Shown: positions 1 to 64,000 of the stretch, piece by piece
How positions within the stretch are numbered: the stretch's first letter is position 1
Layout: each line of letters opens with the position of its first letter
Assembly (NCBI RefSeq): GCF_000016165.1
Contig: NC_009253.1
Span: forward strand, 1,584,332 to 1,648,331
Source of the DNA: Desulforamulus reducens MI-1
GTDB taxonomy: Bacteria; Bacillota; Desulfotomaculia; Desulfotomaculales; Desulfotomaculaceae
Length of the DNA stretch: 64,000 bases
Direction: 5' to 3'
Notes under the pieces: generated by a model
Database searches by the model: none
What the model saw: only the letters and a program-made list of their open reading frames with translations
What the model was told of the DNA's origin: nothing
Made by a program: the position numbers and the translations under genes

Positions 1-863
1 TTTACGGACAGGTAAGCTTTATGAAAGGGGGGGTGAACTACTCTGACATCCTAACCACTGTGAGTGAAACCTATGCGGAGGAAATTCAATTGCCACAATA
101 TGGTGAGCAATTGGACGGACTTTTAAGACATCAAAAAAGGAAACTTCACGGAATATTAAATGGTATTGATATAGATATTTATAACCCAGACACAGATCCC
201 CATATCTGTGTAAATTTTTCCCGGGAAACTGTTGACAAAAAACATATCAATAAAGAAAGCCTTCAAAAAATCCTATGCTTACCAATGAGACCAGATGTTC
301 CTGTTTTTGGTATGGTTTCGAGACTGGTAAGCCAAAAGGGTCTGGAGCTTATTGGCAGTGTATTGGACGATATTCTTGCCCTAGATGTTCAATTGGTGGT
401 TTTGGGATCCGGAGAAAAACATTATGAAGATATGTTTCGGTCCGCGTCTCGTCGGTATCCAGACAAGGTTTCTGTCAACATTATGTTTGGCAATACCTTA
501 GCGCACCGTATCTATGCTGGTTCGGATATTTATCTTATGCCCTCGGCCTTTGAACCCTGTGGATTAAGTCAGATGATTGCCCTGCGGTATGGTTCTATAC
601 CGATTGTTAGAGAGACCGGTGGCCTAAGGGATACCATACAACCCTATAATGAATATACTGGAGAGGGAAATGGGTTTAGCTTTACCCATTTTAATGCCCA
701 GGATTTTCTCTATACATTGAAAAGGACTATTAGCTTTTACCGACAAAGAAATATTTGGTCCATAATTGTCAGTAATGCAATGCAATGTGACTTTAGCTGG
801 TATAAATCAGCTCAAAAATATCAAGACTTGTATAAGAAATTATTATTCAACGGAGATAGGTAG
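1..863 (+). CDS. glgA: Glycogen synthase, 3' part (cut by window edge)
   Basis: Transfers glucose from ADP-glucose to the growing alpha-1,4-glucan chain (GT5 family). The reading frame is open from base 3 (YGQVSFMKGG...), so the ATG at 21 is internal and the N-terminal catalytic half lies outside the window. Visible family landmarks are the GINYSDILTTVS-like stretch (here GVNYSDILTTVS), the HGILNGID motif, SRLVSQKG, and the FEPCGLSQM motif with the donor-site Glu followed by RETGGLRDT. It is followed after 10 bp by a GH13 hydrolase and then malQ, which makes an alpha-glucan gene set. Identification is secure; only the 5' extent is unknown. Confidence 0.93.
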   Translation, partial: YGQVSFMKGGVNYSDILTTVSETYAEEIQLPQYGEQLDGLLRHQKRKLHGILNGIDIDIYNPDTDPHICVNFSRETVDKKHINKESLQKILCLPMRPDVPVFGMVSRLVSQKGLELIGSVLDDILALDVQLVVLGSGEKHYEDMFRSASRRYPDKVSVNIMFGNTLAHRIYAGSDIYLMPSAFEPCGLSQMIALRYGSIPIVRETGGLRDTIQPYNEYTGEGNGFSFTHFNAQDFLYTLKRTISFYRQRNIWSIIVSNAMQCDFSWYKSAQKYQDLYKKLLFNGDR

Positions 864-873
864 ATGATGTTTT

Positions 874-2829
874 TTGAATGTTTGGATCTATCATAACTCA
901 CATGAAGTTTATTACCGCAACCCTTTCGGGGCTGTGTCATGCGATGAAAGGGTAATATTATCTTTAACAATAGAAATTGAAGAGGAAGCGCATAGCATAT
1001 TTTTGCGTCTGTGGAAGCATGGACGTGAAGAGGAAAAAATACCAATGCGATTGCGGGAAGGACATGGAAATAAAAAGACTTATCAGGTTGAAATAAATGT
1101 TCCCTCTGTACAGGGATTACTATGGTATTATTTTATCATTGGTATAAAAGATAAGACTTATTACTATGGCAATAATTATGATCAACTGGGTGGCATAGGG
1201 GAAATCTATGAACACGAACCGCCATCCTACCAGATTACAGTCTATAAGAGGAACCTTGTAACTCCTAACTGGTTTAAGGATGCAGTGATGTACCAAATCT
1301 TTGTTGACCGATTTTGCAATGGTTATGAGGCGGGGCAAGTATTAAACCCGAAAGAGCATTGTATAATTTACCCCCATTGGGATGCAACACCTCAGTATGG
1401 GAAATGCCCTGAAACCGGAAAAACGGTTTGTTATGATTTTTTTGGTGGAAATCTACTGGGGGTTATAAAAAAACTACCTTACTTAAAAGAGCTGGGTATT
1501 CGAGTAATATATTTCAATCCCATCTTTGAGGCAGCCAGCAATCATAAATACGATACCGGAGACTACAAAAAGATTGATCCCATGTTTGGAGACCACGGGG
1601 TTTTTCAAGAGTTATGTAAGAAGGCACAGGAGATGGGTATTTCTATTATTCTGGATGGGGTTTTTAGTCATACCGGGAGCAATAGCCGCTACTTTAACAG
1701 GGATGGTCAATATCCATCCCTGGGAGCTTATCAATCCAAGGATTCACCCTATTACTCATGGTATAGATTTACACATTTTCCCAATGAATACGACTGCTGG
1801 TGGGGGATTGATACACTTCCCAATGTTAATGAACTGGACCCTTCTTATCAAGAGTATATCATTACCGGGGAAGATAGTGTTATTAAGCATTGGATGAGAA
1901 TGGGGGCAAAGGGTTGGCGCTTGGATGTGGTAGATGAATTACCACCGGAATTTATAAAAAAGATTCGTTCAGTCATGAAACATCTGGACCCTGAATCAAT
2001 TTTAATTGGTGAAGTGTGGGAAGATGCCACCAACAAGGTCAGTTACGGCCAGATGCGAGAATACCTCCTAGGAGAAGAATTGGATTCCGTGATGAACTAT
2101 CCCTTCCGGAATATATGGCTAGAATATTTATTGGGGAAAAGAGATGCCCGTAGCACTCACCTACGGCTAATGAACTTATTCGAAAATTACCCATTACACC
2201 ATTTCTATTCCACCATGAATTTAATTAGCAGCCATGATGTATCAAGGGCCTTAACCGTTCTCAGTGATGCACCGCCTGAAGATATGCTGTCTAGGGAAGA
2301 GCAGGCCAAGGTTCAATTAAGTGAAATCCAACTAGAACGGGGCCTTGCCCGCTTAAAGCTGCTTTCCTTGCTGCAAATGACCTTTCCCGGTGTTCCTTGT
2401 ATCTACTATGGGGACGAAGTTGGGATGCATGGTTATAGAGATCCATTGAACAGAGGAACCTACCCCTGGGGCAAAGAAAACAGTGATTTATTGGCCTGGT
2501 ACAAAAAGCTTATCGCATTAAGAAATGAATATGAGGTCCTGCGAACCGGGCTGTGGCGGCCGATTTACATGCAAGGTCAAATTTATGGTTATTTAAGGGT
2601 TATTAAACAGGGGAAGGATGTCTTTAACCGGCCAGCCAAAAATCATGTTGCTCTTGTTTTAGTGAACCCCGGCAGAGAAAGTGCAGTAGAGGTATCCATT
2701 CCTTTAAAAAACTGGTGCAATGGTACCATGATGGACCTATTGCAGGTTGATAAGACCTATAAAATTGAGAATGGTTTATTACATGTGAAACTGGAACCAC
2801 TTCAGGGAACTTTATTAATAGACAGGTGA
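874..2829 (+). CDS. GH13 alpha-amylase / neopullulanase-like glycoside hydrolase
   Basis: Hydrolyses or rearranges alpha-glucans. The 651-aa protein has an N-terminal beta-sandwich-like region (about residues 1-130) and then a GH13 barrel beginning at VMYQIFVDRF. The four conserved regions are visible: ILDGVFSHTG, GWRLDVVDE (nucleophile Asp), LIGEVWED (acid/base Glu) and SSHDVSRAL (third Asp). The start is TTG at 874 because an in-frame TGA sits at 865; a GGAGATAGG site lies 13 bp upstream. No signal peptide is evident, so it is probably cytoplasmic and works on glycogen or maltodextrin with the neighbouring glgA and malQ. The exact subfamily (neopullulanase, cyclomaltodextrinase or amylase) cannot be fixed by eye. 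Confidence 0.9.
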   Translation: MNVWIYHNSHEVYYRNPFGAVSCDERVILSLTIEIEEEAHSIFLRLWKHGREEEKIPMRLREGHGNKKTYQVEINVPSVQGLLWYYFIIGIKDKTYYYGNNYDQLGGIGEIYEHEPPSYQITVYKRNLVTPNWFKDAVMYQIFVDRFCNGYEAGQVLNPKEHCIIYPHWDATPQYGKCPETGKTVCYDFFGGNLLGVIKKLPYLKELGIRVIYFNPIFEAASNHKYDTGDYKKIDPMFGDHGVFQELCKKAQEMGISIILDGVFSHTGSNSRYFNRDGQYPSLGAYQSKDSPYYSWYRFTHFPNEYDCWWGIDTLPNVNELDPSYQEYIITGEDSVIKHWMRMGAKGWRLDVVDELPPEFIKKIRSVMKHLDPESILIGEVWEDATNKVSYGQMREYLLGEELDSVMNYPFRNIWLEYLLGKRDARSTHLRLMNLFENYPLHHFYSTMNLISSHDVSRALTVLSDAPPEDMLSREEQAKVQLSEIQLERGLARLKLLSLLQMTFPGVPCIYYGDEVGMHGYRDPLNRGTYPWGKENSDLLAWYKKLIALRNEYEVLRTGLWRPIYMQGQIYGYLRVIKQGKDVFNRPAKNHVALVLVNPGRESAVEVSIPLKNWCNGTMMDLLQVDKTYKIENGLLHVKLEPLQGTLLIDR

Positions 2830-4334
2830 TGCATGTGACAGCAAAAAGGGCCAGTGGAATACTCCTACACCCAACGTCTCTGCCGTCCAGGTATGGAATC
2901 GGTGATTTGGGAAAAGAGGCCTATAAATTTGTGGATTTTCTAGCCAGAAGCCAGCAGAAGCTCTGGCAGGTACTTCCCCTGAATCCGGTGGGTTACGGAG
3001 AGTCCCCCTTTCAGAGTTATTCTGCCTTTGCCGGCAATCCGCTGTTAATCAGCATAGACCTACTAATGGAAAATGGGTTATTAACCTCCCAGGATGTTAC
3101 TGAAGTACCAGTTTTTAATCAGGATCAAGTGGAGTTTCAACGGGTGAGGGACTACAAGGGTTCTCTGCTCAGAAAGGCCTTTGGTAATTTTAAGAAAAGG
3201 AATCAGCCTAATGGTTACTGTAAATTTCTAGCTGAAAAAGATTGGCTGGCAGATTACGCTTTATTCATGGCCCTAAAGGAGTATTTTAGTCATCAGCCCT
3301 GGAATCAATGGGAAAAATCCATTGCCCTAAGGGAAGTCAAGTCCATGGAGTTTTTTAGGATACTATTGAAGGAAGAAATAGAATACCATTACTTCCTTCA
3401 ATATACCTTTTACAGTCAGTGGCTAAGCCTAAAGCAATATGCCAATAGCCATGGTATAGGGGTCATTGGAGATTTACCCATCTTTGTTTCCTATGACAGC
3501 AGTGATGCTTGGGCCAATCCCCATTTATTTGAACTGGATAGCTTGGGCAAACCGGCTAAGGTGTCAGGCGTACCACCGGATTATTTTAGTGCCACAGGAC
3601 AACTTTGGGGAAATCCCCATTACCGTTGGTCCGAAATGGAAAAGGATGATTACCAATGGTGGCGGGATAGAATTAAAAACTTGTTGCAAATAGTTGATGT
3701 GATTCGGATTGACCATTTTAGGGGATTTGAGTCCTATTGGGAAATCCCCGCAGGTGAAAAAACAGCCATTAATGGCAGATGGGTAAAGGGACCTGGCGAA
3801 AAATTTTTTGCTGCCATCATTAAACATCTGGGAAAAATCCCAGTTATCGCCGAGGATTTAGGGATTATCACACCCGAGGTGGTAGAACTTAAGGAGAGAT
3901 TTAACTTTCCGGGTATGAAGATACTTCATTTTAATTTGCATTGCAACGAGAAGGAAGATTTTTTACCCCACCACTACGAGAAGAATTCGGTGGTGTACAC
4001 AGGCACCCATGATAACGATACAACTCTGGGCTGGTACAAAAAGTTACTGCCGGGGGATGCTGAATTTATAAAGGAGTATTTAAAACTAGAGACTCCCGAA
4101 GAGGAAGATATTTGCTGGAGACTTATTGAGGTGGCCTTTAAGAGTAAATCCAATACAGCCATTATACCTCTGCAGGATATTCTGTGCCTGGACAGCGGTG
4201 CCAGAATGAACTATCCAGGCACCGTTGGTGGAGATAACTGGGCCTGGCGGTTCCGGTCCCATCTATTAACTTCGGAGATTGAGACAAGGCTTAGGGAGCT
4301 TACGGCAGCCAGTGGGAGAGGAGCCTTTGCTTGA
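2829..4334 (+). CDS. malQ: 4-alpha-glucanotransferase (amylomaltase)
   Basis: Transfers alpha-1,4-glucan segments between maltodextrins (GH77), releasing glucose. Family motifs in order: SGILLHPTSLPSRYGIGDLG at the N-terminus, IGDLPIFVSYDSSDAWA, IRIDHFRGF with the nucleophile Asp, VIAEDLG with the acid/base Glu, and GTHDNDTT with the third Asp. The length of about 501 aa is normal for the family. The ATG at 2829 overlaps the TGA of the GH13 gene; a GTG three bases earlier (2826) is the alternative. The overlap implies translational coupling, so the two enzymes probably act together on stored glucan. Confidence 0.96.
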   Translation: MHVTAKRASGILLHPTSLPSRYGIGDLGKEAYKFVDFLARSQQKLWQVLPLNPVGYGESPFQSYSAFAGNPLLISIDLLMENGLLTSQDVTEVPVFNQDQVEFQRVRDYKGSLLRKAFGNFKKRNQPNGYCKFLAEKDWLADYALFMALKEYFSHQPWNQWEKSIALREVKSMEFFRILLKEEIEYHYFLQYTFYSQWLSLKQYANSHGIGVIGDLPIFVSYDSSDAWANPHLFELDSLGKPAKVSGVPPDYFSATGQLWGNPHYRWSEMEKDDYQWWRDRIKNLLQIVDVIRIDHFRGFESYWEIPAGEKTAINGRWVKGPGEKFFAAIIKHLGKIPVIAEDLGIITPEVVELKERFNFPGMKILHFNLHCNEKEDFLPHHYEKNSVVYTGTHDNDTTLGWYKKLLPGDAEFIKEYLKLETPEEEDICWRLIEVAFKSKSNTAIIPLQDILCLDSGARMNYPGTVGGDNWAWRFRSHLLTSEIETRLRELTAASGRGAFA

Positions 4335-4527
4335 CGGGCGTAGCTTTTAGTAGATTTTAGAGGCTATCAGCTGTGTGCTATGGGCCATGAGTCATGAACT
4401 TTTTACATGCTATGTAATTTGGCTAACAGCTATTGGTCATTAGCTGTTAGCCATTAGTTTTTCTTAATATACAGCCGCCCCCCTTAAACTGTGGCGAATG
4501 GTTAAGTGAACAATAACCTATTACGTA
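4335..4527. repeat. Intergenic palindromic repeat region with 12-bp perfect stem
   Basis: Between malQ and nadE (convergent) there is a 12-bp perfect inverted repeat at 4421-4432 and 4441-4452 (GGCTAACAGCTA / TAGCTGTTAGCC), 8-nt loop, followed by ATTAGTTTTTCTT. It can serve as the malQ terminator. The surrounding 4365-4460 is made of degenerate GCTAT/AGCTGT/GCCAT words, the kind of low-information palindromic repeat that is often dispersed in Firmicute intergenic DNA. No gene seen here. Confidence 0.55.
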
Positions 4528-6435
4528 CTAGCTTAACAGCTGTTCCTTTAGCTGTTTGTATTTTCTGGTAAAATAAACACCGTTCTGGGCTTCGCGATGG
4601 TCAAAACCAAAGGCCCTGCGGCTTACTGCCAGGATGGGAGGAGCCTGGATGCGTTTGGCAACACCGATCCCGGTAAACTGTTTCCACCAGCGTTCCAGGT
4701 CAGAAATAAATTCCTTGGCTGAGGGAAATATTTTTTTGACCAATCCGGGGGCACAGCCCAGCTTTTCTTCTAAGTTTCCATCACCATACCAGGTAAGAAT
4801 ATCTTCGGGAGTGGCTTTGTCCCACCATTGGACAAAGGCCCGGAACAAGTAATCATGATAGGGATAGACAAGGGGATCACCCTTACCATCATCTACAGCC
4901 TGGTCAAAGCTTAGTTCAGCACTGGGAACAATGTCAATGATGCCCTGAGGAATAACCTCCCGATGGTATACTTGTTGGTTAAGGTAACGGGCAAGATCAT
5001 ACACCTGATATTTCCACAGGTCAGCTATGGCAGCCAAAAAACCTGCTTGGTCTCCATAAAGGGTGGAATACCCCACAGTGGTTTCAGCTTTGTTGGCATT
5101 GCAGGTAAAGCCTCCACCAAAGGCAGCGGCCACAGCTGCTAAGATGCGGGATGAGCGGTCTCGGGCCTGGATATTTTCTGCCATAAAGGAGCTGATTTTT
5201 AGCTGAATCCGATCCCCCGAGGCTGCGTTTATGATCGGAGTGCTTTCAATCTGCTTAAGGGTATAGTCTACGGATTTCTGGATAGGAAGTACCGTATAGA
5301 AGCAACGCAAGTTCTCAGCCAGTTCCCGGGCCAGGTTCTTAGTGGTCTGGGAGTTAAATTTACTGGGCATATTTACCAATAGCAGGTTTTCTGGTCCGAT
5401 GGCATCGGCATAGAGTGCTGCGGATACAGCCGAATCAATGCCGCCGGAGATACCGATAACCACCTTTTTCATACCGATGGAAGAAAGAAATTGGCGAACG
5501 CCGTAGTTCAATGCTTGATAGACAGAAATAGTCTCCTGATTATCTATCAACTTTCCGGCAGTAGAAGGGCTACCATCGGAGTTTAGATGCAACTCGAAAA
5601 TTTCTGCACTTTGGCTAAAGGGTTCGCTGCAGTAGTTAATCACTTCACCGTTTTTAGCATAAACCGTACTGGAACCGTCAAAGGCATAGATGGTTTTACC
5701 ATTGTTCTGAATACCGACGTTATTCACATAAATTAAAGGAACGGCTGCTTCCTGGGCTTGGCGGGAAAAAATCCTGTTTCTCTTCTGATTTTTACCCACA
5801 GTAAAGGGAGAACTGGAGATATTTATAAACAGGTCGATGGGACCCTTTTCCTTAAGGGCAGTAACTGGTTTTGTCACGTAGAAATCTTCGCTCCAACCAT
5901 CTTCGCAAAGGAGACAACCCAGTGCTAGTTTTTGTCCGCCAATGTTAACGTAAACTGGGCTTAACAATTCTTCGGGGGATTTGCCGTACTCCTGGGCTAA
6001 CTTACGCAGACTATAGAAATGACGTTCATCGTCAAATTCTCTGTAATTGGGCTGGAGGGTTTTAATTCGAAAGGAGTAGGGGAAGTTTTCTCTGCCCAGC
6101 AGTTTGCCATTCTGGGCCACAAAGAAAGCATTATATTTACGGACCCTGCCATCGTCACCCTTTTTATCCCAGTCAATACCCACATTACCAAAGAGTACTG
6201 TTAATCCCTGAGAAGCAGCTACGATCTCTCGACCGTACTCCTCGCAATCACGTAGAAAGGACTGTTGTTCCCAGGTATCCCCCAACAAATAACCGGGAAT
6301 GCACATCTCAGGAAAAACCACCATATCGGCCCTTGCTTCCCGGGCTTGTCCAATCATTTCTAGCATGGTATTTGTATTCTGGTCCGGGTGGCCTGGGATA
6401 ACCTCCATTTGTCCAATCATTATTTTTAATTTCAT
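4528..6435 (-). CDS. nadE: Glutamine-dependent NAD+ synthetase
   Basis: Makes NAD+ from deamido-NAD+, ATP and glutamine. The N-terminal nitrilase-type amidase domain (about 1-270) shows FPEMCIPGYL (catalytic Glu) and LGCLLCEDGW (catalytic Cys). The C-terminal synthetase domain shows the PP-loop ISGGIDSAVSAAL and the NKAETTVGYSTLYGD motif. The frame is open to 6555, but the extra 40 residues are not family-like. The ATG at 6435 follows a GAGGCG site and begins MKLKIMIGQME, so it is preferred (635 aa). It appears monocistronic and faces malQ. Confidence 0.95.
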   Translation of the reverse strand: MKLKIMIGQMEVIPGHPDQNTNTMLEMIGQAREARADMVVFPEMCIPGYLLGDTWEQQSFLRDCEEYGREIVAASQGLTVLFGNVGIDWDKKGDDGRVRKYNAFFVAQNGKLLGRENFPYSFRIKTLQPNYREFDDERHFYSLRKLAQEYGKSPEELLSPVYVNIGGQKLALGCLLCEDGWSEDFYVTKPVTALKEKGPIDLFINISSSPFTVGKNQKRNRIFSRQAQEAAVPLIYVNNVGIQNNGKTIYAFDGSSTVYAKNGEVINYCSEPFSQSAEIFELHLNSDGSPSTAGKLIDNQETISVYQALNYGVRQFLSSIGMKKVVIGISGGIDSAVSAALYADAIGPENLLLVNMPSKFNSQTTKNLARELAENLRCFYTVLPIQKSVDYTLKQIESTPIINAASGDRIQLKISSFMAENIQARDRSSRILAAVAAAFGGGFTCNANKAETTVGYSTLYGDQAGFLAAIADLWKYQVYDLARYLNQQVYHREVIPQGIIDIVPSAELSFDQAVDDGKGDPLVYPYHDYLFRAFVQWWDKATPEDILTWYGDGNLEEKLGCAPGLVKKIFPSAKEFISDLERWWKQFTGIGVAKRIQAPPILAVSRRAFGFDHREAQNGVYFTRKYKQLKEQLLS

Positions 6436-6576
6436 GCTATCGCCTCTTTTGGATGTTCTATATATAAATTTCCCAAGGAAAACTTGGCTTATGTCATACC
6501 CTGGGTGCGGGAGTAAAAAAGAATAAAGATACCCGGTACATGTTGGTACGGGCATCTTTATTTTACTACCTTACAC

Positions 6577-7080
6577 TTAGGCAGCATCAATTCCGATGAG
6601 ATAAATGGGAATTTGTATGGCTGTTTTAAAATTTCTTAGATACCGGTCTGTTTTTTCAAAACTCATGGCTCCGGTCCAGTTATGACAAAAGGTTTTTCTG
6701 ATTTGTTTTTGGAAATTGTTAGTGGATACAATAAATATGCCCACATCAATTTTATCGGAATTATGCAGGGGGGACAACTGAAATTTTAACAGGTTGTGTC
6801 CGGTTAGTGAAACATGACGAAAACCAATTTCAAGGCCAATATTATTTTTTAGGAGCTCAATTTTGGCTAAGGGATTCACAGGGTCATGAAAAAGAGAGGG
6901 ACTGTTTTGCCAACCATTACGTTTAAACATTTCCCGTAGCAACTGGTTATAGTGAGAACGAGATAAAGAGGACAAATCTATGGTTGGTTCCAACAAGAGT
7001 TGATTAATCTCTGCCTCCACATCAGGGGTAATAAAATCATGGGCCGACCGGTAATAATTCTTTTGTAATATTATTCTCAT
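6577..7080 (-). CDS. BglII/BstYI-type restriction-endonuclease-like protein, orphan
   Basis: 167 aa. The stretch from Ile82 to Val114 and the C-terminal FEKTDRYLRNFKTAIQIPIYLIGID recall the BglII/BstYI-type endonuclease domain from memory: an acidic residue, then E-x-(Q/K), then LLKFQ and IDVG strands. The putative active-site residues are Glu75 and Glu84, nine apart, but the third catalytic position (Gln in BglII) appears to be Gly86, so activity is uncertain. No methyltransferase is adjacent, so it is not an ordinary restriction-modification pair. A ribosome site (GGTCGGTGAG) precedes ATG 7080. Its downstream neighbour nadE is unrelated. Function unknown; the family match is moderate. Confidence 0.5.
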   Translation of the reverse strand: MRIILQKNYYRSAHDFITPDVEAEINQLLLEPTIDLSSLSRSHYNQLLREMFKRNGWQNSPSLFHDPVNPLAKIELLKNNIGLEIGFRHVSLTGHNLLKFQLSPLHNSDKIDVGIFIVSTNNFQKQIRKTFCHNWTGAMSFEKTDRYLRNFKTAIQIPIYLIGIDAA

Positions 7081-7207
7081 GTTCTCACCGACCTTTGTTA
7101 AAATATTTTAAAATATGGGATAAGTTCTACACGAATTTTTATTCTCCTGCTAAAATAGCGTAAAAAGAATATAGTTTAATAATAAAAAGAAAGGCATGAG
7201 CCTTTCT

Positions 7208-7651
7208 TTAACCCTTCATATCTTTGTTAATCTTTTCAACCTTTTTCTGCAAATCGGTGGTGGTATGAATGTTTTCTTTCGTAATTGTTTTTTCAACATC
7301 TTGTAACTCTTTAAACAACTTTTTGTCTGAAGTTACGTGAACCTCGTATCCGCCATTTAATTTAGTTACCTTATTGTGAACTTCTTTCTTAATAGACTCC
7401 ATCCTTAACCGATCAAAACCACTGACCTTGATACCGATGGAGATATTTTTATCAATGACCACCGCCGTAGAAGACTCTACACCATTTACCGTTAAGGCAG
7501 CTCTCTTCAGCCTTTGGGCAAAATCACGGTCTATCTGTACAGGTTTCTCTTGCTTGGATTGCTGTTGTTCAGGCTTTTTACTTGCCTGCGTCTGGCAACC
7601 CAGGGACAAAATTAGCAGTGCGGTCAGTAGAAAAGCAAAAATCCTTCTCAT
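7208..7651 (-). CDS. YhcN/YlaJ-type sporulation lipoprotein
   Basis: 147-aa lipoprotein with a signal peptide and lipobox LSLGC (Cys19), a Lys/Gln-rich linker, and a YhcN/YlaJ-like domain (LTVNGVESSTAVVIDKNISIGIKV). Proteins of this family sit in the spore inner membrane and are made in the forespore; that is family knowledge. It is the last gene of the spoVA-type operon, 13 bp after spoVAE, with an AAGGTGAT ribosome site. In the described spoVA2mob operons a YhcN/YlaJ gene is also a constant member, which supports the operon assignment. Confidence 0.85.
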   Translation of the reverse strand: MRRIFAFLLTALLILSLGCQTQASKKPEQQQSKQEKPVQIDRDFAQRLKRAALTVNGVESSTAVVIDKNISIGIKVSGFDRLRMESIKKEVHNKVTKLNGGYEVHVTSDKKLFKELQDVEKTITKENIHTTTDLQKKVEKINKDMKG

Positions 7652-7664
7652 AAGATCACCTTTT

Positions 7665-8018
7665 CTATCCTTTTGGCTTTACCAACAGTGCAGCAATAAA
7701 GCCAAAGATAATAGCAGCAGAAATACCTGCACTGGTTACTTCAAATATGCCGGTAATGATCCCAACCAGGCCTGTGGATTCAGCCTCCGCCATGGCACCG
7801 TGTACAAGGGAATTCCCAAAACTGGTAATGGGAACTGTAGCACCGGCACCAGCAAAGTCAATTAATGGTTCATAGAGGCCCAGGCCGCCAAGCACTGCAC
7901 CTGTGACCACCAGAAGACTCATGGTATGGGCAGGGGTTAATTTACCGACATCCATTAATAACTGTCCTATAACACAAACCAGTCCCCCCACAATAAAAGC
8001 CCAAATGTATCCTTCCAT
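7665..8018 (-). CDS. spoVAE: Stage V sporulation protein AE (SpoVAEb type)
   Basis: 117-aa integral membrane protein with about four helices, starting [18 protein letters not shown] and containing [14 protein letters not shown]. SpoVA proteins form the inner-membrane channel that takes up dipicolinic acid in sporulation and releases it in germination. Its segment [10 protein letters not shown] resembles VPVTGFANSI in SpoVAC of this operon, as expected for the related SpoVAC/AE family. Ribosome site AAGGGGGA. Lies 12 bp after spoVAD. Confidence 0.93.
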
Positions 8019-8030
8019 TTGTAATCCCCC

Positions 8031-9038
8031 TTAAACATTCATCTCCAGGGAAACGGCATGAGCTATACAGGGAATGCTTTCATTTTGCTGGTACGATAAC
8101 GGCGAAAGCAGGGCTCCGGTGGCAATGATTAATACCTTTTTCAGCTCACCCTTTTTCATACGATTTAGAATGTGGCCATAGGTAACCACAGCAGCACATC
8201 CACAGCCGCTGCCACCGGCTTGTACCGGTTGATCTTGGTTGTAAATGAGTAAGCCACAGTCTGTAAAGATTTCTTCTGGTATTTCCATACCGTGCTGAAC
8301 CAAAAGATCCCGGGCTATGGTATGTCCTACCCGGCCCAGGTCTCCGGTGGCAATTAAATCATATTCCCGAGGGGATAGATCGAGATCCCTGAAATGTGCT
8401 GTTATGGTGTCAACCGCTGCCGGAGCCATGGCCCCACCCATATTAAAGGGATCGCTCAGACCCATATCTACCACCTTGCCAATGGTGGCGGAAGTCACTC
8501 TGGGTCCATCTCCTTCGGGGCCAAGTAGAGCCACACCAGCACCGGTAACTGTCCACTGGGCCGTTGGTGGTTTTTGCCCCCCGTATTCCGTGGGATAGCG
8601 GAATTGCTTCTCTACCGCAGTGTTATGGCTGCCGGTGCCGCATATCAGGTATTTAGCAGATTTGCTATCAATTAATAGAGAACCAAGGGCCAGACCCTCC
8701 ATGGAGGTTGAACAAGCTCCGAATAAACCCAAATAAGGAACTGCCATTGTCCGAGCTGCAAAACTGCTGGAAATAATCTGATTTAACAAATCACCGCCTA
8801 GAAAGAACTGAATATCTTGCTTTTGTAGTCCGGATTTATTTACTGCAACTTCGCAGGCTTCTTCCAGCATCTTTTTTTCTGCCTTTTCATAGCTGTCCTG
8901 TCCCAACCACAGATCTCCGTGAATAAGATCAAAATCGTTAGCCAGGGGACCTTTTCCTTCAAAGGGACCAACCACAGTGCCTGTTGCCAATATGGTAGGT
9001 TTACTGGGGAATACCCAGGTTTGATGACCTTTAAGCAT
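8031..9038 (-). CDS. spoVAD: Stage V sporulation protein AD
   Basis: 335-aa thiolase-fold SpoVAD, the cytosol-facing protein known to bind dipicolinic acid in Bacillus. Clear family stretches: GTVVGPFEGKGPLANDFD, GDLLNQIISSSFAART, LFGACSTSMEGLALG and AGGSGCGCAAVVTYGHIL. Length is typical. Its ATG overlaps the TAA of spoVAC (TAATG), so the two are translationally coupled. Ribosome site GGGGGTGGG. Middle gene of the spore operon. Confidence 0.96.
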   Translation of the reverse strand: MLKGHQTWVFPSKPTILATGTVVGPFEGKGPLANDFDLIHGDLWLGQDSYEKAEKKMLEEACEVAVNKSGLQKQDIQFFLGGDLLNQIISSSFAARTMAVPYLGLFGACSTSMEGLALGSLLIDSKSAKYLICGTGSHNTAVEKQFRYPTEYGGQKPPTAQWTVTGAGVALLGPEGDGPRVTSATIGKVVDMGLSDPFNMGGAMAPAAVDTITAHFRDLDLSPREYDLIATGDLGRVGHTIARDLLVQHGMEIPEEIFTDCGLLIYNQDQPVQAGGSGCGCAAVVTYGHILNRMKKGELKKVLIIATGALLSPLSYQQNESIPCIAHAVSLEMNV

Positions 9039-9517
9039 TAACCCACCCCCAAGGCTGCCAGAGCGGTTTTTATCAGCGCTACCACAAAGGCCGCAAAGAC
9101 GCCAAAGACAACCACAGATCCAGCTAATTTAAACATATTTCCTCCCACACCCAGCACGTACCCTTCGGTGCGATGTTCAATGGCGGCGGAGGCAATGGAA
9201 TTGGCAAAGCCCGTTACCGGTACGGCAGTGCCAGCTCCTGCCCATTGGGCAATATGGTCATAGACTCCTAGGGAGGTCAAAATGACAGATACCAATATTA
9301 AGATAGCAACTGTAGGGCTACCTGCAGTTTTTTCCGTAAAATCAAAATGCCAGATGAAAAAATCTTGAATTCCTTGACCAATGACACATATGATCCCCCC
9401 TGCCAAAAAGGCCCGGCATACATTGGTTACCACAGGACGTTTGGGTTCCCTTGCCTTGGCAAAGGCATAATACTCCTGTTGGGTGGGGGTTAGTTTTTTC
9501 TTCTTTTTGTTAGACAT
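9038..9517 (-). CDS. spoVAC: Stage V sporulation protein AC
   Basis: 159-aa membrane protein, with a basic Lys-rich N-terminus (SNKKKKKLTPTQQEYY) and about five hydrophobic segments ending in GSVVVFGVFAAFVVALI. SpoVAC is described in Bacillus as the mechanosensitive channel subunit of the SpoVA complex. Family-typical VPVTGFANSIASAAIEHRTEG is present. Ribosome site AAGGGGTG. It follows the DUF421-DUF1657 gene by 13 bp and overlaps spoVAD by one base. Confidence 0.95.
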   Translation of the reverse strand: MSNKKKKKLTPTQQEYYAFAKAREPKRPVVTNVCRAFLAGGIICVIGQGIQDFFIWHFDFTEKTAGSPTVAILILVSVILTSLGVYDHIAQWAGAGTAVPVTGFANSIASAAIEHRTEGYVLGVGGNMFKLAGSVVVFGVFAAFVVALIKTALAALGVG

Positions 9518-9530
9518 ATTTCTTCACCCC

Positions 9531-10391
9531 TTACCTTTTAAGCAAAGGTTTCAGATCTGTAACTATTTGCTCCAACTCCTCGGCACATTGACCATACATT
9601 TTTTTTACGCTGTTTTTTTTAGTGGCTAGCGCATACATTTCACAATCAGCCTGGCATTTCTTTAAGGTAGCATAGACAAGGTCTTTGGTTTTTGGTTGTG
9701 GTACTTGAACGGCATCATCAAATAGATCAAGATAAAGCTGTCCAAGGGAATCTACTTGGGCAATGAACACATTTTCCGGTGCCACCCCCGACTTCTCAAG
9801 TTCCGTATGCAGCCAGTTCCTATTAAGACCCATTGATGTGAGGGGTTCGTCCATGATAACACCGTCCAGCATAACGGTCTGGGGTACGCTTTCGTGGTTT
9901 ACTTGCAGATCTATGGTGGAGGCAGATAGAGGTTGGTTGCCCTTTTTAAGGAATACACTGACATCTCCATTTGGCTCTAACATGGCAAATTCTACATCAG
10001 CTACTCGAAAAGCATTATTTCTACGCAGATGACTTAGCAAATCTTCAGGGGTAAGACGGGCATCTTTCAGCTTATCCTCTAATACCTTACCATGGTTAAT
10101 CAGCATGGTTTCTTTTCCTTGCAGAATATCTCGCAGGGTTTTGTATTTCAGGGACAGCCAATAAAGTAAAATTGGTAGCAATGTCCATACAGCCAGGGCA
10201 CTTAAACCATTTTTCAAGCCCCCGGTAAGATTAAGGGAGATGATAGCTGCGAGAACACCAATCACGATGGCGGTTATGAGATCAAAGAAGGTAAGATGCG
10301 ACGTTTGTTTTTTTCCTATTATTCGTACGGCTAGTAATGTTAAGGCAAAGACCCCCAGGGAGCGAAGTCCTACTGTAATCCAATCCGGCAT
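9531..10391 (-). CDS. DUF421-DUF1657 fusion membrane protein (2Duf type)
   Basis: 286 aa. Three N-terminal membrane helices (about 5-25, 35-55, 65-85), then a YetF/DUF421 cytosolic region (about 90-210), then a C-terminal DUF1657 helical domain (about 235-286, KDLVYATLKKCQADCEMYA). The last part is homologous in layout to the two free DUF1657 genes just upstream. A protein with exactly this fusion is part of the spoVA2mob operons and is reported to raise spore wet-heat resistance; that is literature knowledge. Ribosome site AAGGGGAA. Position between DUF1657 and spoVAC also fits that operon. Confidence 0.88.
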   Translation of the reverse strand: MPDWITVGLRSLGVFALTLLAVRIIGKKQTSHLTFFDLITAIVIGVLAAIISLNLTGGLKNGLSALAVWTLLPILLYWLSLKYKTLRDILQGKETMLINHGKVLEDKLKDARLTPEDLLSHLRRNNAFRVADVEFAMLEPNGDVSVFLKKGNQPLSASTIDLQVNHESVPQTVMLDGVIMDEPLTSMGLNRNWLHTELEKSGVAPENVFIAQVDSLGQLYLDLFDDAVQVPQPKTKDLVYATLKKCQADCEMYALATKKNSVKKMYGQCAEELEQIVTDLKPLLKR

Positions 10392-10414
10392 GATTCAGTT
10401 CCCCTTACAGAAAT

Positions 10415-10621
10415 TTATAAGCCTTTGTACTGTGGTTCCTCAAATTCCAGGGTTTTAACCCGGTTTTCCAGGCGATCAATAATCTCACTAACCCGGCAAG
10501 CATTAATATCTAATAATTTTTTGTTATCTTCATTACTTTCAATACTTTGGAAAGTGTCCAGCGTTGCTTTAGTTCCCTTTAAACTGGCAATGGTTTGTTT
10601 AACTTGGGCTGCTACGGTAAT
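10415..10621 (-). CDS. DUF1657 small protein, copy 2 (probable ATT start)
   Basis: 68-aa helical protein (TVAAQVKQTIASLKGTKATL ... EEPQYKGL) paralogous to the next gene upstream. The two align end to end only if translation starts at ATT (10619-10621), where the paralogue has ATG. The ribosome site AGGTG lies six bases before this ATT, whereas the in-frame GTG at 10630 would overlap the ribosome site itself. DUF1657 proteins are small spore-associated proteins of unknown biochemical role. The gene sits 23 bp before the DUF421-DUF1657 fusion in the same operon. Confidence 0.85.
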   Translation of the reverse strand: MTVAAQVKQTIASLKGTKATLDTFQSIESNEDNKKLLDINACRVSEIIDRLENRVKTLEFEEPQYKGL

Positions 10622-10665
10622 TTTTATCACCTACCTTATTATTTTTCTTAAAAAAGGTAGTTTAT

Positions 10666-10694
10666 ATACAAAAACCGGATCAAAGACCCGGTTT
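10666..10694. terminator. Hairpin between the two DUF1657 genes
   Basis: Inverted repeat ACAAAAACCGG / CCGGTTTTTGT around ATCAAAGAC. It lies inside the operon between DUF1657 copies, so it may act as a partial terminator or a transcript-stabilising hairpin that lets copy 1 be made in excess. Confidence 0.5.
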
Positions 10695-10701
10695 TTGTAT
10701 A

Positions 10702-10908
10702 TTAAAAGCCCTTGTATTGAGGTTCTTCTTGCTCCATTTGTTGAATTCTAGGTTCCAGACTATCGATGATCGATTGGGTCTGCTGAGCTGCTTGGGTATA
10801 CATATCTTTTGCTTGTTGATTTTGGGTATTCAGGGCAAAGGTCTCAAAATTAGCTTGGGTGCTTTTTAAGCTGGCCAAAGATTGTTTAACTTGGGATGAC
10901 ACTGTCAT
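10702..10908 (-). CDS. DUF1657 small protein, copy 1
   Basis: 68-aa, mostly helical, Gln-rich protein (TVSSQVKQSLASLKSTQANF ... QEEPQYKGF). First gene of the spore operon, preceded by a near-perfect AAAGGAGGT ribosome site. Both its N-terminal and C-terminal sequences match copy 2, so the pair arose by tandem duplication. A short hairpin-like AAAAACCGG...CCGGTTTTT lies between the copies (10666-10694) and could limit transcription between them. Family: DUF1657, no known catalytic residues. Confidence 0.88.
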   Translation of the reverse strand: MTVSSQVKQSLASLKSTQANFETFALNTQNQQAKDMYTQAAQQTQSIIDSLEPRIQQMEQEEPQYKGF

Positions 10909-10939
10909 CTGCTTAACCTCCTTTCATTTTTTCTGTTGA

Positions 10940-10969
10940 TAACATAACCAAAGAAAGGAAATTGTATTC
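10940..10969 (-). promoter_or_regulatory. Candidate forespore (sigma-G-like) promoter of the spoVA-type operon
   Basis: On the minus strand, GAATA (10969-10965), an 18-bp spacer, then TATGTTA (10946-10940). This compares with the sigma-G pattern GMATA / CATNNTA known from Bacillus with one mismatch in the -10 box. It lies 32 bp before the start codon of the first DUF1657 gene. The sequence match is modest; the placement and the operon content are the stronger arguments. Confidence 0.35.
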
Positions 10970-11088
10970 TTGATTTAAACAAAGTTTATATGTATGTGGA
11001 TTATATTATAAGGACAGGTGAAATTTGTATAAAGACAACTCTTTCTAGGAATAATTGGGTGGAGAGATTTTTCAATGGGGTGTTTTTT

Positions 11089-11769
11089 ATGATTCTTGTT
11101 ATGATACGAACTTTAATTTTATTTACTCTGGTGGTTCTAGCCCTGCGAATTATGGGCAAGCGACAGATTGGTAAACTTCAACCCTATGAACTGGTTATTA
11201 TCATTATGCTGGCCGAATTGGCTTCCATTCCAATGGCTGATAACAGGTTTCCGCTGGTAAGCGGGGTTGTTGCTATCATAACGCTGCTATTTGTGGAAAT
11301 TTTAATCTCTTATACCTCTTTAAAAAGTGAACGTTTACGGGAATTTGTTTGCGGTACACCAAGTATTTTAATTGAAAATGGTAAAATCGTTGAGCAAGAA
11401 CTAAAAAGATTGCGATATAACATTAATGATTTACTGGAGCAACTAAGATCTAAAAATTTTCCCGACATTACGGATGTAGAATTTGCTGTTTTAGAAACCA
11501 GTGGAGAGATTAGTGTGATACCCAAATCACAGAAAAGGGCTGTCAGTCCAGAAGATCTAAATATTCCTACGGAATACGAAGGGCTTCCCATAACATTAAT
11601 TATAGATGGGTTTGTTTTTGAAAAAAATTTATCCAAGTTTAATCTTTCTAAAGAGTGGCTAAAAGACGAGTTTAGTAAATTTGGTATTTATGATTCTAAG
11701 CAGGTATTGTTTGCCAGCCTGGACACAAAAGGAAATTTATTTTATCAACTTAAAAATAAAATGGCATAA
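11089..11769 (+). CDS. YetF/DUF421-family membrane protein
   Basis: 226 aa with three N-terminal helices (starting MILVMIRTLILFTLVVLAL) and a cytosolic YetF domain with typical RIMGKRQIGKLQPYELVI and DVEFAVLETSGEISVI. The frame is open from 10990, but GGGGTG lies six bases before ATG 11089 and the hydrophobic helix begins there, so this start is preferred. It is a paralogue of the DUF421 part of the 2Duf gene, without the DUF1657 tail, and is divergent from that operon. A DUF4363 gene follows after 26 bp, a common pairing in Firmicutes. Biochemical role unknown. Confidence 0.85.
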   Translation: MILVMIRTLILFTLVVLALRIMGKRQIGKLQPYELVIIIMLAELASIPMADNRFPLVSGVVAIITLLFVEILISYTSLKSERLREFVCGTPSILIENGKIVEQELKRLRYNINDLLEQLRSKNFPDITDVEFAVLETSGEISVIPKSQKRAVSPEDLNIPTEYEGLPITLIIDGFVFEKNLSKFNLSKEWLKDEFSKFGIYDSKQVLFASLDTKGNLFYQLKNKMA

Positions 11770-11795
11770 TCATTTTGGAATGAGAGGTATCAATA

Positions 11796-12176
11796 ATGAG
11801 GCTTTTACTATCATTAACCCTGGTGATAGCTTTAATCATTGGCCTGGGGGTGTGGGTTAATTATTCTTTGGCTGTTGCAGCAGAGGATTTAACAGAGCTT
11901 ATTCACCAGGTTACACGGGAAGTTGAACGAGAGAATTGGCAGGCGGCCAATGGGAAAATGAAAAGTTTAGAGAAGCAATGGGATGAAACTGGAGTTTGGT
12001 GGCCGGTGGTAATGGACCATCAGGAGATTGATAACATTGATTTTTCCTTGGCTAAATTAAAAGAATACATTGCCACCAATGATCGGTCGTTATCCATGGG
12101 GTATCTCTCAGAGTTAAAGTTAATGATTTTACATCTTCCTGAGAATGAAGCGGTTAATCTAAAGAATATACTCTAA
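11796..12176 (+). CDS. DUF4363-family protein
   Basis: 126 aa with one N-terminal membrane helix (LLLSLTLVIALIIGLGVWV) and an extracytoplasmic helical domain (EVERENWQAANGKMKSLEKQ, WWPVVMDHQEID). DUF4363 genes are usually directly downstream of YetF/DUF421 genes, as here, so the pair probably forms one membrane complex; that is inference. Ribosome site GAGAGGT before ATG. Ends at a strong bidirectional terminator. Confidence 0.8.
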   Translation: MRLLLSLTLVIALIIGLGVWVNYSLAVAAEDLTELIHQVTREVERENWQAANGKMKSLEKQWDETGVWWPVVMDHQEIDNIDFSLAKLKEYIATNDRSLSMGYLSELKLMILHLPENEAVNLKNIL

Positions 12177-12211
12177 CAGAGAATAACCGGGCCAAACCCG
12201 GTTATTCTCTG
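12177..12211. terminator. Bidirectional terminator hairpin
   Basis: Perfect 15-bp inverted repeat (CAGAGAATAACCGGG / CCCGGTTATTCTCTG, 5-nt loop) between the convergent DUF4363 and transporter genes. Confidence 0.8.
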
Positions 12212-12224
12212 TATAGTTATCCGT

Positions 12225-13499
12225 TTATCTGAGGAAGAACAGTACAAGGTAAATGGTGCTAATCGCGATGGACAGAATCATTAAGGGGAAAGCAATTTTC
12301 ATAAATCCAAGGAAACTAAGGGGAGTTCCTCTTTTTTCAGCCATACCGGCAACAATTACGTTCGCCGCGGCACCCACCAGTGTACCGTTACCACCCAGGC
12401 AAGCACCCAGGGCCAGGGACCACCACAGGGGATCAAGGTTTGTAATGCCACCCATTTGACCCATTTGTTGTAACAAAGGAATCATGGTTGCTACGAATGG
12501 TATGTTGTCTACAAAGGCTGATGCAATGGCAGAAAGCCAGAGTATCAACAGACCGGTTGAAAATACTTCCCCACCGGTAAAGTGCAGAGCAGATTCAGCA
12601 ATCCAGTGAATAACTCCAGACTCTTCCAAACCACCAACTACGATGAACAAACCAATGAAGAAGAAAATGGTGGGCCATTCAACTGTTTCTAAAACATGTT
12701 CGGGTTCTTCGCGGGTCATTAATAGTAATAACACTGCGCCGGCAATGGCAATGGTAGCAGTGGGCATATGAATAACACTATGCAGGGCAAAGCCAGCAAT
12801 GGTTAAGGATAAAGCAATGAGGGATTTCTTTAACAGGGGTGCATCTTTAATTTGGTCATTGGGATTGAGCTTTGTAATTTCTTCCATTAAAGCAGGATCT
12901 GCCTTTAGTTCTTTACGATAAATAAACCGTAGAATCGTAATGGTTACAATGAAAATAACAATTGCTATGGGAGCCAAATTATAAACAAAATCCATAAAGG
13001 ACAACCCAGCAGGACCACTGATCATAATGTTTGGTGGGTCACCAATTAAGGTTGAGGTACCACCGATGTTACTGGCCATAATTTCAGTAATCAAAAAGGG
13101 AACAACATTTACCTGCAACTGACGGCAAATGGAGAAGGTTACCGGAACGATTAGCAATACAGTGGTAACATTATCCAGCAGAGCAGAGGCAGCAGCCGTA
13201 ATGACTGCCAGTAGAACCAACAATTTCAGCGGGTCACCCTTTGCCGCTACAGCGGATTTAACTGCTAAATATTCAAAAACACCGGTTCTTCTGGTAATAG
13301 AAACAATAATCATCATTCCTACTAAAAGACCAATGGTGTTCCAATCAATGTAATGAATGGCCTTTTCCTGGGTAACGATGCCACTAAAGAGTACAACCAC
13401 TGCCCCCGCCAGAGCGACCACGGTACGAGGGAGCTTTTCTGAAACGATGAATGCATAGGTGATTAGAAAAATAACTAAAGCTAAAGTAAATTGACTCAT
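12225..13499 (-). CDS. ArsB/NhaD-family ion transporter
   Basis: 424-aa polytopic membrane protein with about 11 helices. Family landmarks: LLDNVTTVLLIVPVTFSI and NIGGTSTLIGDPPNIMISG, which is typical of the ArsB/NhaD/SLC13 (ion transporter) superfamily, repeated in the second half as AFVDNIPFVATMIPLL and GGNGTLVGAAANVI. Likely a Na+/H+ antiporter or an anion permease; the sequence alone does not decide. AGGAGG ribosome site. It has a 188-nt leader with its own promoter and a leader terminator, so its expression is probably controlled by attenuation. Confidence 0.85.
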   Translation of the reverse strand: MSQFTLALVIFLITYAFIVSEKLPRTVVALAGAVVVLFSGIVTQEKAIHYIDWNTIGLLVGMMIIVSITRRTGVFEYLAVKSAVAAKGDPLKLLVLLAVITAAASALLDNVTTVLLIVPVTFSICRQLQVNVVPFLITEIMASNIGGTSTLIGDPPNIMISGPAGLSFMDFVYNLAPIAIVIFIVTITILRFIYRKELKADPALMEEITKLNPNDQIKDAPLLKKSLIALSLTIAGFALHSVIHMPTATIAIAGAVLLLLMTREEPEHVLETVEWPTIFFFIGLFIVVGGLEESGVIHWIAESALHFTGGEVFSTGLLILWLSAIASAFVDNIPFVATMIPLLQQMGQMGGITNLDPLWWSLALGACLGGNGTLVGAAANVIVAGMAEKRGTPLSFLGFMKIAFPLMILSIAISTIYLVLFFLR

Positions 13500-13687
13500 T
13501 AAATTGATTCCTCCTTATAGATATTCTTTGTTAATCCCAATAAAAATAAAACCTTTGGACTCGGACTACCCCCTTGCAAATTTAGGAAAAACAAAAAGAG
13601 GGTAGCCCTAAATAGAGCTACCCCCCCCGTTAGCACAAAATCCTTGTACGAAATAAACCGCACAACACGTTAGAACCCGATGTAATT
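13500..13687 (-). promoter_or_regulatory. Structured 5' leader with intrinsic terminator (candidate riboswitch/attenuator)
   Basis: Read on the minus strand, the transcript would begin near 13687. It first forms a compact region (about 13681-13625) that contains two CTAACG words and a GTACAA/TTGTGC hairpin. Then comes a GGGTAGC...GCTACCC stem (13623-13600) followed by a T-rich run (CTCTTTTTGTTTTT). A terminator stem between promoter and gene is the usual layout of a riboswitch or other attenuator. I do not recognise the aptamer class. No gene lies between 13500 and 13921. Confidence 0.6.
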
Positions 13688-13693
13688 AATTAA

Positions 13694-13722
13694 ATTATAA
13701 CAAAAGAAAAAATAGTTGTCTA
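13694..13722 (-). promoter_or_regulatory. Sigma-A-type promoter of the ArsB/NhaD transporter leader
   Basis: Minus-strand TAGACA (13722-13717), 17-bp spacer, TATAAT (13699-13694). Only one mismatch to consensus and an ideal spacer. Predicted start near 13687. Confidence 0.75.
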
Positions 13723-13847
13723 TAAAAATAGGCTGAATTTCGATTATAAGCATTATTTATATCTTTTAGTTATAAATGTCAATAAAAGTTTGTCACCAGA
13801 GTAAGAATAAAAGGATTGATTAGACTATTTAAGCAGAGGTGATTTTA

Positions 13848-13876
13848 TTGACAAAGCATTTGAGCCAAACTATATT
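13848..13876 (+). promoter_or_regulatory. Sigma-A-type promoter of htpG
   Basis: TTGACA (13848-13853), 17-bp spacer, TATATT (13871-13876), about 46 bp before the htpG start. No CIRCE inverted repeat was seen, so HrcA control is not indicated. Confidence 0.75.
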
Positions 13877-13921
13877 ATTAATTGGAAATATTTCGCTATA
13901 ATCAGTAAAGGAGGTTGCAAC

Positions 13922-15769
13922 ATGATGCAACAAACAAACCATGAAGTTCATGAGTTTCAGGCAGAGGTAAAACAGCTTCTTAACATTGTCATCCATTCCC
14001 TTTATACTGATAGGGAAATTTTTCTTCGGGAATTAATTTCAAACGCTGCAGATGCGTTGGAAAAACTTCGCTACCGGAAAATAACAGACAAGGAACTACG
14101 TGGCGGAGATCTCCCACTAGAAATATCCATTGAGTTGGATGATAAAAAACATACATTGTCCATTGCTGATACTGGAATTGGTATGACCCGGCAAGAATTA
14201 ATTGAGAATCTAGGGACCATAGCCCATTCTGGGTCAAAGGCTTTTATTCAATACCTATCTGAAGGAGATCAGAGGGACGTTAACCTGATTGGTCAGTTTG
14301 GTGTAGGGTTTTATGCAGCCTTTATGGTGGCTGACCGAGTTACTGTGGAAACCCTTTCCTGGCAACCAGATGCAGTGGGGTGCATCTGGCAATCAGAGGG
14401 AATTGGTAATTATACCATTGACACAACCGAAGGATTACAGAGAGGAACCAGAATTACATTACATTTGAAAGAGGATGCCCAGGAATTTGCTGTGGAAGCC
14501 ACAATAAAAAGAATTATAAAACAATATTCCGGGTTTGTTCCCTTTTCCATTTCAGTAAACGGTGAGAAGGTTAACACTGTTCAGGCCATCTGGACCAAGA
14601 ATAAAAACGAAGTCACCGAGGAAGAGTATACCGAGTTTTACAAATATATAGCCAATGCCTACGATGAACCTCTCATGAGGCTGCACTTTTCAGTGGATGC
14701 TCCACTGACAATCAATTCGCTTTTGTTTGTTCCTAAGGACAATTTCGAGCGATTTGGTTTTGGTCGTATGGAACCCGGCGTTAACCTATATTGTAGAAAG
14801 GTTCTCATTCAGCCACAGGCTAAGGACATCTTACCCGAGTGGTTACGCTTTATAAAAGGTGTTGTGGATAGTGAGGAATTGCCCTTAAACATTTCAAGGG
14901 AGACCATGCAGGATAGTGCTTTAATGGCTAAATTACGCAAAGTAATTACTGGACGGTTTATTAAATATTTAAATGACCAGGCTAAAAAAGAACCGGAAAA
15001 ATATAAGGAGTTTTGGCAAAACTTTGGTATGTTTATCCGGGAAGGTGCAGCCACAGATTATATCAATCGTAAGGAATTGGTGAACCTCTTACGATTTAGT
15101 TCTTCCAAAGCTGAAGAAGGACAATTAGTTTCTCTGAAGGATTATCTGCAGCGTATGAAGGAGAATCAAAAGGATATCTACTTCATTAACGGGCCCACCA
15201 AAGAAGTGATAGAAACAAGCCCATATCTGGAGGTTTTCCGCCATCAAGATATCGAAGTATTGTATACCCATGAACCTGTGGAGGATTATATTCTAAGTCA
15301 GTTGGGTGAATACGAAGGCAAGAAACTTTCTTCCATCGATTCGGCTGACCTAGAACTACCAGAGTCAGAGCAACAGCAGGGGGAAGCACTGTCCAAAGAG
15401 CAGCTAGATGCTTTAGCTGGTTGGCTGAAGGAAGTATTAGGGGATAAGGTAACAGAAGTAAAAGAATCAAAACGTCTGTTGGATAGCCCCGCCATTGTCT
15501 TAAATTCCGATCAAATGACCAGTAGCATGCATCGCATGATGCAGGTGGTAAACAAAGACATTAATACCGTGGGGCCAAAGGTACTGGAAATTAACCCGTA
15601 CCATGCCATGATCCAACGATTAAGTACCTTAAAACAGCAAGATGAAAATTTTGCCCGCATGGCCGCTGAACAGATTTTTGATAATGCTTTGATTTCTGCG
15701 GGGTTGATTGTTGATCCCAGGGGTATTGTGCAAAGGATGAATATAATACTGGAAAGGGCTTTGCGATAG
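13922..15769 (+). CDS. htpG: Molecular chaperone HtpG (Hsp90)
   Basis: 615-aa ATP-dependent chaperone. The GHKL ATPase domain shows LISNAADALEKLRY (Mg-coordinating Asn), IADTGIGMTRQEL and LIGQFGVGFYAAFMVADRV; the middle domain shows NISRETMQD. Length is close to the bacterial norm. AAAGGAGGT lies before the start; ATG at 13922 or 13925 (two consecutive) are equivalent. It is a single-gene unit with its own sigma-A promoter and terminator. Confidence 0.98.
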   Translation: MMQQTNHEVHEFQAEVKQLLNIVIHSLYTDREIFLRELISNAADALEKLRYRKITDKELRGGDLPLEISIELDDKKHTLSIADTGIGMTRQELIENLGTIAHSGSKAFIQYLSEGDQRDVNLIGQFGVGFYAAFMVADRVTVETLSWQPDAVGCIWQSEGIGNYTIDTTEGLQRGTRITLHLKEDAQEFAVEATIKRIIKQYSGFVPFSISVNGEKVNTVQAIWTKNKNEVTEEEYTEFYKYIANAYDEPLMRLHFSVDAPLTINSLLFVPKDNFERFGFGRMEPGVNLYCRKVLIQPQAKDILPEWLRFIKGVVDSEELPLNISRETMQDSALMAKLRKVITGRFIKYLNDQAKKEPEKYKEFWQNFGMFIREGAATDYINRKELVNLLRFSSSKAEEGQLVSLKDYLQRMKENQKDIYFINGPTKEVIETSPYLEVFRHQDIEVLYTHEPVEDYILSQLGEYEGKKLSSIDSADLELPESEQQQGEALSKEQLDALAGWLKEVLGDKVTEVKESKRLLDSPAIVLNSDQMTSSMHRMMQVVNKDINTVGPKVLEINPYHAMIQRLSTLKQQDENFARMAAEQIFDNALISAGLIVDPRGIVQRMNIILERALR

Positions 15770-15773
15770 AAGT

Positions 15774-15813
15774 AAAAAACCCCTGAATGGTATCTGACCA
15801 TACAGGGGTTTTT
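15774..15813. terminator. Bidirectional terminator after htpG
   Basis: Stem AAAAAACCCCTG-A-ATGGT / ACCAT-A-CAGGGGTTTTTA. It has A and T tracts on both sides, so it can serve htpG and the convergent lipoprotein gene. Confidence 0.85.
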
Positions 15814-15867
15814 ATTAATATTTAATGTTAAGAGAGGTGATTGGTAGGATTGTTTGTGGCAGGTTCT

Positions 15868-17271
15868 TTACTGACCTCCCTGACCGCCGCCACCTTGAGA
15901 GCCCTGTTGCTGTCCTTCCTGTCCCTTTTCGCCCCCAGCACCCTGTTCGATTTTTTTGATTTCTCCATCCACTTCTACTTCCATTACTTTGCCGTCCTGT
16001 GTAACAATCTTTACCTTAGTTTTTTTACCTTGGTTACCTTGCCCCCCGCCGCCTTGGCCGGATTCTCCTTCTGACCCACCTTGAGAAGAATTCCCCTCAG
16101 AGGACCCCTGTTGCTGTCCCTGTCCTTGTTGTTCCTGGGACTTTTTTTCTTCCTTTTTAAGGTCACCCCAGCGGGCTGTCAGTAGCTGTACCTGTTCTTG
16201 ATCGATGAGACGCACAGGAATAATTTTAGCAGGTATATCAAAATTGCCGTTTTGAATGACCGTGTCATTATTCCAGTTTCCCTTTTCAGCGATGTCCAAG
16301 GCAGCATCCAAAGCAGAATTAGCCAGATGTTCCGGCATTATATCAATTTCGGCATCGTGATCGCCATTGGCCAGGGCCTGGGAAGTTTTTTGGTCTGCAC
16401 CCACACCGACAGTGAGGATCTTTTGAGTCATGTTTTCTGCTTTCAGAGCTTTCATAGCGGCCTCTGCTAAACGATCATCGGTGGCCAAAATAGCGTCAAC
16501 GGAACCTTCCTGCAGGGTATTCATGACCGTCATTTGAGCCATTTGAGGGTCACCCTCCGGATGTTCCTCGACAATCATTTTTTCCACATTTTTGCTTTGT
16601 CCCAGCACACTGCGGGCACCATCCACAATCATTTGAGCAACTGGATCCATTGGATCACCCTTCAGGAATAGAATCTTAATGTTGCTTTTTGCACCCTGTT
16701 GCTGGTTTGTTTGTTCAGAACTTTGACTACTTTGTTCCCCAGAGCTTTGATTTCCCTGTTGACTCTGGCCCTGCTTTTGCCCCCCCGAGTTCTGATTGCT
16801 AACCTGGTTTAGAATAAATTTACCCTGTAATTCACCAGCCCTAGTATGATCAGAGGCTACGTAGCCATCCAATGGTGCATTATAGGGCAGGGTTTCCAAA
16901 CCAATAACTTTGATTTTAGCCTGAACAATCTTATCGACCAGTTTTGCACCTTCTTTGGGATCAACAGTTTGCAAGATAATGGCTTTAACCTTTTGTTGAA
17001 TTAACTTGTCAACATCTTTTTCCTGCTGAGAGGGGTCCATCTTAGCATCCAGCCAGATTAATTGAACCTTTTCTTTTTTACTTCGTTCCTGCATGAATTT
17101 TTTAATGATCTTGTTCCCGTCAAACTCCATTGCTGCAAGACTTACGCCGATCTTAATTTTCTTCTGGGTCTCTGGTTTTGGCTGTGCTTCTTTGCCGGGA
17201 CAACCAGCAACAAAAACCAGAGAGCATATTAATAACATCGAAAGGATTCGTTTATACGTAGGATTATTCAT
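15868..17271 (-). CDS. Sugar-type periplasmic-binding lipoprotein with Gln/Gly-rich insert and tail
   Basis: 467-aa lipoprotein: signal peptide and lipobox FVAGC, then a Peripla_BP_4-like (ribose/xylose-type) binding fold: KIGVSLAAMEFDGNKIIKKF, VKAIILQTVDPKEGAKLVD, YVASDHTRAGELQGKFI, VDAILATDDRLAEAAMKAL. Two low-complexity Gln/Gly/Ser stretches are present, one between the lobes (about 161-198 of this start) and one at the C-terminus (about 370 to the end). The tail encloses a short ordered segment, KVKIVTQDGKVMEVEVDG. ATG 17271 follows GGAGTG at good spacing; the frame opens six codons earlier. No ABC permease or ATPase is adjacent, so it is an orphan receptor; it may feed a remote transporter or act in sensing. 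Confidence 0.8.
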   Translation of the reverse strand: MNNPTYKRILSMLLICSLVFVAGCPGKEAQPKPETQKKIKIGVSLAAMEFDGNKIIKKFMQERSKKEKVQLIWLDAKMDPSQQEKDVDKLIQQKVKAIILQTVDPKEGAKLVDKIVQAKIKVIGLETLPYNAPLDGYVASDHTRAGELQGKFILNQVSNQNSGGQKQGQSQQGNQSSGEQSSQSSEQTNQQQGAKSNIKILFLKGDPMDPVAQMIVDGARSVLGQSKNVEKMIVEEHPEGDPQMAQMTVMNTLQEGSVDAILATDDRLAEAAMKALKAENMTQKILTVGVGADQKTSQALANGDHDAEIDIMPEHLANSALDAALDIAEKGNWNNDTVIQNGNFDIPAKIIPVRLIDQEQVQLLTARWGDLKKEEKKSQEQQGQGQQQGSSEGNSSQGGSEGESGQGGGGQGNQGKKTKVKIVTQDGKVMEVEVDGEIKKIEQGAGGEKGQEGQQQGSQGGGGQGGQ

Positions 17272-17463
17272 TTTATAACACTCCTGCATGTAACAGTCTT
17301 ACATCTATTATGACTAAAAAGATAAGAAATATTAGTTTTTTATCTTTTCTAAAAGAGACCTTTGTTGTATAAATTTAGGACTTAAGTTCTATTCATTCAT
17401 AGGCTATTTCTGTATACATTAAACTAAAACCAGTGAGTGCTGTTTTTACGGAGGTGATCCGGG

Positions 17464-17760
17464 ATGGATATAGCCAGAGAAAGAAGAAAACACAAGCGCT
17501 ATGAAATAGAATTGCAAGCGATTATATCAAAGAATGATCATAGATATCTGCAAAACGTTAAACTTATAAACATCAGTGGTGGCGGGATTTCATTTACCTG
17601 TGATAATCAGATTGCCATTGGTGAGACCATTATGATTTATTTTCCCTTTATTACAGTCCAAGGTTATGTCATTTGGCAGCAGGGTAATCGATACGGAGCA
17701 ATGTTTCAAAATCCTTTGGGTGATGAGCTTCAAATTTTTCTAACGAAACATTGCGAATAA
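17464..17760 (+). CDS. PilZ-domain c-di-GMP-binding protein
   Basis: 98 aa, a single PilZ domain. The c-di-GMP-binding elements are visible: the Arg-rich RRKHKRYEIE (RxxxR) near the N-terminus and NISGGGISF ([D/N]xSxxG) about 30 residues later. GGAGGTGAT precedes ATG. Such stand-alone PilZ proteins act as c-di-GMP effectors, often for motility or surface traits. Its downstream neighbour is a decayed transposase, followed by a truncated CheX gene. This may be the edge of an old motility/chemotaxis locus, which is inference. Confidence 0.88.
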   Translation: MDIARERRKHKRYEIELQAIISKNDHRYLQNVKLINISGGGISFTCDNQIAIGETIMIYFPFITVQGYVIWQQGNRYGAMFQNPLGDELQIFLTKHCE

Positions 17761-18065
17761 AAGGAAAGGGCATCAATAATTGTATCTAACAACCCTGTAT
17801 CGGAGTATTTACAGTTATGATGTCGCTTAAGGGAAACCCCTTTAAGTATACCCTTGAAATCAATGGCTTGCTTAAACGCCTCTAGTATGCCAAAATTTCC
17901 ATAAGCAGTTACAGAATTATTGTCAAAGCTAATCGGAAGCTCACTTTTGCTAGTCAGGCGTTGAAGAGAATGTAATTTCTTCTGATATTTACGTTCCAAA
18001 TCACGTCGTTGTTGACGGGTCAAAGTTTCAAGTTGATTTGTGGTAATAAATTGTGATACCATCAT
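17761..18065 (-). pseudogene. Transposase remnant (IS1380-like N-terminal part)
   Basis: An open frame of 111 codons whose middle reads GNFGILEAFKQAIDFKGIL, VSLKRHHNCKYSDTGLLDTI. This resembles the start of IS1380-family transposases (family from memory). It ends after IIDALS with an unrelated tail, so more than three quarters of the transposase and any right end are missing. The remnant abuts the 3' end of the PilZ gene on one side and the truncated CheX gene on the other. Confidence 0.6.
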
Positions 18066-18069
18066 TTCA

Positions 18070-18375
18070 GAGGGTCACCATCCTTTTGGAATGTTTTGTT
18101 TGGACGCCTATGGCATGACAGAAAATACCGCCAAAAACATTGCATCGGTTATGATGTGTGGAATGTCTGTGGAGGTTTTTGATGAGATGGCCAACATGGT
18201 CACCGCCAATGCAGCCATCTCCCTTGAGGGGTTGGGCCAGGAGATGGATATCTCCCCACCCACACTGATTGTGGGCAAGAATGTTGTCACCAGAATTAGT
18301 TCGGTGAAAACCCTGGCCGCAGAAATAAGCACCGAAGTGGGGGTCATTGAGGTTAATATTGGGCTAGAAATATAA
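18070..18375 (+). pseudogene. CheX-like chemotaxis phosphatase, 5'-truncated
   Basis: The frame encodes the C-terminal half of a CheX-type CheY-P phosphatase: GMTENTAKNIASVMMCGMSV, FDEMANMVTANAA (the ExxN active-site motif is retained as EMAN), then DISPPTLIVGKN. The first ~60 residues of the fold are missing, replaced by sequence joined to the transposase remnant. Compared with CheX from memory, about nine residues also seem lost between FDEMA and NMV. No ribosome site fits an internal start, so I treat it as a pseudogene. Confidence 0.6.
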
Positions 18376-18383
18376 GCTATTAG

Positions 18384-18411
18384 AAGCCAGGTTATCATGA
18401 CCTGGCTTTTG
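18384..18411. terminator. Terminator hairpin
   Basis: AAGCCAGGT / ACCTGGCTT stem with 7-nt loop and a TTT tract, between the cheX remnant and the convergent 331-aa gene. Confidence 0.75.
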
Positions 18412-19407
18412 CTAATTAGTAAGCAGACTTTTTTCAAGCTCAAGGAGCCTTTGTAACGTTTTCTGGCTGAGGCGATGGTACAACTGGTTACGGTAATGAA
18501 GGCCGGATTTATTTCTGCCAAAGGGGAGTCTTTTGGCAATGGCACCCCATTCAATCTTTCTCTGTCGGTGGTAAAGGTCGATATCAACAAAACGATTGCC
18601 CTTGGCATCATATTCCATGCCAAGCAGTAAGGTTTTTAGTTCCAGGGGTTCCATCATAGTAAAGAGACGAATTTGATAGGCAGCCACTGAAAACAGGGTC
18701 AGGGCATGGTCCTTGGTCCATACTTCACCCAGTATAAGACCTGCCTCCAAATCCTCCAAAACCAGTTCCAGCCGTCGGGCATGGATTTCATAATAATCAT
18801 CCGCATCATATATATTCAGCCTTACTTCAAACCACTGACTGTTTGCCAGCCCATGGGTGAAGTAAAGTACAGCCTGTCGTCGAAGTTCCCTATATACCAG
18901 GGGAATGGGCTGGGGTATTAACAAACTGGGTTTTAACACTTTGTCTACAGGAACCGACTTGTGTAAGGGGTCTTCAGTAAAGAGCACAATGGTATCATTG
19001 GCTTCGCCCCGGTTAATAGCTTCTTCTAATTCCAATGCCATTCCATGGTGTTCTACCTTAATCAAATCCACAACCTTACTGCCTCCCTGGGGAAGCCGCT
19101 GTAACAATAGACCTGCTCCCAATTCAGTTTTGGTTAGTAGATTCCCCAGTTTTAAATTGATGACCTTGCATAAAGTAACAGAGGAACCCAGGGGCAGCAA
19201 GACAATGGTATGTGCATTGGCAACCTTTGCCGTTGCTATTTCGTGGGGTGTTACCATAACAATGGTATTACTTTCTTCGGCAGTTTCAATGGCTTCACTA
19301 AAAGAAACAACCGCCCCATTTAATTCTTTAACCAAAATATCTATTAAATTACCTGGAGCAGGGGTAAATAAAAACAAAAAACGGGGTCCAGTACGGACAA
19401 AAATCAT
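18412..19407 (-). CDS. Protein of unknown function (331 aa)
   Basis: No family recognised. It has no membrane helix beyond the hydrophobic N-terminal strand (TGPRFLFLFTPAPGN), and looks like a cytosolic alpha/beta protein. Repeated elements of the type VxF(S/T)EAIE/EEAINRGEANDTIVLF at about 30-60 and 130-160 suggest an internal duplication. The C-terminus is basic, with LPFGRNKSGLHYRNQLYHRL. ATG 19407 is better spaced from GGGGGG than ATG 19413. It follows a phosphoesterase gene by about 16 bp, so the two probably work together. Confidence 0.7.
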   Translation of the reverse strand: MIFVRTGPRFLFLFTPAPGNLIDILVKELNGAVVSFSEAIETAEESNTIVMVTPHEIATAKVANAHTIVLLPLGSSVTLCKVINLKLGNLLTKTELGAGLLLQRLPQGGSKVVDLIKVEHHGMALELEEAINRGEANDTIVLFTEDPLHKSVPVDKVLKPSLLIPQPIPLVYRELRRQAVLYFTHGLANSQWFEVRLNIYDADDYYEIHARRLELVLEDLEAGLILGEVWTKDHALTLFSVAAYQIRLFTMMEPLELKTLLLGMEYDAKGNRFVDIDLYHRQRKIEWGAIAKRLPFGRNKSGLHYRNQLYHRLSQKTLQRLLELEKSLLTN

Positions 19408-19422
19408 AAACATACCCCCCTA

Positions 19423-20052
19423 TTAAATTGTTTTTGGTAAAACCTGACACACTAGTTTTCGGTCTCGGTTAGTACACCATGGATAAGGAATCTTCACAAC
19501 TTGACGGGAAGGAAGTATCACCACATGGATATTATGTACACCGTTTAAATATTGAGGACCTTCTTCTAAATCAGCAGGGACCTTGAAGTTGTGCCCATAA
19601 AGATTGAAATCGGTATAGTTTGGAAGTTTCTTATAGGTATGGGCTAGCCCAAAGGTAGAGTTTCCAATGTGAAGGGTGTCACCTTCCTTGATAAGCTTGG
19701 TCCTTCCAGTGTGATGGGAAAGTACATCAACACTATCATGGTTACCGGGAACAATATAAAGCTCTCGGGCTGAGGATTCTTCCAGCATTTCCAAAAAAGG
19801 TTTTATGGAGCGGCTATATCTTTGTAAATGCTGGGGATTGTGTTCTAGTTTAATATCATCAGCCAGATCACCTGTGTGAATGATGATTTCTGGCTGCAGG
19901 GTGCTGATAAAATCTTGAATAGCTGAGTACAGTGTGGTGGGAGTATCACTCAAATGCAGAATTTTTTGATCTGCCGTATAGATTAGTTCTTCAGGAACAA
20001 ACAAACGGCCGATTATTTTAGATATGATATTTTTAAATTTAAAGGATTGCAT
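19423..20052 (-). CDS. Calcineurin-like metallophosphoesterase
   Basis: 209 aa. Metal-binding motifs of the calcineurin-like fold are visible in order: HLSDTP (Asp present, but the usual DxH His is replaced), HTGDLADD, VPGNHDSVD, LAHTY and YGHNF. These bind two metals in phosphoesterases. Loss of the first His and the short, unusual C-terminus (GVHNIHVVILPSRQVVKIP) make the substrate unclear. GAGGTG precedes ATG 20052 (TTG at 20055 is the alternative). First gene of a two-gene unit with the unknown 331-aa protein. Confidence 0.78.
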   Translation of the reverse strand: MQSFKFKNIISKIIGRLFVPEELIYTADQKILHLSDTPTTLYSAIQDFISTLQPEIIIHTGDLADDIKLEHNPQHLQRYSRSIKPFLEMLEESSARELYIVPGNHDSVDVLSHHTGRTKLIKEGDTLHIGNSTFGLAHTYKKLPNYTDFNLYGHNFKVPADLEEGPQYLNGVHNIHVVILPSRQVVKIPYPWCTNRDRKLVCQVLPKTI

Positions 20053-20281
20053 CAAATTTGTTCACCTCTAATGTTCACCCTCTAATGAAAATATAGCTAA
20101 CCAGTTGTTCAGTGTCAAATAATTTTCAGAAAAGTAGATAGAAATTTTTATTATCCAGAGTTAGCGAGTTTCGAAGTAGTAGAAACAGTCTTAACGATGT
20201 TGGGGTAGCAATCTTTCTATTAAATATTTTTTTGTTTATCAGACAAACTAACCATAATAAATTAGAAAAGGAGATAAGGAA

Positions 20282-20677
20282 ATGAGTGTTTTGGGGCAAC
20301 CCCTTGGCGTGCAATTGATGGCTGAAATCTGGGAATGTGATCCTAATAAATTAAATAATATTAAGGTTGTGCAGGAAATAATGGTGGGAGCTGCCAGAAA
20401 GGCAAATGCTGAAATTCGGGAGGTTGTGTTTCACCGATTTGAGCCCCAGGGAGTCAGTGGGGTAGTTGTAATATCAGAATCCCATTTAACCATTCATACT
20501 TGGCCGGAATTAGCCTATGCAGCAGTGGATATCTTTACCTGTGGTGAACATGTGGATCCCTGGGAAGCCTTGGAAAGCATCACCCAGGACTTTAACGCAG
20601 AGGAAGTAAATGTAATGGAGATAACCCGGGGCATGAAGAATCTTAAAAGGTTAAGAAGAAATAAACAACAAGAATGA
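20282..20677 (+). CDS. speH: S-adenosylmethionine decarboxylase proenzyme
   Basis: 131-aa class 1B prokaryotic AdoMetDC, which makes the aminopropyl donor for spermidine. The self-cleavage site SESHLTIHTWPE gives the pyruvoyl group at the Ser after Glu; the second motif is AAVDIFTCGEHVDPW (catalytic Cys). AAAGGAGAT ribosome site. Its 3' end overlaps the convergent crcB gene by 27 bp. No spermidine synthase is in the window. Confidence 0.95.
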   Translation: MSVLGQPLGVQLMAEIWECDPNKLNNIKVVQEIMVGAARKANAEIREVVFHRFEPQGVSGVVVISESHLTIHTWPELAYAAVDIFTCGEHVDPWEALESITQDFNAEEVNVMEITRGMKNLKRLRRNKQQE

Positions 20678-21034
20678 GTAAGACTTTGAAAGGGAGTAGC
20701 CAAGAAAAGCACACAGTACACCCAGCATAACACTTCCCAGTAGGTAGAAAAGTGAAAGCTTTACTTTGTTCTTTCGTAAAAGCTCCACCGCTTCTAATTC
20801 AAAGGTAGAAAAGGTTGTAAAAGCGCCCAAAAATCCGGTTCCCACCAGTAGATAAAGGGATGGGTCAACGGATTGGCCCGCCAGCAGTCCCAGAAGCAAA
20901 GAACCTAATAGGTTTACCGTAAAGGTGCCAATGGGAAAGTCGGTGTTTTGTTTGGATTGGATACGGTTTGAGAGATAGAATCTGCCAATGGCCCCAAGGA
21001 AACCACCAGCAGCCACTAAAAAAATAGCTTTCAT
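20651..21034 (-). CDS. crcB: Fluoride ion channel CrcB/Fluc, copy 2
   Basis: 127-aa four-helix membrane protein that exports fluoride passively. Motifs: GGFLGAIGRFYLSNRI, GTFTVNLLGSLLLGLLAG (pore Asn) and GTGFLGAFTTFSTFELE (the Phe-box TFSTF). Second gene of a tandem pair, 10 bp after copy 1, so the functional channel may be a heterodimer. Ends within the 3' end of speH. Confidence 0.93.
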   Translation of the reverse strand: MKAIFLVAAGGFLGAIGRFYLSNRIQSKQNTDFPIGTFTVNLLGSLLLGLLAGQSVDPSLYLLVGTGFLGAFTTFSTFELEAVELLRKNKVKLSLFYLLGSVMLGVLCAFLGYSLSKSYSFLLFISS

Positions 21035-21044
21035 TATGAACCCC

Positions 21045-21443
21045 TTAACGATTTGTCAGCGATTGTTTATTAAATAATTTTACTGCAGAACGGATTCCTA
21101 TCCAGGAAAAAAGTAAGCCTAAAGAAAGACTGAGAAAAATATATATGAATGTAAGAATAAGACTAAAGTCAGTAGCTAACGACATAATTTCCAGTGAAAA
21201 GGCAGAGAAGGTTGTAAAGGAGCCAATCATGCCTGTGTTAATGGCAATTAAGTAATTTTTGGACAATTTCCATTTCAATAGACTGCCATAGGCAACAAAA
21301 CTAAGAAAGTAGCTGCCAGTTAAGTTTACAAAAAGAGTGCCATAGGGAAAAGTGGAAAAAGCAAAATTTGTAATGACTAGACCCAGCATGTATCTGGCAA
21401 GGGCTCCAACCATGCCGCCAAGACCAACTGCAATGTATAACAT
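21045..21443 (-). CDS. crcB: Fluoride ion channel CrcB/Fluc, copy 1
   Basis: 132 aa, four helices, with GLGGMVGALARYMLG, GTLFVNLTGSYFLSF and GMIGSFTTFSAFSLE. Tandem crcB pairs are usual in Firmicutes and give antiparallel heterodimers. I looked for a fluoride riboswitch in the 140 bp upstream and did not find one. Confidence 0.93.
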   Translation of the reverse strand: MLYIAVGLGGMVGALARYMLGLVITNFAFSTFPYGTLFVNLTGSYFLSFVAYGSLLKWKLSKNYLIAINTGMIGSFTTFSAFSLEIMSLATDFSLILTFIYIFLSLSLGLLFSWIGIRSAVKLFNKQSLTNR

Positions 21444-21581
21444 AATACCACCCTAAAAATACTTCTAGACAATTCTTAATTATTTTAACCTAAAGCTACA
21501 GGAGAAACAATTCTGTTACCTTTATTTTTTACAAAAAGCTTCTTTTTACATAGTAGGATATATTTAGGGATTAGAAATTCT

Positions 21582-21773
21582 GTGGTTATTTATAAGAACT
21601 TGTTTTTTTTGCGGACAATGGAGGGGTGTTATAGCCCGATGCGGTACACCGGGCCAGGGAGTTTTGAGTACATATCTCTAGGAGCTAATATTGAAAGATC
21701 ACCCGCAGTTTATGCTAATATGGTTGTGGTAGGAACTAAAAGGCAAAAAATAATAGGTGTGTATATTGATTAG
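21582..21773 (+). pseudogene. Remnant of a PQQ-like beta-propeller protein gene
   Basis: The 63-codon frame ends with SLGANIERSPAVYANMVVVG and a K-IIGVYI strand. This closely follows the SSPAVYGNMVVVGS...KIYGV repeat of PQQ-like (BamB-type) beta-propellers. Only one to two blades remain, there is no ribosome site or signal peptide, and the 5' part is scrambled. The region 21444-21769 has no other gene. Confidence 0.5.
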
Positions 21774-22099
21774 CCAAAATGCTGCCCATTTTCGTAATAT
21801 TTGTTTTTTGTGAAGGTAGTAAACATAATATCAACACTTTCAAAACCAGCCCGCTGAATTTGGTTGGTTATTTCCTTTGCTACAAGATCTTGAACGGATT
21901 GGCCCCGGTCGAACCAGCCGATCTCCACAAAGGGATATCCTGCATCAATGGAACCATCTTTAACAAAGATGGAAGGGATACATTCCAGGGTTAAATCTTC
22001 CCGAGGACAGCCGATGATTTTTTCTAAGTTGGAGATTAAATCATTGCTGATGGGCATAATTTTTTTAGGTTCAATACCTCTTATGATAATCTGGGGCAT
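21770..22099 (-). CDS. DUF1904-family protein
   Basis: 109 aa, starting PQIIIRGIEPKKIMPIS, with an initiator Met-Pro that resembles tautomerase-fold proteins; DUF1904 belongs to that fold as far as I recall. Other landmarks: TLECIPSIFV, YPFVEIGWFDRGQSVQDL. ATG 22099 is preferred because AAGGTGA is placed correctly for it; the GTG at 22108 is part of that ribosome site. Follows the 103-aa gene closely. Function unknown. Confidence 0.75.
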   Translation of the reverse strand: MPQIIIRGIEPKKIMPISNDLISNLEKIIGCPREDLTLECIPSIFVKDGSIDAGYPFVEIGWFDRGQSVQDLVAKEITNQIQRAGFESVDIMFTTFTKNKYYENGQHFG

Positions 22100-22104
22100 A
22101 AAAA

Positions 22105-22416
22105 TCACCTTCTATATAAAGTATTTTTGTTTGGTAAGACTTCAATATCCACATATTCAGTATGGGAATAGCCTTCTGGATCACACTGGAAGGCATAGCA
22201 AACAAAATCTTCTACGTTATCAAATAGATTTTGATCCTGTTTCTTTGTTACTGACTTTTCATGTCCGTTATAATGAAATTCTTCCGATGTGCCGGAAATG
22301 GGAATTGCCTTAAAGTCAAGTTGGCGTTCTCCTTGGTTTTCAAGGAACTGGGAAAGTTCATCGGTGGTGGTTAAACGGATACGATTGTCCGTCTCATTGG
22401 ACTTTTTCCTTTCCAT
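22105..22416 (-). CDS. Small protein of unknown function (103 aa)
   Basis: Acidic soluble protein without recognised domain; contains DELSQFLENQGERQLDF and YVDIEVLPNKNTLYRR. It has a very good ribosome site (AGGGAGG) and its end abuts the DUF1904 gene, so the two form an operon and it is probably real. Nothing more can be said from sequence. Confidence 0.65.
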   Translation of the reverse strand: MERKKSNETDNRIRLTTTDELSQFLENQGERQLDFKAIPISGTSEEFHYNGHEKSVTKKQDQNLFDNVEDFVCYAFQCDPEGYSHTEYVDIEVLPNKNTLYRR

Positions 22417-22619
22417 AAAAAAACCTCCCTTTATTTTAGATATCTTCTAAAAGAATTTTAGCCAGCCTTATTCTAAAAAATACAAGGATTTATAAAATAT
22501 AGCTAGAAGAGTGAAAAGCCGGGCATAAAGGACATAATAGAAAATCCTTGATATAATAATTCTTAGTTAGACATATATGGTTATGGTGATTATCATCAGA
22601 CATTGAAAGAGGGTTCCCA

Positions 22620-23084
22620 ATGAGCGGTGGTCAAATTCTATTTATTACAGATGGTTCAACTTCAGCGGACCTTGCCGGTAATATAGCAATGGAGATGGCT
22701 TTGACTCTAAAGTTACCTTTTAGGGCAGTTTTCATCCTGGATGAAGGTTGGGGGAATTTACTAGGGGATGAGTGGATGAGCGGTTCTACAACCCGCATTG
22801 GATTTCTTCGTTGGTTGGAAAATGACCTTAATAAACATTCAGAGGAAATTTTAACGGCAGCGATGGAAAAAGCTAAGGAAAAGGGACTACAGATACAAAC
22901 TGAGGTAAGAGTCGGCAAAACGGAGAGTCTTATCACAAAGCTGACGGTTGAGAGAGAAACAGCTCTTATGGTTTTACCAAATCCCCATGCAACAGCACCA
23001 GCTGCGGCGGCAGGTCTCAGGTTTAACCTAAACTCCTTGACGAAAAAGGTAAAATGCCCTATTTACATTGGTCCCCGGTGCTAA
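22620..23084 (+). CDS. Universal stress protein-like (Usp) family protein
   Basis: 154 aa with a Rossmann-like Usp fold: ILFITDGSTSADLAGNIA at the N-terminus, GLQIQTEVRVGKTESLI, and a C-terminal LTKKVKCPIYIGPR. The usual GxxG-9-G(S/T) ATP-binding stretch is not clear (PNPHATAPAAAAG), so it may not bind ATP. GAGGG ribosome site. It appears to be a single gene. Confidence 0.7.
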   Translation: MSGGQILFITDGSTSADLAGNIAMEMALTLKLPFRAVFILDEGWGNLLGDEWMSGSTTRIGFLRWLENDLNKHSEEILTAAMEKAKEKGLQIQTEVRVGKTESLITKLTVERETALMVLPNPHATAPAAAAGLRFNLNSLTKKVKCPIYIGPRC

Positions 23085-23189
23085 AAATTGACAAATTGCT
23101 TGACAGGTAGGATTATACCAATAATAAAAGTATTTTAGTAAAGCTTAAACTGGTCAAATCCCAGAGAAAATATATATTAAGCGGGATAA

Positions 23190-23225
23190 AGCCCGGGAGA
23201 TATCCAGAGATATTTTTCCCGGGCT
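23190..23225. terminator. Hairpin upstream of the ABC-F gene
   Basis: Stem AGCCCGGGA / TCCCGGGCT with an inner GATAT repeat. It could be the usp terminator, or part of an ABC-F leader if transcription starts at TTGACA (23088-23093) plus GATTAT (23111). A closer -10-like TATAAT lies at 23273-23278. Confidence 0.45.
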
Positions 23226-23322
23226 AGTATTTGTTTATAGGGGAAGCTTTATACATTCATAAAGGAATGTGGTATAATTAAAGCTTGTTGGCTCAGAATA
23301 TATAATGAAAGATGGTATGTAG

Positions 23323-24936
<1,614 letters not shown>

Positions 24937-24954
24937 AACTATTTTAAGTTAAAG

Positions 24955-24992
24955 AAAATGGGCTTTACCTTTTAGGGTGAAACCCATTTTTA
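24955..24992 (+). terminator. Terminator after the ABC-F gene
   Basis: Stem AAAATGGGCTTTAC / GTGAAACCCATTTT with one mismatch and a G-T pair, followed by TTATAT. Confidence 0.7.
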
Positions 24993-25110
24993 TATGTATG
25001 GGTTTAAACTAAGCTTTTATCAGAGTATTGGCAAAGGTTAACAAATGGTTTAAAATAATAAGCGTAATGGCGAAAAAAATAAAATAGTATTATAGAAAAA
25101 GGTAAGCGGG

Positions 25111-25677
25111 GTGATTTTAATCAAAACTAAGTATTGGGGAATGATGCTGTTAAGCCTAGCTTCGGTCTATGAAATTGCCAGAATATTAGGAAATACACCG
25201 TTATACTTCGCATTGGTTGCTGCTTTGTTTGTTCCGGGAATTCTTCTCTTTCACTACTTTTTTATATGGTTTCCTAAAGCATTGGCAAAAAGCAGATCAC
25301 TCACCTATATTGTGAAAATAATTTACACTGCGTTAGAAGAAAGTGTTCTTGACCAGGACAGCAGGTTACAGGTGCTTCGCCGCATTAATGAATTGCTGGA
25401 GAGCATGGGATTGCTGTTGGATCTAGAATATAGAAGAAGTGAAAAAGGTCTATTACATGGGCTAAGGGATCGTTCGTTGGACAAAGTCTGGCATAGTTTC
25501 TTTATACAAGCATTTCACCTAATTGAACAGGAAATAAAGGATGAGACTATTCGTAACTGGACTTTTAACAAAATAAAAAACCATCTAAATAAAGATCAAA
25601 GGGCTCTCTGCGCTAAGGATGTTTTGCGAAGCTTTATCGGTAACAGTAAATATGCCTTTTTGGTAAAGGATTATTAA
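25111..25677 (+). CDS. Membrane-anchored protein of unknown function (188 aa)
   Basis: GTG start with a GGTAAGCGGGG ribosome site. Two hydrophobic segments at the N-terminus (about 8-26 and 32-55, LYFALVAALFVPGILLF), then a cytosolic helical domain of ~130 residues rich in charged pairs (LQVLRRINELLESMGLLLDL). No family recognised. Ends inside a strong bidirectional terminator. Confidence 0.6.
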   Translation: MILIKTKYWGMMLLSLASVYEIARILGNTPLYFALVAALFVPGILLFHYFFIWFPKALAKSRSLTYIVKIIYTALEESVLDQDSRLQVLRRINELLESMGLLLDLEYRRSEKGLLHGLRDRSLDKVWHSFFIQAFHLIEQEIKDETIRNWTFNKIKNHLNKDQRALCAKDVLRSFIGNSKYAFLVKDY

Positions 25678-25707
25678 ATAACCTCCCGGGATGGGAGGTT
25701 ATTTAAT
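25673..25707. terminator. Bidirectional terminator overlapping both stop codons
   Basis: Perfect 15-bp stem ATTAAATAACCTCCC / GGGAGGTTATTTAAT with a GGGAT loop; it contains the stop codons of both convergent genes. Confidence 0.85.
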
Positions 25708-26466
25708 AATCACCTTGGTGTTAATAGGTACCATATCATAGAGTTCTAGTATGTCATGGTTATTTAAACGTATGCAACCACCTGAAGCATGGGTCCCAAT
25801 GGAGTTTGGCTCATTGGTGCCATGGATCCCGTACTTATGACCAACGGGAGCTCTTTTGTCATTATTTGCTCGTTTGTCCTTTTCGTCGGGTACTGCCAGC
25901 CCCATCCAACGGGGGCCATATAGATTCTCTGGATCATCGGCATTCTTTATTGGGAGCTTGTTTGCTATTTTAAAGGAACCCTCAGGGGTGAAAAGTTTCT
26001 CCTTACCTGTGGCTACTGGGTAAATCTTTACAAGGTATCCTTGATCATAGAGATAAAGCAAGTTGTTTTTTTTGCTTATTATAATCATTTTTTTTTTATC
26101 GTAGGGGTTTGGATAGGATACAAGTAATTTTGTATTGGGTTGCAAATTTAACAAATAACTATTCATTTTACCCCTTATCAGAAGGGTGTCCTTTAGATAA
26201 GTTCCTTTTAGAGGGAGGGCTTCTGCTGGTTTGTTCTTAATTCTGTCGGCATTTAAAAACGAAGTATCTGCCGTTGTAAAGACCTTTTTTCTAAGCCCTT
26301 TCGCAACGATTATTTGATTGTCCTCAGAATAAACGGTGTATTGTTGGTCACGATAAATAATCTCATTTCCTTGCAAGGGTTTTTTAAAGGGAGAGTTTTG
26401 GCAGCCGGAAATAAAAATAACAATATTTAGCAGAATGAAAGTTAGTATAAGTTTTATGTTTCTCAT
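25699..26466 (-). CDS. L,D-transpeptidase lipoprotein (YkuD family)
   Basis: 255-aa lipoprotein, lipobox FISGC, with a YkuD catalytic domain at the C-terminus: IHGTNEPNSIGTHASGGCIR contains the catalytic His and Cys. It forms 3-3 cross-links or modifies peptidoglycan outside the membrane; in spore-formers such enzymes often act in cortex or wall remodelling. AAGGAG precedes ATG 26466; the frame is open 27 codons further, but that part lacks a signal-like start. Single gene. Confidence 0.9.
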   Translation of the reverse strand: MRNIKLILTFILLNIVIFISGCQNSPFKKPLQGNEIIYRDQQYTVYSEDNQIIVAKGLRKKVFTTADTSFLNADRIKNKPAEALPLKGTYLKDTLLIRGKMNSYLLNLQPNTKLLVSYPNPYDKKKMIIISKKNNLLYLYDQGYLVKIYPVATGKEKLFTPEGSFKIANKLPIKNADDPENLYGPRWMGLAVPDEKDKRANNDKRAPVGHKYGIHGTNEPNSIGTHASGGCIRLNNHDILELYDMVPINTKVIIK

Positions 26467-26687
26467 GAATAACTCCTTGTCGGGAATTAGTAGAACAATA
26501 TTGTTATTTTTAACAGGCCTCCTGTAGTAAATTCTCTCTTTTTGCAATTACATTATTTTGGTGAGAACGCTAAAACAATGTAAATATTTGGTCAATATGG
26601 CAATAAGTTACTAGAATTGCAACAGATGGGTAATTATAGTGGTATATTTTTCTAAAATTACGAGTTTAGGGGCTAAACTGAATTTGA

Positions 26688-27018
26688 CAATTCCAACTTG
26701 GTCCTTTGGAAAAACGTTCTGTGGAACACTTTCAGTGCCCTGCTTGTTATAGTAAGGCTTTTCGGTTTACCTGTCCAGATGAAGTCCAGTGCTGTATTTG
26801 CGGCAGTACAGGAAAACTGGAAGCAGAGAATACTCCAGCTAAAATAAAAATTAAACAATCTGATTTAGAAAATCATTTTTGGACATTAGCCCATCGGCAA
26901 CATCATTTGGAAGGCTGGATGGAAGAAAGCAAACAAACAAAGCTACTTGGTTAACCGTAAAAAAGTTAAAGAACTTCAAGAAAAATATCGACAAATTAAA
27001 TGGTTTAAAGAAGAATAA
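26688..27018 (+). pseudogene. Remnant of a flavodoxin-like NAD(P)H-FMN reductase C-terminus
   Basis: Frame fragment with a zinc-ribbon-like FQCPACYSKAFRF and CCICGSTGKLE, then NHFWTLAHRQHHLEGWMEES. This resembles the C-terminal extension of flavodoxin-family reductases of this bacterial group, as I remember it. The flavodoxin domain itself is missing. The frame stops at 26954, and the next part of the tail (KVKELQEKYRQIKWFKEE) continues in another frame to about 27018, so a frameshift is also present. Confidence 0.45.
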
Positions 27019-27106
27019 AGTTACTGAAATAACAGAGAATGTTGTTTCAGGATTTTTGTTACATTCCTTAAGAAGTAAATGAACTGGATAAAACAAAGAG
27101 AACCAT

Positions 27107-27147
27107 AAAAAATCCCGTGTCACTAGCTAAGTGATACGGGATTTTTT
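27107..27147. terminator. Bidirectional terminator at end of the butyrate operon
   Basis: Stem AAAAAATCCCGTGTCACT / GTGATACGGGATTTTTT (one bulge) with A/T tracts on both sides, just downstream of the CoA-transferase gene. Confidence 0.85.
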
Positions 27148-27162
27148 ATTGTATAGTGTTTT

Positions 27163-28506
27163 TTATAGTTTATTGCTTCTTCGCCAGATACCCATATCTT
27201 CCGCCGCTTTGATTAATTCCTCCCGAGAATCAGGATGGGCAATGCCAATAAGGGCTTCTGCCCGTTCCCAGGTAGACTTGGCTTTCATAATAGCCTTACC
27301 GTATTCGGTAATGACATATTCAACCGATGTTCTGGGGGCTGTTACTACAGTGCCATTTCCTAGGAAAGGTCTGATCCGTGAAATAGCCTTGCCACTTTTA
27401 TCTTTATAGTTTGAGGTGAGACAAATAAAACTCTTGCCGCCCTGGGATTCATAAGCACCGGTTATAAAGTCAAGTTGACCACCTGTACCACTGATTTGCC
27501 GTATGCCTGAGGTCTCAGAATTTACCTGACCAAATAAGTCTATCTCCACAGCGTTGTTAATAGACATCACCTTGTCATTTTGGGCAATGATTCGAGTATT
27601 ATTAGTATAATTTACTGGGTAGATGGCACATATAGGGTTGTCGTCAATAAAATCATATAATCTTTGTGTACCCATAGCAAAGGTATAAACGATTTTATGT
27701 TGGTCAATTTTCTTCTTGCGACCTGTTAATACGCCGGATTCATACATATCCACATAGGCATCCACTAACATTTCGGTGTGGGCGCCCAGGTCTTTTAAAT
27801 CCGATTCGGCTAACAATTTTCCTACCACGTTGGGCATAGCGCCAATACCCAACTGGATACAAGAACCATCTTCAATTTCCTCTAAAACATATTGGGCAAT
27901 TTTTCGATCAGCATCCGTTGGAACGGCTGCAGGAATTTGTGGCAAAGGTGGGTTATCCCCTTCAACCACATAGTCAACTTCTGAAATATGAACTACTTCA
28001 TTATAGCCACCCAATGCCCGGGGCATATTTTGGTTTACCTCAAGAATGACTATTTTAGCCTTGTTAATGATGGCTCTGGCATGGGAAGCTTGTATACCCA
28101 AGTTGAAGAGGCCATTTTTATCCATCGGGCAGACTTGTAAGAAAGCAACATCCACATCTACATGTTTTTCATAATATTTAATAACTTCACGATAAAGTAC
28201 TGGTGCGTACCAACAGCTTCCCTGATCGGCTAATTTACGGTCAAGGCCGCCGAAGTGCCAGTTGTTGTAAACGAAATGTTGAGATGTAGGATCAACCTTT
28301 ACAATCTCTGGAACCCCATACATGGTGCATGTTGATCGTACTTTAACATCGCTTAATTCATCTTTTCTTTTGGCCAAAGCTCTGTCTAACACTATGGGGC
28401 GGCCTGTAAAGGAATTGTAATCCACCCAATCCCCGGATTTAACAACGCTGACTGCTTGGTCGGGCGTTGTTAACTTACTCTTATACAAATCAGAAAAATT
28501 TGCCAC
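27163..28506 (-). CDS. Butyryl-CoA:acetate / 4-hydroxybutyrate CoA-transferase family protein
   Basis: 447 aa, class I CoA-transferase. Swaps CoA between acetate and butyrate (or another short acid). VEIDLFGQVNSE carries the likely catalytic Glu, and GTGGQLDFITGAYESQGGKS the CoA-site glycines. GTG start with AAAGGAGG. Last gene of hbd-crt-thl-bcd-CoA transferase, so it either releases butyrate in fermentation or activates butyrate for beta-oxidation. In a sulfate reducer the second direction is likely; that is inference. Confidence 0.88.
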   Translation of the reverse strand: MANFSDLYKSKLTTPDQAVSVVKSGDWVDYNSFTGRPIVLDRALAKRKDELSDVKVRSTCTMYGVPEIVKVDPTSQHFVYNNWHFGGLDRKLADQGSCWYAPVLYREVIKYYEKHVDVDVAFLQVCPMDKNGLFNLGIQASHARAIINKAKIVILEVNQNMPRALGGYNEVVHISEVDYVVEGDNPPLPQIPAAVPTDADRKIAQYVLEEIEDGSCIQLGIGAMPNVVGKLLAESDLKDLGAHTEMLVDAYVDMYESGVLTGRKKKIDQHKIVYTFAMGTQRLYDFIDDNPICAIYPVNYTNNTRIIAQNDKVMSINNAVEIDLFGQVNSETSGIRQISGTGGQLDFITGAYESQGGKSFICLTSNYKDKSGKAISRIRPFLGNGTVVTAPRTSVEYVITEYGKAIMKAKSTWERAEALIGIAHPDSREELIKAAEDMGIWRRSNKL

Positions 28507-28534
28507 CCGGTTTTCCTCCTTTCATTAGACAGAA

Positions 28535-29671
28535 CTATTTCAACATATTGCCGGCAATAACAACCCGTTGAACTTGACTGGTGCCTTCATAAATTTGCAT
28601 GATTTTAGCATCACGCATGTATTTCTCAACGGGATATTCCTTGATATAACCATATCCACCTAAAACTTGAACGGCATCCGTAGTTACCTTCATGCACATA
28701 TCGCCGGCAAAGCCCTTGGACAGAGAAGATAGTACGCTGTACGGTAAACCAGCATCTTTAAGCCAGCAGGCCTTATGAACCAAAAGACGGGCTGCTTCAA
28801 TTTGCATAGCCATGTCTGCCAGCATGAACTGGATGCCTTGCAGAGCAGCAATGGGTTTGCCAAAGGCCATTCTTTCTTTAGCATAATTGGTTGCATATTC
28901 CATGGCGGCCTGGGCGACACCCACTGCCAGAGCGGCAACCATCGGACGGGACATATCTAGGGCTTTCATAGCAATTTTAAAGCCGTCACCCTCTTTACCC
29001 AGTAGATTTTCTTTGGGGATGCGTACATCTTCAAAAATTACATCGGTGGTACTGGAGGAACGAATACCAAGTTTGTTTTCCTTCTTACCTACTGAAACGC
29101 CGGGACGATCCTTTTCAACTATGAAGAAGCATAGACCCTTGTGTCCTTTGCTGCGATCCACAGAAGCGCAGACTGTGAAAATATCCGCTACACCTCCGTT
29201 GGTGATAAAGCATTTGGAACCGTTGATGACATACTCGTCGCCTTCTAGTTTTGCAGTGGTTTTAAGAGCTGCAACATCGGAACCAGCTCCAGGTTCGGTC
29301 AGACAAAAGGCAGCTAGTTTTCCTTCATTGAGTACGTTAAAGAAGCGTTGTTTTTGTTCGTGATTGGCGGCAATTACCACCGGGTCAGCAGCCAAAAGGC
29401 AAGATGCTGCAACGGTTGTGGCAACAGCTGCACAACCCCGGGCCAACTCTTCCATAACCACTGCTTGACCAACGGTATCAATACCAGGGCCACCGTATTC
29501 TTCTGGCACACCTACAGTTAGAAGTCCTGTTTCAAACAATTTAGGAATTAACTCGGCGTGAAATTCATTCTTTTCATCATATTCCAGGGCCACAGGGGCA
29601 ATTTCCTGCTCTGCAAATTTACGAGCCATTTGTCTCATGGTTTCTTGTTCTTCAGTTAATAAGAAATTCAT
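28535..29671 (-). CDS. bcd: Butyryl-CoA (short-chain acyl-CoA) dehydrogenase
   Basis: 378-aa FAD enzyme that interconverts butyryl-CoA and crotonyl-CoA. Motifs: FCLTEPGAGSDVAALKTTA near the flavin, the YGYIKEYPVEKYMRDAKI signature and IYEGTSQVQR with the catalytic Glu. Length is standard. It needs an electron-transferring flavoprotein, but no etfAB is in this operon, so electrons must go to an ETF encoded elsewhere. GGAGG ribosome site. Confidence 0.93.
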   Translation of the reverse strand: MNFLLTEEQETMRQMARKFAEQEIAPVALEYDEKNEFHAELIPKLFETGLLTVGVPEEYGGPGIDTVGQAVVMEELARGCAAVATTVAASCLLAADPVVIAANHEQKQRFFNVLNEGKLAAFCLTEPGAGSDVAALKTTAKLEGDEYVINGSKCFITNGGVADIFTVCASVDRSKGHKGLCFFIVEKDRPGVSVGKKENKLGIRSSSTTDVIFEDVRIPKENLLGKEGDGFKIAMKALDMSRPMVAALAVGVAQAAMEYATNYAKERMAFGKPIAALQGIQFMLADMAMQIEAARLLVHKACWLKDAGLPYSVLSSLSKGFAGDMCMKVTTDAVQVLGGYGYIKEYPVEKYMRDAKIMQIYEGTSQVQRVVIAGNMLK

Positions 29672-29692
29672 AATACAAGCCTCCTTATATTT

Positions 29693-30874
29693 TTAATCAA
29701 TGTTTTCAATTACTGCAGCAATACCTGGGCCACCACCGCAGCATAAAGACGCTACACCTAACCGGGATCCCTGACGCTTCATTTCATAGATAAGACTAAC
29801 AATGATTCTGACACCGGTGGCACCCACCGGGTGGCCTAAGGAAATACCTGAACCGTTGATATTGACCTTATCCATGGGAATTTTCAGTTCGCGATTACAA
29901 GCCAAAAACTGTCCGGCAAAGGCTTCATTTAATTCGAAAAGATCAATGTCTGACAATTTAAGATTAACAAAGTTTAATGCTTTGGGTATGGCGTATACGG
30001 GTCCGATACCCATGATGGATGGGTCTACGCCAAAGGAAGCGGTATTCAAAATTCGGGCCAGTGGTTTAATGCCCAGTTCCTTCGCTTTGTCTTCAGCCAT
30101 TAAAACAAGTGCAGCTGCACCGTCGTTAATACCGGAGGCGTTACCCGCTGTAACTGTACCATCTTTTTTAAAGACCGCTTTCAAACTGGCGAGTTTTTCT
30201 ATAGATATATCGGAACGGGGATGCTCGTCGGTATCTACAATTTTAGTTCCTTTTCTGGTCTTAATCTCCACGGGGATGATTTCTTCTTTAAATTTACCTG
30301 CTTGGATGGCTGCCGTGGACCGTTGATGACTTAAAATAGCTAGTTCATCCTGTTCTTGGCGAGAAATATTATACTTTTCTACCAGGTTTTCAGTGGTAAT
30401 TCCCATATGATAGCCATAAAATGCATCATTAAGGCCGTCATAGGTAAGAGCATCATAAACCTTGCCGTCACCCATCCGAAGTCCTTCCCGAACATTAAGC
30501 AGATAGTAGGGTGCTTTGGACATGGACTCAATACCACCGGCCACTATGACATCCTCTTTGCCTAACATGATTTGTTGGGCTGCGATTTCTGTGGCCCGCA
30601 TGGCAGAACCACACTGCTGGTTAATGGTGGCTGCCGGAGCTTCAACGGGTATTTTGGAATTAAGCTGCACTTGGCGGGCCGGGTTACCCTTAGCAGCACC
30701 CTGCATACACATACCTATTAATACTTCATTTACCTGTTCTGGCTTTAAGCCTGCTTTATTTAAGGCACCAGTTACGGCTGTAACGCCTAAGTCAACAGCT
30801 GAAATATCTTTGAGGGAACCCAGGTAATCTCCTATGGGTGTCCTGGCGGCCCCAACAATAACAACATTTCTCAA
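29693..30874 (-). CDS. thl: Acetyl-CoA acetyltransferase (thiolase)
   Basis: 393 aa. Condenses two acetyl-CoA to acetoacetyl-CoA or does the reverse. Nucleophile Cys in NQQCGSAMRATEIA, NEAFAGQ, GHPVGATG and CCGGGPG active-site loops are all present. TTG start (30874) with GAGGAGG at correct spacing. Third gene of the operon. Confidence 0.94.
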   Translation of the reverse strand: MRNVVIVGAARTPIGDYLGSLKDISAVDLGVTAVTGALNKAGLKPEQVNEVLIGMCMQGAAKGNPARQVQLNSKIPVEAPAATINQQCGSAMRATEIAAQQIMLGKEDVIVAGGIESMSKAPYYLLNVREGLRMGDGKVYDALTYDGLNDAFYGYHMGITTENLVEKYNISRQEQDELAILSHQRSTAAIQAGKFKEEIIPVEIKTRKGTKIVDTDEHPRSDISIEKLASLKAVFKKDGTVTAGNASGINDGAAALVLMAEDKAKELGIKPLARILNTASFGVDPSIMGIGPVYAIPKALNFVNLKLSDIDLFELNEAFAGQFLACNRELKIPMDKVNINGSGISLGHPVGATGVRIIVSLIYEMKRQGSRLGVASLCCGGGPGIAAVIENID

Positions 30875-30896
30875 ACCTTTTACCTCCTCGTAAGTG

Positions 30897-31676
30897 TTAA
30901 TTTCCTTTAAATTCCGCTTTACGTTTTTCTAAAAAGGCATTCATACCCTCTTTTTGATCTTGGGTGGAGAATAGTAAGGCAAAACACTGTCTCTCAAAGC
31001 AATTGCCGGTATTCTTATCAACCTCTACACCATAATTAATGGCTCTTTTGGCAGCACCTAGGGCCACAGGGGGTTTTGAGGCTAAACCTTTGGCTAATTT
31101 TTTTGCCTTGGCTAGTAAATCTTCGGCCTTAACAATTTCGTTAATTAAACCGTACGAAAGCGCAGTGGGAGCATCAATGATCTTTCCGGTATAAATTAGT
31201 TCCTTTGACCGAGATACTCCAACTAACCGAGACAGTCGCTGGGTTCCTCCGGCACCGGGAATAACGCCCAGATTGATCTCGGGTTGTCCAAACTTAGCAT
31301 CTTCAGTGGCAATTCTCAAATCGCAGGCCATGGACAACTCGCAGCCACCACCCAGGGCAAAACCAGCTATGGCCGCAATGACGGGTTTATTCAAAGATTC
31401 AATACGGTCAAAGGCTGCGTGGAATGAAGTTGCTAATTCTTCGGCCTGTTTGGGAGTTAGTCCCAGCATGAAAGGAATATCGGCCCCAGCAGCAAAAACC
31501 TTTTCGCCACCGGTAAGAATGACAACCTTTACTTCCTCGTCCCCAGCCAGCTGATCAAAAAGATTGTGCAGCTCGGAGATAATCTCCTGGTTTAGAGCAT
31601 TAAGCACCTTGGGTCTGTTCAAAGTAATGATGGCAATGTTCTCTTCCTTGCTGTATAGTAAGTTTTTGTAATCCAT
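30897..31676 (-). CDS. crt: Enoyl-CoA hydratase / crotonase
   Basis: 259 aa. Interconverts 3-hydroxybutyryl-CoA and crotonyl-CoA. The oxyanion-hole region is AGADIPFML, and both catalytic Glu residues are visible in ALGGGCELSMACDLRIA and FGQPEINLGVIPGAGGTQ. GGGGGTG ribosome site. Second gene of the operon. Confidence 0.93.
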   Translation of the reverse strand: MDYKNLLYSKEENIAIITLNRPKVLNALNQEIISELHNLFDQLAGDEEVKVVILTGGEKVFAAGADIPFMLGLTPKQAEELATSFHAAFDRIESLNKPVIAAIAGFALGGGCELSMACDLRIATEDAKFGQPEINLGVIPGAGGTQRLSRLVGVSRSKELIYTGKIIDAPTALSYGLINEIVKAEDLLAKAKKLAKGLASKPPVALGAAKRAINYGVEVDKNTGNCFERQCFALLFSTQDQKEGMNAFLEKRKAEFKGN

Positions 31677-31690
31677 TGTTTCACCCCCAT

Positions 31691-32545
31691 CTATTTCTGG
31701 TAACTGTAGAAGCCCCTTCCGGTTTTAACACCCAAATGCCCGGCTCTAACCATCTGCTTTAACAACAAGGCTGGACGATATTTACTGTCGGCAAATTCCT
31801 TATAGAAAACCTCGGCCACGGCTAGCACGATATCGATTCCCACCATATCAGCCAGGGCCAGTGGTCCCATGGGCATACCAGCACCTAACTTCATGGCTGT
31901 ATCAATTTCTTCAATGGTGCCAATTCCTTCGCCTAAGGCAATAACAGCCTCGTTAATCATGGGAACCAAAATACGGTTCACAATAAAACCTGGAGACTCC
32001 TTAGCATTTACCGGTACCTTATTCATTTTTTTAGCGACTTCTGTAATGGCGGCTATGGTCTCTTCAGAGGTATCTAAGCCAGGAATAACCTCTACTAGCT
32101 TCATTACCTGGGCTGGATTAAAGAAGTGCATACCAACAACCTTGTCAGATCTTTTGGTGGCAGCCGCCATTTCAGTAATGGAAAGAGAGGAGGTGTTGCT
32201 GGCTAAAATGGCATGGTCGGGACACTTTTCATCCAGTTGCTTATAAACTTGTTTTTTCAGATCCATGTTTTCAAGGATAGCTTCAATAACCAAATCCACG
32301 TCTTTACAATCTTCATAAGAGATGCTACCTTTAATGCGACCAAATACCTGCTCTTTGTCTTCGGCGGTCATTTTGCCTTTATCAACGGCCTTTTGAAAAC
32401 CTTTACTAATACCGGCTAAGGCCCGGTCAATAAACTTTTGGTCCACATCGATTAAAAGAACCTCATAGCCTGACTGAGCCGCCACTTGAGCAATACCGGA
32501 ACCCATGGTACCACTACCAAGCACTGCTATTTTTTTAATGTTCAT
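31691..32545 (-). CDS. hbd: 3-hydroxybutyryl-CoA dehydrogenase
   Basis: 284 aa. NAD-dependent interconversion of acetoacetyl-CoA and 3-hydroxybutyryl-CoA. Rossmann motif VLGSGTMGSGIAQVAAQSGY; catalytic residues in SNTSSLSITEMA and GMHFFNPAQVMKLVEVI. First gene of the operon and directly behind a -24/-12 promoter 39 bp upstream of its ATG. AGGGGGG ribosome site. Confidence 0.95.
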   Translation of the reverse strand: MNIKKIAVLGSGTMGSGIAQVAAQSGYEVLLIDVDQKFIDRALAGISKGFQKAVDKGKMTAEDKEQVFGRIKGSISYEDCKDVDLVIEAILENMDLKKQVYKQLDEKCPDHAILASNTSSLSITEMAAATKRSDKVVGMHFFNPAQVMKLVEVIPGLDTSEETIAAITEVAKKMNKVPVNAKESPGFIVNRILVPMINEAVIALGEGIGTIEEIDTAMKLGAGMPMGPLALADMVGIDIVLAVAEVFYKEFADSKYRPALLLKQMVRAGHLGVKTGRGFYSYQK

Positions 32546-32583
32546 TGATTTCCCCCCTATTTTAATGAGTAATTATTTCTCAA

Positions 32584-32599
32584 AGCATAGATCGTGCCA
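32584..32599 (-). promoter_or_regulatory. Sigma-54 (-24/-12) promoter of the butyrate operon
   Basis: Minus strand TGGCACG-ATCT-ATGCT, against the consensus TGGCACG-N4-TTGCW: a single mismatch, with the essential GG and GC at the correct ten-base distance. Predicted start near 32573, 28 bp before hbd. A sigma-54 activator gene lies immediately upstream. Confidence 0.8.
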
Positions 32600-32691
32600 T
32601 AAAATTGATAACGTGTTAATTAATGAGAAAAATAAAGAAAAAAGCTGAAAAAAAAAGATAATTTTAAAACAGCAAACAAAAATTAAATATT

Positions 32692-32708
32692 GAAAATTAT
32701 GAATTTTC
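32692..32708. promoter_or_regulatory. Candidate upstream activator dyad for the butyrate operon
   Basis: GAAAATT-ATG-AATTTTC, a perfect 7-bp dyad about 120 bp upstream of the predicted start, the usual distance for an enhancer of a sigma-54 activator. AT-rich dyads occur by chance here, so confidence is low. The remaining 32546-32804 is AT-rich and without a gene. Confidence 0.3.
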
Positions 32709-32804
32709 TCAATTTAGCAAATCTTGATTAAGAAATATTTGGTAAAACCTAGATTTTATGGGTTTTCTCTTTTTGAGAAGGGATTGGCAAATTAGCGAAA
32801 GAAA

Positions 32805-32893
32805 GAAAACTTGGCTCCGCCAAGTCTTTAGACGTCGGCGGAGCCTTAGTTTGCCCTTATGCATATCGGAAAGTTTTATACTTTCTGATATGC
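32805..32893 (-). repeat. 89-bp double-hairpin repeat, copy A
   Basis: Reads (minus strand, 32893 to 32805) a 14-bp-arm hairpin GCATATCAGAAAGT / ACTTTCCGATATGC, then AAGGGCAAACT, then a GGCTCCGCC / GGCGGAGCC hairpin and AAGTTTTC. It is nearly identical to copies B (34510) and C (53389). Inverted relative to copy B, with the sigma-54 activator between them. Confidence 0.9.
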
Positions 32894-32894
32894 T

Positions 32895-32922
32895 AAAAAA
32901 GCCTCACCCTTAAAAGGTGAGG
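32895..32922 (-). terminator. Terminator of the sigma-54 activator gene
   Basis: On the minus strand CCTCACC-TTTTAAG-GGTGAGG followed by CTTTTTT. Confidence 0.85.
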
Positions 32923-32929
32923 ACTAGTA

Positions 32930-34342
32930 TTAAATATCATATTTTTTTATTTTTCTGTATAAAACCGAAAGATGTATATCCAGAAGCTTCGCAGCCTTAT
33001 TTCGATTGCCATCAACCTTTTGCAAGGCATCCAAAATCATTTTCTTCTCGGTTTCAGCAATGGTCTCGGCTAAAGATTTTGTATTAACTTCACTAGAATT
33101 AACATTAACAATTTTTTTGAGAAAAGGCATATGCTCTGTGGATAAGATCTTATCATCTGTAAAACTAAACATTCTTTCTAAAGCATTTTCCAACTGTCTT
33201 ACATTTCCAGGCCAATGATATTTTGTTAGCAGTTGCATAGCTTGCTCTGTGTACCCTTCCACATGACAATTTAACTTTTTATTTAGTTTATGAGTCAAAT
33301 AATTAACTAACAGAGGAATATCCTCTGAACGTTCTCGCAGTGAAGGTAATCGAAAGTTTATTACATTTAAACGATAATAAAGATCCTCCCGAAAAGTACC
33401 ATTTTTAACCATATCCTCAAGGTTTCGGTTGGTGGCTGAAATAACCCGTACATCTAAAGGAACAGTCTTAATTCCCCCTACACGCTCCAATTCCCTTTCC
33501 TGTAGAACGGCCAAAAGTTTTGACTGCATAGTGAGAGGTATTTCCCCAATTTCATCCAAGAAAATGGTACCTCCTTGGGCTAATTCAAATTTACCAGGTT
33601 TACCACCTTTTTTGGCCCCGGTGAAGGCTCCGTCATCGTAGCCAAAAAGTTCTGTCTCAAGTAGATTTTCTGGTACAGCAGCACAATTTACCCGAACGAA
33701 GGGCCTTTGGTTTCGGCAACCGGCGTTATGTATGGCCTGGGCAAGTAGTTCCTTGCCTGTACCGCTTTCGCCGGTAATCAGAATGGTGGAGTTAGAAGAG
33801 GCCACCTTGCGGGCAAGTTTTTTTATTTCCTTAACTGACTCGCTTTCTCCAATTAGATTTTTACAAGAGTATTTAGCCTTATAAACCTTGCGTATTTCTT
33901 CTTTGTAAAAAGCTAACTCCTTTTCCAATACCTGCAGTTTAGTAAATAGCAGTTTTCCTGAAGGTATATCGGTAAAGAGAGATTTCCCGATGGCTCCAAT
34001 AACGTTGCCTTCGTTGTTAATAATGGGAATACGTACAACAATTAGTTTACGACCATTGACTTCCCAGAAATCATATAAAATGGGGCGGCCTGTCTCAATC
34101 ACCTGGGGTAATTGAGAATGGCTGGTAACATCCCAAACATGTTTTCCTATAGCATCACTTTTTTTGAGACCTAAAATATTTAGATAGGTATTATTAATAA
34201 AGATAATATACCCCTGTGCGTTTACAACAATCATACCTTCATAAGGATTTTCGATAAGTACATCCCACATAGAGGCTAAGACTTGATTTTCGTTCAATTC
34301 TTGTTCTATTATTTGGTGGTCTCTTGACTTATGAATTTCCAA
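32930..34342 (-). CDS. Sigma-54-dependent activator with N-terminal PAS domain
   Basis: 470 aa. A PAS sensor domain (about 25-140: YEGMIVVNAQGYIIFINNTY), an AAA+ domain with Walker A GESGTGKELLAQ, the sigma-54-contact loop GAFTGA and Walker B GTIFLDEIGE, then a Fis-type helix-turn-helix (NRNKAAKLLDIHLSVLYRKI). There is no receiver domain, so it should sense a ligand directly. TTG 34342 is chosen because GGGAGGGG lies just before it; the frame itself is open to 34390. It is divergent from adhE and upstream of the butyrate operon, whose -24/-12 promoter it probably activates. Confidence 0.92.
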   Translation of the reverse strand: MEIHKSRDHQIIEQELNENQVLASMWDVLIENPYEGMIVVNAQGYIIFINNTYLNILGLKKSDAIGKHVWDVTSHSQLPQVIETGRPILYDFWEVNGRKLIVVRIPIINNEGNVIGAIGKSLFTDIPSGKLLFTKLQVLEKELAFYKEEIRKVYKAKYSCKNLIGESESVKEIKKLARKVASSNSTILITGESGTGKELLAQAIHNAGCRNQRPFVRVNCAAVPENLLETELFGYDDGAFTGAKKGGKPGKFELAQGGTIFLDEIGEIPLTMQSKLLAVLQERELERVGGIKTVPLDVRVISATNRNLEDMVKNGTFREDLYYRLNVINFRLPSLRERSEDIPLLVNYLTHKLNKKLNCHVEGYTEQAMQLLTKYHWPGNVRQLENALERMFSFTDDKILSTEHMPFLKKIVNVNSSEVNTKSLAETIAETEKKMILDALQKVDGNRNKAAKLLDIHLSVLYRKIKKYDI

Positions 34343-34509
34343 AGCGACCCCCTCCCAAGAATTTATTAAATTATTTAAAAATTTCTTCAATTATAAAAAA
34401 TATCCTGCAAAACTTTTTGTTGAATTTTAACAATAAAAGGGAGAAAAGAAAAATTATTAAATTGTTGGATTGGTATATATGTTTGGAAAGAAGGCAAAAA
34501 GTTTTTTAA

Positions 34510-34598
34510 GCATATCAGAAAGTATAAAACTTTCCGATATGCATAAGGGCAAACTAAGGCTCCGCCGACGTCTAAAGACTTGGCGAAGCCAAGTTTTT
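34510..34598 (+). repeat. 89-bp double-hairpin repeat, copy B
   Basis: Same element as copies A and C, here in + orientation. The only difference from copy C over the core is GGCGAAGCC for GGCGGAGCC in the second hairpin. It lies in the 34343-34713 gap between the divergent activator and adhE, which holds no gene. Confidence 0.9.
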
Positions 34599-34713
34599 CT
34601 AACTTTTAAAGATAAAAATAAATTTAGATAAAGATTTTAAACCTTAGAAGATATATTATAGGCCATTTAGACAGACACTACTGAGGAAACTAAAGTGAAG
34701 AGGTGAAGGTAGA

Positions 34714-37305
34714 TTGTCTGAACAAAAGCCTGATCAAAATATCTCGGTCACAATAAATGGTTTGGTAAAAAAAGCCAGACAGGCCCAGGAAGAATATCTC
34801 CATCTAAATCAAGAGCAGGTAGACAATATTGTGAAAGCCATGGCCTTAGCTGGATTGGAAAATCATATGGGGCTGGCTAAGATGGCTGTGATAGATACAA
34901 AGAGGGGTGTCTACGAGGATAAAATTACAAAGAATATTTTTGCCACCGAAGAGGTTTATCACAGTATTAAATATGAGCGCACTGTGGGGATTATCAACGA
35001 AAATACCGAGGAGAATTTTTTAGAAGTGGCAGAACCCATTGGGGTGGTGGCTGCCGTAGTTCCTGTAACCAACCCTACCTCAACCACTATGTTTAAAGCA
35101 TTAATATGTGCTAAAACCAGGAATCCTGTGGTTTTTAGTTTTCACCCAGGAGCTTTAAAATGCAGCATAGCAGCAGCGAAAGTGATGTTAGAAGCTGCTA
35201 TAGCTGCAGGAGCGCCAAAGGATTGTATTAGTTGGATTGAAAAACCCTCCGTAGAAGCGACCCAGCAGTTGATGGCTCATCCCGGTGTATCCCTTATTTT
35301 AGCTACCGGGGGAACAAACATGGTATGTTCGGCATACAGTTCCGGTAAACCAGCCCTTGGCGTGGGTCCGGGCAATGTACCCTGTTATATTGAGAAAACT
35401 GCTAACATAAGACGGGCAGTGACGGATTTAATCTTAAGTAAAACCTTTGATAACGGGATGATCTGTGCTTCGGAACAGGCTGTTATTATTGATCGGGAGA
35501 TTGCGGATCTTACCATTGGCTATCTGAGAGACAGTGGTTGTTATATTTTATCACCCACTGAAATTGAACAATTAAACAAAGCAGCCATTGATCATGATGC
35601 TGGGTTTATTGATCCGCAAATTGTAGGGCAACCGGCTACGCATATTGCAGAAATGGCTGGAATTTCAGTACCCAGTGGTACAAAAATTTTGGTGGCTCCC
35701 TTGGAAGGAGTAGGACCAGAATATCCTCTTTCTATGGAAAAGCTTTCCCCCATTTTGGCTTTATATATAGTGAACAGTAGTGAAGAAGGGATTCAAAGGT
35801 GCGTAGACATGCTTGAGTTTGGTGGCCTTGGTCATTCCGCTGTTCTTCATTCGGAGAATGAAGAATTAATCAAGCATTTTTCGCAGGTGGTTCGTGCAGG
35901 ACGTATTATTGTAAACTCACCCAGTACCCATGGGGCCATCGGAGATATTTATAATACCAATGTACCTTCCTTAACCCTTGGTTGTGGCTCGATGGGGCGT
36001 AACTCAACCACTGCTAACGTCAGTGTGAAGAATCTGATTAACGTAAAAAGGGTAGCTACCCGTAAAGAAAAAATGCAGTGGTTTCGGGTGCCGGAACGCA
36101 TTTACTTTATGCCCGGATCCATTCAGTATCTGACAAAAATGCCAGATGTTCAAAAAGTCTTAATAGTTACAGACAAGGTTATGAATGACATGGGGTATGT
36201 GGAGAGGGTGACCTACCATCTGCGCAAACGTCAAAACGATGTCCAAATTGAGGTCTTTGACTTAGTAGAACCGGATCCTCCCATAGAAATTGTTAGTCAA
36301 GGCGTAGAATTGATGGAGAAGTTTAATCCAGATACACTGATTGCCCTGGGGGGCGGATCCTCCATTGATACAGCAAAGGGCATGTGGTTGTTGTATGAGT
36401 ACCCCGAGATGAAATTTGAATTTCTTAAACTAAAGTTTCTGGACATCCGCAAACGGACGTACAAATATCCAAAATTGGGCCGCAAGGTTAAGTTGGTGGC
36501 AGTACCAACCACCAGTGGCAGTGGTTCTGAGATTACAGCCTTCACCGTAATTTCTGACAAGCAAAGGAAAGTCAAGTATCCCCTGGCAGATTATGAGCTT
36601 ACGCCGGATGTTGCTATCATTGACAGTGATTTTGTTATGTCCGTTCCCCCGAAGGTTACGGCGGATACTGGTATTGATGTGTTAACCCATGCCATTGAGG
36701 CTTACGTGGCTGTAATGGCTTCGGATTATACCGATGGTCTGGCTTTGAAAGCCATTGAATTGGTCTTTGCGTACTTGCCCAGAGTTTATAAGAATGGTCA
36801 AGACAAGGAAGCAAGAATTAAGATGCACAATGCCTCTGCCATTGCTGGGATGGCCTTTACCAATGCCTTTCTAGGGATTAACCATAGCATGGCCCATATC
36901 CTGGGGGCTAAGTTTGGCTTATCGCATGGCCGGGCCAATGGGGTATTGCTCCCTTATGTTATTGAATACAACGCCAGCTACCCTAGTAAATTTGCTGCCT
37001 TTCCCAATTACGAATATTATGTCGCTCCCGAAAAGTATCAACAAATCGCCAGATATTTGGGGCTACCCAGTCAGACTGTAGAAGAGGGGGTTCATAGCTT
37101 GGTGGGGGCAATCCGTAATTTAATGCAGCAGTTGGATATACCATTAACTATTGCCGACTGCGGGATTCCCAAGGCAGAATTTGAGGCTGCAGTACCAGAG
37201 ATGTCTGAGCGAGCCTTTGAGGATCAGTGTACCACATCTAATCCACGGATGCCTTTGATCGAAGAGCTAAAAGAAATCTATCGGCGAGCCTATGGGAATG
37301 CTTAG
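34714..37305 (+). CDS. adhE: Bifunctional aldehyde-alcohol dehydrogenase
   Basis: 863 aa. N-terminal acetylating aldehyde dehydrogenase (Cys in [14 protein letters not shown]) fused to an iron alcohol dehydrogenase. It converts acyl-CoA to aldehyde and alcohol or the reverse, with NAD(H). In the ADH half the cofactor loop [11 protein letters not shown] and all iron ligands are intact: D and H in GIDVLTHA, H in NHSMAH, H in SHGRANG. TTG start with AGGTGAAGG. No -24/-12 promoter was found upstream. Lies next to the butyrate operon and its activator, consistent with ethanol/butanol metabolism. Confidence 0.96.
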
Positions 37306-37312
37306 CATAGTG

Positions 37313-37352
37313 AAAAAGAAGTTGTGTGGCAGGGTACCACACAACTTCTTTT
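37313..37352 (+). terminator. Terminator of adhE
   Basis: 16-bp stem AAAAGAAGTTGTGTGG / CCACACAACTTCTTTT with a 7-nt loop. Confidence 0.85.
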
Positions 37353-37372
37353 AAGACCTATTGTTGGTTTAT

Positions 37373-37486
37373 TTAGAATAAGAAACAGCAGCAACAAATA
37401 ATTAGCAGGAAAAGCAGGAAGAACAGAAAGCAACCCACAAGAGGGAGCCAGGAGCAACCCCTCAAGGCTTCAATATTAACAGACAT
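37373..37486 (-). CDS. 37-aa hydrophobic Cys-rich peptide
   Basis: ATG 37486 with an AGGGTGG ribosome site; MSVNIEALRGCSWLPLVG, then a single hydrophobic helix rich in Phe and Leu and a CCCC cluster near the C-terminus. Resembles the small hydrophobic sporulation peptides of the YjcZ type in size and style, but with cysteines. It follows the ferritin-like/coat-like gene by 34 bp and probably shares its transcript. Coding potential is inferred from the ribosome site and composition only. Confidence 0.5.
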   Translation of the reverse strand: MSVNIEALRGCSWLPLVGCFLFFLLFLLIICCCCFLF

Positions 37487-37520
37487 ATTATAACCACCCT
37501 TTCTGTTTGATTCCTTTGTT

Positions 37521-38126
37521 TTAGTAGGGTTTAGCATAAGCACAGTTGTTAAGGGTAAATAAGTAATTCCATTTGCTGCTGTGCTTTAATTCATCGGTAT
37601 AAATTTCGGTAATCATATTTCTATAAGGTAGGAACTCAAGACCATATAAAATTTTTCGATATCTTTCCACTGCAGCCAGTTCCCCAAATAGGGCACTGGT
37701 TATTCCTTCGCAGTAACTTTGGGGAGGTTGGAAGGTATTGTTCTGGGCAGGTGGTATCTCCTGTCCGGTTAATTCCCAATACAACTCCCGCAGCATTTTG
37801 TTGTGCTTGATTTCGTCATCTCGAATGGAAGCTACAATGTCTTTTTGTCCAGCCGGGGCAATGCTTACCATATAGTTGTAAAACAATTCATCTTCTCTTT
37901 CACCACTTACAGATTCTACGATTAATCTTAGGGACTCTGGATAGGCATACTGAGCTACATACATATAAGTAGGATGATATTTATAGTTCACACAGGGGTA
38001 TCCTGGATAGGGTGTCTGTAACGGGTTAGTACCAGGTCCGCAGGAAGGGCAAAAATTGTTCACGGCATTGGTTTGCACTGGTTCAGTTTCTTGGTTGGTT
38101 GTTTTATCCTTTGGGTTATCGGCCAT
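37521..38126 (-). CDS. Ferritin-like protein, probable spore coat component
   Basis: 201 aa. An N-terminal Pro/Tyr/Cys-rich segment (NNFCPSCGPGTNPLQTPYPG) and then a ferritin-like four-helix region with two ExxH motifs: DDEIKHNKM and TDELKHSSKW, plus GELAAVERYRKIL. These can form a dinuclear metal site. Such proteins with a Cys/Pro/Tyr-rich head are commonly found in spore coats of Peptococcaceae. GGAGTG ribosome site. Exact function unknown. Confidence 0.7.
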   Translation of the reverse strand: MADNPKDKTTNQETEPVQTNAVNNFCPSCGPGTNPLQTPYPGYPCVNYKYHPTYMYVAQYAYPESLRLIVESVSGEREDELFYNYMVSIAPAGQKDIVASIRDDEIKHNKMLRELYWELTGQEIPPAQNNTFQPPQSYCEGITSALFGELAAVERYRKILYGLEFLPYRNMITEIYTDELKHSSKWNYLFTLNNCAYAKPY

Positions 38127-38408
38127 ATGATAACACTCCTTCGCCTTTTTAGTACCATAATATGGGGTAAAGTAACAAATTGTTCCTCAAACTCCATTTT
38201 CCGTGGGATATGTACTAAGTATCAGTACGCCTACCACTAACAATGTTTTACATATCTCTCACTATCTTTGTTACAATATATTTCTTATAGTGGTATATTG
38301 TTTCAATTTAAAATCCTTTCAAGTTAATCTTTCATTTATTTTAATCATGCAACTTAGAGGTAATTTTTGGTAAAATAAGAGCGAAGATTCTATATTGTAA
38401 GGAGGGAA

Positions 38409-38918
38409 TTGGAAATTAATAAACTAGGTTTAACAGGAAAAGCATGGCTTAAAGGTTTTCATATCTTTTTTGCTTGCCTATGGATTGGTGCGGCTGTTTC
38501 TATGGTACTTCTTAATCTTGTGAGAGGGCATATTTCCAATGGGGATGAACTATGGGCAGTGAATGCCTCAATAAAGCTAATTGATGACTTTATCATTATT
38601 CCTTCGGCTTTTGGATGCTTAATTACGGGCCTTTTATTTTCTTGGCTAACTAACTGGGGTTTTTTGAAATTTAACTGGATAATCGTCAAGTATATTATCA
38701 ATATCTCAGCAATCCTATTTGGTACATTCTTCCTGGGTCCCTGGTTAAACGGCATGGAAGCTCTCTCTGAGGTTGAGCGGGTTTTGGTATTGAAAAATTC
38801 AACCTATTTGAACTATGCAAAAATGAACACTTACTTTGGGGTATTGCAGGCCCTGGTCCTAATTATTGCTGCATTCATTTCTGTATTTAAACCCTGGGGT
38901 AAAAGAAAAGCAACTTAA
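38409..38918 (+). CDS. DUF2269-like integral membrane protein
   Basis: 169 aa with four membrane helices (KGFHIFFACLWIGAAVSMVL; IIIPSAFGCLITGLLFSWL; IIVKYIINISAILFGTFFL; FGVLQALVLIIAAFISVF). His18 in the first helix is a conserved feature of the DUF2269 family as I recall. TTG start with an AAGGAGGG site. Single gene with its own terminator; upstream 38127-38408 shows nothing I can name. Confidence 0.65.
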   Translation: MEINKLGLTGKAWLKGFHIFFACLWIGAAVSMVLLNLVRGHISNGDELWAVNASIKLIDDFIIIPSAFGCLITGLLFSWLTNWGFLKFNWIIVKYIINISAILFGTFFLGPWLNGMEALSEVERVLVLKNSTYLNYAKMNTYFGVLQALVLIIAAFISVFKPWGKRKAT

Positions 38919-38923
38919 AGTTT

Positions 38924-38968
38924 AAAACAATGGTTTCATTCCAGACAGGAATGAAACCATTGTTTTTT
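38924..38968 (+). terminator. Terminator after the DUF2269-like gene
   Basis: Perfect 19-bp stem AAAACAATGGTTTCATTCC / GGAATGAAACCATTGTTTT, then TT. Confidence 0.9.
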
Positions 38969-39112
38969 CAAATCAGCCTATTTACTTCTTTAGTGATATG
39001 ATAAATTATTTTTGGATAGTTTTCTTGACGGTATCAATTAGCTGGCCAGCCCCGTGGGTATAGGTGGTACTAATTTGGGTCCAAAAATACTGTATTACAA
39101 AGAATACACTTT

Positions 39113-39481
39113 TTATTCGATATGTATGAATAATGTCAGTGTAAACAATAGGGTCATAAGGAGATGTGTCTTTTTGAATTTAGTATGGGAAAGTATCAGG
39201 GAGGAGAGACAGGTTGTAAACAAAATAAACCATGTTAACAGTCCTAAGCCGATTTCTGTAAATAGAGAAGAGCACAATCCCCCTCTCCCAAAGCCAAAAG
39301 TTTTAATGGAACAAGCTAAAAACCCGTGCAAGGATAGTAACAAAAATGCAGACCAAGCCATTTTTTTATGATTTCTAACAAGCATCTGTACAAGAGCGTT
39401 AGTTGGTGCAGTCCTGGTTAATAACCTAGCAAAACACAACCCCAACAGTATAAAACCGATCCATCCAGTTAATTCCACCAT
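39113..39481 (-). CDS. Small heme-b-type / ferric-reductase-like membrane protein
   Basis: 122 aa with four helices and His residues in helix positions (RNHKKMAWSAFLLLSLHGFLA, KTHLLMTLLFTLTLFIH). This matches the layout of cytochrome b561/ferric-reductase-like domains, with His pairs able to hold heme. ATG 39481 is preferred because AGGTGGG lies just before it; the frame is open six codons earlier. In the +1 frame after FIH the sequence remains protein-like to about 39010, so the gene may be frameshifted at its end. Moderate assignment. Confidence 0.55.
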   Translation of the reverse strand: MVELTGWIGFILLGLCFARLLTRTAPTNALVQMLVRNHKKMAWSAFLLLSLHGFLACSIKTFGFGRGGLCSSLFTEIGLGLLTWFILFTTCLSSLILSHTKFKKTHLLMTLLFTLTLFIHIE

Positions 39482-39652
39482 TTCCCACCTAAAACGCATA
39501 TTAACTCCCCTTCCTATTTTTATTCAAGATTATTAATGGTCTGGTACTATATTTTTTCTAAATATATTTTACAACAATTATCCAAACACATGATAAATTA
39601 TTTGATATTTATTATAAGGGTGCTATTGCTTCATTCTTAATCTGACTGAAAA

Positions 39653-39702
39653 AAGCCCTAAGGTTGCCGGAGTTGGGGGGTGTCGGCGCTAACTTAGGGC
39701 TT
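39653..39702. terminator. Hairpin terminator downstream of the CotG-like gene
   Basis: AAGCCCTAAG ... CTTAGGGCTT outer stem with a GCCGG/TCGGC inner stem. Confidence 0.7.
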
Positions 39703-39768
39703 AATTTATCTTATTATTATTTAGACTACAATATTAAGCATCGATGGAAGGATTGTTGCATCTGTTTT

Positions 39769-40095
39769 TTATATTCTTTTTGCGTCTTTGTTTTTGTAGA
39801 ATACTTCCACAGTACAGTTGCATTTGTATCCATAGCATTCTTTGTACTTGTTTTTCTTGTCGTAAGAACCCTTAGAGCCACAGGGCTTGTGGTGTTTCTT
39901 GTCATAGGAACCTTTAGAACCACAGGACTTGTGGTATCTATTACTATTAGAACAACAGGAACCTTTAGAATCATCTGATTCGTTACAATCACCGCAGGTG
40001 TGCCATGGATTGCATTTCATAAACATTTTCATGAGTCCCTGAACATTTTTTTCGTGCAGTAATTTTCTAAGTTCGCTCTTATCCATATCCCGCAT
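39769..40095 (-). CDS. CotG-like repeat protein (Cys/Lys/Ser/Tyr-rich), probable CotH substrate
   Basis: 108 aa. After a helical start (MDKSELRKLLHEKNVQGLMK) the protein becomes rich in Cys, Lys, Ser, Tyr and His, and contains an exact ten-residue repeat, CGSKGSYDKK, at 58-67 and 72-81. The SYxKK-type units resemble the phosphorylated repeats of Bacillus CotG. It is divergent from a cotH gene, the same arrangement as cotG/cotH in Bacillus. AAGGAGTG ribosome site. By analogy it would be a coat protein phosphorylated by CotH; that is inference. Confidence 0.6.
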   Translation of the reverse strand: MRDMDKSELRKLLHEKNVQGLMKMFMKCNPWHTCGDCNESDDSKGSCCSNSNRYHKSCGSKGSYDKKHHKPCGSKGSYDKKNKYKECYGYKCNCTVEVFYKNKDAKRI

Positions 40096-40122
40096 AAGAA
40101 CACTCCTTTTTGAAGATTTCCT

Positions 40123-40149
40123 ACATATAGGTTAATACACCATATGGTA
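40123..40149 (+). promoter_or_regulatory. Sigma-K-like promoter of cotH
   Basis: AC (40123-40124), 16-bp spacer, CATATGGTA (40141-40149), matching the Bacillus sigma-K pattern AC-N16-CATANNNTA. 112 bp upstream of the cotH start. Supports mother-cell, late-sporulation expression. Confidence 0.5.
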
Positions 40150-40261
40150 TATTAAGGAAAAATGTTCCAAAACTATCAAAATGTATATTTTATGCGTAAC
40201 ATTCCATTTAACCCTTTTATAACATAATAATAAAAGGATATCGAAAGGAAGGGTTACCAAT

Positions 40262-41356
40262 ATGGAAAACAACGGGCGAAATATACCGTCCTATTCTTTG
40301 TTTATTAACCCCAGGGATCTTCGGGAGCTTCGCAGTGATATATGGAACAATGAGCATGTTCCGGCTCAACTTAAAATAAGTAACACATCCTATCAAGTTG
40401 AGATAGCCTATCGAGGGGCCCTTACCCGTGAATTACCGAAGAAATCATACCACCTCAAGTTTATAAAACCCGAGACCTTTGCTGGTGGGCGGGAAATTCA
40501 TTTAAATGCTGAGTATCTTGATCCATCGCTAATGCGCAATAAACTTTCATTCGATTTCTTTAAAAGTTTAGGTACACTGAGCCCAGAGGCCAAATATGTT
40601 TTACTTTTGTTAAATGGTACGTTTATGGGTGTATTCCTTCAACTGGAATCTGTGGATGATTTGCTTATAAAAAAGAGGGGTCTGCCAGCTGGGGCTATTT
40701 TTTATGCTCACAATCATGATGCGAACTTTTCCTTGCTAGCCCCTGATACCGATGATGTTAAGGATTCCCTTATGGATGGTTATAAACGAAAGGTTGGTAC
40801 TAAGTCAGATGATGGATATCTTTGTGAACTCATTTATAAAATCAACACGGTTTCCCGTGAAGATTTTGGCAAAGAGATTGTGAAGTATGTTGATATTGGG
40901 AAATATCTGCGATGGTTAATAGGGGTGGTATGTACACAAAACTATGATGGCTTTATTCAAAACTATGCCCTGTATCGTAACTCTGATAACGGCTTGTTTG
41001 AAATGATCCCCTGGGATTATGATGGAACTTGGGGACGTGATTGTTATGGAAAGATTATGGAATACAACTATATCCCTATTCGGGGTGCCAATACTCTAAC
41101 CGCTCGAATAATGGATGTTCCTTATTTTCGGCATCAGTACCGGCTAATGTTTGAGGAAACCATAGAGACACTCTTCATCCCCGAGGTTCTTGAACCCCAG
41201 GTTACCGCCCTTTATAATGTGCTTCGTCCCCATATTAACCTTGATCCTTATAAACAAAAATCTCTTAGAAAGTTTGATGCAGAACCTGAGTATATTCTCC
41301 AATTTATTAAGAAACGGAACAAATTTTTAAAGGATCAATTATTGGAATTGGTATGA
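40262..41356 (+). CDS. cotH: CotH-family spore coat protein kinase
   Basis: 364 aa. CotH proteins are atypical kinases that phosphorylate coat proteins such as CotB and CotG on serine. Family motifs: ELPKKSYHLKF (ATP-binding Lys region), MRNKLSFDFFKS, FMGVFLQLESVDD and MIPWDYDGTWGRD (metal-binding Asp). GGAAGGG ribosome site. The neighbouring divergent gene encodes a CotG-like repeat protein, a plausible substrate. The following 41357-41639 has no gene. Confidence 0.9.
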   Translation: MENNGRNIPSYSLFINPRDLRELRSDIWNNEHVPAQLKISNTSYQVEIAYRGALTRELPKKSYHLKFIKPETFAGGREIHLNAEYLDPSLMRNKLSFDFFKSLGTLSPEAKYVLLLLNGTFMGVFLQLESVDDLLIKKRGLPAGAIFYAHNHDANFSLLAPDTDDVKDSLMDGYKRKVGTKSDDGYLCELIYKINTVSREDFGKEIVKYVDIGKYLRWLIGVVCTQNYDGFIQNYALYRNSDNGLFEMIPWDYDGTWGRDCYGKIMEYNYIPIRGANTLTARIMDVPYFRHQYRLMFEETIETLFIPEVLEPQVTALYNVLRPHINLDPYKQKSLRKFDAEPEYILQFIKKRNKFLKDQLLELV

Positions 41357-41639
41357 CTGAACAAACCCTTTATTACCCATGTAAAGGCTTCATTTTTAAT
41401 AAAAGAAGCAATAGTACCTTAATTAAATGCATTAATAGGCTGATCCATAACTGTACATCTCATCTGTGTTCATATTGCAAATAGGTTTTTGATAATGTAG
41501 CAAAGCAAGGTTATAAGCGCAATAATTTTCAAGATTATGTATTACCATAGGAAAGTTGTCAAGTGAATTCCTTATTGAAGGATTTGTTTAAATCCTTGTT
41601 TAATTTAAACAATATATTCTCATGATTAGGAGATAGTCC

Positions 41640-42782
41640 ATGGACGTATTTAAATTTGTTTCTCCGGAAATTATTTTTGGCCCTGGTACTGCGACAGAGT
41701 GTGGGCTAAGCGCAAGTCGGTTAGGTGCTAAACGTGTTTTTGTTGTGACCGACAGAGGTGTGCATGCCAGTGGGTGGCTGGAGCGTGTTCTAGGAAGTCT
41801 TAACGACAATGGTTTGGAGTGTATTGTTTGGAAAGATGTTTCCCCCAATCCCAAGGATTACGAAATATACTGTGGTGTTAATAAATATATAGATAATAAG
41901 TGTGATTCGCTGTTAGCGGTAGGGGGTGGTAGTCCAATTGATGCTGCCAAGGCTGTGGCCTTGTTAGTGTCAAACGGAGGAAAACTCTCTGATTATGAAG
42001 AAATTGACAGCATCACTCGACCATTACCGCCCATCGTTGCTGTGACCACCACAGCCGGTTCGGGGTCAGAGGTTTCTCAATTTTCAATTATTGTGAATGC
42101 CCCGGAAAAAAGAAAGATGACCATTGTATCGAAATCTCTGATACCCTACATTTCCATTCATGATCCCCAGTTATTAGAAACCTTAAATAACCAAGCCATG
42201 ATTTATTCGGGGGTCCATGTATTAACCCATGCCATTGAAGCCTATGTTTCAAAGGGTGCAACTCCTATGACTGACTTGTTTGCATTGAATGCTATAACAT
42301 TAGCAGCGGACAGTTTACGCCTAGTTAAGGGAGGAAAGAGAAGCACGGATTTAAATCAGAGTATGGCTATGGCCAACCTTAATGCAGGTTTGGCATTTTC
42401 CAATGCCATATTAGGTGCAGTACATGCCATAACACATCAGATAAGTGGATGGTTGGATATACCTGCAGGAATGGTTGATGCGGTTTTGCTGCCCCATGTG
42501 GTAGAATACAATTTACCAGCAAATCCATTAAAATATGCTAGGATTGCAGAGGCTCTTGGAGAAAAGGTTACTTCGGTGCAAAATGGAGCAGATAAGGTAA
42601 TACCAGCTATCAAAAATTTATTTGCGGTTCTGGAATTGCCGGACAAGCTTTCAGATTTAGGTATTAATATGAAACTTTATCCTCTCCTGGCGGAGAATAT
42701 TACCAAAGACATATGTCTGGTTACCAATCCAATGAACATTGGCTTAAATGATGTTATTGATCTGCTAGGAAGGGCTTGCTAA
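41640..42782 (+). CDS. ErcA-like iron-alcohol-dehydrogenase homologue with altered metal ligands
   Basis: 380 aa, group III iron-ADH fold, with the NAD loop GGGSPIDAAKA intact. Of the four metal ligands (D, H, H, H in the family), the Asp is His193 (SGVHVLTHA, normally GxDxLTHA) and the last His is Ala276 (PAGMVDA, normally PHGxxNA); His197 and His262 remain. The AdhE of this same window keeps all four, so the change is not a reading error of the motif. It overlaps the downstream sensor kinase gene (TAATG). This matches the ErcA type of dehydrogenase-like regulators and suggests a sensory, not catalytic, role. Confidence 0.75.
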   Translation: MDVFKFVSPEIIFGPGTATECGLSASRLGAKRVFVVTDRGVHASGWLERVLGSLNDNGLECIVWKDVSPNPKDYEIYCGVNKYIDNKCDSLLAVGGGSPIDAAKAVALLVSNGGKLSDYEEIDSITRPLPPIVAVTTTAGSGSEVSQFSIIVNAPEKRKMTIVSKSLIPYISIHDPQLLETLNNQAMIYSGVHVLTHAIEAYVSKGATPMTDLFALNAITLAADSLRLVKGGKRSTDLNQSMAMANLNAGLAFSNAILGAVHAITHQISGWLDIPAGMVDAVLLPHVVEYNLPANPLKYARIAEALGEKVTSVQNGADKVIPAIKNLFAVLELPDKLSDLGINMKLYPLLAENITKDICLVTNPMNIGLNDVIDLLGRAC

Positions 42783-44464
42783 TGGTTAAATTTGAGAAAA
42801 ATGAAGAGTTACTAAATAAACTTATCGGTGTTCGATCCACCAGGCTCAATCACTATGTTGAGCTTAGAAAAACCATTGAAGAAATGACCAAACAAAATAA
42901 AAGGTTAGAGATTATAAATGAAATAGCCCGTAGTATTACAGTAGCTATGTCCTATGACGAGATTATCGAGCGTACTGCGGAACCTCTTAAGGAAGTAATA
43001 CCCTACGACCTCTTAAGCTTTTGCCTGCTGGAGGGGGATCAGTTGGTTATTAAGTCTGGTATTCCTAAGGAACAGGTAATTCTAGGGGTCGGTACGGTAT
43101 TACCCAGGGAGAACTCTGCCCCTTGGAAAGCCATGCGGGAAAAAAAGTGCTTTTTGCGTCAAAATATTTGGCAAGACCCAGAAAAGTATGGAGAAGATAG
43201 GGACCTTAGAAAGGTAGGCATACGTTCTGCCATTATGGCACCCTTGCTAATTCAAGATAATGTAATTGGTACGCTAAACTTTGGCAGTAATAAAACCGAG
43301 GCCTATTCACAGAAGGACTTTGTGTTTGTTCAGCAATTGGCTGACCAGTTGGCGGTCTGCTTACAAAATAGCAGCTTGTATGGTGAGGTTTTAAAAAGCC
43401 AGAGAGAGTGGGAAGCAACGTTTCGTGCGGTACCCGATACGCTATTCACCATTGATTTGGATTTTACCATTATGAACATCAATAAGGTGGAAGTTAAAGG
43501 CGTTCATTACCGTCAATTGTTAGGAAAAAAATGCTATGAAGTATTTGGCAAAGATCATAAGCAATGCAACCCATGCCCGGCCAGAAATGCCTTTACCACC
43601 GGCAAACCGGCAAATGAACTAATCACCCATACCCCTGATAAAATTATGGATACCTTTGCTTACCCACTTTTTGATGAAAATGGTCAGACCGTGGGTTTAG
43701 TCATCTATATATCAGATGTTACAGAACGTATTCATATACAGAGTCAGCTTGTGCAATCCGCTAAGCTGGCGGCGGTGGGAGAAATGGCTGCGGGTGTGGC
43801 CCATGAATTGAACAGTCCCCTAACTGCAATTCTGGGTGATTCCCAACTTCTATTACGCAAATTTGGGCAGGAACATGCTAGCTATCCAATGCTAGTGGAT
43901 ATCAAGAATTGCGGAACCCGTTGCAAAAGAATAATCCAAAATTTATTGGCATTTTCAAGGCAAGAACAATATCACAATGAGTCTGTTTGTTTAAATCAGG
44001 TGGTTGAAAACAGCCTAGCCCTAGTTTCCTATCAAATTGAAAAGACCAATATACGTATTAAAACCAACATACACCAGGAGTTGTCCCCAATATTGGGTAA
44101 TAAGCAGCAGTTAGAGCAAGTTGTGGTTAATTTTCTTCTAAATGCCAAAGATGCGTTATACGGAGACCCTGCAGGGATTATCACCATCACCACTGGCAGT
44201 TTACCAAAGGATTCCGAAGTTAATGAAGTTTTTATCTCGGTAAAAGATAATGGTTGTGGCATAGAACAGTCAAATATATCGAAAATTTTCAATCCTTTCT
44301 TTACAACTAAAGAAAATTTTAAAGGTACTGGGCTAGGTCTATCGGTCAGTTTGGGTATTGCACAAAGTCATGGAGGAAGGATAGTGGTTCAAAGTGAACT
44401 AGGGCAGGGAAGTACCTTCAGTTTAATCATCCCAGCTGGGCAGAAGGGTGAGAAGAATGACTAG
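42782..44464 (+). CDS. Sensor histidine kinase with GAF and PAS domains
   Basis: 560 aa, cytosolic, no membrane helix. Order: short coiled coil, GAF (about 50-200), PAS (about 210-320, with a Cys pair in CNPCPARNAFTTG), HisKA with the phospho-acceptor in GEMAAGVAHELNSPLTAI, then HATPase (NFLLNAKDAL; GTGLGLSVS). ATG 42782 overlaps the stop of the ErcA-like gene, GGAAGGG upstream. Its end overlaps the response regulator. The complete overlap of three genes suggests that the ErcA-like protein controls this kinase; the Cys pair could sense metal or redox. Confidence 0.93.
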   Translation: MVKFEKNEELLNKLIGVRSTRLNHYVELRKTIEEMTKQNKRLEIINEIARSITVAMSYDEIIERTAEPLKEVIPYDLLSFCLLEGDQLVIKSGIPKEQVILGVGTVLPRENSAPWKAMREKKCFLRQNIWQDPEKYGEDRDLRKVGIRSAIMAPLLIQDNVIGTLNFGSNKTEAYSQKDFVFVQQLADQLAVCLQNSSLYGEVLKSQREWEATFRAVPDTLFTIDLDFTIMNINKVEVKGVHYRQLLGKKCYEVFGKDHKQCNPCPARNAFTTGKPANELITHTPDKIMDTFAYPLFDENGQTVGLVIYISDVTERIHIQSQLVQSAKLAAVGEMAAGVAHELNSPLTAILGDSQLLLRKFGQEHASYPMLVDIKNCGTRCKRIIQNLLAFSRQEQYHNESVCLNQVVENSLALVSYQIEKTNIRIKTNIHQELSPILGNKQQLEQVVVNFLLNAKDALYGDPAGIITITTGSLPKDSEVNEVFISVKDNGCGIEQSNISKIFNPFFTTKENFKGTGLGLSVSLGIAQSHGGRIVVQSELGQGSTFSLIIPAGQKGEKND

Positions 44465-45905
44465 GCAGATAAAAGTGCTTATAGTAGATGATGAAATTGA
44501 GGTTTGTAATTTTTTTCGATTTCTCCTTTTGGAAAAGGGCTATGAGGTTGTTACGGCCTACTCAGGCAAGGAATTAACAGCAATGCTATTACAAGATTCC
44601 TTTGAATTAGCCTTTGTAGACTTAAGGCTGCTGGACACAGATGGTATTAAGGTGCTGGAGCAAATTAAAGCAGTTCAGCCAGATTGCAGGGTTATACTTA
44701 TGACTGGCTACAGTACCGTAAAGACTGCTGTGGATGCTATAAAATTAGGGGCCTATGACTACATTGAAAAACCCTTTGAGGAAATAGAAGAACTAGAGTC
44801 GTTGATTGATTCAGCATTAGATACCTCGAGGAGAGTCCCCCAGGACAACGAGTCCTTTGTTAAGGAGTTGTTTAGGAACGGAATAATCTGTTCGCATAGA
44901 AGTCCCTTAGTAAACGCATTGGCATTGGCAAAAAAGATTGCTAGCAAAAACATAGCTGTTCTTATCCAGGGAGAAACTGGTGTGGGCAAAGAAGTGGTGG
45001 CTCGCTACATACACAGCCAGAGCCTACGAACCTCTCAGCCCTTCATAGCGGTCAATTGTGCTGCTTTTACTGAAAGTTTATTGGAAAGTGAGTTGTTCGG
45101 ACATGAGAAGGGTTCCTTTACCGGAGCTCAAGGTGTACGCAAAGGGATATTCCAAATTGCCGATGGCGGGACCCTATTCCTAGATGAAGTGGGGAATGCC
45201 AGTCCAGCCATCCAAGCTAAATTACTACGGGTGCTGGAGTGCGGGGAGTTTCTACCTGTGGGAGGAGAAAAAATTAAGAGAACTGATGTTAGGGTTATTT
45301 CCGCTACCAATGTTTCCTTAATTGATGCTGTGGCTATGAAACAGTTTCGAGAGGACCTTTATTATCGTTTAAATGTGTTAACCCTGGACATCCCGCCCTT
45401 AAGGGAGCGGAAATGTGATGTTGAGCCCTTGGTTAACCATTTTGCAAAGCGGTTTTATAGTCATGAAAACGGCCATGAACTAATAATTGAGCCTGCCGCC
45501 ATCGATATTCTAATAAATTACCCCTGGCCCGGCAACGTCAGGGAACTGGCCAATGTTATGGCCCAAGCGGCGGCTTTGGCTGAAAAGGGGAGGATAACCC
45601 CGGATATTCTGCCGGATCAAATTAAAAATAAGGGAGAAAATAACTTCGAAAAGCTAAATTTATTAACTGGGGATAATATTGAGGAAATTATTAACCAATA
45701 TTCTCGTGCTTTGGCAGACCAGTTGGCTACAATTCCTGTGGATCTTAATGAATTGAGTAAAAAACTCAAGGTTGCCCAACATTATATTACAAAACGGGTG
45801 GTTCAGGAAGGTCTAAGAAGGGTTAATGGGAATCGAGTAGAGGCAGCAGAAAAGATGAATTGTACCACCAGGGTTTTGCGGTACTATCTAAATGAGAGAG
45901 ACTAA
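44457..45905 (+). CDS. NtrC-type sigma-54 response regulator
   Basis: 482 aa: receiver domain (VLIVDDEIEVC, phospho-acceptor in LAFVDLRLLD), AAA+ domain with Walker A GETGVGKEVVAR, Walker B GTLFLDEVGN, and a C-terminal region with NGNRVEAAEKMNCTTRVLRYYL as DNA-binding helix-turn-helix. The sigma-54 contact loop is GSFTGA in place of GAFTGA. Overlaps the kinase gene by 8 bp. Ends at a strong terminator. Most likely target: the -24/-12 promoter 143 bp downstream. Confidence 0.93.
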   Translation: MTRQIKVLIVDDEIEVCNFFRFLLLEKGYEVVTAYSGKELTAMLLQDSFELAFVDLRLLDTDGIKVLEQIKAVQPDCRVILMTGYSTVKTAVDAIKLGAYDYIEKPFEEIEELESLIDSALDTSRRVPQDNESFVKELFRNGIICSHRSPLVNALALAKKIASKNIAVLIQGETGVGKEVVARYIHSQSLRTSQPFIAVNCAAFTESLLESELFGHEKGSFTGAQGVRKGIFQIADGGTLFLDEVGNASPAIQAKLLRVLECGEFLPVGGEKIKRTDVRVISATNVSLIDAVAMKQFREDLYYRLNVLTLDIPPLRERKCDVEPLVNHFAKRFYSHENGHELIIEPAAIDILINYPWPGNVRELANVMAQAAALAEKGRITPDILPDQIKNKGENNFEKLNLLTGDNIEEIINQYSRALADQLATIPVDLNELSKKLKVAQHYITKRVVQEGLRRVNGNRVEAAEKMNCTTRVLRYYLNERD

Positions 45906-45922
45906 AGCGATTTTAACCTAAA

Positions 45923-45957
45923 GCATGGGCCGATTTTTTGGCCCATGCCGTTTTTTT
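45923..45957 (+). terminator. Terminator of the ErcA-kinase-regulator operon
   Basis: GCATGGGCC / GGCCCATGC stem followed by CGTTTTTTT. Confidence 0.9.
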
Positions 45958-45996
45958 GGCCATGATCTTCGGTGAATGTATTTGCTTATTAGCACG

Positions 45997-46020
45997 CTTT
46001 AAGGCTATTAAGCCCTAAAG
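45997..46020. promoter_or_regulatory. Imperfect dyad upstream of the sigma-54 promoter
   Basis: CTTTAAGGCT-ATTA-AGCCCTAAAG, 10-bp arms with one mismatch, 28 bp upstream of the -24 element. Candidate binding site for the adjacent response regulator; rather close for a classical enhancer. Confidence 0.35.
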
Positions 46021-46047
46021 TCTGTATATTTAACCAATTCCGATAAT

Positions 46048-46063
46048 TGGCATGGAAATTGCG
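46048..46063 (+). promoter_or_regulatory. Sigma-54 (-24/-12) promoter of the molybdenum hydroxylase operon
   Basis: TGGCATG-GAAA-TTGCG, matching TGGCACG-N4-TTGCW except C to T and the last base. GG/GC spacing is correct. Predicted start near 46075, 49 bp before GTG 46124. It also shows that the ATG at 46052 cannot be the gene start. Confidence 0.8.
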
Positions 46064-46123
46064 TTTCTAATTAACAAAGGACCCCACTGTTTAGTGGAGA
46101 GGATAAACAAAGGAGGTAGTGCA

Positions 46124-46987
46124 GTGTTAAAGGATTATGTACTCGCCAAATCGGTTGATGATGTTTTAGCTGAGCTTAACACATATGCAGGAAAAGCCAG
46201 GATCATTGCCGGTGGCTCAGATGCAATGCTGGATCTTAACTCAGGAAAACTCAAAACAGATTGTCTGATTGATATTACTAAGATCGGTGAACTCAAAAAG
46301 ATTGATTATATGGATGGACAAATTGTCATAGGTGCTGCGGTAACACACAGTGAAGTAAAAAATTCGGAGTTAATTAAAACAAAGGCACCTCTATTGTCCG
46401 ACGCTTCTGGATCAGTGGGATCGCTTCAAATTAGAAATACGGCTACGGTGGTTGGTAATGTTTTAAATGCCCAGCCCGCTGCAGATGCCGCAGTGGCTTT
46501 AGTTGCTTTGGGAGCCGAGGCAGAAATTAAAGACATGACAGGCACTGTTTATGTACCTGTTGAAGAAATGTATGCTGGAGTCGGTAAATCAACGGTTGAT
46601 TCTACTAAACAACTGGTTACTGCTGTGAAATTTTCGGCCTTAGTTGAGGGGCAGGGTTCTGCCTTTGTAAGACTTGCTCAGAGGGGAGCACTGGCACTGC
46701 CTATGCTAAATGTTGCAGTTGTTATCTCTCTTAAGGAAGAAAAAGTAGAATGGGTTCGTATTGTCATGGCTCCAGTGGCCCCAAAACCAATTAGAGCAAG
46801 AATGGCAGAAAAAGTATTACAGAATGCATCCGTCAGTGAGGAGCTTATAGAAGAGGCTGCCAGGGTGGCCTGTACAGAAGCCAATCCCCGTAACAGTGCC
46901 CTAAGAGGTTCCGCGGAGTATAGAAAAGAAGTCTTGGAGGTTTTAGTCAAACGTGCACTGGAACAAGCTATATCCGCAGCAAGGTAA
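46124..46987 (+). CDS. Molybdenum hydroxylase, FAD-binding subunit
   Basis: 287 aa, CoxM/XdhB type. Passes electrons from the iron-sulfur subunit to FAD. Visible: ARIIAGGSDAMLDLNSGK (first FAD loop), LQIRNTATVVGNVLNAQPAAD (second loop), and SAFVRLAQRGALALPMLNVA at the C-terminus. GTG 46124 follows AAAGGAGG at ideal spacing; an upstream in-frame ATG lies inside the promoter. First gene of the three-subunit operon. Confidence 0.9.
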   Translation: MLKDYVLAKSVDDVLAELNTYAGKARIIAGGSDAMLDLNSGKLKTDCLIDITKIGELKKIDYMDGQIVIGAAVTHSEVKNSELIKTKAPLLSDASGSVGSLQIRNTATVVGNVLNAQPAADAAVALVALGAEAEIKDMTGTVYVPVEEMYAGVGKSTVDSTKQLVTAVKFSALVEGQGSAFVRLAQRGALALPMLNVAVVISLKEEKVEWVRIVMAPVAPKPIRARMAEKVLQNASVSEELIEEAARVACTEANPRNSALRGSAEYRKEVLEVLVKRALEQAISAAR

Positions 46988-47014
46988 GTTATCAATCTTA
47001 AGGGAGGTATTCAA

Positions 47015-47500
47015 GTGAAGAAGAAAGTATTGAATTTTAAGCTAAATGGGGATCCCATGGAATTGCTTGTTTCCCCTGAAGATACTTTACTTGATGTATT
47101 AAGGGATCAACTGGGTTTAACCGGAACTAAAAAGGGTTGCGGCAAAGGAGAATGTGGGGCCTGTACCGTTATAATGAATGGTAAAAGTGTAAATTCCTGC
47201 ATAGTCCCGGCTTTACAGGCAATGGATAGCGAGGTGGAAACCATTGAAGGTATCGGTACTTCAGAAAAACTGCACCCGTTGCAGGAAACCTTTATTGACC
47301 ATGGCGCTATTCAATGTGGTTTTTGTACCCCTGGTATGATCATGTCGGCTAAAGCTCTATTGGATCAAAACTTAGCTCCAACCCGTACAGAAATCAAAGA
47401 GGCCATTGCGGGAAATATTTGCCGATGCACTGGCTATGTAAAAATTGAAGAGGCCGTACAGTCTGCCGCTGAGATAATGAAAAACAATAAAGAACAGTAA
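47015..47500 (+). CDS. Molybdenum hydroxylase, [2Fe-2S] subunit
   Basis: 161 aa, CoxS/XdhC type. Ferredoxin-like cluster: GCGKGECGACTVI plus Cys in VNSC; C-terminal helical cluster: CGFCTPGMIM and ICRCTGY. All eight Cys ligands are present. GTG start with AAGGGAGG. 27 bp after the FAD subunit. Confidence 0.95.
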   Translation: MKKKVLNFKLNGDPMELLVSPEDTLLDVLRDQLGLTGTKKGCGKGECGACTVIMNGKSVNSCIVPALQAMDSEVETIEGIGTSEKLHPLQETFIDHGAIQCGFCTPGMIMSAKALLDQNLAPTRTEIKEAIAGNICRCTGYVKIEEAVQSAAEIMKNNKEQ

Positions 47501-47513
47501 GGGAGGGAAAAAA

Positions 47514-49790
47514 GTGAAAAAAGATTATGCTGTGGTTGGAAAAAGCGTTCGTCGGTTAGACGCAATGGAAAAGGCCATGGGGAAAGCGACCTTTACCACT
47601 GATATAAAATTACCTGGTATGTTATACGGCAAGGTTTTACGAAGTCCGCATCCCCACGCAAGGATTGTCAAGATTGATACCAGCAAAGCGGAGGCCCTGC
47701 CGGGGGTAAAGGCTGTGGCTACTTATCTTAATACCCCTCGGGTAAAATTTAATACTTCGGCTACTTCCACTTTCACCATTCCGCCCTTGCAGCCTGTGGA
47801 AGACCAATATATATTTGATTCTGTGGTTCGCTATGTGGGGGATGAAGTTGCTGCAGTGGCGGCTGTTTCCAAAAGTATAGCCCAGGAAGCCTTAGGATTA
47901 ATTGAAGTGGAATATGAATTATTACCCACTGTATTTGACCCCTTAGAGGCTATGAAGGATGATGCTCCGGTTATTCACGAATCTGAGGCCGGCAAGAATA
48001 TTCCCGGGGAGAAAATTCATATAGAAATGGGTGATGTCGAAAAGGGTTTTAACGAAGCCGATTATGTTTTTGAGCATACCTTTAAACTGCCAGTGCAAAA
48101 GCAGGCACAAATGGAGACCCAGGCGGCAGTGGCCCAGGTTGCTGTGGATGGTAAGGTAACGGTATGGTCTACCACCCAAACTCCCCACCCCTCCAGAAGA
48201 ATTTTAGCAACCATTTTTGGTATACCCTACAGTAAAGTTCGTGTATTGAACCCACCTTATATTGGCGGCGGTTTTGGCGTTCGTATCGGATTGTCCGCCA
48301 AGGCCGAACCCATAGCCCTGGCTCTGGCCATGCTGGCTAAACAACCGGTTAAAGTGGTATACGACCGTAAGGAAGACTTTATTGCTTCAGATACACGGCA
48401 TGCAGGTTATGTAACTGTTAAAACAGGGGTTAACAAGGATGGAACCTTTAATGCTCGCAAAATAACTGCCATCCTTAATTCTGGTGCCTATTGCAGTTGG
48501 AGTGCAGAAGCTCCCGGGGTTCTTGGCGCTATGGGTCTTTCTATCTACTATTGCCCGAACCAACTATATGATGGTCATAGTGTATACACCAATACCACTC
48601 CTGCTGGAGCCATGCGGGGTTTTGGCAACCCACAGGCCATGTTTGCTGTGGATTCCCAGGTGGATATTATTGCTGAGTCCCTTTCAATGGACCCCTTAGA
48701 ACTAAGACGGAAAAACATGATGCGGACTGGCCAGCCATGGGTGTTGCCCTATCCCTGCTTGAGTTCCGGCTTGGAAGAGTGCATGGACCGGGGAGCTAAG
48801 GAAATTGGTTGGGAGCGCAGAACCAAGCTAAGCAAGGACGGTACTAAGCGGAGGGGAATGGGTATGGCCATTGGTACCCACGTATCCAATGCTTGGCCCT
48901 TCTGCGGGGACTATTCCAATGCCTATGTAACAGTGCAACAGGATGGTTCTGTTCATGTAGCCAGCGGGGTGCCGGACATGGGTACTGGAACCATGACCAC
49001 CCTTAGCCAGATGGCTGCAGAAATATTAGGGGTCACCATTGATCAAGTGGGCATTACCATTGCTGATACGGAGTCCACTCCCTTTGAGATTGGTAGTCAC
49101 GCCAGCCGTACCTGTTATGCATCCGGTACAGCGGTGGTGGCTGCTGCCCAGGATGCCAGAAAACAAGTGGTTGAATATGCTGGCAAGATGCTGAATGTAA
49201 ATCCAGACGAGTTGGATATTGAAGAAGGTATTATTTATTCAACCCTCAATGAGGAAATTCGAGTTCCTCTGGGTACAGTAGCAATTGAAGCCCACCTGCA
49301 TGGTCTACAGTTTATTGGGGTAGGTAAAATTATACCGCAGAATGCTCCTCCCTACCTGGCCCACTTTGCCGAAGTTGAGGTCGATACCGAAACAGGAAAA
49401 GTAAGTATAATTAAGCTGGTTGCTGCTCACGATGTAGGAAAAGCCATACACCCCATTATTGTGGAGGGGCAATTGGAGGGCGGACTGGCAATGGGTGTTG
49501 GCTACGCTCTCAGTGAGGAGATTAAGTATGATAGCAAAGGGAAACAGTTAAATGATGGCTTTCATAAATACATGCTACCCACAGCCATGGATATTCCAGA
49601 AATGAAGGCCATTATTGTAGAGGCTGAAGATCCCACAGGTCCCTTTGGTGCTAAGGGCGTTGGGGAAACTGGACTGGTGGCGACTGCTGCTGCCATTGCC
49701 AATGCAGTATACGAAGCCATTGGAATCCGGTTCTTTGAAATACCCTTAACTGAGGAGCGGGTTTACAAGGCTCTAAAAGAACGCAAATAG
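47514..49790 (+). CDS. Molybdenum hydroxylase, large (molybdopterin) subunit
   Basis: 758 aa, CoxL/XdhA type. Substrate hydroxylation at the Mo centre. Visible: RVLNPPYIGGGFGVRIG, GAMRGFGNPQAMFA, GVPDMGTGTMTT, and GAKGVGETGLVATA with the catalytic Glu. The VAYRCSFR motif of CO dehydrogenases is absent, so a CO dehydrogenase is unlikely; an aldehyde, purine or N-heterocycle oxidase is possible. GTG start with GGGAGGG. The ErcA/kinase/regulator unit upstream suggests an alcohol- or aldehyde-linked substrate; that is inference. Confidence 0.92.
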   Translation: MKKDYAVVGKSVRRLDAMEKAMGKATFTTDIKLPGMLYGKVLRSPHPHARIVKIDTSKAEALPGVKAVATYLNTPRVKFNTSATSTFTIPPLQPVEDQYIFDSVVRYVGDEVAAVAAVSKSIAQEALGLIEVEYELLPTVFDPLEAMKDDAPVIHESEAGKNIPGEKIHIEMGDVEKGFNEADYVFEHTFKLPVQKQAQMETQAAVAQVAVDGKVTVWSTTQTPHPSRRILATIFGIPYSKVRVLNPPYIGGGFGVRIGLSAKAEPIALALAMLAKQPVKVVYDRKEDFIASDTRHAGYVTVKTGVNKDGTFNARKITAILNSGAYCSWSAEAPGVLGAMGLSIYYCPNQLYDGHSVYTNTTPAGAMRGFGNPQAMFAVDSQVDIIAESLSMDPLELRRKNMMRTGQPWVLPYPCLSSGLEECMDRGAKEIGWERRTKLSKDGTKRRGMGMAIGTHVSNAWPFCGDYSNAYVTVQQDGSVHVASGVPDMGTGTMTTLSQMAAEILGVTIDQVGITIADTESTPFEIGSHASRTCYASGTAVVAAAQDARKQVVEYAGKMLNVNPDELDIEEGIIYSTLNEEIRVPLGTVAIEAHLHGLQFIGVGKIIPQNAPPYLAHFAEVEVDTETGKVSIIKLVAAHDVGKAIHPIIVEGQLEGGLAMGVGYALSEEIKYDSKGKQLNDGFHKYMLPTAMDIPEMKAIIVEAEDPTGPFGAKGVGETGLVATAAAIANAVYEAIGIRFFEIPLTEERVYKALKERK

Positions 49791-49808
49791 TCAAGTTATT
49801 AACTCTGA

Positions 49809-49835
49809 GGGACACCTTACGACCTAAGGTGTCCC
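49809..49835 (+). terminator. Hairpin after the molybdenum hydroxylase operon
   Basis: GGGACACCTTA / TAAGGTGTCCC stem, no T tract. May protect the transcript end or pause transcription; a second, T-rich terminator follows at 49913. Confidence 0.6.
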
Positions 49836-49912
49836 CAGAATGCTGTTACACTGCTTCGAAAATCGTTCACTATGGATAAGTAAATATTTTTAATAACTTT
49901 GCCAACAAGCTA

Positions 49913-49945
49913 AACAACCTCTTCTAATCGGAAGAGGTTGTTTTT
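49913..49945. terminator. Terminator between the Mo-hydroxylase operon and the DMT transporter
   Basis: AACAACCTCTTC / GAAGAGGTTGTT with TTT on the plus side; it overlaps the 3' end of the convergent gene. Confidence 0.75.
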
Positions 49946-50841
49946 ATGGTATTTACGGTTTGGGAAGTGTTTCCCCTCATATTATAGTAAACCCCCAAAA
50001 TGATAAAAAAGCTGCCAAGAAAGAAAGTATTGCTTAGTTGTTCTTGTAAGAACAGCAAACCCAGCAGTGTGCCTACCACCGGTTGAAAGAAGAAAAACAA
50101 TCCTGCTTGGTGAGAAGGTAGCATGGATAGACCTTTGTTCCAACTAAAAAATGCTAAGGCAGTAGAAATGATAGCAATATACAAGATGCTTAGCACCATG
50201 GGGAGTTGAATCAAATCCTCAAAGGACCATATGTTACGTTCAAAAAAAATACAGGGAAAAGTCAGGACAGTAGCAATTAGAATGCCCCAGGTGGTGATCT
50301 GTAGGGGTGTATAGATGGTGGAAATCTTTCTAGAGATCACCGAATAATAACCCCAGAAAAGTGCTGCCTCCAGTAAAAACAGTTTTCCTATAATAGTTTT
50401 ATCTGGACCCTGTGAACCGGGCATACCAACAACCACCAGCACACCGATAAAGGCAATGGCAATGGAAACCACCTGCTTGAGGGTAATCTTTTCTTTCAAT
50501 AAAGGAATGGCAAAGGCGGATAAGAAGACTGGTGATAAGGTTGTTATTACTGCACCCATGTGGGCTGAAGATAATTTTGTACCGATAAATTGAGCGGCAA
50601 TGGATAGAAAATAACCAACAAATCCTATCTGAAAGACCAGGTTTCTCTGTTGGCGGGGGATCAATTGAGCCCCTTTGAAATAGAGAATTGCCAACAATAG
50701 ACCGGATGCAATCAGATAACGGATAAAAAGTAATGTAAAGGGTGGTATTGTATCAAGGGCGAATTTGCTAACAACATACATGCCTCCCCAAATACTGGCA
50801 GCCAGCGATAAGTAAAAGGCCCCTACATAATGCTCTTTCAA
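49924..50841 (-). CDS. EamA/DMT-family transporter
   Basis: About 305 aa, ten membrane helices in two EamA repeats (SLAASIWGGMYVVSKFAL; LLEAALFWGYYSVISRK), a drug/metabolite exporter family. The AGGAGG site is only one base from ATG 50847 but six from TTG 50841, so TTG is the better start. The upstream AraC gene on the same strand may control it. Substrate cannot be read from sequence. Confidence 0.85.
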   Translation of the reverse strand: MKEHYVGAFYLSLAASIWGGMYVVSKFALDTIPPFTLLFIRYLIASGLLLAILYFKGAQLIPRQQRNLVFQIGFVGYFLSIAAQFIGTKLSSAHMGAVITTLSPVFLSAFAIPLLKEKITLKQVVSIAIAFIGVLVVVGMPGSQGPDKTIIGKLFLLEAALFWGYYSVISRKISTIYTPLQITTWGILIATVLTFPCIFFERNIWSFEDLIQLPMVLSILYIAIISTALAFFSWNKGLSMLPSHQAGLFFFFQPVVGTLLGLLFLQEQLSNTFFLGSFFIILGVYYNMRGNTSQTVNTIKTTSSD

Positions 50842-50883
50842 AGACATCCCTCCTGCAAAAAATACTTATCCTCATTATAAATA

Positions 50884-50912
50884 AAATAAAGGGCTTTTTT
50901 TGCCCTTTATTT
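50884..50912. terminator. Terminator between AraC regulator and DMT transporter
   Basis: AAATAAAGGGC / GCCCTTTATTT stem with a T-rich loop. Confidence 0.75.
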
Positions 50913-50926
50913 AGCATTTCTTTATC

Positions 50927-51649
50927 TTATCTTTGGAAAGCTTTTCGATAGTCCGAGGCGGACATACCTTCTTTTTGCCTGAACAACCTCGCCAAAGAAG
51001 ATTGCTGTTCATAGCCAACCTCCTGAGCAATTCTTAATAAAGAGAAGTCAGTATTGATTAAAAGGTATTTAGCTTTTTCTAAACGGAGTTTCTGAATAAA
51101 GGCAAGCGGTGAAAGTCCTGTTTTTTTCTGAAACCATTGACAGTAATAAGACGGGTTATAATGTTCCAGTGCCGCCAAATACTCCAGAGATATTTTTTCC
51201 TGGTAATGGTTTTGCACATATTGGATGGATACTGGTTGATCAAAATTGTATAAAAGACGGGAGGCATATCTGAACAAATCATGAAGGGATGGATTTGGTT
51301 TAGAATGCGCTCCTGTTTCACTTAAAAATAAAAACCGAAGAGATTCCCAACGCTGGTCCAAAGGTAAATAAACCCCACCATCCATATTTTTATAGTTTTG
51401 TTCTGGTAATAATGATGCGGGAATATCCAGGACAAGAAATTCATTCTTGTCCTTGGAATAGAAGGTGTGGTTATCTCCAGGTGGTAAAAAGAATAAGTGC
51501 TTGTTATCAAGTCTTACTCTGTGTAAGTTAGTCTCAATAAATAGAGTTCCTTGTAGGGGCAACAGCAATTGGCCAAAGGAGTGGGCATGGCTAAGACAAG
51601 AATTGGTGTAAATTCGTCTTTCACACAAAATATTTCTTAACTCGTCCAT
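50927..51649 (-). CDS. AraC-family transcriptional regulator
   Basis: 240 aa. N-terminal cupin ligand domain (HSFGQLLLPLQGTLFIET, FFLPPGDNHTFYSK) and a C-terminal double helix-turn-helix (NPSYYCQWFQKKTGLSPLAF; LLRIAQEVGYEQQSSLARLF). Probably controls the transporter gene just downstream. Divergent DNA upstream (51650-52147) contains a decayed gene. Confidence 0.88.
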   Translation of the reverse strand: MDELRNILCERRIYTNSCLSHAHSFGQLLLPLQGTLFIETNLHRVRLDNKHLFFLPPGDNHTFYSKDKNEFLVLDIPASLLPEQNYKNMDGGVYLPLDQRWESLRFLFLSETGAHSKPNPSLHDLFRYASRLLYNFDQPVSIQYVQNHYQEKISLEYLAALEHYNPSYYCQWFQKKTGLSPLAFIQKLRLEKAKYLLINTDFSLLRIAQEVGYEQQSSLARLFRQKEGMSASDYRKAFQR

Positions 51650-51766
51650 AACCTAACCCCCTTATTATACCTATCACTATTATAATGCATTTTTCTTAAA
51701 GAGCTAAGACCTTTGTTTTGTCATGCCTAAATCGCACCCTGACTGTGCAAAAACCTCTTTTATGTT

Positions 51767-51979
51767 ATGCCGGATAGCATTCAAGTTTATTTCGGTCCAG
51801 ATAGGTTCGTGCATAAAAACAACCTCTTTAATATTGCTTATTTTTGGAACTTAGGTAACATTTGTAATTTTAATCTGAAGGCACCCATTAAAAGGTTTAC
51901 AACAACGGATATTCCTGTTCCCTATAGCAAAACCGCTGGAAATTTTTATATACCCAGTCCAAACAAAACTGATGAATGA
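51767..51979 (+). pseudogene. Remnant of an alpha-ketoacid dehydrogenase E1-beta gene (C-terminus)
   Basis: The last 35 codons, LKAPIKRFTTTDIPVPYS and then NFYIPSPNK, match the C-terminal APVKRVTGxDTPxPYS...LPDPEKI pattern of E1-beta/transketolase-like subunits. The preceding residues are not family-like and no ribosome site is present, so only the gene end survives. No other gene in 51650-52147. Confidence 0.5.
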
Positions 51980-52159
51980 GATTAGGACAATAATATAAGG
52001 GACTTAGCATAATTGGGCGGAATTTGCAAATGTTTTGCCAAAGGTCAGGTCTGTAATATATATGGGCCCTTTAGACTATTAAAGATGGGTAGAATTGCTC
52101 AATAATCACCCAAAAAATTTAAAAACTGTGTTTTTTGGAAAATAGTAGTGGAATTTCAC

Positions 52160-52735
52160 ATGAGTAGTCGTTATTATAGAAGGAGAAATAGACAGACCAT
52201 GAAGAGGTGGATGACCATTCCTACCATAATAGACACGTCAGCTGGCAATTTGCCTTCCAGGGAAGATAAAATAGATGGCTTAACCAGAGGGAAAAGAAAG
52301 AAAAAAAAGTATCAGATGAAGAAGGGACTTAAGAGATTCCTTTTTTTGTCAATGTTGGTTTTGCTTTGTGCCGGTGGGTATTATTTAGCCAAAAACAGTT
52401 TTCATTTGCAGTTAGCATCGGGGGCGCCACTGGAAAAACCAGTTGAGCAACTGCATGTATTGGATACATCCAGGATCTATTTATATGCTCCCCAATTTGA
52501 ACAAGGCAATATCGTACTGCAGGGAACTGTCCTAAGTCCAGAACTGCAATATAAGAATTCCCAATACAAGATGATTGGCAAGGATATGTATATCCGTTTA
52601 CTGGTTCAAGCAAACCCTGACAAGACCTTAAAAGAATTTGGTTTTAAAGTACCCTACGATAAAAATAAAATTAAAAAAGTTTATATCATGGGGCCTACTG
52701 AAAAGGATAAATACCTTGTATTACAAAACCCGTAG
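52160..52735 (+). CDS. Membrane-anchored protein of unknown function (191 aa)
   Basis: Basic cytosolic head (SSRYYRRRNRQTMKRW, GKRKKKKYQMKKG), one membrane helix (RFLFLSMLVLLCAGGYYLA), and an outside domain of ~110 residues (IYLYAPQFEQGNIVLQGTVL) that looks beta-rich. ATG 52160 has weak GTGGA upstream; GTG 52148 is the other start. No family recognised. Upstream of tatA, so a wall or export role is possible, without direct evidence. Confidence 0.6.
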   Translation: MSSRYYRRRNRQTMKRWMTIPTIIDTSAGNLPSREDKIDGLTRGKRKKKKYQMKKGLKRFLFLSMLVLLCAGGYYLAKNSFHLQLASGAPLEKPVEQLHVLDTSRIYLYAPQFEQGNIVLQGTVLSPELQYKNSQYKMIGKDMYIRLLVQANPDKTLKEFGFKVPYDKNKIKKVYIMGPTEKDKYLVLQNP

Positions 52736-52884
52736 CTTAAGTAGAAACTATAAAATTAAATATATTGTCTCCCTATCAGCTGATAGATATTTAACGAAAT
52801 AGATTGTATAATTAAATTCTTAGGGATTAAAATAAGAATTTTATCCTTGTCTTCAGTAATAATCAATACAGGGAGGTTAATGCT

Positions 52885-53058
52885 ATGTATGGAGCCCTGC
52901 AACCTACTCACTTACTACTAATTTTATTTATTGTTCTGATTATTTTTGGGCCTGGCAAAATGGTCGGTATGGGAAAAAAACTGGGTGAAACTGTACGCGA
53001 ATTCAAAAATGAGGTTACGGTAGAGGACGATCAGGAGAAAAAGAACGAGAACAGTTAA
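52885..53058 (+). CDS. tatA: Twin-arginine translocase TatA/E-type protein
   Basis: 57 aa, very short. N-terminal helix THLLLILFIVLIIFGPGKM, the FGPxK hinge, then an amphipathic helix (GMGKKLGETVREFKN) and a charged tail. AGGGAGGT ribosome site seven bases before ATG. TatA oligomers form the Tat pore. No tatC is in the window. Folded redox enzymes, for example Mo proteins, are typical Tat cargo, but the Mo hydroxylase here is cytosolic by sequence. Confidence 0.88.
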   Translation: MYGALQPTHLLLILFIVLIIFGPGKMVGMGKKLGETVREFKNEVTVEDDQEKKNENS

Positions 53059-53091
53059 TTGATTAAATTTATTTAATTATTTATGTGTTTA

Positions 53092-53141
53092 AAAACCACC
53101 TTCACTGAATATATATTTCAAAAAGCAGTGGAGGTGGTTTT
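53092..53141 (+). promoter_or_regulatory. Hairpin that ends tatA and covers the next ribosome site
   Basis: Near-perfect 16-bp stem: AAAACCACCTTCACTG (53092-53107) against CAGTGGAGGTGGTTTT (53126-53141), with a single T-G pair. The right arm contains the GGAGGTGG ribosome site of the following gene. It can both terminate tatA and hide that ribosome site. Confidence 0.65.
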
Positions 53142-53144
53142 GTG

Positions 53145-53354
53145 ATGTTTCCTAAGCACACTCGTGTCATCCTTCACAACGGTAAAGAATATCATCTGAC
53201 AGAGACTTGGAGTGGTGAGATTATTGTTATACAGGCGGGCTCAGACAAACCATTGGACTGGAAAAGCTATGAGTATGTCAGTGTAGTTTCCGAGTATAAA
53301 ATACTGGAAAATACCTTGCAAGAAGCTGCATTCAATACAATAAGCAACGGATAA
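53145..53354 (+). CDS. Small protein of unknown function (69 aa)
   Basis: Beta-rich small protein (HTRVILHNGKEYHLTETWSG) with an acidic C-terminus. ATG 53145, or GTG 53142, after GGAGGTGG. No family recognised. Its ribosome site is held in the arm of the hairpin after tatA. Confidence 0.55.
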   Translation: MFPKHTRVILHNGKEYHLTETWSGEIIVIQAGSDKPLDWKSYEYVSVVSEYKILENTLQEAAFNTISNG

Positions 53355-53357
53355 TGA

Positions 53358-53387
53358 AAGCCCCCGGCATAAGCCGGGGGCTTGTTT
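53358..53387 (+). terminator. Terminator
   Basis: AAGCCCCCGGC / GCCGGGGGCTT with ATAA loop, then GTTT. Immediately before repeat copy C. Confidence 0.85.
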
Positions 53388-53388
53388 G

Positions 53389-53478
53389 GCATATCAGAAA
53401 GTATAAAACTTTCCGATATGCATAAGGGCAAACTAAGGCTCCGCCGACGTCTAAAGACTTGGCGGAGCCAAGTTTTTC
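53389..53478 (+). repeat. 89-bp double-hairpin repeat, copy C
   Basis: Third copy, + orientation, with the same two hairpins as copies A and B, and identical to A over the core. It lies between a small unknown gene and the convergent CBS gene. Confidence 0.9.
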
Positions 53479-53523
53479 TAATATATTACTTCATTTATTG
53501 ATAAACCTACTATTAGCATCCAA

Positions 53524-54015
53524 TTATAGTAGGTTTCCCAGCAACCAGAACAAATCAATGGTTCGAATAACCCCAATGGGAACATGGTTTTCCAGTACCG
53601 GGATCAGGTTCTCCTCTTGCAAAAGCATCTTCCTAATAACCTCTTGGATTGGTTGCTGGGTGTCTACAGTACCTAGAAAAATGGGTCGCATGATGTCCTT
53701 TACCTTAATACCCTCAGATTCATGGATCCGATTAATAAAAAACCAACTCCAGGAGGCAGATTTAACCCAAGGATCATTGTAATGATCTTTAAGTCCCACT
53801 GCCTTTAAAAGATCTAATAAGGTTAATATTCCACTCACATTACCCTTATTATCCAGTACAATCAGGGCTCGATGACCATGAAAGGCCCCAGACTTATCGC
53901 GGTAGATGGAAATTCTCAAGGTGTAAATGGCATGGCGAATAGAATCATCCGCTGAGACCGTGGCGTAATCACTTAACGGGATCATAACATCACGGGCAGT
54001 TAAACTCTGCAGCAT
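53524..54015 (-). CDS. Tandem CBS-domain protein, copy 1
   Basis: 163 aa, two CBS domains (VMIPLSDYATVSADDSIRHA; VKDIMRPIFLGTVDTQQPI) and nothing else; CBS pairs bind adenosyl ligands. Paralogue of the protein at 58922, with the same end (PIGVIRTIDLFWLLGNLL against VGVIRTIDVFGILGILL). Third gene of kinase-regulator-CBS, 23 bp after the regulator. A regulator of a transporter or of the kinase is a plausible role. Confidence 0.85.
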   Translation of the reverse strand: MLQSLTARDVMIPLSDYATVSADDSIRHAIYTLRISIYRDKSGAFHGHRALIVLDNKGNVSGILTLLDLLKAVGLKDHYNDPWVKSASWSWFFINRIHESEGIKVKDIMRPIFLGTVDTQQPIQEVIRKMLLQEENLIPVLENHVPIGVIRTIDLFWLLGNLL

Positions 54016-54038
54016 TCATACCACCCTTTCTATAATAC

Positions 54039-55385
54039 CTATAACTTAATACCGTATTTTTGCATTCGGTAAAGTAACGTAGGACGAGAAATTCCCAAAT
54101 ATTTTGCAGCCTTTGTCTGATTATAGTTATGTTTTTCCAATGCTTTTATGATAAGATGTTTTTCTAACTCTTCAAGGGAGAACCCACTTTCCGGGAGATT
54201 TAAAATGGGGTCTGCATTTTCCTTTAAACTATCCAATAACTCCCTGGGCAGATGTACAGGTTGGATTTCTGAACCTTGACAAACAATCAGAGCTCTTTCA
54301 ATGGCATTTTGAAGTTCTCGAATATTACCAGGCCAGTGGTAGTTATTTAAAATCTTCATTGCCTCCGGTGATATTTTTTTACTTCGGGAAGGATCAAACT
54401 TACTTAGAAAATGATTTACCAATAAAGAGATGTCTTCTTTGCGGGAACGCAATGGAGGGAGGTTAATTCGCATGACGTTTAACCGATAATATAAATCCTC
54501 CCGAAAGGTTCCCTTGGCAATGGCAGAGGATAACTCCGAGTTGGTGGCAGCAATTACTCGTACATCCACTTGAATGGTCTCGGTACCTCCCAGTCTTTCA
54601 AAACATCTTTCCTGCAGAACCCGCAGCAACTTAACCTGCATGCTGATGGGCATTTCTCCAATCTCATCTAAAAAAATAGTCCCCCTATCCGCAATTTCAA
54701 AGCGACCTTTCTTTTTGCTTGTGGCACCAGTAAAGGCCCCTTTTTCATGCCCAAACAATTCACTTTCCAGAAGTTGTTCCGGTAGAGCTGCGCAATTGAC
54801 TGCCACAAAGGGCCTGTCGGCTCGTTTGCTGGATTTATGTATTTCTACCGCTGCCACTTCTTTGCCAGTACCACTTTCCCCGGTAATAAGAACAGTGGCA
54901 TTGGTTTTGGCTACCTGTCGGATTAACAGGGAAACCTCTTTTATTGCATCACTCTGACCCACCATTTTACCATATTTTTTACCCAGTTCCTGTCGTAAAA
55001 AATCAACCTGATTTTCTAAATTGGATAGATGGAGGGCCTGTTTAACTTGAACTTTTAGTTCATCCAGCTTAAATGGTTTGGTGATATAATCAGTGGCACC
55101 GAATTTCATGGCTTCGATGGCGGTTTCAATTGTGCCGTGAGCAGTAATCATGATCACAGGGATATTAGAGTTGATACTTTTAATCTTTTTTAATACCTCA
55201 ATACCTGTGATGTCCGGCATCTTTAAATCCAGAATTACCAATGAAGGTTCAGTTTCATGGGCTAACTCAATACCCCGAAGACCCCGGGTAGCTGTTATCA
55301 CTTGGTATCCTTCATGGCCTAATGCCCTCTCAAGGGCCCAGCACATTCTTTCTTCATCATCAATGACCAGAATTCGTGGTATCAA
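54039..55385 (-). CDS. NtrC-type sigma-54 response regulator
   Basis: 448 aa. Receiver (RILVIDDEERMCWALE, phospho-Asp in LVILDLKMPD), AAA+ (GESGTGKEVAAV, intact GAFTGA, GTIFLDEIGE) and Fis-type helix-turn-helix (NYNQTKAAKYLGISRPTLLY). The frame is open to 55559, but TTG 55385 follows GAGGAGGG and starts directly at the receiver. Overlaps the kinase gene by about 26 bp. Its probable target is the -24/-12 promoter at 57147. Confidence 0.94.
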   Translation of the reverse strand: MIPRILVIDDEERMCWALERALGHEGYQVITATRGLRGIELAHETEPSLVILDLKMPDITGIEVLKKIKSINSNIPVIMITAHGTIETAIEAMKFGATDYITKPFKLDELKVQVKQALHLSNLENQVDFLRQELGKKYGKMVGQSDAIKEVSLLIRQVAKTNATVLITGESGTGKEVAAVEIHKSSKRADRPFVAVNCAALPEQLLESELFGHEKGAFTGATSKKKGRFEIADRGTIFLDEIGEMPISMQVKLLRVLQERCFERLGGTETIQVDVRVIAATNSELSSAIAKGTFREDLYYRLNVMRINLPPLRSRKEDISLLVNHFLSKFDPSRSKKISPEAMKILNNYHWPGNIRELQNAIERALIVCQGSEIQPVHLPRELLDSLKENADPILNLPESGFSLEELEKHLIIKALEKHNYNQTKAAKYLGISRPTLLYRMQKYGIKL

Positions 55386-56919
55386 GACAATCCCTCCTCT
55401 CGGAGATATGTTTTTTCCTTGGCAACCGAATGGTAAATGTGGTTCCTTTGTTCCGGGTACTAGACACTTCAATGGTTCCTTCATGTAGCTTAATGTTTTG
55501 GTAAGAAATAGAAAGCCCAAGCCCAGTGCCAGCCTTTTTGGTCGTGTAAAAGGGATCAAAAATCTTAGACTTTTCTTCTAAGTCAATACCTTCACCCGTG
55601 TCCGAGAAGGTGACTGTCACCAAGTTTTCACTTTGCTCTGTTTTAATATCCAATGTTCCACCGGATGGCATGGCCTCCGCAGCATTAACAATAAGATTAA
55701 CAAATACCTGTTTAAGTTTTTCAGTATCCGCCATGATTTTAGGCAGACTTTCATCCAAATGCAAGTGAACCGTTACATTTTCTTTTCGCAACATCGCAGC
55801 AGAGAAGGATAGTACACCCTTTAGAAGGTCATTAACAGAACATTCCTTAATAGATACCTTTGTTGGACGGCCAAAATCTAGAAGTTCTTGAATCACCATG
55901 TTTTGGCGATCCACTTGTTCGTCAACTGCTTTGGTAAATTCATCGATACCACTAACCTGAGAGTACTCATCTTTCATTAGTTCCACCAGGGTTTTAATAA
56001 TACCGATGGGGTTTCGCAACTCGTGAGCTACGCCCGTTGCCAGACGGCCAAGTGCAATAAGGTGCTCCGACTGACGCAGTTGGTCTTCCAGTCGTTCCTT
56101 TTCCAACAAGCCAAGGGCCATACGGTTAACTGCCTGGGCTACCTGGCCCAGTTCGCCGGACATCTCGGGCAGTAGGTGGTGAATATCGTGTTCCATGCGA
56201 TGTAACCCCTTTTTTAAACGATCAACACCGGTTGTAATATTGCGGATTGTTAAAAGGGTTGCAAACATGACCATGGCCAACACTGCTAAAGTAAAGTAAC
56301 GAAGGAATTTCCGAGCATAATTGCTTTGGTAGAAGAAGGGGTTTAAACGTTCGCCTGCCCACATAACTGCTACCACTTTTCCTTGCAATATCACAGGGGA
56401 AATGTACTCAACAACTTGGTCATCCCAGGAACCGGAAATGTAAAAATTGGGCTCCTTGCTCATTTCAGTTGCCACCAAGCGAGGCTTAGTATTGGCGAAA
56501 ATAATTTTTTCCCGCTGGGCTTCCTCTTCAGGGGAGAGATTACGATAGTTATGCAGGAAACCCAGTACTTTGATTTTTTCTGTTTGAGGTACATAGAGAC
56601 CGAAGCGGATGCCAGAATTAGCAGGCAGGTGCGGCTCTACCACCCGTGTAAATTCATTATGCAGTGTGGTTGAGGAGATATTCTCGGGAGTTATTCTTAG
56701 AGACTCAAGGTTTTTCATAAAACTTTGGTTAGTACTCTTAACCAGAGCTTTTAATCGCTGCTCTTTCTCTAGAAATATTACCTTATCTGTTTGGGAGGCG
56801 AAGAATACGTCATACATCAATGCTACAATAGGTACAAGCATAATCACTGCAATAATAGTTACTATCTGATTAGTTAGACTATTTTGTTTAAAGAAAGGAA
56901 AAATATTTTTATTATTCAG
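55360..56919 (-). CDS. Membrane sensor histidine kinase
   Basis: About 519 aa. Membrane helix (QIVTIIAVIMLVPIVALMY), an extracytoplasmic sensor domain of ~150 residues, second helix (RYFTLAVLAMVMFATLLTI), HAMP-like linker, HisKA (GRLATGVAHELRNPIGII) and HATPase (NLIVNAAEAM; GTGLGLSIS). The frame is open to 57087, but the only good ribosome site, AAAGGGAGG, lies at about 56930, so translation probably starts at CTG 56919 or the ATT six bases before; both are rare starts. Operon with the regulator and CBS genes. Confidence 0.88.
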   Translation of the reverse strand: MNNKNIFPFFKQNSLTNQIVTIIAVIMLVPIVALMYDVFFASQTDKVIFLEKEQRLKALVKSTNQSFMKNLESLRITPENISSTTLHNEFTRVVEPHLPANSGIRFGLYVPQTEKIKVLGFLHNYRNLSPEEEAQREKIIFANTKPRLVATEMSKEPNFYISGSWDDQVVEYISPVILQGKVVAVMWAGERLNPFFYQSNYARKFLRYFTLAVLAMVMFATLLTIRNITTGVDRLKKGLHRMEHDIHHLLPEMSGELGQVAQAVNRMALGLLEKERLEDQLRQSEHLIALGRLATGVAHELRNPIGIIKTLVELMKDEYSQVSGIDEFTKAVDEQVDRQNMVIQELLDFGRPTKVSIKECSVNDLLKGVLSFSAAMLRKENVTVHLHLDESLPKIMADTEKLKQVFVNLIVNAAEAMPSGGTLDIKTEQSENLVTVTFSDTGEGIDLEEKSKIFDPFYTTKKAGTGLGLSISYQNIKLHEGTIEVSSTRNKGTTFTIRLPRKKHISERRDCLDTTNSGH

Positions 56920-57057
56920 TAAAATCGACCTCCCTTTTGGATATTTTTCTTTATGTGAATTATATACTACAAGTAGGTGTAGGAAAAGATACAAAAACGA
57001 AAAAACACGATATATTGCAAAAATAAAAGCAATAAGCGTATAATCAGATAAAACAAA

Positions 57058-57117
57058 CTTTAGAAAAATACTCAAGAGGTGTTGCAATTGCTACACCTCT
57101 TGAGTATTTTTCTAAAG
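57058..57117. promoter_or_regulatory. ~60-bp palindrome between the divergent arms
   Basis: Arms of 30 bp (CTTTAGAAAAATACTCAAGA on the left, TCTTGAGTATTTTTCTAAAG on the right) around GTGTTGCAATTGCTACAC. A single non-paired position was seen. It lies about 60-90 bp upstream of the predicted sigma-54 start and between two divergent operons, so it could be the regulator's enhancer; it could also form a terminator in either direction. Confidence 0.7.
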
Positions 57118-57146
57118 AAAGCTTGGAAACAAAGGAATTATGATGT

Positions 57147-57162
57147 TGGCACAGACTTTGCT
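57147..57162 (+). promoter_or_regulatory. Sigma-54 (-24/-12) promoter of the permease operon
   Basis: TGGCACA-GACT-TTGCT, identical to TGGCAC-N5-TTGCW. Predicted start near 57174. The best sigma-54 match in the window. Confidence 0.85.
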
Positions 57163-57247
57163 ATATAAAGAATTAAATCACAAATAAAGGAGGGGCGTAG
57201 CTTGGGTTAAGCACCTTGTTTAATTACTAGCAAAGGAGAGGTTGAAA

Positions 57248-57478
57248 ATGAGTGATACATCCAAACCCAGTATTTTTAAAACGATCATTTTTTTGGTCGT
57301 AGCCTTATGTGCGTACCTTGTTATTTTCTTTAATATTGAGTCCTTAAACAAATTCTACCTCAGCAAATCTGTTGTTCCAGCCATTTGCTTGCTGGGCACC
57401 ATTGTTTTTATTGCTTTTACTTACGGTACAGCAATGTCTTATATTCTAAATCTATTAGGTCTGGAAAGTGATCATTAA
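57248..57478 (+). CDS. Small two-helix membrane protein of unknown function
   Basis: 76 aa with two membrane helices (IIFLVVALCAYLVIFFN; VVPAICLLGTIVFIAFTYG). GGAGAGG before ATG 57248; a TTG lies six bases upstream. First gene of the permease operon and only 14 bp before the permease, so it may be an accessory subunit. No family name known to me. Confidence 0.7.
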   Translation: MSDTSKPSIFKTIIFLVVALCAYLVIFFNIESLNKFYLSKSVVPAICLLGTIVFIAFTYGTAMSYILNLLGLESDH

Positions 57479-57492
57479 AGGGAGGGAAGATC

Positions 57493-58575
57493 ATGGCAGG
57501 TGGAGCTGTAAATTTAGCTGGAGAAGTCATGAAGTTTATAGATTTATCACCAACTACGGCTGTTTCGGTGGCAGGACTAGGTTTTCTGGGCGGTGTGTTA
57601 AGTGGTTTTCTGGGAAGCGGTGGGGCCTTTGTCATGACCCCGGGCATGATGGCCCTGGGAGTACCTGGAATTGCCGCTGTAAGTTCTAACTTGGCCCATA
57701 AATTTGGCAAGGCGCTGGTAGGGGCCAAAAAACATTCAAAGATGGGTAACGTGGATGCTAAGCTAGGTATCTTCATGATAATATTCTTATTATTAGGTGT
57801 CAATATGGCTGTGCATCTTCAGGAGGCAATTTTTTCCTCGCTTGGTAAAGCAGGCTCAAACCTATATATCAGTATTGTGTTTGTGGTGTTGCTCTCTGGA
57901 TTGTCTATTTTTATTATCAGAGATATCCTAGGGCAAGGAAAAAAGAAAAAGGAGTCAGCAAAAAATCCCCTTGCAGAAAAAATCTGCAATCTAAATATTC
58001 CTCCTATGATTTACTTTAAAGTGGCAAATGTTCGGGTTTCTTTATGGTTTGTTGCCCTTATAGCAATGGCTACAGGTTGGCTGGCTGGTACAGTAGGGGT
58101 TGGTGGTTTCGTTGGGGTGCCTGCTATGATTTACCTGTTGGGTATTCCCACCACGGTAGCTGCTGGCACCGAATTATTCCTAGCTATTTTTTCAGGGGCA
58201 TTGGGGGCCTTTCAGTATGCTTTACACGGGTTTGTTGATATTCGATTAGTTCTTTTACTGTATCTCGGATCTCTAATTGGGTTACACATTGGGGCCAATG
58301 CTACCAAAATGGTATCCGAACAAAAAATCAAGCTGGTTATGGCAGTGGTTATTGGAATGTCTGCAATAAGTCGGGGCTTCGCCATCCCCAAATATCTGGG
58401 TGATTTAAAAATGGCCACTTTTTCTACAGGAGTGACCAATGTCCTAGATATGGCAGCAGCAGTATCCCTTTACGGTGGGGCAGTTGCCGGTGTTATTATG
58501 ATTATTGGTTATGTTGTTCAATTTAAACGAAGAAACAAGTTGGATACCCAATATGTTCAAAGTCCAGGACATTAA
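57493..58575 (+). CDS. TauE/SafE (TSUP) family permease
   Basis: 360 aa with about eight helices in two halves: GLGFLGGVLSGFLGSGGAFVMTPGM and WLAGTVGVGGFVGVPAMIYLLG. Both G-rich TSUP signature repeats are present. Family members export sulfite, sulfoacetate or other small anions. AAAGGGAGG ribosome site. In a sulfate/sulfite-reducing organism a sulfur anion is a reasonable guess, not proven. Confidence 0.9.
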   Translation: MAGGAVNLAGEVMKFIDLSPTTAVSVAGLGFLGGVLSGFLGSGGAFVMTPGMMALGVPGIAAVSSNLAHKFGKALVGAKKHSKMGNVDAKLGIFMIIFLLLGVNMAVHLQEAIFSSLGKAGSNLYISIVFVVLLSGLSIFIIRDILGQGKKKKESAKNPLAEKICNLNIPPMIYFKVANVRVSLWFVALIAMATGWLAGTVGVGGFVGVPAMIYLLGIPTTVAAGTELFLAIFSGALGAFQYALHGFVDIRLVLLLYLGSLIGLHIGANATKMVSEQKIKLVMAVVIGMSAISRGFAIPKYLGDLKMATFSTGVTNVLDMAAAVSLYGGAVAGVIMIIGYVVQFKRRNKLDTQYVQSPGH

Positions 58576-58585
58576 CACTTAAAAT

Positions 58586-58613
58586 CCGGCAAGGGGAATT
58601 TTCCCTTTGCCGG
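58586..58613 (+). terminator. Hairpin inside the permease operon
   Basis: CCGGCAAAGGG-type stem (CCGGCAAGGGGAA / TTCCCTTTGCCGG, one mismatch), with no T tract. Likely a partial terminator or stabiliser between the permease and downstream genes. Confidence 0.55.
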
Positions 58614-58640
58614 TCTTAAAATAAAAAGGGGAGGATCAAC

Positions 58641-58904
58641 ATGGACCTAACAACCAAGTGCAGGGACTGTCTTAATGATGGAGATTGTCGGGTAAAGATC
58701 TCCCTCAATGAAGTTGTGCAAAAAATAATCAAGCAAACTGAAGAGTCTGTTAGAAAAGAAGCATCTCTTAATCTCGAATATATTATTGTAACAGATGTAA
58801 CTGTCATCCCAACAAATTGTGCATACTTTGTTCCCAAAGAAAGTGCTATCATAAAAGCCTTTAAGTCACATGGGTTTGCCAGAGAATCTTTCGTCACAGT
58901 TTGA
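58641..58904 (+). CDS. Small Cys-containing protein of unknown function
   Basis: 87 aa. N-terminal CRDCLNDGDC (Cys7, 10, 16) and Cys60 could bind metal. No domain recognised. GGGAGG ribosome site. Between the permease and CBS genes, so part of the same system. Confidence 0.65.
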   Translation: MDLTTKCRDCLNDGDCRVKISLNEVVQKIIKQTEESVRKEASLNLEYIIVTDVTVIPTNCAYFVPKESAIIKAFKSHGFARESFVTV

Positions 58905-58921
58905 CGGTAAGGTGATCGTAT

Positions 58922-59383
58922 ATGATCTCCATTCGTGAAGTCATGGTACCTATTGCTGAGTATTCGGTGGTAATGGAACATATGCCGGTGAAAAAAGCCA
59001 TTGAAGTATTAAAAAAGTCCTTTCATAGGGATGAAAATGGTGGTATTGTGGGCCACCGCTCTCTGTTGGTAACGAATAAAAAGGGTGAACTGGTCGGTAT
59101 TGTCACGCTTCGCAATATTTTGAAGGCAGTCTTAACAAAGTATGATCTACCAGACAATTACCTTTGGATTTACTCCGTAAAGGATTCTGGGCCCAATATG
59201 CCGGTAAAAGGTGTCATGAGGTCTACCAAAATTGCTTTTGTAGATATTGAAGATGACTGGTACAGGGTTATTGATATTTTTTTAACTAAGAAAGTAAATT
59301 CATTACCCGTAGTTGAAAAGGGTAAACTGGTTGGGGTTATCCGGACCATAGATGTATTTGGTATTCTAGGTATATTGTTGTAG
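58922..59383 (+). CDS. Tandem CBS-domain protein, copy 2
   Basis: 153 aa, two CBS domains (REVMVPIAEYSVVMEHMPVK; VKGVMRSTKIAFVDIED). Paralogue of the 53524 protein; both share a middle (F)HRDExGxxxGHRSLLV-type stretch and the same C-terminal strand. AAGGTGAT ribosome site. Last gene of the permease arm; the two CBS proteins are at the outer ends of the divergent cluster. Confidence 0.86.
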   Translation: MISIREVMVPIAEYSVVMEHMPVKKAIEVLKKSFHRDENGGIVGHRSLLVTNKKGELVGIVTLRNILKAVLTKYDLPDNYLWIYSVKDSGPNMPVKGVMRSTKIAFVDIEDDWYRVIDIFLTKKVNSLPVVEKGKLVGVIRTIDVFGILGILL

Positions 59384-59457
59384 GTTCAAGATATTTAAGA
59401 TTATGTTTGAAAAAATATCCTTGAAATTAGATGCTCCAATTTAATATTTTTGCAGTT

Positions 59458-59490
59458 AATAGAGCTATGAAATAAATAGCTCTATTTATG
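59458..59490 (+). terminator. Terminator after the second CBS gene
   Basis: AATAGAGCTAT / ATAGCTCTATT stem, then a T-rich stretch. Confidence 0.75.
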
Positions 59491-59548
59491 TTAGGTTTTT
59501 ATGGGTTGATTTTTTAAAACGAATTACTTGGATGCCAAATTTTTAAGG

Positions 59549-60253
59549 CTAACTTGGTAAAATTTCTTTCATCCACTCCACCAGACCTTTGCCTTCGTTA
59601 CTGCGGATGTCGTCCACTTGCACCATTCCCCGCACTTGGCCATTTTGGATGGCCACTACCGTATCTAAAATAGGTTCTACTTCAGCCACTTCGTGGGTGG
59701 TCATGATCAGGGTTTGTTCCGAGAGATCAATATATGAGATGAGGGAACGAATAATAGAATCCCTGACCATTGGGTCCAAGCCCGATAATGGCTCATCCAT
59801 AAGAATTAAGGGAACTCTTCTGGCCAGGGCCAATATTATCTTAAGCCTTCCCCGATTGCCCTTGGACAGACTCTTTACCTTCTTATCCGGGTCCAATTGC
59901 ATATAAGCTAACATTTCTCCGGCCTTTTTCTGATCAAAGTCAGCAAATAGGCCTGCATTAAATTTTATGGTTTCAGCTACTGTATAGAAGGGATACAGCG
60001 TATCCAGTTCAGAGAGATAAGCCACTTGAGAAGCAATCATGCGATGGGCTTCTTGGCCATTGACTGTAATACAACCACCGTTAGGGTGTACCAATCCGGC
60101 GGTTAACTTTAAAATAGTCGATTTACCACTGCCATTCGGCCCCACAAGGCCGATAATCTTACCCTTGGGCAGGGCAAAGCTAACATTATCTAAAGCTACC
60201 TGTCGGGGGTATTTTTTTGTAACATTCTTAAATTCAACAATTTGTTCAGACAT
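59549..60253 (-). CDS. ABC transporter ATP-binding protein
   Basis: 234 aa. Walker A GPNGSGKSTILKL, signature SLSKGNRGRLKIILALA (with SKGN in place of SGGQ), Walker B LILMDEPLSGLDP. Matches the YtrB-like/CcmA-like exporter type. Downstream of a GntR regulator and permease on the same strand. Confidence 0.88.
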   Translation of the reverse strand: MSEQIVEFKNVTKKYPRQVALDNVSFALPKGKIIGLVGPNGSGKSTILKLTAGLVHPNGGCITVNGQEAHRMIASQVAYLSELDTLYPFYTVAETIKFNAGLFADFDQKKAGEMLAYMQLDPDKKVKSLSKGNRGRLKIILALARRVPLILMDEPLSGLDPMVRDSIIRSLISYIDLSEQTLIMTTHEVAEVEPILDTVVAIQNGQVRGMVQVDDIRSNEGKGLVEWMKEILPS

Positions 60254-60267
60254 CCATTACACCTCAT

Positions 60268-60630
60268 TTACTCTTTTTCCAGGACCTTTCTTACACCTTC
60301 GACAATTTCTGCAGCTGTGAACCCCATCTCTTTCATATCATTAATGAAGCTGATAATTTGTTCGCTCATAAGTTCTTCCCGTAGTTGTATTAGCCTGCTT
60401 TCATTTTCTGTGATAAAGGTTCCTAAACCACGACGGGTTTCCGCAACCTCAATTCGCTCCATCTCAGCATAGACCCGCTGGGTGGTGTTGGGATTAACCC
60501 CCAGTTGAATAGCTAATTCCCTCACCGAAGGTAATTTGTCACCGGCATTAAGTTCCCCACGGATAATCTGTCGACAGAGACGCTGGATAATTTGCAAATA
60601 AATGGGTTGGGTGTTGTTAAAGTTGGTCAT
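60268..60630 (-). CDS. GntR-family regulator (YtrA type)
   Basis: 120 aa. Winged helix-turn-helix of the short YtrA subfamily: LPSVRELAIQLGVNPNTTQR and RRGLGTFI, and a short dimerisation tail. Regulators of this type repress their own ABC operon. Lies between the permease and ATPase genes. Confidence 0.93.
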   Translation of the reverse strand: MTNFNNTQPIYLQIIQRLCRQIIRGELNAGDKLPSVRELAIQLGVNPNTTQRVYAEMERIEVAETRRGLGTFITENESRLIQLREELMSEQIISFINDMKEMGFTAAEIVEGVRKVLEKE

Positions 60631-60633
60631 TTT

Positions 60634-61416
60634 TTATACCTCAACTTTGTTATCTATGAGCCAGGAAGAAAGGGCCAGCACGGCAACTGTTACGATAAAG
60701 ACCATAAAAATCTGACCGGCATAAAGTTGAAGACCTTCCAAAGGGTTGCCATTGGCCTGGGGGAACAACCTTTTCACGGATAAGAGGTGAATATTAAAGG
60801 CACCCCAATGGGTCAGTTTTTGAAAAAGCCAGGTTTGTTGGATTTTGCCCAGGCCCCAGGTGGCTGCTATAAGGGTGGCCAGGCCTGCTAACCAATTGAA
60901 ACGGCCCAAAATATTGCGAGTGCTGGCTGTTGCCACGGCCATTAGAGAAGTCCAAGCTGCCATGTAGATACTGGCTCCAATGATAGCCAGGGCCACATAA
61001 GTACCCAATTCCGTAACAAACAGCGCCAAGGAACCAATATCTGTACCGATCTGCTCCGACGGCAGACTGAACAATGTTAAGTAAATAAAGACAGCATCCA
61101 CCAGTAGGATGGCCAGCATAACAACCACTGCCATTACTAACTTGGCTGTCAGCAGCATCCAGGCCGGTTGGGGACAATGGAGCCAGAGATGTGGAGTTTG
61201 TTTTAACTCGCTGGAAACGTTTGTTAACATATAGAAAGCTGGGTAAAACAGGGCGCAGATAATAAGGAGAGATGCCGGGGCCAAAACAATCCCCAGATGA
61301 TCTTGGTTGGAATACATCACCCACAAACCGGCAATAATTAAGATTCCTAACAAGACAGCCGATAATGTCCTTGTCATGCGATATTCTTTTTTTACTAAGT
61401 GCCACCAGGCGTTCAT
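60634..61416 (-). CDS. ABC transporter permease
   Basis: 260 aa with about six helices, of the ABC-2/YtrC-like exporter type (LSAVLLGILIIAGLWVMYS; LVMAVVVMLAILLVDAVFIYL). Three bases before the GntR gene. First gene of the operon; GGGAGG ribosome site. Substrate unknown; YtrABC-like systems are often cell-wall-stress linked. Confidence 0.8.
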   Translation of the reverse strand: MNAWWHLVKKEYRMTRTLSAVLLGILIIAGLWVMYSNQDHLGIVLAPASLLIICALFYPAFYMLTNVSSELKQTPHLWLHCPQPAWMLLTAKLVMAVVVMLAILLVDAVFIYLTLFSLPSEQIGTDIGSLALFVTELGTYVALAIIGASIYMAAWTSLMAVATASTRNILGRFNWLAGLATLIAATWGLGKIQQTWLFQKLTHWGAFNIHLLSVKRLFPQANGNPLEGLQLYAGQIFMVFIVTVAVLALSSWLIDNKVEV

Positions 61417-61449
61417 TTACTATTCCTCCCATACTGTATTAATGTACTG

Positions 61450-61491
61450 GTGTTATAGTAAAATAGTACACTACAACAATATTTCTGTCAA
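61450..61491 (-). promoter_or_regulatory. Promoter and candidate operator of the GntR-ABC operon
   Basis: On the minus strand TTGACA (61491-61486), 17-bp spacer, TACTAT (61468-61463). A partial dyad GTGTTA ... TACACT at 61450-61472 overlaps the -10, the expected place for a YtrA-type repressor. The promoter is strong evidence; the operator is weaker. Confidence 0.65.
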
Positions 61492-61721
61492 GGAGAAAGC
61501 CTAATTCTATTTTCACCCTGAATCCGTGAGTAACCCATTTAGTAACCATATCCCTTAGTATTTATAAAAAAATTTGTATTGCCGTCTTGCGATACAACAA
61601 TTCAATAATTCACTAAACCGTATTAGGGCTAAATTTGGCAACAACAAACTAAGCACTTCTTTTAGTGCAAAGTCTTATCGTTTTGTGGATATTTCTACCT
61701 TGCTAAACACACAGAGTATTA

Positions 61722-61898
61722 ATGAAAGGTAGGAAACGACATTGTCTTCTGTCTCCATGTCGAACCTATTACGAAACTGTGATATCCTTGGTTGCAATGT
61801 ATGAAGTGGCGGGTATTCTTTTTATCCTAGGACTGTTGTTCATCTTGCCCCTGTATCGCCTGCCATTAGTCACCGAAGAATCAAGAACCAACTTATAA
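61722..61898 (+). pseudogene. Remnant of a membrane transporter C-terminus
   Basis: 58-codon frame without ribosome site. It encodes one helix, VAMYEVAGILFILGLLFILP, followed by LYRLPLVTEESRTNL, like the last helix and tail of MFS transporters. The rest of the region 61492-62110 contains no gene that I can support. Confidence 0.35.
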
Positions 61899-61991
61899 AG
61901 TCGTAACAAAATGATCAAAGATACCTCCACGAGGATACATGATTAAACTAACAGCCAAGAACCCTGGGAAATATTCATGAATAGTAATGAC

Positions 61992-62034
61992 AAAGACTTG
62001 TATCCCTAAAGGGTATAAGGAAACCAAGTCTTTC
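61992..62034. terminator. Hairpin upstream of khtT
   Basis: AAAGACTTG / CAAGTCTTT stem around an inner TATCCC/GGGTATA stem. Could be a terminator for upstream transcripts or part of the khtT leader. Confidence 0.45.
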
Positions 62035-62110
62035 TTAGTCTTACTTTTGCTGTTTTAACATGGAAGATAATGATAGAATATATAAAAATAAAATAATAAG
62101 GGGTGCAGGC

Positions 62111-62605
62111 ATGTCTCTGATTAAAGAAACTGATTTGCCGGGAATCGGTAGAAAATTCCAAGTAAATACCCGTAGTGGTGACAAGTTGGTAATCGTTATT
62201 CATGATGATGGCCGACGAGAAATTCATCATTTTGATTATGATGATCCAGAAGAAAGCATCTCAATGGTGACACTGGATGATAATGAGGCCCGCCGCGTAA
62301 GTGGTATTATTGGTGGTATGGCCTATCTGCCTAAGGCATTGGAATCCGTGGAAGTGGCCTTTGATAATATGGTATTTGAATGGTATAAGGTAGAGAGTGG
62401 CGCGAAAGCCATTGGTAAAACCATCGTAGAACTGCAAATACGCAAAAAAACCGGGGCCATGATTATTGCAATTATTAAAAAGGATGAGAAAATAATTAAT
62501 CCAGGTCCCAATCAAGTAATTGCGGAAGGGGCTACGCTAGTGGTCATCGGTGAAAGAAAACAAGTGAAGGCCTGTAAAGAACTACTCTTAAATGGGAGCC
62601 TATAG
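62111..62605 (+). CDS. khtT: Cation/proton antiporter regulatory subunit (KhtT type, RCK_C)
   Basis: 164 aa. N-terminal KhtT-like segment beginning MSLIKETDLPGIGRKFQV, and a C-terminal TrkA-C/RCK_C domain (TIVELQIRKKTGAMIIAIIK, GPNQVIAEGATLVVIGE) that binds a nucleotide such as c-di-AMP. ATG 62111 follows AAGGGGTG; a possible longer start at 62060 lacks a ribosome site. 3 bp gap to the antiporter gene. Confidence 0.9.
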   Translation: MSLIKETDLPGIGRKFQVNTRSGDKLVIVIHDDGRREIHHFDYDDPEESISMVTLDDNEARRVSGIIGGMAYLPKALESVEVAFDNMVFEWYKVESGAKAIGKTIVELQIRKKTGAMIIAIIKKDEKIINPGPNQVIAEGATLVVIGERKQVKACKELLLNGSL

Positions 62606-62607
62606 CC

Positions 62608-63843
62608 ATGGAAACTTATGTCATGCTAGAAATTGGCCTTGCTTTGTGCATTGTAGGTGCTGCCGGTCTCTTGGCTGCTCGTTTTCGTTTCTCCATTGTG
62701 CCTTTCCTTATTCTGGCCGGCATGGCAGTTGGTCCCCAGGCCCCGGTTATCGGTGTATTTGATTTTCGTTTTATTGAAAGCACACCGCTTATTCAGTTTA
62801 TGGGACGATTAGGTGTCCTTTTTTTGTTATTTTACTTGGGGCTTGAATTTTCTGTGGGGCGCTTGTTAAAGGCAGGTAAATCCATTTTTTTGGGCGGAAC
62901 CACCTATATGCTGATTAACTTTTCCCTAGGCATGGCCCTGCCTTACCTATGGGGCTGGCCCTTGAGAGAAATCTTAGTGGTGGCTGGTATTATTTCCATC
63001 TCTTCCAGTGCCATTGTGGCCAAAGTTTTAGTTGACTTAAAAAGAACAGTTAGGGCAGAAACAGAAATGATTTTAGGTTTAATGCTGTACCAGGATGTTT
63101 TCGTCGCGGTATATCTGTCCATCGTCTCCGGTCTGGTACTCACAGGTGCCACCTCCTCGACGACTGTTTTAAAAACTTCTGTGATTGCTTTAGGCTTTAT
63201 GCTTAGTTTTATTTTGGTAGGGCGTAAGCTGGCACCCCGCATTAACAAGCTACTGAATGTACCTTCTGACGAGATTTTTATGCTGATTGTTTTTGGTATT
63301 CTCACTTTAGTGGCTGGCTTATCGGAAACCATTCATGTGGCCGAAGCTATTGGAGCTTTACTAGTGGGATTGGTGTTGGCAGAGACGGATCACTTAGAAC
63401 GCATTGAGCATATTGTGGTACCATTTAGAGATTTTTTTGGGGCCCTCTTTTTCTTCAGCTTTGGATTGAGTATAGATCCATTTTCACTGGGTGGAGCCAT
63501 CTGGCCCGCTCTAATCGCTGTTATCGTAACTATAATTGGCAATTTTGTTGCAGGATTAATAGCCGGGCGTAAGGCAGGCTATTCATACCAAGGCGCTACC
63601 AATATAGGATTAACCATTACTTCACGGGGTGAGTTTTCCATTATTCTGGCTAACCTAGCAAAAGCTGGGGGATTACTTTCAATTTTACAACCCTTTGCAG
63701 CACTTTATGTGTTGCTATTGGCTATTTTAGGACCTCTATTAACGAAAGAATCCAAATGGATATATAGCAAGTTAGCCGGGGTATTTGGCTGGCCATCTAT
63801 TAAAGATAAAAAACAAAGACGGCGAGCCGAAGCTAAAGGGTAG
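62608..63843 (+). CDS. khtU: Monovalent cation/proton antiporter (KhtU, CPA2 family)
   Basis: 411 aa, about 11-12 helices. CPA2 features: FLLFYLGLEFSVGRLLKAG, IISISSSAIVAKVLVDL, and GLMLYQDVFVAVYLSIV with the helix Asp. Exports K+ (or Na+) in exchange for protons, gated by the KhtT subunit. C-terminus is short and charged, with no own RCK domain, consistent with a separate KhtT. Ends in a terminator. Confidence 0.92.
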   Translation: METYVMLEIGLALCIVGAAGLLAARFRFSIVPFLILAGMAVGPQAPVIGVFDFRFIESTPLIQFMGRLGVLFLLFYLGLEFSVGRLLKAGKSIFLGGTTYMLINFSLGMALPYLWGWPLREILVVAGIISISSSAIVAKVLVDLKRTVRAETEMILGLMLYQDVFVAVYLSIVSGLVLTGATSSTTVLKTSVIALGFMLSFILVGRKLAPRINKLLNVPSDEIFMLIVFGILTLVAGLSETIHVAEAIGALLVGLVLAETDHLERIEHIVVPFRDFFGALFFFSFGLSIDPFSLGGAIWPALIAVIVTIIGNFVAGLIAGRKAGYSYQGATNIGLTITSRGEFSIILANLAKAGGLLSILQPFAALYVLLLAILGPLLTKESKWIYSKLAGVFGWPSIKDKKQRRRAEAKG

Positions 63844-63867
63844 ACAGCTTTTTGCTGTCTACCCTTT
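63835..63867 (+). terminator. Terminator after khtU
   Basis: Perfect 14-bp stem AAAGGGTAGACAGC / GCTGTCTACCCTTT with a T5 loop; it overlaps the stop codon. Confidence 0.85.
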
Positions 63868-63955
63868 AAACTTTTAAGGCTGAAGCCCTGCCTAATAGGC
63901 AAATGCCTACAGGGTATGACTGTCAGCTAAGTTTTTCTATGGAGTCCTTTATTGT

Positions 63956-64000
63956 TTATAAATCATAATCTCCCGTAGCTTCTGGTTGGTAAAGAATATT
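63956..64000 (-). CDS. Possible 3' end of a minus-strand gene (cut by window edge)
   Basis: The minus frame from the window edge reads NILYQPEATGDYDL and stops at 63956. Only 14 codons are visible. Spacing from the khtU terminator fits a convergent gene, but the identity cannot be told. Confidence 0.25.
   Translation of the reverse strand, partial: NILYQPEATGDYDL

Follow-up and report, generated by a model that had tools for sequence, protein, structure and literature searches.

A divergent gene pair in the window (the whole 64,000-nucleotide stretch of Desulforamulus reducens MI-1 analyzed here) is a real and well-supported CotG/CotH-type pair outside the Bacilli. We put at about 75% the probability that its two genes act together in spore-coat phosphorylation in the manner of CotG and CotH, one encoding the kinase and the other its substrate. 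In the literature searched, the CotG/CotH module is described from Bacilli, where it patterns the outer coat; here it occurs in the Desulfotomaculales, where the substrate is divergent and rich in Cys, and also, as a separate occurrence, in family f21, which we take to be the Desulfitobacterium/Desulfosporosinus family. These pairs supply natural minimal substrates (108 to 114 amino acids [aa]) and make two questions directly testable: how CotH chooses its substrate, and whether kinase and substrate travel as a pair between lineages whose coats are otherwise built differently.

The kinase gene and its small divergent partner

The open reading frame (ORF) at positions 40262 to 41356 (plus strand), cotH, is predicted to encode a complete CotH kinase of the short, spore-coat form (364 aa), with both key aspartates kept. 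PF08757 matches across the whole domain (327 bits, E = 2e-97, profile positions 1 to 322 of 322), the solved CotH structure 5jd9 matches at 401.9 bits, and the gene is the sole PF08757 match of its genome (one contig of 3,608,104 bases). Residues D229 (codon at 40946 to 40948, plus strand) and D252 (41015 to 41017, plus strand), the equivalents of Bacillus subtilis D228 and D251, are invariant in all 14 aligned short CotHs; the B. subtilis mutants D228Q and D251A are described as inactive (PMC7821199). The full CotH kinase proposed in the initial annotation is thereby borne out.

On the opposite strand, separated from the cotH start by a 166-bp intergenic region, lies a cotG-like gene (39769 to 40095, minus strand) for a 108-aa protein, the proposed CotH substrate, preceded by an AAGGAG ribosome-binding site (40103 to 40108, minus strand; 7 nt before the ATG). 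Its conserved N-terminal module (about residues 6 to 33; codons at 39997 to 40080, minus strand), which the initial annotation had missed, is modeled by AlphaFold2 (6 sequences) as two helices, residues 6 to 14 and 18 to 28 (pLDDT of about 75 to 85); pLDDT falls below 50 from residue 33 onward. The 73-residue tail holds 10 Ser and only two repeats, CGSKGSYDKKHHKP (39883 to 39924, minus strand) and CGSKGSYDKKNKYK (39841 to 39882, minus strand), which in DNA form a 42-nt unit (86% identical) and in protein one of 14 residues. Both exact copies of CGSKGSYDKK, on which the annotation had remarked, are present (at residues 58 and 72) and are longer than any repeat in 20,000 shuffles of the protein, where the longest exact repeat was at most 7 residues; the protein is also as Cys-rich as claimed (10 of 108 residues).

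What the two proteins might do is suggested by B. subtilis, whose CotH is reported to phosphorylate Ser in the repeats of CotG and CotB (PMC7821199) and whose CotG, when unphosphorylated, is described as aggregating and failing to assemble (PMC7821199; PMC9765600). By analogy, the mother cell would make the CotH kinase late in sporulation, and the small modular substrate would be made from a sigma-K-type promoter on the opposite strand. The N-terminal helical module would be the constant part of that substrate, and the serines that accept phosphate (in the GS and SY of CGSKGSYDKK) would lie in the disordered tail, which in this anaerobe also bears cysteines. Window CotH would phosphorylate this tail, whereupon the protein could join the coat, like CotG in Bacillus. 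The portion available of the D. reducens surfaceome paper (PMC4137172) contains no occurrence of cotH.

Distribution of the pair and its relation to CotG

With window CotH as query (E of 0.001), 18 of 113 genomes of the order match, but the short form occurs in only five (window included; identity of at least 69%), namely four of the nine genomes of the genus plus Pelotomaculum; two of these, G051 and G095, are Desulforamulus aeronauticus and Pelotomaculum propionicicum, as judged by CotH sequences identical to those in named loci. In all five, the gene divergent from cotH, at the place equivalent to that of the window gene, encodes the common N-terminal module followed by Ser/Lys/Gly repeats; Cys also occurs in the repeats of most of the five, those of Pelotomaculum lacking it. 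The initial annotation had proposed a survey of this position in relatives, treating unrelated genes there as evidence against its proposal of a CotG-like gene and cotH arranged divergently, as in Bacillus; a related gene was found in five of five, and the layout stands. Its description of the substrate as much shorter holds for the window and for Pelotomaculum (114 aa from the ATG) but not for congeners G051 (296 aa) and G053 (285 aa); the G058 gene ends at a contig end. Ser plus Thr make up 20% (L003), 25% (L005), and 35% (L006) of the least complex 40 residues (range given, 18 to 35%), and the tails are Ser-rich in the partners of congeners and Pelotomaculum.

A profile of the window-group N terminus recovers, among the 113 genomes, the five pair genomes and G030 (E of 2.7e-13 or better), with one weak match (E of 0.07) in the remainder. 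Built without the window row, it still finds the window ORF at E of 5.7e-10, the next ORF outside the group being at 0.41. G030 contains an orphan CotG-like gene (L141, contig 10, 46000 to 48995; also L024) that keeps the module and the promoter element and whose repeats are DHK, without Ser up to the contig end; the genome, rated 100% complete, yields no CotH match. A SipL/SPOCS-domain gene lies near the orphan, as in G051.

Named genomes, when scanned, yielded 64 CotH loci, and loci from further genomes were added to these. After removal of 12 duplicate loci before counting, removal of L129 (a copy of the L128 place), and transfer of L033 to the short set, the final set comprised 90 short-CotH loci and a further 27, of which 25 encode long proteins (530 to 763 aa) and two are the fragments L019 and L127. 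A profile of the Bacilli module (27 columns, grown from 12 hand-picked Bacilli N termini) marks a divergent ORF in 61 of the 90 short loci, and the window-group profile adds seven; by both profiles, then, a divergent partner accompanies 68 of 90 short CotHs versus 0 of the 27 others. Across 4,754 ORFs, the sole match elsewhere lies downstream of cotH, in locus L111. Since most of the 61 loci fed the Bacilli profile, the fair test is provided by eight held-out anaerobe loci: all three f21 loci are found (E of 1.4e-7 to 7e-5), and none of the five loci from the window's order is reached, even at E of 10. Use of the Bacilli-only profile to prove that the window protein is homologous was accordingly rejected, since this profile does not reach it.

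Partner tails vary greatly, from SHKKSFCS (L093), RTTRR (L032), and SSGSSG (L041) to SKGSKGS (L050) and GTGKGTGK (L130). Neither profile identifies a partner in 22 of the 90 short-CotH loci. Eight of these nonetheless have a low-complexity divergent ORF (L057, L060, L073, L082, L085, L095, L114, and L121), the upstream gene in L096 to L098 is presumably CotB-like, and nothing recognizable as a partner appears in the remaining loci without a profile match. A loose low-complexity criterion gives 77 of 90 loci, a rough figure in which L033, L038, L083, and L099 look spurious by eye. The motif CATANNNTA occurs 2008 times genome-wide, versus 2127 for the pattern read backwards; because its counts are no higher than those of the reversed pattern, motif presence alone was not used.

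The setting of several long CotH-like proteins (L100 to L106 and L108) is unlike that of the short CotHs: each of their genes follows, at a distance of 13 to 56 bp, a same-strand gene for a conserved membrane protein, itself preceded by a further conserved gene. The repeat gene divergent from cotH is truncated by a contig end in many loci (L028/L004, L029, L030, L044, L045, L051, L061, L063, L065, L066, L070, L072, L078, L084, and L123), so automatic annotation of draft genomes will often miss or cut the substrate. The repeat tails of L005 and L042 match NCBIfam models for a collagen-like adhesin and HxsA4 by composition, HxsA4 above its cut-off, and such matches are likely to lead to the misnaming of CotG-like proteins.

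The NCBIfam model NF047410 (CotG_ExsB_Nterm, 26 positions) is the Bacilli module: its cut-off is passed by L109 and by L093, presumably CotG itself, both with the partner gene at the equivalent place divergent from cotH, and is just missed by L032. The window protein is not listed at E of 0.1, and the cut-off is passed in 0 of the 113 genomes of the order. Scored with an ungapped matrix against 5000 shuffles, the window protein is equaled by 4 shuffles, and Pelotomaculum and Aneurinibacillus L030 by none; five other members do not stand out (equaled by 250 to 856 of 5000 shuffles), four of them having a one-residue insertion that shifts the register. A single profile-profile comparison of the window-group and Bacilli modules gives a probability of 89 (E of 2.2e-6). 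Given the NF047410 miss and the weaker homology evidence, the best reading from sequence is that the window protein works like CotG, rather than that it can be placed within the CotG/ExsB family.

Set beside B. subtilis CotG/CotH (with CotB), the window shares a CotH with both key aspartates and a divergent partner that is rich in repeats, bears Ser and Lys, and carries a short module at its N terminus. The window partner differs from B. subtilis CotG in its length of 108 aa, its two 14-residue Cys-rich repeats, and its score below the CotG/ExsB model; the intergenic region is short (166 bp), and CotE finds no match in any of the nine genomes of the genus (with B. subtilis rings as the control). 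According to PMC3533761, in the portion available, no CotE was seen in clostridia. A search for a CotB-like protein, run without a positive control, was empty. ExsB of the Bacillus cereus group, described as a CotG homologue with Thr repeats (PMC7821199), resembles the window pair as a CotH-linked modular coat protein, and L032, with RTT repeats, lies just short of the CotG/ExsB cut-off; by its description, ExsB differs in having Thr instead of Ser repeats and another tail.

Among further relatives, Aneurinibacillus L029 and L030 have the closest CotHs outside the order (61.3 and 59.7% identity) and divergent partners with a similar MRxM/L..E..FM N terminus, but the tails differ (TGRRS and HSKGRH, each truncated at a contig end). 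In the f21 loci (L094, L130, and L131), which represent a family outside the Bacillales, a short CotH is likewise paired with a divergent gene for a module plus repeats, but the repeats are GTGK and contain Thr, and the CotH is placed elsewhere in the tree.

Origins and competing explanations

Because long branches met in a first tree that included long CotHs, 10 rows (six long CotHs plus L083, L085, L095, and L096) were left out of the clade test, leaving 45 short CotHs. In this tree the five Desulfotomaculales rows, which span two families, make up a single clade (support of 99/97) that groups with Aneurinibacillus and Tumebacillus at 89/96, less than the customary 95. A separate clade of the three f21 CotHs is nested in a group that also holds L121 and L122 (100/99), both from the order of G416, which we take to be Bacillales because L093, our presumed CotG, occurs there. 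Forcing the eight anaerobe CotHs, a group fixed before any tree was built, into one clade costs 60 log units and is rejected (AU p = 9e-6). Module similarity follows CotH identity across 32 thinned loci (Mantel r of 0.54; 0 of 5000 permutations), a pattern that joint transfer of kinase and substrate would produce.

Two tree positions and a patchy distribution point to at least two entries into such anaerobes, and the sequences suggest that CotG/CotH-type pairs entered anaerobes more than once rather than by ancient inheritance. The Desulfotomaculales probably acquired kinase and substrate jointly, in relation to an Aneurinibacillus/Tumebacillus-like lineage, with the direction of transfer being our reading of the tree; an Aneurinibacillus-only profile fails to reach the window group (E of about 1.2 for two members), which counts against a close tie with Aneurinibacillus. 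The initial annotation had instead suggested that the pair may be an ancient coat module. On such a view, the last ancestor shared by the Bacilli and the Clostridia-like lineages would have had it, with vertical descent since then and loss in most anaerobes. A single Desulfotomaculales clade over two families would suit that history, as would a placement near Aneurinibacillus/Tumebacillus at merely 89/96 with the deep root unsettled, but the pair is present in only 5 of 113 genomes of the order, the one-clade arrangement of the eight anaerobe rows is rejected, and the f21 rows nest with L121 and L122, so that we consider ancient inheritance unlikely.

Several findings count against the kinase-substrate reading itself: a module without a CotH match in G030, only two repeats and 10 Ser in the window tail, the 22 loci in which neither profile identifies a partner, and the failure of both the Bacilli-only profile and NF047410 to reach the window protein. 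A Cys/Lys-rich structural or metal-binding coat protein that merely shares the promoter region, and is no CotH substrate, would account for the 10 Cys, for a Ser content that is low beside that of Bacilli partners, and for the G030 repeats, Ser-less up to the contig end in a genome with no CotH match; such a protein is improbable in view of the Ser-rich tails in congeners and Pelotomaculum, the strict short-cotH linkage (68 of 90 loci), and a module that tracks CotH. It is more doubtful still that the window gene is the decaying remnant of a longer repeat gene: the frame is intact, the ribosome-binding site, conserved promoter element, and module are all present, and the Pelotomaculum protein is similarly short, even if the longer proteins of congeners and the presence of just two repeats would be in keeping with decay.

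Within the favored reading, that of a CotH kinase and its CotG-like substrate, a further idea can be put forward tentatively. Since the module persists although the genus yields no CotE match, and since its similarity tracks CotH, it may bind CotH itself; it would then be a docking element for CotH on the linked substrate, with kinase and substrate moving between lineages as a cassette and tail composition left free. We hold this to be possible rather than probable. It accords with the fact that the sole module-bearing genome of the order without a CotH match (G030) has repeats that lack Ser to the contig end, and the same occurrence of a module without CotH counts against it, as do the few repeats in the window. 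If docking were true, one kinase could serve very different coats through nearly any Ser/Thr-bearing tail.

Promoters and neighboring genes

The initial annotation had assigned to cotH a sigma-K-like promoter, AC-N16-CATATGGTA (40123 to 40149, plus strand). The string is present, but it is exact in the window only, has one mismatch in L005, and is absent from the other three loci; with 2 occurrences in the window versus 2.13 expected, its frequency is that of chance, and the string alone therefore means little. It is part of a near-palindrome readable on both strands, and its minus-strand form, AC-N16/17-CATAnnnTG, lies 41 to 46 nt before the cotG-like start codon in five of five loci. In the window, this is AC-N17-CATATGGTG (40138 to 40165, minus strand; one mismatch), and G030, which has no CotH match, keeps AC-N16-CATATTATG, which precedes the start by 40 nt (as counted by eye). 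The near-palindrome is thus better read, on sequence grounds, as a candidate promoter of the cotG-like gene than as that of cotH.

For cotH, we prefer as candidate promoter a TATAnCAT block found 33 to 35 nt before the ATG in all five loci (three distances counted by eye), with AC at N17 in three; in the window it forms AC-N17-TATAACATA (40199 to 40226, plus strand), one mismatch from the sigma-K consensus. In B. subtilis, the cotH promoter is reported to map >800 bp upstream (PMC4130616).

Among 64 intergenic regions, the exact pattern (spacer of 15 to 17) occurs toward the cotG-like gene in 11, versus 0.7 expected, and toward cotH in 2, versus 1.1 expected; in 100 Markov resamplings of these regions, the largest exact counts were 4 and 5, respectively. 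With one mismatch allowed, the counts are 29 versus 11.2 expected toward the cotG-like gene and 35 versus 17.2 toward cotH, so a weaker signal toward cotH appears to exist as well, part of it coming from the palindrome. Expression under sigma-K would be consistent with the one-mismatch consensus at a fixed distance in five of five loci and with a sigK gene, in two pieces, in the genome, all of this being sequence evidence.

The sigK pieces lie outside the window (G000:C1:972499-972855 and 1051434-1051757; L139 and L140), on one strand and about 78.6 kb apart, and cover model positions 108 to 226 and 6 to 115; a large serine recombinase adjoins the 3′ piece. This arrangement is that of a skin-type element. 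Within the genus, sigK is in two pieces in six of nine genomes and intact in three. Elsewhere in the window, a gene at 37521 to 38126 (minus strand) encodes a ferritin-like protein (Rubrerythrin family, E of 2.4e-5) with a Cys/Pro-rich N terminus and is followed by a 56-aa ORF (37373 to 37543, minus strand) that has a Leu/Phe/Cys run at its end.
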